Assembly (NCBI GenBank): GCA_003555335.1
Contig: PWHD01000016.1
Span: 1-6,525, forward strand
Direction: 5' to 3'
Origin: Mollicutes bacterium
Lineage (GTDB): Bacteria > Bacillota_I > Bacilli_A > Izemoplasmatales > Izemoplasmataceae
DNA: 6,525 bases
Part shown: piece after piece, positions 1-6,525 of the stretch
Layout: the number at the start of each line of letters is the position of its first letter
Numbering within the stretch: the first letter of the stretch is position 1
Translations under genes and position numbers: made by a program
Notes under the pieces: generated by a model
What the model saw: only the letters and a program-made list of their open reading frames with translations
Told to the model about the DNA's origin: nothing
Database searches by the model: none

Positions 1-106
1 ATCTCCATGTCAAACAAATTTTGGTAAGGGGTTGAGAAGCCACCATTTCATACATTCCCAATAACTTAGAAATTCTTTATTATTAAAGAAGCATGAACTT
101 AACTCA

Positions 107-155
107 ATTATAAATGACTTCGTTATTCCAAAACAGCGCACATCTGTCGCATTTC
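107..155 (-). promoter_or_regulatory. Leftward promoter with upstream regulator box (copy L)
   Basis: Read on the minus strand, positions 155-132 hold GAAAT followed by GCGACAGATGTGCGCTGTT. After exactly 19 nt comes a perfect TATAAT -10 (112-107). The box matches the one upstream of the pheromone precursor at 22 of 24 positions, and that copy also has a -10-like hexamer 19 nt away. No good -35 is present; the end of the box lies where a -35 would be, as expected for an activator-dependent promoter. The box has an imperfect dyad (ACA-NN-TGT core). Transcription would start near position 100 and run off the left edge of the window. That the neighbouring HTH regulator binds here is inferred. Confidence 0.6.
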
Positions 156-159
156 ATAA

Positions 160-195
160 AAAAAACAGGAAATTAGGCCTGATTTCCTGTTTTTT
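160..195 (-). terminator. Rho-independent terminator of the regulator gene
   Basis: A long hairpin pairs 160-173 with 182-195, with an 8-nt loop at 174-181. On the minus strand it ends in a run of eight T (165-158) just after the regulator stop codon at 214. The A-run on the other side would also allow function on the plus strand. Copy L of the regulator box begins only a few bases after the T-run. Confidence 0.85.
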
Positions 196-213
196 CACCC
201 TTCAACCACAAAA

Positions 214-783
214 TCACATAATTTCTTTCTTCAGATATTTCATGATGAACATATGGTAGTTGATGTTGAATTTTTCTTCAATTAATTGAGTAAATCGCGA
301 TATTTTATCCATATTTCCTTCCAAATGCAGCACATTATAACATCGAAATAATGAACTCTCATATTCTTGAAAGTCTTCCAATCCAAAATGTGCTAAAGCT
401 TTATAGTAGTAGAAAAACTCAAATAAATAATATTGCTTATACTGAATGCCCTTGTCGATACCAATTTTAGCAAAGTGGATAACTTTTGGATAATCCTTAA
501 GAAGTCCATACCCTTTGGTTAATCTCATTAGAATCAACGAGATAATCATGTTATTTCCTCCACTCATAATATAATCGTCACTTTCAAACAGTTCACTCAA
601 ACGATCTAATAGTATTATCCTTTTTGGCATATCTAGGTAATTTATGAGGCTACTCATAATAAGAATCTCGATATCCGTATAATAACGATTATTCAGAATA
701 CTGGGATAGTTAATTAAATCAGAGTTCTTTTTAACAAGATCATACTCACTATTCTTGTCTAAATAAAAATCATTGAAAATCAA
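214..783 (-). CDS. C-terminal TPR-like receptor part of the broken regulator
   Basis: This is the part of the interrupted frame that could be read from the in-frame TTG at 783-781, giving 189 residues. No Shine-Dalgarno sequence precedes that TTG, and the open frame continues upstream to the TAG at 838, so independent translation is doubtful. The segment is helical, AT-rich in its codons and rich in Tyr, Phe, Ile and Lys. Its middle (KVIHFAKIGIDKG, then YYYKALAHFGLEDFQEYESS) resembles the paired helices of TPR-like repeats. In RRNPP regulators this domain dimerises and binds the imported peptide. No DNA-binding motif is present in this part alone. It is best treated as the second half of the 214-1134 gene, not as a separate gene. 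Confidence 0.45.
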   Translation of the reverse strand: MIFNDFYLDKNSEYDLVKKNSDLINYPSILNNRYYTDIEILIMSSLINYLDMPKRIILLDRLSELFESDDYIMSGGNNMIISLILMRLTKGYGLLKDYPKVIHFAKIGIDKGIQYKQYYLFEFFYYYKALAHFGLEDFQEYESSLFRCYNVLHLEGNMDKISRFTQLIEEKFNINYHMFIMKYLKKEIM

Positions 784-837
784 TGCATGTTTAAAGTAAA
801 GTTTTTTCTCTTGCTCAATGATGACAGTATTTTCAAT

Positions 838-1134
838 CTACTTTTTTAGAGTTCCAATTTTTGTCTTCTGCCTGTTTACCACTGCATTGTAAAAGTCATT
901 AATTTTTTTACTTTGAATGTTTTTCTCTTCCTCAAACTGGCTCAAGAGTTTTTTTGCTGGTATGCCAAGGCGAGCCGCGAAATGGTCAAGCTTCTCGTAG
1001 GGAATCTCACTTTCACCGCGCCGATATCGCTGATACTGTCGAATTGAAACAATACCATACACAAATTCTTCTTGAGAAAGCTTGCGGCCTCTCCTTACTT
1101 TTTCAAGAAAATTACTCAATTCCATGGAATTCAT
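838..1134 (-). CDS. HTH (XRE/Cro-C1) DNA-binding part of the regulator, 98 aa
   Basis: The helix-turn-helix spans residues 6-62: LSQEEF at 19-24 is the first HTH helix, SIRQYQRYRRGES at 30-42 covers the recognition helix, and IPYEKLDHFAARLGI at 44-58 closes the domain. A charged linker (QFEEEKNIQSKK) follows. The start at ATG 1134 is preceded by GGTGAT (1143-1138), which matches the extended anti-Shine-Dalgarno region; Met4 (1125) is a less supported alternative. Translation ends at TAG 840-838, immediately before the receptor part in the same frame. If made alone, this product would be an HTH protein without its peptide-sensing and dimerisation domain, so it may act constitutively or not at all. 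It is divergent from the pheromone gene, with 136 nt between them. Confidence 0.75.
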   Translation of the reverse strand: MNSMELSNFLEKVRRGRKLSQEEFVYGIVSIRQYQRYRRGESEIPYEKLDHFAARLGIPAKKLLSQFEEEKNIQSKKINDFYNAVVNRQKTKIGTLKK

Positions 1135-1186
1135 GTTATCACCACTTTTCTAAGTGAAAGTCAAGAACAAAAAAGTAAAAAATTCC

Positions 1187-1240
1187 GAAATACGACAAAT
1201 GTGCGCTGTTCAAGGCTGGATTAGTAGCGTATGCTATAGG
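1187..1240 (+). promoter_or_regulatory. Pheromone precursor promoter with regulator box (copy P)
   Basis: Positions 1187-1210 read GAAAT followed by ACGACAAATGTGCGCTGTT. TATGCT (1230-1235) lies 19 nt after the box, the same spacing as TATAAT in copy L. An alternative -10 is the extended form TGcTATAGG (1232-1240); this one aligns better with the TGAGTT that follows the -10 in copy L. No -35 consensus is present, so activator dependence is likely. The start codon of the precursor is 60 nt downstream of the box. Which -10 is used cannot be decided from sequence. Confidence 0.6.
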
Positions 1241-1270
1241 TGAGTTTAAAATTATTTGGAGGCGATTTAG

Positions 1271-1462
1271 ATGAAAAAAATTTTTTGTTTAACAATTACC
1301 TTAGCTTTGTTAACTGGTATTAGTGCATCAAATTTGTTTGGTAGTATTTATGAACCCCTTAGTTTTGACGATGACGAGCTTCCCGAATATGTCTCGCTCG
1401 GCGACCTCGATAACTTCTTCTTGTTCGACGATGACGAGCTTCCCGAATATGTCTCGCTATAG
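1271..1462 (+). CDS. Secreted peptide-pheromone precursor with two identical peptide copies, 63 aa
   Basis: The protein opens with a signal peptide: basic MKK, a hydrophobic core (about residues 4-16) and a likely signal peptidase site after ISA (A19). A short linker follows, then FDDDELPEYVSL at residues 32-43, spacer GDLDNFFL (44-51), and the same 12 residues again at 52-63, ending the protein. GGAGG (1258-1262) is 8 nt from the ATG, an excellent ribosome site. The gene is divergent from an RRNPP-like regulator and preceded by its putative box. In that family a secreted pro-peptide is processed, re-imported by an oligopeptide permease and bound by the regulator; the mature peptide is normally C-terminal, as the second copy is here. 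The acidic repeat would give two identical signal peptides per precursor. I do not recognise this peptide. Function is inferred from architecture and position. Confidence 0.75.
   Translation: MKKIFCLTITLALLTGISASNLFGSIYEPLSFDDDELPEYVSLGDLDNFFLFDDDELPEYVSL
1364..1458 (+). repeat. Tandem near-perfect 35-nt repeat encoding the peptide
   Basis: Positions 1364-1398 and 1424-1458 are identical except for 1366/1426 (TTT versus TTC, both Phe), with a 60-nt period. Synonymous positions are otherwise unchanged, so the duplication is recent or kept uniform by gene conversion. The copies are noticeably richer in G+C than the signal-peptide codons just upstream. Confidence 0.95.
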
Positions 1463-1514
1463 AAAAGAATACACATTGAATGAATAAAACTAAAATACGA
1501 AAGGAATGGAAATT

Positions 1515-1793
1515 ATGAGAAAACAAGAATTCGCAATCGAATTAGAAGGTGTGATCGGTACGATCCATACCTATACCAGAAACCCGTTCATGATGGGCTA
1601 TACGAAAGAATTGAAAAAAGCGGTCAAACAAAATGATGTGGACACCGTCAAGATCATCCTGGACAAGGTGATCGGTTGGTACAATGAAGAACTTGAGAAA
1701 ATCAAGAGCGATGAGTATGTCTTCAACAAGAACATGCACGAGAAGGCTTACGGAATCCTGACCGAATACCGCCAGACCATTCAGTCTTCCTAA
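1515..1793 (+). CDS. Small helical protein of unknown function, 92 aa
   Basis: I do not recognise this family. The start is placed at ATG 1515 because AAGGA (1501-1505) lies 9 nt upstream; an in-frame ATG at 1506 touches the ribosome site and is unlikely. The protein is predominantly helical and soluble, with no signal peptide or membrane segment. It opens MRKQEFAIELEGVIGTIHTY, has a charged helix near the middle (TKELKKAVKQNDVDTVKIIL) and then WYNEELEKIKSDEY. The 52-nt gap after the pheromone precursor contains no terminator, so the two are probably co-transcribed. That makes it a candidate member or target of the signalling circuit. Its base composition resembles the right-hand genes rather than the regulator, so it may instead be a resident gene next to which the cassette landed. 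Confidence 0.7.
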   Translation: MRKQEFAIELEGVIGTIHTYTRNPFMMGYTKELKKAVKQNDVDTVKIILDKVIGWYNEELEKIKSDEYVFNKNMHEKAYGILTEYRQTIQSS

Positions 1794-1816
1794 GTCTTTC
1801 GATTCGGTTTTGGAAC

Positions 1817-1841
1817 AGCCTTTTACCATCAACAAAAGGCT
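1817..1841. other. 8-bp perfect hairpin after the 92-aa gene
   Basis: AGCCTTTT (1817-1824) and AAAAGGCT (1834-1841) form a perfect stem with a 9-nt loop, 24 nt after the stop codon. No T-run follows on either strand, so it is not a classical terminator. It could be a 3' processing or stabilising hairpin. Confidence 0.5.
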
Positions 1842-1917
1842 CTACTCAAGATACATTATAGCACAAAGGGGTATCATACAAAATAAATTCATTGTTTTAT
1901 CTGCGATTTATAATGGC

Positions 1918-1944
1918 AAAGGCCGCACGGATGTGTGGCTTTTT
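1918..1944 (+). terminator. Rho-independent terminator for the plus-strand operon
   Basis: GCCGCAC (1922-1928) pairs with GTGTGGC (1933-1939), including one G-T pair, around loop GGAT. A-T pairs extend the stem outwards and TTTTT (1940-1944) follows. The A-run before the stem would also let it work on the minus strand. Confidence 0.75.
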
Positions 1945-1954
1945 GTCTATAAAG

Positions 1955-1984
1955 AAAGCGCGTCTGAAAAATCAGGCGCGCTTT
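1955..1984 (-). terminator. Hairpin at the methyltransferase stop codon
   Basis: Positions 1955-1967 pair with 1972-1984 (13 bp with one wobble, 4-nt loop), and the TGA stop at 1974-1972 lies inside. The T-run on the minus strand is poor (CTTTATAG), so full termination probably also needs the neighbouring bidirectional hairpin at 1918-1944. Confidence 0.6.
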
Positions 1985-2754
1985 GCTTTTATGAGCATGG
2001 AAAGGGGAATGCCGGACTGCTTGAGATTGAGTACGGCACCGGCATCGTCTTCAAATTCATTGAAGGCGCTGAGAATGAAGCCCTGTTTCAAGATGGAAGT
2101 GAAGAGGTCTGAGAGTGTGTAGGAATAATCATAGAAAGGAAGTGACTTGTCCAGGGTGCTCATATAGGGCATACCGGCGTCACTGATCCACTCCTTCTTC
2201 TCGAAATAGTTGTTCACGATCAAATACGGATATGACGCATTGAAATTATCCTCGCCGGATGCGGCGAGCATGTTGGAGACAGGATGGATTTCGAAGATGA
2301 GCATACGTGCGCCGGGCTTCAGGATGTCGTATGCTTTTTTGAAGATGGCGTCGAGGTCCTTGATCCAGCCAAGCGATCCGACCGTGATCAGCAGAAGATC
2401 GGCCTTTTCACCGGTGGTGTCGATTCGCTGGATGTCTTCGGCGATGAAGTTGGCGTCGAGGCCGAGCGTCTTCGCCATCGCGTTGGCGTCTGCGACCATG
2501 TTTTCGGCGATATCGTAGCCGGTGCCTACCGCATTCATGTTTTTGCAGATGGAAAGGAGTTCCCTGCCGTTGTTGCAGAAAAAGTGGACAATCCTTTTGC
2601 CGTTAAGACGCTCTTCGCGGAGCGCATCTTTCAATACCTCGTGAAGGTAGGCGTCTTTTTCCGTGCACAGCCTATCCAGCAAGGCTGCGGTTTCATAGTT
2701 CCTGTGTTCATAAGCCTGTTCCCAGGCTTTCTTGTTCGCGGCGGTCTTCGACAT
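1972..2754 (-). CDS. Class I SAM-dependent methyltransferase, 260 aa
   Basis: A Rossmann-type methyltransferase core runs from about residue 53 to 160. Motif I is KRIVHFFCNNGRELLSIC (53-70), with FCNNGRE in place of the usual GxGxG. An acidic D81 in GYDIAEN ends strand beta-2 and probably binds the ribose of SAM. AEDIQRID (105-112) is the next SAM-contact loop, and ILKPGARMLIFEIHP (144-158) is a typical post-motif III segment. A less conserved C-terminal part (YFEKKEWI onward) probably holds the substrate site. The substrate cannot be predicted. The start is ATG 2754, with AGGAG (2769-2765) 10 nt upstream; GTG 2763 would lie directly against the ribosome site. It has its own promoter and appears monocistronic. 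Confidence 0.88.
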   Translation of the reverse strand: MSKTAANKKAWEQAYEHRNYETAALLDRLCTEKDAYLHEVLKDALREERLNGKRIVHFFCNNGRELLSICKNMNAVGTGYDIAENMVADANAMAKTLGLDANFIAEDIQRIDTTGEKADLLLITVGSLGWIKDLDAIFKKAYDILKPGARMLIFEIHPVSNMLAASGEDNFNASYPYLIVNNYFEKKEWISDAGMPYMSTLDKSLPFYDYSYTLSDLFTSILKQGFILSAFNEFEDDAGAVLNLKQSGIPLSMLIKAKRA

Positions 2755-2784
2755 GGGATGCACACTCCTGTTTCCGTTTTACCC

Positions 2785-2813
2785 ATTGTAGCATGACCCC
2801 ACACCTTATTCAA
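2785..2813 (-). promoter_or_regulatory. Sigma-A-type promoter of the methyltransferase gene
   Basis: On the minus strand TTGAAT (2813-2808), a 17-nt spacer and TACAAT (2790-2785) form a near-consensus promoter, with TG one base before the -10. Transcription would start near 2778, about 24 nt before the ATG at 2754. Confidence 0.75.
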
Positions 2814-2825
2814 CCGGAGAGCCAT

Positions 2826-2851
2826 AAAAAAAGACCGGTCTTGAGCCGGTC
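2826..2851 (-). terminator. Rho-independent terminator of the membrane-protein pair
   Basis: GACCGG (2833-2838) pairs with CCGGTC (2846-2851) around a 7-nt loop, followed on the minus strand by seven T (2832-2826). The stem overlaps the TGA stop codon (2852-2850) of the second membrane protein. Confidence 0.88.
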
Positions 2852-3128
2852 ATAGGATGTTGCTGATGATATAGAGTATGTAGAGGGTGATGGGAATCAT
2901 GAGCACCGACATCCTGAAATGAAAGACCATCGTGCGGCTGATTTCATTTTTCAGTTTGGGCAAGGCGATGACGAACACGATGTAAAGCAGGATGATTCCG
3001 GCGGATGAAAAATAGACTAAGGGGCCGAAAGGAATGCTGTGATAGAGCATATTGAAGCCGACATTCCAAAGAATGACAGCGAAAATCGCGATGAGACTGC
3101 CTATGATGTAGGGCAATGGTTTCAACAT
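2850..3128 (-). CDS. Small three-helix membrane protein B, 92 aa
   Basis: I do not recognise the family. Three hydrophobic segments are visible at about residues 7-30, 37-56 and 73-91, separated by a basic loop (LPKLKNEISRT). It resembles the upstream 93-residue protein along its length: MKP-like opening with PYI near residue 8, IVFVIALP versus VIVIVLP before the loop, and FHFRMSVLMIP versus KHYRLSLVMIP at the start of helix three. The pair is therefore a tandem duplication. AAGGAGG lies 5 nt before ATG 3128. The gap to the upstream gene is 30 nt without a terminator, so they form one operon. No catalytic residues are apparent; a role in the membrane as a homo- or hetero-oligomer is a guess. 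Confidence 0.8.
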   Translation of the reverse strand: MLKPLPYIIGSLIAIFAVILWNVGFNMLYHSIPFGPLVYFSSAGIILLYIVFVIALPKLKNEISRTMVFHFRMSVLMIPITLYILYIISNIL

Positions 3129-3158
3129 GTCGGCCTCCTTATGGGTGTGTGGGACTCT

Positions 3159-3440
3159 TTACTCTGTCAAGGCGAGTACAATCTGTGTCACCAGGGCGCC
3201 GAGCGGTATCATGACAAGAGAAAGGCGATAATGCTTGATCATTGCTTCTGACATGCTTGAAGAACGTCTGGGCAGAACAATGACGATCACCAGATAAATG
3301 GCTGGAACGAGGATTCCCAGCAAAAGCGGCACGAGGCCGAACAGGTTGCCGGCGACGATAAATAACAGACCGAAAGCCACAAGCAAGAACGTCAGGCCAC
3401 CGATGAGAAATGCGAGGATGTAGGGCATGAAGGGTTTCAT
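3159..3440 (-). CDS. Small three-helix membrane protein A, 93 aa
   Basis: First gene of a two-gene operon with the similar 92-residue protein. Hydrophobic segments lie at about residues 7-31, 34-56 and 73-91. The loop between helices two and three is basic and polar (LPRRSSSMSEAMIKHYR), and by the positive-inside rule probably faces the cytoplasm. The protein is almost all Leu, Val, Ile, Gly and Phe elsewhere. GGGAGG lies 6 nt upstream of ATG 3440. I do not recognise the family and see no binding or catalytic motif. The shared HxRxSxxMIP stretch at the start of helix three is the best conserved feature between the two copies. Confidence 0.8.
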   Translation of the reverse strand: MKPFMPYILAFLIGGLTFLLVAFGLLFIVAGNLFGLVPLLLGILVPAIYLVIVIVLPRRSSSMSEAMIKHYRLSLVMIPLGALVTQIVLALTE

Positions 3441-3491
3441 AATGGGCCTCCCTTTGTCCTTTTATATGAATAGGATACCATGAATCGCCGG

Positions 3492-3515
3492 CTTTGGCTT
3501 CCGAAGTGCCTAAAG
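3492..3515 (-). other. Bulged hairpin between amidohydrolase and membrane-protein genes
   Basis: CTTT and AAAG arms enclose a GG/CC and CTT/AAG stem with small bulges and a CGG loop. It lies 10 nt beyond the amidohydrolase stop codon. There is no T-run after it on the minus strand, so it is at best a weak terminator and some read-through into the membrane-protein genes is possible. I see no convincing promoter in 3441-3491. Confidence 0.35.
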
Positions 3516-3524
3516 AAGGTTCGG

Positions 3525-4667
3525 TCACTTGAAGACGCCGAGGCGAGTGGCGATACGGATATAGGTGTCGACGCCTTTCATCAGCACCGTCTCGTCGAAA
3601 TTGAACTGGCCGCTGTGCAGGGGATGGATGAAGCCACCCGGGATGTTGCGGCTTCCGAGCATGATGAACATGCCGGGGACGGCCTGCTGATAATAGGAGA
3701 AATCCTCAGCGAGCATGAGCGGTTTCAATAAAGTGTATTCATCGGGGGCGAAGGTTCCAGTCATGGCTGTGAACAGGTCATGGTCATTCTCGACGGGCGG
3801 GTGGAGGTCGGTGATGGTGTTTTCGATGGTGACATTGAACGCGGTCTCGATGCCCTTGTCGATTTCGCGCATCCTTTTTTTCAGGTGTGAGAATACCGCG
3901 AAATCAAACGCACGGATGGATCCGGTGAGCGTTGCCTTGTTGGCGATAATGTTTCTGCCCTCACCGACTTTGAGCGTCCCGACATTGATACTGGTGGCGG
4001 TCAGCGGGTCGATGCTTCTGCTGACAATCGTATGATACTGTGAGACGAGTTGTGCGGCGGCCAGAACCGTATCGTGACCAAGGTGCGGTTGTGTGGAATG
4101 GGCGTTCATTCCGGTGATTACCATATCGAAATCGCCGTCCTGGGCGGTAAGGATACCGTCAGCGAGACCGAGCTTGCCCTCTTCCAAGTCCGGATCGAGA
4201 TGAAGGGCGAATATCGCTTCGATGTCCAGGGATCTGAAAAGATCGGTCTTGATAATCTCGCGGGCGCCGCCGTAGGTTTCTTCGGCGGGTTCGAAAATGA
4301 AGGCCACCTGTTTGTTCAAGTCGTCATTGTCCGCTAAGTATTTCGCAAAACCGAGCAACATCGCCATATGGCCGTCGTGGCCACAGGCGTGCATCCTGCC
4401 TTCGTTTTTGGATACGAAGTCCAGACCGGTCTGTTCCTGGATTTCAAGGGCGTCCATATCCGCACGAAACGCGACGGTGCGGGTGGATGCGCCTTTTTTC
4501 AGGGCGATCAGACCCGTTTCGGCGACGATGGTCGTCTCATAACCCATCTCGTGGAGACGGGCTTTTAGATAGGCGTGTGTTCTTGGAAGATCGAAACCGA
4601 TCTCCGGTATCTCGTGCAGGTCGCGTCTGAAGGTTTTGATTGCGTCGAAAAAAGTCGTTGGGGTCAT
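3525..4667 (-). CDS. dapL: M20D amidohydrolase, probable N-acetyldiaminopimelate deacetylase, 380 aa
   Basis: A full-length M20 metallopeptidase-type amidohydrolase. Motifs in order: RRDLHEIPEIGFD (14-26), RADMDALEIQEQTG (68-81), HACGHDGH (93-100, probable metal ligands C95 and H97), EPAEE (126-130, catalytic and ligand Glu), H156 in FALHLDP, the dimerisation domain at about 178-290 with HSTQPHLGHD (190-199), and AEDFSYY with HPLHSGQFNFDE (348-359, ligand H351). The family removes acyl groups from amino acids and includes N-acetyl-DAP deacetylase (YkuR in Bacillus), aminoacylases and hippurate hydrolase. Sequence alone does not choose, but a lysine riboswitch directly upstream points to lysine/DAP synthesis, where it would free LL-diaminopimelate and acetate. 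The start is ATG 4667, with AGAGG (4680-4676) 8 nt upstream; GTG 4676 overlaps that site. Family confidence is high, the specific role moderate. Confidence 0.85.
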   Translation of the reverse strand: MTPTTFFDAIKTFRRDLHEIPEIGFDLPRTHAYLKARLHEMGYETTIVAETGLIALKKGASTRTVAFRADMDALEIQEQTGLDFVSKNEGRMHACGHDGHMAMLLGFAKYLADNDDLNKQVAFIFEPAEETYGGAREIIKTDLFRSLDIEAIFALHLDPDLEEGKLGLADGILTAQDGDFDMVITGMNAHSTQPHLGHDTVLAAAQLVSQYHTIVSRSIDPLTATSINVGTLKVGEGRNIIANKATLTGSIRAFDFAVFSHLKKRMREIDKGIETAFNVTIENTITDLHPPVENDHDLFTAMTGTFAPDEYTLLKPLMLAEDFSYYQQAVPGMFIMLGSRNIPGGFIHPLHSGQFNFDETVLMKGVDTYIRIATRLGVFK

Positions 4668-4691
4668 CTGTAACACCTCTTATGGAATATG

Positions 4692-4717
4692 AAAACCCAT
4701 GAGCGCAGGCTCATGGG
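4692..4717 (-). terminator. Riboswitch-controlled terminator before the amidohydrolase
   Basis: GCTCATGGG and CCCATGAGC (4709-4717 and 4696-4704) form a perfect 9-bp stem with a GCAG-type 4-nt loop, followed on the minus strand by TTTTC. It stands between the lysine aptamer and the ribosome site. TGGGAAA just after P1 (4744-4738) can pair with TTTGCCCA (4722-4715) at the base of this hairpin and is a candidate antiterminator. Confidence 0.8.
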
Positions 4718-4744
4718 CAAACAATCAAAGTTCGATCATTTCCC

Positions 4745-4888
4745 ACTTTATAAAAGCACATTCCCATCAGTCCGGGCGACCGAAGGGAACAGTTCTGCGT
4801 TTGTTCAACGCAGCACCAGCGATGTGCTTCGGCGTCGGTCCCTTTCCCTTTCGGTACTCTTGACCGGACGCAGCCTCTTTTATAAAGT
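4745..4888 (-). promoter_or_regulatory. Lysine riboswitch (L box) aptamer
   Basis: Helix P1 is a perfect 12-bp pairing of 4888-4877 with 4756-4745. Inside it, on the minus strand, come AGAGGCTGCGTC, the loop-E-like CAAGAGTA, AAGGGAAAGGGACC, GACGCCGAAGC, GCTGG, a GCGTTGAACAAACGC helix (P4) and a TTCCC/GGGAA helix (P5) enclosing GGACTG. GCGTC and GACGC form P2. These match the order and conserved bases of the L box known from Bacillus lysC. When lysine binds, P1 is stabilised, the downstream terminator forms and expression of the amidohydrolase falls. Confidence 0.94.
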
Positions 4889-4903
4889 TTTCAATTTTAT
4901 TAG

Positions 4904-4932
4904 ATATTAACACAGGGGCCTTTCGATGTCAA
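4904..4932 (-). promoter_or_regulatory. Promoter of the lysine-riboswitch transcript
   Basis: A consensus TTGACA (4932-4927), a 17-nt spacer and TAATAT (4909-4904) with TG one base upstream form a strong sigma-A promoter. Transcription would start near 4897, a few bases before riboswitch helix P1, giving a leader of about 230 nt. Confidence 0.82.
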
Positions 4933-4960
4933 ATGAATGGATTTAAGTGCTTGGAAGTGT

Positions 4961-4979
4961 CTCACCCGCCAGTGGTGAG
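4961..4979 (-). other. 6-bp hairpin overlapping the alcohol dehydrogenase stop
   Basis: CTCACC (4961-4966) pairs with GGTGAG (4974-4979) around a 7-nt loop, and the TGA stop (4964-4962) is inside. No T-run follows, so it would be only a weak terminator before the riboswitch promoter. Confidence 0.35.
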
Positions 4980-6161
4980 GACGTGCTTGTAGAGGGATTC
5001 GATCTCTTTTTTTGTAAGGATTCTCGGGACCGGGTAAAGCGGATTGGCTTCCTTGGCGGCATTCTTGGCCATGAAGGAAATCTGTTTGACCGCTTCGACC
5101 CTGATGGTCTTGGGTATCCCCAGTCTGGCGTTCAGATCCTCGATTGCCTTGATGAAACCCGCGGCCTTTGAGGCGGCGGTATCTCCTTTGATATTGACGC
5201 ATTCGGCGAGTTCGCTCAGCCGGCGGTCCGCCTTGTGGCCATAGGCTCTCAGCACATGGGGCAACAAGATGGCATTCAAGTAGCCGTGCGGCAGATTGTA
5301 GACCCCGCCAAGCGCGTGTGCCATGGCATGCACATAACCGACATAGGCGCGGCGAAAGGCGAGGCCGCCCAGCATCGATGCATTCAACATGGCGCGTCTT
5401 GCGTCAAGGTCATCAGGCTGTTCCACGGCCCCGGGTAGGTTTTCAAACACAAGTTGGACCGCTTCTTTCGCCCGTTTTTTTGTCAAAGAGGTGATGCCTT
5501 TGTTCACAAAGGATTCAACCGCGTGTGAAAGCACATCGAGACCGCTGTTGATGGTGACGTCTTTCGGCAGGCTGGTGGTGAGGGCGGCATCGAGCACTGC
5601 GACTTTCGGGATGAGGGAGAAATCATTGATCGTATATTTCTTCTTTGTCTTCTCATCAGTGACCACAGCGGTCAGTGTGACTTCGCTGCCGCTGCCCGCC
5701 GTGGTCGGAATCGCAATGAGGGGTGGGAGGCGTCTTCTGATTTTCATCAACCCCTCCATCTTCTGGATGGATTTTCCGGGTTTCGCCACCCGCGCACCGA
5801 TGATCTTGGCCGCATCGATGACCGAACCGCCGCCGAGGGCGAGGATGGCGTCTGATTTTGTCTGTTTGAATTGTTTGAGACCGGCTTCGATATCCATGAT
5901 GGTCGGATTGGCCCTGATCTCGTGGTAGACCGTGTGGCCGATGCCGGCTTTATCGAATTCCTGTTTGAACCCCTCGAGCAATCCGGCCTTCAAAACACCT
6001 GCATCGGTCACGATGAAGATGTTTTGAAGTTTTTGTTCCTTAATGTATTGTGTGAGCGGAATCGCGGTTTCTTCGCCTTCGATGATTTTTGGCGTGCGGT
6101 AGGGCATGAACCGTTGCAGGAATCTTGTCAGATACTGAAAAAAACGAAATAGGATACGCAT
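4962..6161 (-). CDS. Iron-containing alcohol dehydrogenase, 399 aa
   Basis: A complete group III (Fe-dependent) alcohol dehydrogenase. The NAD(P)-binding half carries ALGGGSVIDAAK (108-119) and IPTTAGSGSE (151-160). The metal-binding half has probable iron ligands D209 and H213 in GLDVLSHAVESF, H278 in GYVHAMAHALG and H292 in NLPHGYLNAILLPH; the spacing matches FucO-type enzymes. It interconverts an alcohol and an aldehyde with NAD(P)H in the cytoplasm, likely during fermentation; the substrate cannot be read from sequence. A basic, aromatic stretch of about 25 residues (MRILFRFFQYLTRFLQRF, then MPYRTPK) precedes the usual domain. From memory, similar extensions occur in some Bacillota homologues. 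AGGAGG lies 8 nt before ATG 6161, so this start is firm. It is separated from the upstream gene by a terminator. Confidence 0.93.
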   Translation of the reverse strand: MRILFRFFQYLTRFLQRFMPYRTPKIIEGEETAIPLTQYIKEQKLQNIFIVTDAGVLKAGLLEGFKQEFDKAGIGHTVYHEIRANPTIMDIEAGLKQFKQTKSDAILALGGGSVIDAAKIIGARVAKPGKSIQKMEGLMKIRRRLPPLIAIPTTAGSGSEVTLTAVVTDEKTKKKYTINDFSLIPKVAVLDAALTTSLPKDVTINSGLDVLSHAVESFVNKGITSLTKKRAKEAVQLVFENLPGAVEQPDDLDARRAMLNASMLGGLAFRRAYVGYVHAMAHALGGVYNLPHGYLNAILLPHVLRAYGHKADRRLSELAECVNIKGDTAASKAAGFIKAIEDLNARLGIPKTIRVEAVKQISFMAKNAAKEANPLYPVPRILTKKEIESLYKHVLTTGG

Positions 6162-6213
6162 GGTGAAACCCTCCTTTTATGCCGGAACACGCTTCTTACG
6201 ATGACATGAAGAG

Positions 6214-6239
6214 AAAAAAGCCTTCTATCAAGGCCTTTT
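6214..6239 (-). terminator. Rho-independent terminator of the thioredoxin-like gene
   Basis: GCCTT (6220-6224) pairs with AAGGC (6230-6234) around a 5-nt loop, extended by A-T pairs and followed on the minus strand by six T (6219-6214). It begins 5 nt after the stop codon at 6244. Confidence 0.85.
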
Positions 6240-6243
6240 GACA

Positions 6244-6480
6244 TTACTGTTCCAGAAGTTTCTTTTTGAGTTCCTTTTTGGTCGCGACTCGGCCTTGGAC
6301 GATGACCTCGCCGTCGACGGTCACCGCCGGTGTCTGCATGATGCCCATTTCACCGATTTCCGTGACATCCTGGATTTTCTTGATCTCCGCTTCGAGTCCG
6401 AGTTCTTCCACCGCTTTTCGAACGTGTTTTTCTGTCAGTTCGCATTTCTTGCATCCGGGTCCGAGAATTCTTATAACCAT
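6244..6480 (-). CDS. Small CxxC thioredoxin-fold protein (redox-active disulfide family), 78 aa
   Basis: The product matches the short thioredoxin-fold family known from archaeal MTH895 and many anaerobes. Strand one (MVIRILG) leads into GCKKC, giving redox cysteines C10 and C13. A helix (EKHVRKAVEELG), a short strand, then QTPAVTVDG with the conserved cis-proline at P51, and a final helix (TKKELKKKLLE) complete the fold. At 78 residues it is normal for this family and shorter than classical thioredoxin. It probably exchanges disulfides in the cytoplasm; its partner is unknown. AAGGAGG lies 6 nt before ATG 6480. It is monocistronic: a TATAAT lies upstream and a terminator downstream. Confidence 0.9.
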   Translation of the reverse strand: MVIRILGPGCKKCELTEKHVRKAVEELGLEAEIKKIQDVTEIGEMGIMQTPAVTVDGEVIVQGRVATKKELKKKLLEQ

Positions 6481-6510
6481 GATGGCCTCCTTGTTTTTTT
6501 CTTTAACCTT

Positions 6511-6516
6511 ATTATA
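6511..6516 (-). promoter_or_regulatory. -10 element of the thioredoxin-like gene
   Basis: A perfect TATAAT on the minus strand (6516-6511) lies 30 nt before the ATG at 6480. The matching -35 would fall at about 6534-6539, outside the window. Confidence 0.65.
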
Positions 6517-6525
6517 GTCGATTGG

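Follow-up and report, generated by a model that had tools for sequence, protein, structure and literature searches.

A probable RRNPP-type peptide quorum-sensing module with multi-copy precursors and c-di-GMP phosphodiesterase neighbours in Izemoplasmatales

Overview

The DNA analysed here (the window: the entire contig PWHD01000016.1 of 6,525 bases, and hence a single contig) probably carries an RRNPP-type peptide quorum-sensing module with positive feedback and a c-di-GMP phosphodiesterase as its output. Computation strongly supports the RRNPP reading, both through sequence comparison and through a modelled receptor fold. Gene order, receptor family, peptide conservation, operator and target domains can all be followed by sequence among the relatives. 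The features concerned are listed in Table 1.

Table 1. Location of the module's features in the window
Feature	Position	Strand	Details	Basis
Putative operator box, second	132..155	-	Faces left off the contig; GACA (from 148) 36 nt before TATAAT 112-107	Complementarity to first box; same layout in relatives
Inverted repeat, likely receptor terminator	160..195	-	Between receptor gene and second box	18-nt arms, 94% complementary; T run by eye
Receptor, C-terminal part	214..837	-	Past the in-frame stop	Whole-frame protein search; fold of relative P0004
Receptor, N-terminal HTH part	838..1134	-	Ends at TAG 838-840	HTH_19 3.4e-5, below Pfam's cut-off; weak phmmer matches
Putative operator box, first	1187..1210	+	Before precursor; GACA at 1194, -10 TATGCT 1230-1235, 36 nt apart	Conserved in related intergenic regions
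Putative pheromone precursor	1271..1462	+	Signal-peptide-like leader and two peptide copies	ORF, repeat, relatives
Peptide copy 1	1364..1399	+	FDDDELPEYVSL	ORF translation, repeat
Peptide copy 2	1424..1459	+	FDDDELPEYVSL; stop codon follows directly	ORF translation, repeat
Third gene, SpbK N-terminal-domain homologue	1515..1793	+	92 aa; extra in-frame ATG at 1506	PADLOC, PDB profile, AF2

Elsewhere in the window a lysine riboswitch (4746-4887, minus strand; Rfam 66.9 bits) immediately precedes a gene for an M20 amidohydrolase (3525-4676, minus strand). Two adjoining genes at 2850-3128 and 3159-3440 (minus strand) encode small hydrophobic proteins, 92 and 93 aa in length, which by eye resemble paralogues, and an ArsE-type small thioredoxin is found at the right contig end (6244-6480, minus strand).

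The precursor and its repeated peptide

The sequence-only reading had described a precursor of 63 residues with two identical 12-residue copies behind a strong ribosome site, and both points are borne out. The ORF ends in FDDDELPEYVSL, with a second FDDDELPEYVSL 20 residues before the terminal copy and GDLDNFFL as spacer; at the DNA level the repeat (1364-1398 and 1424-1458) is identical over 34 of 35 nt, and GGAGG at 1258-1262 is placed 8 nt 5' of the ATG. The repeat is far beyond chance: the longest exact repeat within the window measures 32 nt, against at most 17 in 200 Markov-generated sequences matched for dinucleotide composition. By eye, the leader resembles a Sec signal peptide. A protein search with the window precursor alone returned only itself, and a plasmid tblastn search gave three weak matches, all unrelated.

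Related genomes were searched for small secreted ORFs beside the regulator, as the sequence-only reading had suggested. A divergent precursor of the same peptide family is present in 20/20 receptor loci with at least 200 bp upstream (23 genome loci in total; L006, L014 and L016, with <100 bp upstream, were left out), this assignment being a reading by eye with L005, L015 and L017 cut by contig ends. The peptide consensus is roughly [DG]F[DE]Dx3PE[YF]V (L021 has VE instead of PE). Copy number ranges from 1 to 9 in the 20 loci and reaches at least 11 in a sister clade. The converse pattern, in which the remainder of the protein is conserved and the repeat is not, did not appear: the leader is variable and the peptide is kept. 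The association is weaker among distant receptors: a motif-bearing precursor accompanies 13 of 45 further receptor rows, a short ORF that looks secreted but lacks the motif another 13, and for 19 (including L062 at 345 bits) the screen found no precursor.

In all, 24 of 36 precursors (window's included) contain two or more copies and 11 contain one; the last (L017) is cut, as are L005, L015 and L071. The peptide differs among loci and is conserved inside each array, for example LDFDDCGEPEFVH seven times in L010, DFDDRDEPEFINI nine times in L018 and DFDDDDLPELINI eleven times or more in L071 (precursor cut). Single-copy precursors are about 41-55 aa long and end C-terminally at approximately the same peptide boundary. 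Sixteen of these precursors were used in a database search in which scoring was limited to the 7993 candidates with the most words in common; it returned 16 proteins. Some combine the leader of a known locus with fewer copies (P0098 has 2 against 9 in L018, P0101 2 against 7 in L010, P0105 2 against 4 in L002), which suggests copy-number variation or assembly collapse. Array lengths taken from short-read assemblies may be collapsed in general, and the window's two-copy array may likewise be a collapsed longer one.

Over 23 arrays, copies differ at 43% of synonymous against 2.4% of non-synonymous sites (pN/pS 0.055; copies were chosen by the pattern P-[ED]-[YFHLW]-[VI], which fixes part of each 13-codon unit). 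It follows that the copies are either old or replaced only slowly, and that the peptide is what is maintained. The pair in the window (pS 0.245; pN 0.130, which reflects differences in flanking residues) is too recent and too small a sample to strengthen this result.

Multi-copy propeptides with identical pheromones have been described for Rap, NprR, AimR and PlcR, with up to six copies per propeptide in the available part of PMC9765709 and up to eight in that of PMC11343458. Several identical copies per exported precursor are thus a trait shared with these systems, and the novelty is not in multi-copy itself. The sequence-only reading was right about the two copies and wrong in setting them apart from known precursors. 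The present family differs in reaching at least 11 copies, against the published maxima of six and eight, in the share of multi-copy precursors and in the strong selection on each copy.

The receptor

The divergent HTH regulator proposed earlier is present, with an in-frame TAG as codon 99, after which the frame is open to 214. Sequence similarity to known receptors is weak: phmmer with the HTH part gave weak matches to PrgX, Rgg-type regulators and ComR (best E 0.065), and the best PDB profile match is ComR (E 2.9e-4). The whole frame (with X at the stop) retrieved 88 proteins at E<=0.01, one of them its own 189-aa fragment. Named relatives come from Candidatus Izemoplasmatales, Tenericutes, Mollicutes, Bacilli or Bacillota MAGs and one Liberiplasma; their order is placed in Mollicutes, and 44/90 genomes of the order contain a relative. 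Judged by these matches, the window receptor belongs to an Izemoplasmatales family.

The fold was predicted for an intact relative, P0004, the window's own copy carrying the stop. Its AF2 model (pLDDT 91) gave 45 Foldseek matches at E<=0.001 with ComR, PlcR, PrgX and Rgg at the top; structurally it overlaps known receptors to a moderate extent (query TM 0.39-0.59 among the matches listed). P0004 is thus predicted to fold like these RRNPP receptors, with an N-terminal HTH and a C-terminal TPR-like superhelix. Together with the divergent precursors at all 20 of the 23 genome loci that have sufficient upstream sequence, this fold supports the RRNPP signalling pair that had been suggested from the sequence.

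Peptide and receptor also vary together. In the window's clade, the peptide correlates with the receptor C-terminal domain beyond the HTH (partial Mantel r 0.54, p 0.0004, n 16). Over all 30 loci the correlation is weaker (r 0.25, p 0.002; r 0.15, p 0.06 with the L013 peptide mis-assigned); loci with receptors of <=270 residues (L020 and L023 among them) were left out.

A mobile-element origin of the module was set aside, because the receptor had no match at E<=0.01 in phage and plasmid records and no receptor relative is encoded by any of 47 pattern stretches from viral contigs.

The interrupted receptor speaks against the main reading, as this copy may be dead or sequenced wrongly. That the module is a decayed remnant in this organism, with a broken receptor and left-over copies, is possible though doubtful. 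Stops do recur in the family: the receptor of the close relative L020 is interrupted by an in-frame TAA past profile position 233, and others were flagged in L005 (last codons) and in the distant receptor copies of G021 and G028. Against decay, the window shows no damage to the boxes, promoter phase, precursor or third gene, its two DNA copies hardly differ, and a base error at the stop is possible in a single contig. L020:5001-5918 is itself an observation of interest, being a second stop-bearing receptor of the family in a genome with an intact 7-copy precursor; such cells could possibly be signal-blind producers.

Operators and promoters

The second box is 92% complementary to the first, and corresponding boxes upstream of precursors read TACGACATATCCGCGCTGTT in one clade, GTATGACATATCCGCCGT in another and GGGTCATATATGAACTT in distant members. 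The first pattern (19 bases, <=3 mismatches) occurs at 52 places in 23 genomes against 2 for a reversed control (21/23 genomes), and the second (<=2 mismatches) at 23 places in 14 genomes against 0 (7/14 genomes). Both patterns were derived from upstream sites, so that only downstream and extra sites count as independent finds. Among the places listed, outward-pointing boxes on both receptor flanks are seen in 13/23 genomes with the first pattern and 7/14 with the second. These comparisons indicate a conserved palindromic putative operator at the module's promoters, the palindrome being imperfect in the window's clade.

In 31/44 intergenic regions (the 44, out of 67, that contain a box pattern) the best -10 match lies at a spacing of 36-37 nt, whereas 500 shuffles averaged 8.4 and never exceeded 20; this figure is not a clean probability because the sequences are related, at least one pair (L077 and L095) being nearly identical. 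By eye, the promoters have no good -35 hexamer and the box overlaps the -35 region. Such an overlap is also where a repressor would act, and the receptor could block transcription there until the peptide relieves it. We consider this variant of the RRNPP pair rather unlikely, since a weak -35 together with a box phased to the -10 is as expected for an activator.

A few extra boxes outside the cassette precede genes resembling peptidase-containing ABC exporters (L128, L151) and secreted-protein-like genes (by eye).

These extra boxes, together with the strongly acidic nature of the repeats (to our knowledge unusual for RRNPP pheromones), would also fit a secreted structural, metal-binding or antimicrobial peptide that is regulated by the neighbouring receptor and is not its signal. 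We regard this as improbable: the single-copy members stop at about the same peptide boundary, the neighbour has an RRNPP receptor fold, and the peptide tracks the ligand domain in the window's clade.

The putative outward target

Past the second box, a GGDEF-EAL or EAL protein is encoded in 7/7 loci of the window's clade. In the set A5, an EAL-type target is present in 13/15 window-clade members (13/24 overall), the remaining two (apparently L008 and L009) being cut by contig ends. In G013 and G023 the target sits on a separate contig, whose end carries the box and the receptor fragment that provide the link. The EAL residues E-x-L-x-R, N, E, DDFG, K, EG-x-E and QG are invariant in 20/20 full sequences. 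In the sister clade, an HD-GYP protein (HD_5) occupies the target position in 6/7 loci (L070 is cut), so two unrelated phosphodiesterase types are found at one position; this points to c-di-GMP as a conserved output in two clades. Distant receptors are flanked by other genes, including ABC transporters and a MACPF-domain protein. Between 5 and 22 GGDEF matches were counted per genome in the 18 examined.

The window's own target gene falls off the left contig end. By analogy with its closest relative G023 (third protein 89% identical), which has an EAL gene after the box, the target is predicted to be an EAL gene.

The third gene

The third protein matches PADLOC spbK at 1.5e-18, covering only positions 37-123 of 308, and the PDB SpbK sequence by profile at 1.3e-15; AF2 predicts four helices (pLDDT 96). 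It is homologous along nearly its whole span to the four-helix N-terminal domain of the anti-phage protein SpbK (Bacillus subtilis ICEBs1); unlike SpbK it has no C-terminal TIR NADase domain and sits in a pheromone module. All 32/32 aligned members match PADLOC spbK (set A2, compiled from third genes adjoining receptors), and three weaker PADLOC families were also hit (best 2.9e-4). The SpbK link rests on sequence, as Foldseek gave nothing at E<=0.001, small helical bundles being weak queries. Pfam and NCBIfam returned scattered weak matches only (best E 1.4e-4 and 0.0099). PHROG matches (best 6.2e-4; a head-tail adaptor at best 0.0012, in 9/32 members) were judged to be chance.

The gene occurs at 44 places in 36/395 genomes of the class, and at 31 of these it adjoins a receptor relative (22 of the 30 loci, one by a 16-residue fragment, plus six and three further). 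The rest comprise nine places <=402 nt from a contig end, three that are without a receptor (L189, L192 and L193) and one, L185:1508-2636, at which the SpbK-NTD-like domain lies within a 375-aa protein beside a restriction-specificity-like gene (by eye). Receptors of the HD-GYP clade had no such neighbour, and neither did those of L003 and L008, where 5 kb upstream was covered.

Passages of PMC12847820 and PMC11984713 describe docking of the SpbK N-terminal domain on the clip domain of a phage portal (YonE), and part of PMC8880864 places spbK with rapI-phrI in ICEBs1; our literature search found no paper combining SpbK and RRNPP. The third protein probably modulates the receptor. A bolder version, which we think very unlikely, is that it retained SpbK's portal binding and couples the receptor to phage infection: portals in free form would titrate it away from the receptor, giving a phage-aware quorum switch that turns down c-di-GMP. 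If so, pheromone modules of this type would be the source of SpbK's sensor domain.

Proposed mechanism and comparison with known systems

An activator-type RRNPP module with c-di-GMP degradation is preferred because it explains the receptor fold, the operator phase, the weak -35 regions and the targets. The steps from export through processing and import to binding are inferred, as are the sign of regulation, what the third protein does and which gene is the target in this organism. In this scheme the precursor would be exported via its leader and cut into two identical acidic peptides of ~12-13 residues or their C-terminal part, which would be re-imported by an oligopeptide permease. Oligopeptide-binding proteins (PF00496) were found in 14/18 genomes and not in every one, these being MAGs with completeness not stated. 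Inside the cell the peptide would bind the divergently encoded receptor, which would then act at the two outward-facing operators overlapping the weak -35 regions. On one side, transcription of the precursor and third gene would be raised (positive feedback), and on the other that of the c-di-GMP phosphodiesterase, so that crowding would lower c-di-GMP. Precursor copy number would tune the signal yield. Peptide size speaks against this scheme, as the proposed peptides exceed the 5-10 residues given for RRNPPA pheromones in the available part of PMC11343458.

The module resembles the RRNPPA regulators PlcR-PapR and ComR-ComS in its HTH and TPR-like receptor fold, the adjoining small peptide gene and the palindrome-like promoter operator. 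It differs from them in the weak receptor similarity, the multi-copy acidic peptide, the divergent precursor, the c-di-GMP phosphodiesterase target and the SpbK-NTD gene. DSF-RpfG also lowers c-di-GMP in response to a cell-cell signal, through an HD-GYP enzyme; there a fatty acid and a two-component phosphorelay are used, whereas here a peptide and transcription would be.

The portion available of a large RRNPP survey (PMC10075063) names no Mollicutes, Tenericutes or Izemoplasma. Titles and abstract openings among the matches listed for RRNPP, tandem pheromones, Izemoplasma, Mollicutes and c-di-GMP do not describe the system, subscription papers being mostly outside this coverage.

Conclusions

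Candidatus Izemoplasma is described as lacking a cell wall, and one member is in culture (PMC8397711). If the proposed reading is true, it would mean peptide quorum sensing in free-living relatives of mycoplasmas. The arrays, whose copies number from 1 to at least 11 and are each under selection, would be natural material on the effect of pheromone copy number, and the linkage to an SpbK-type domain would connect quorum sensing with an anti-phage sensor fold.
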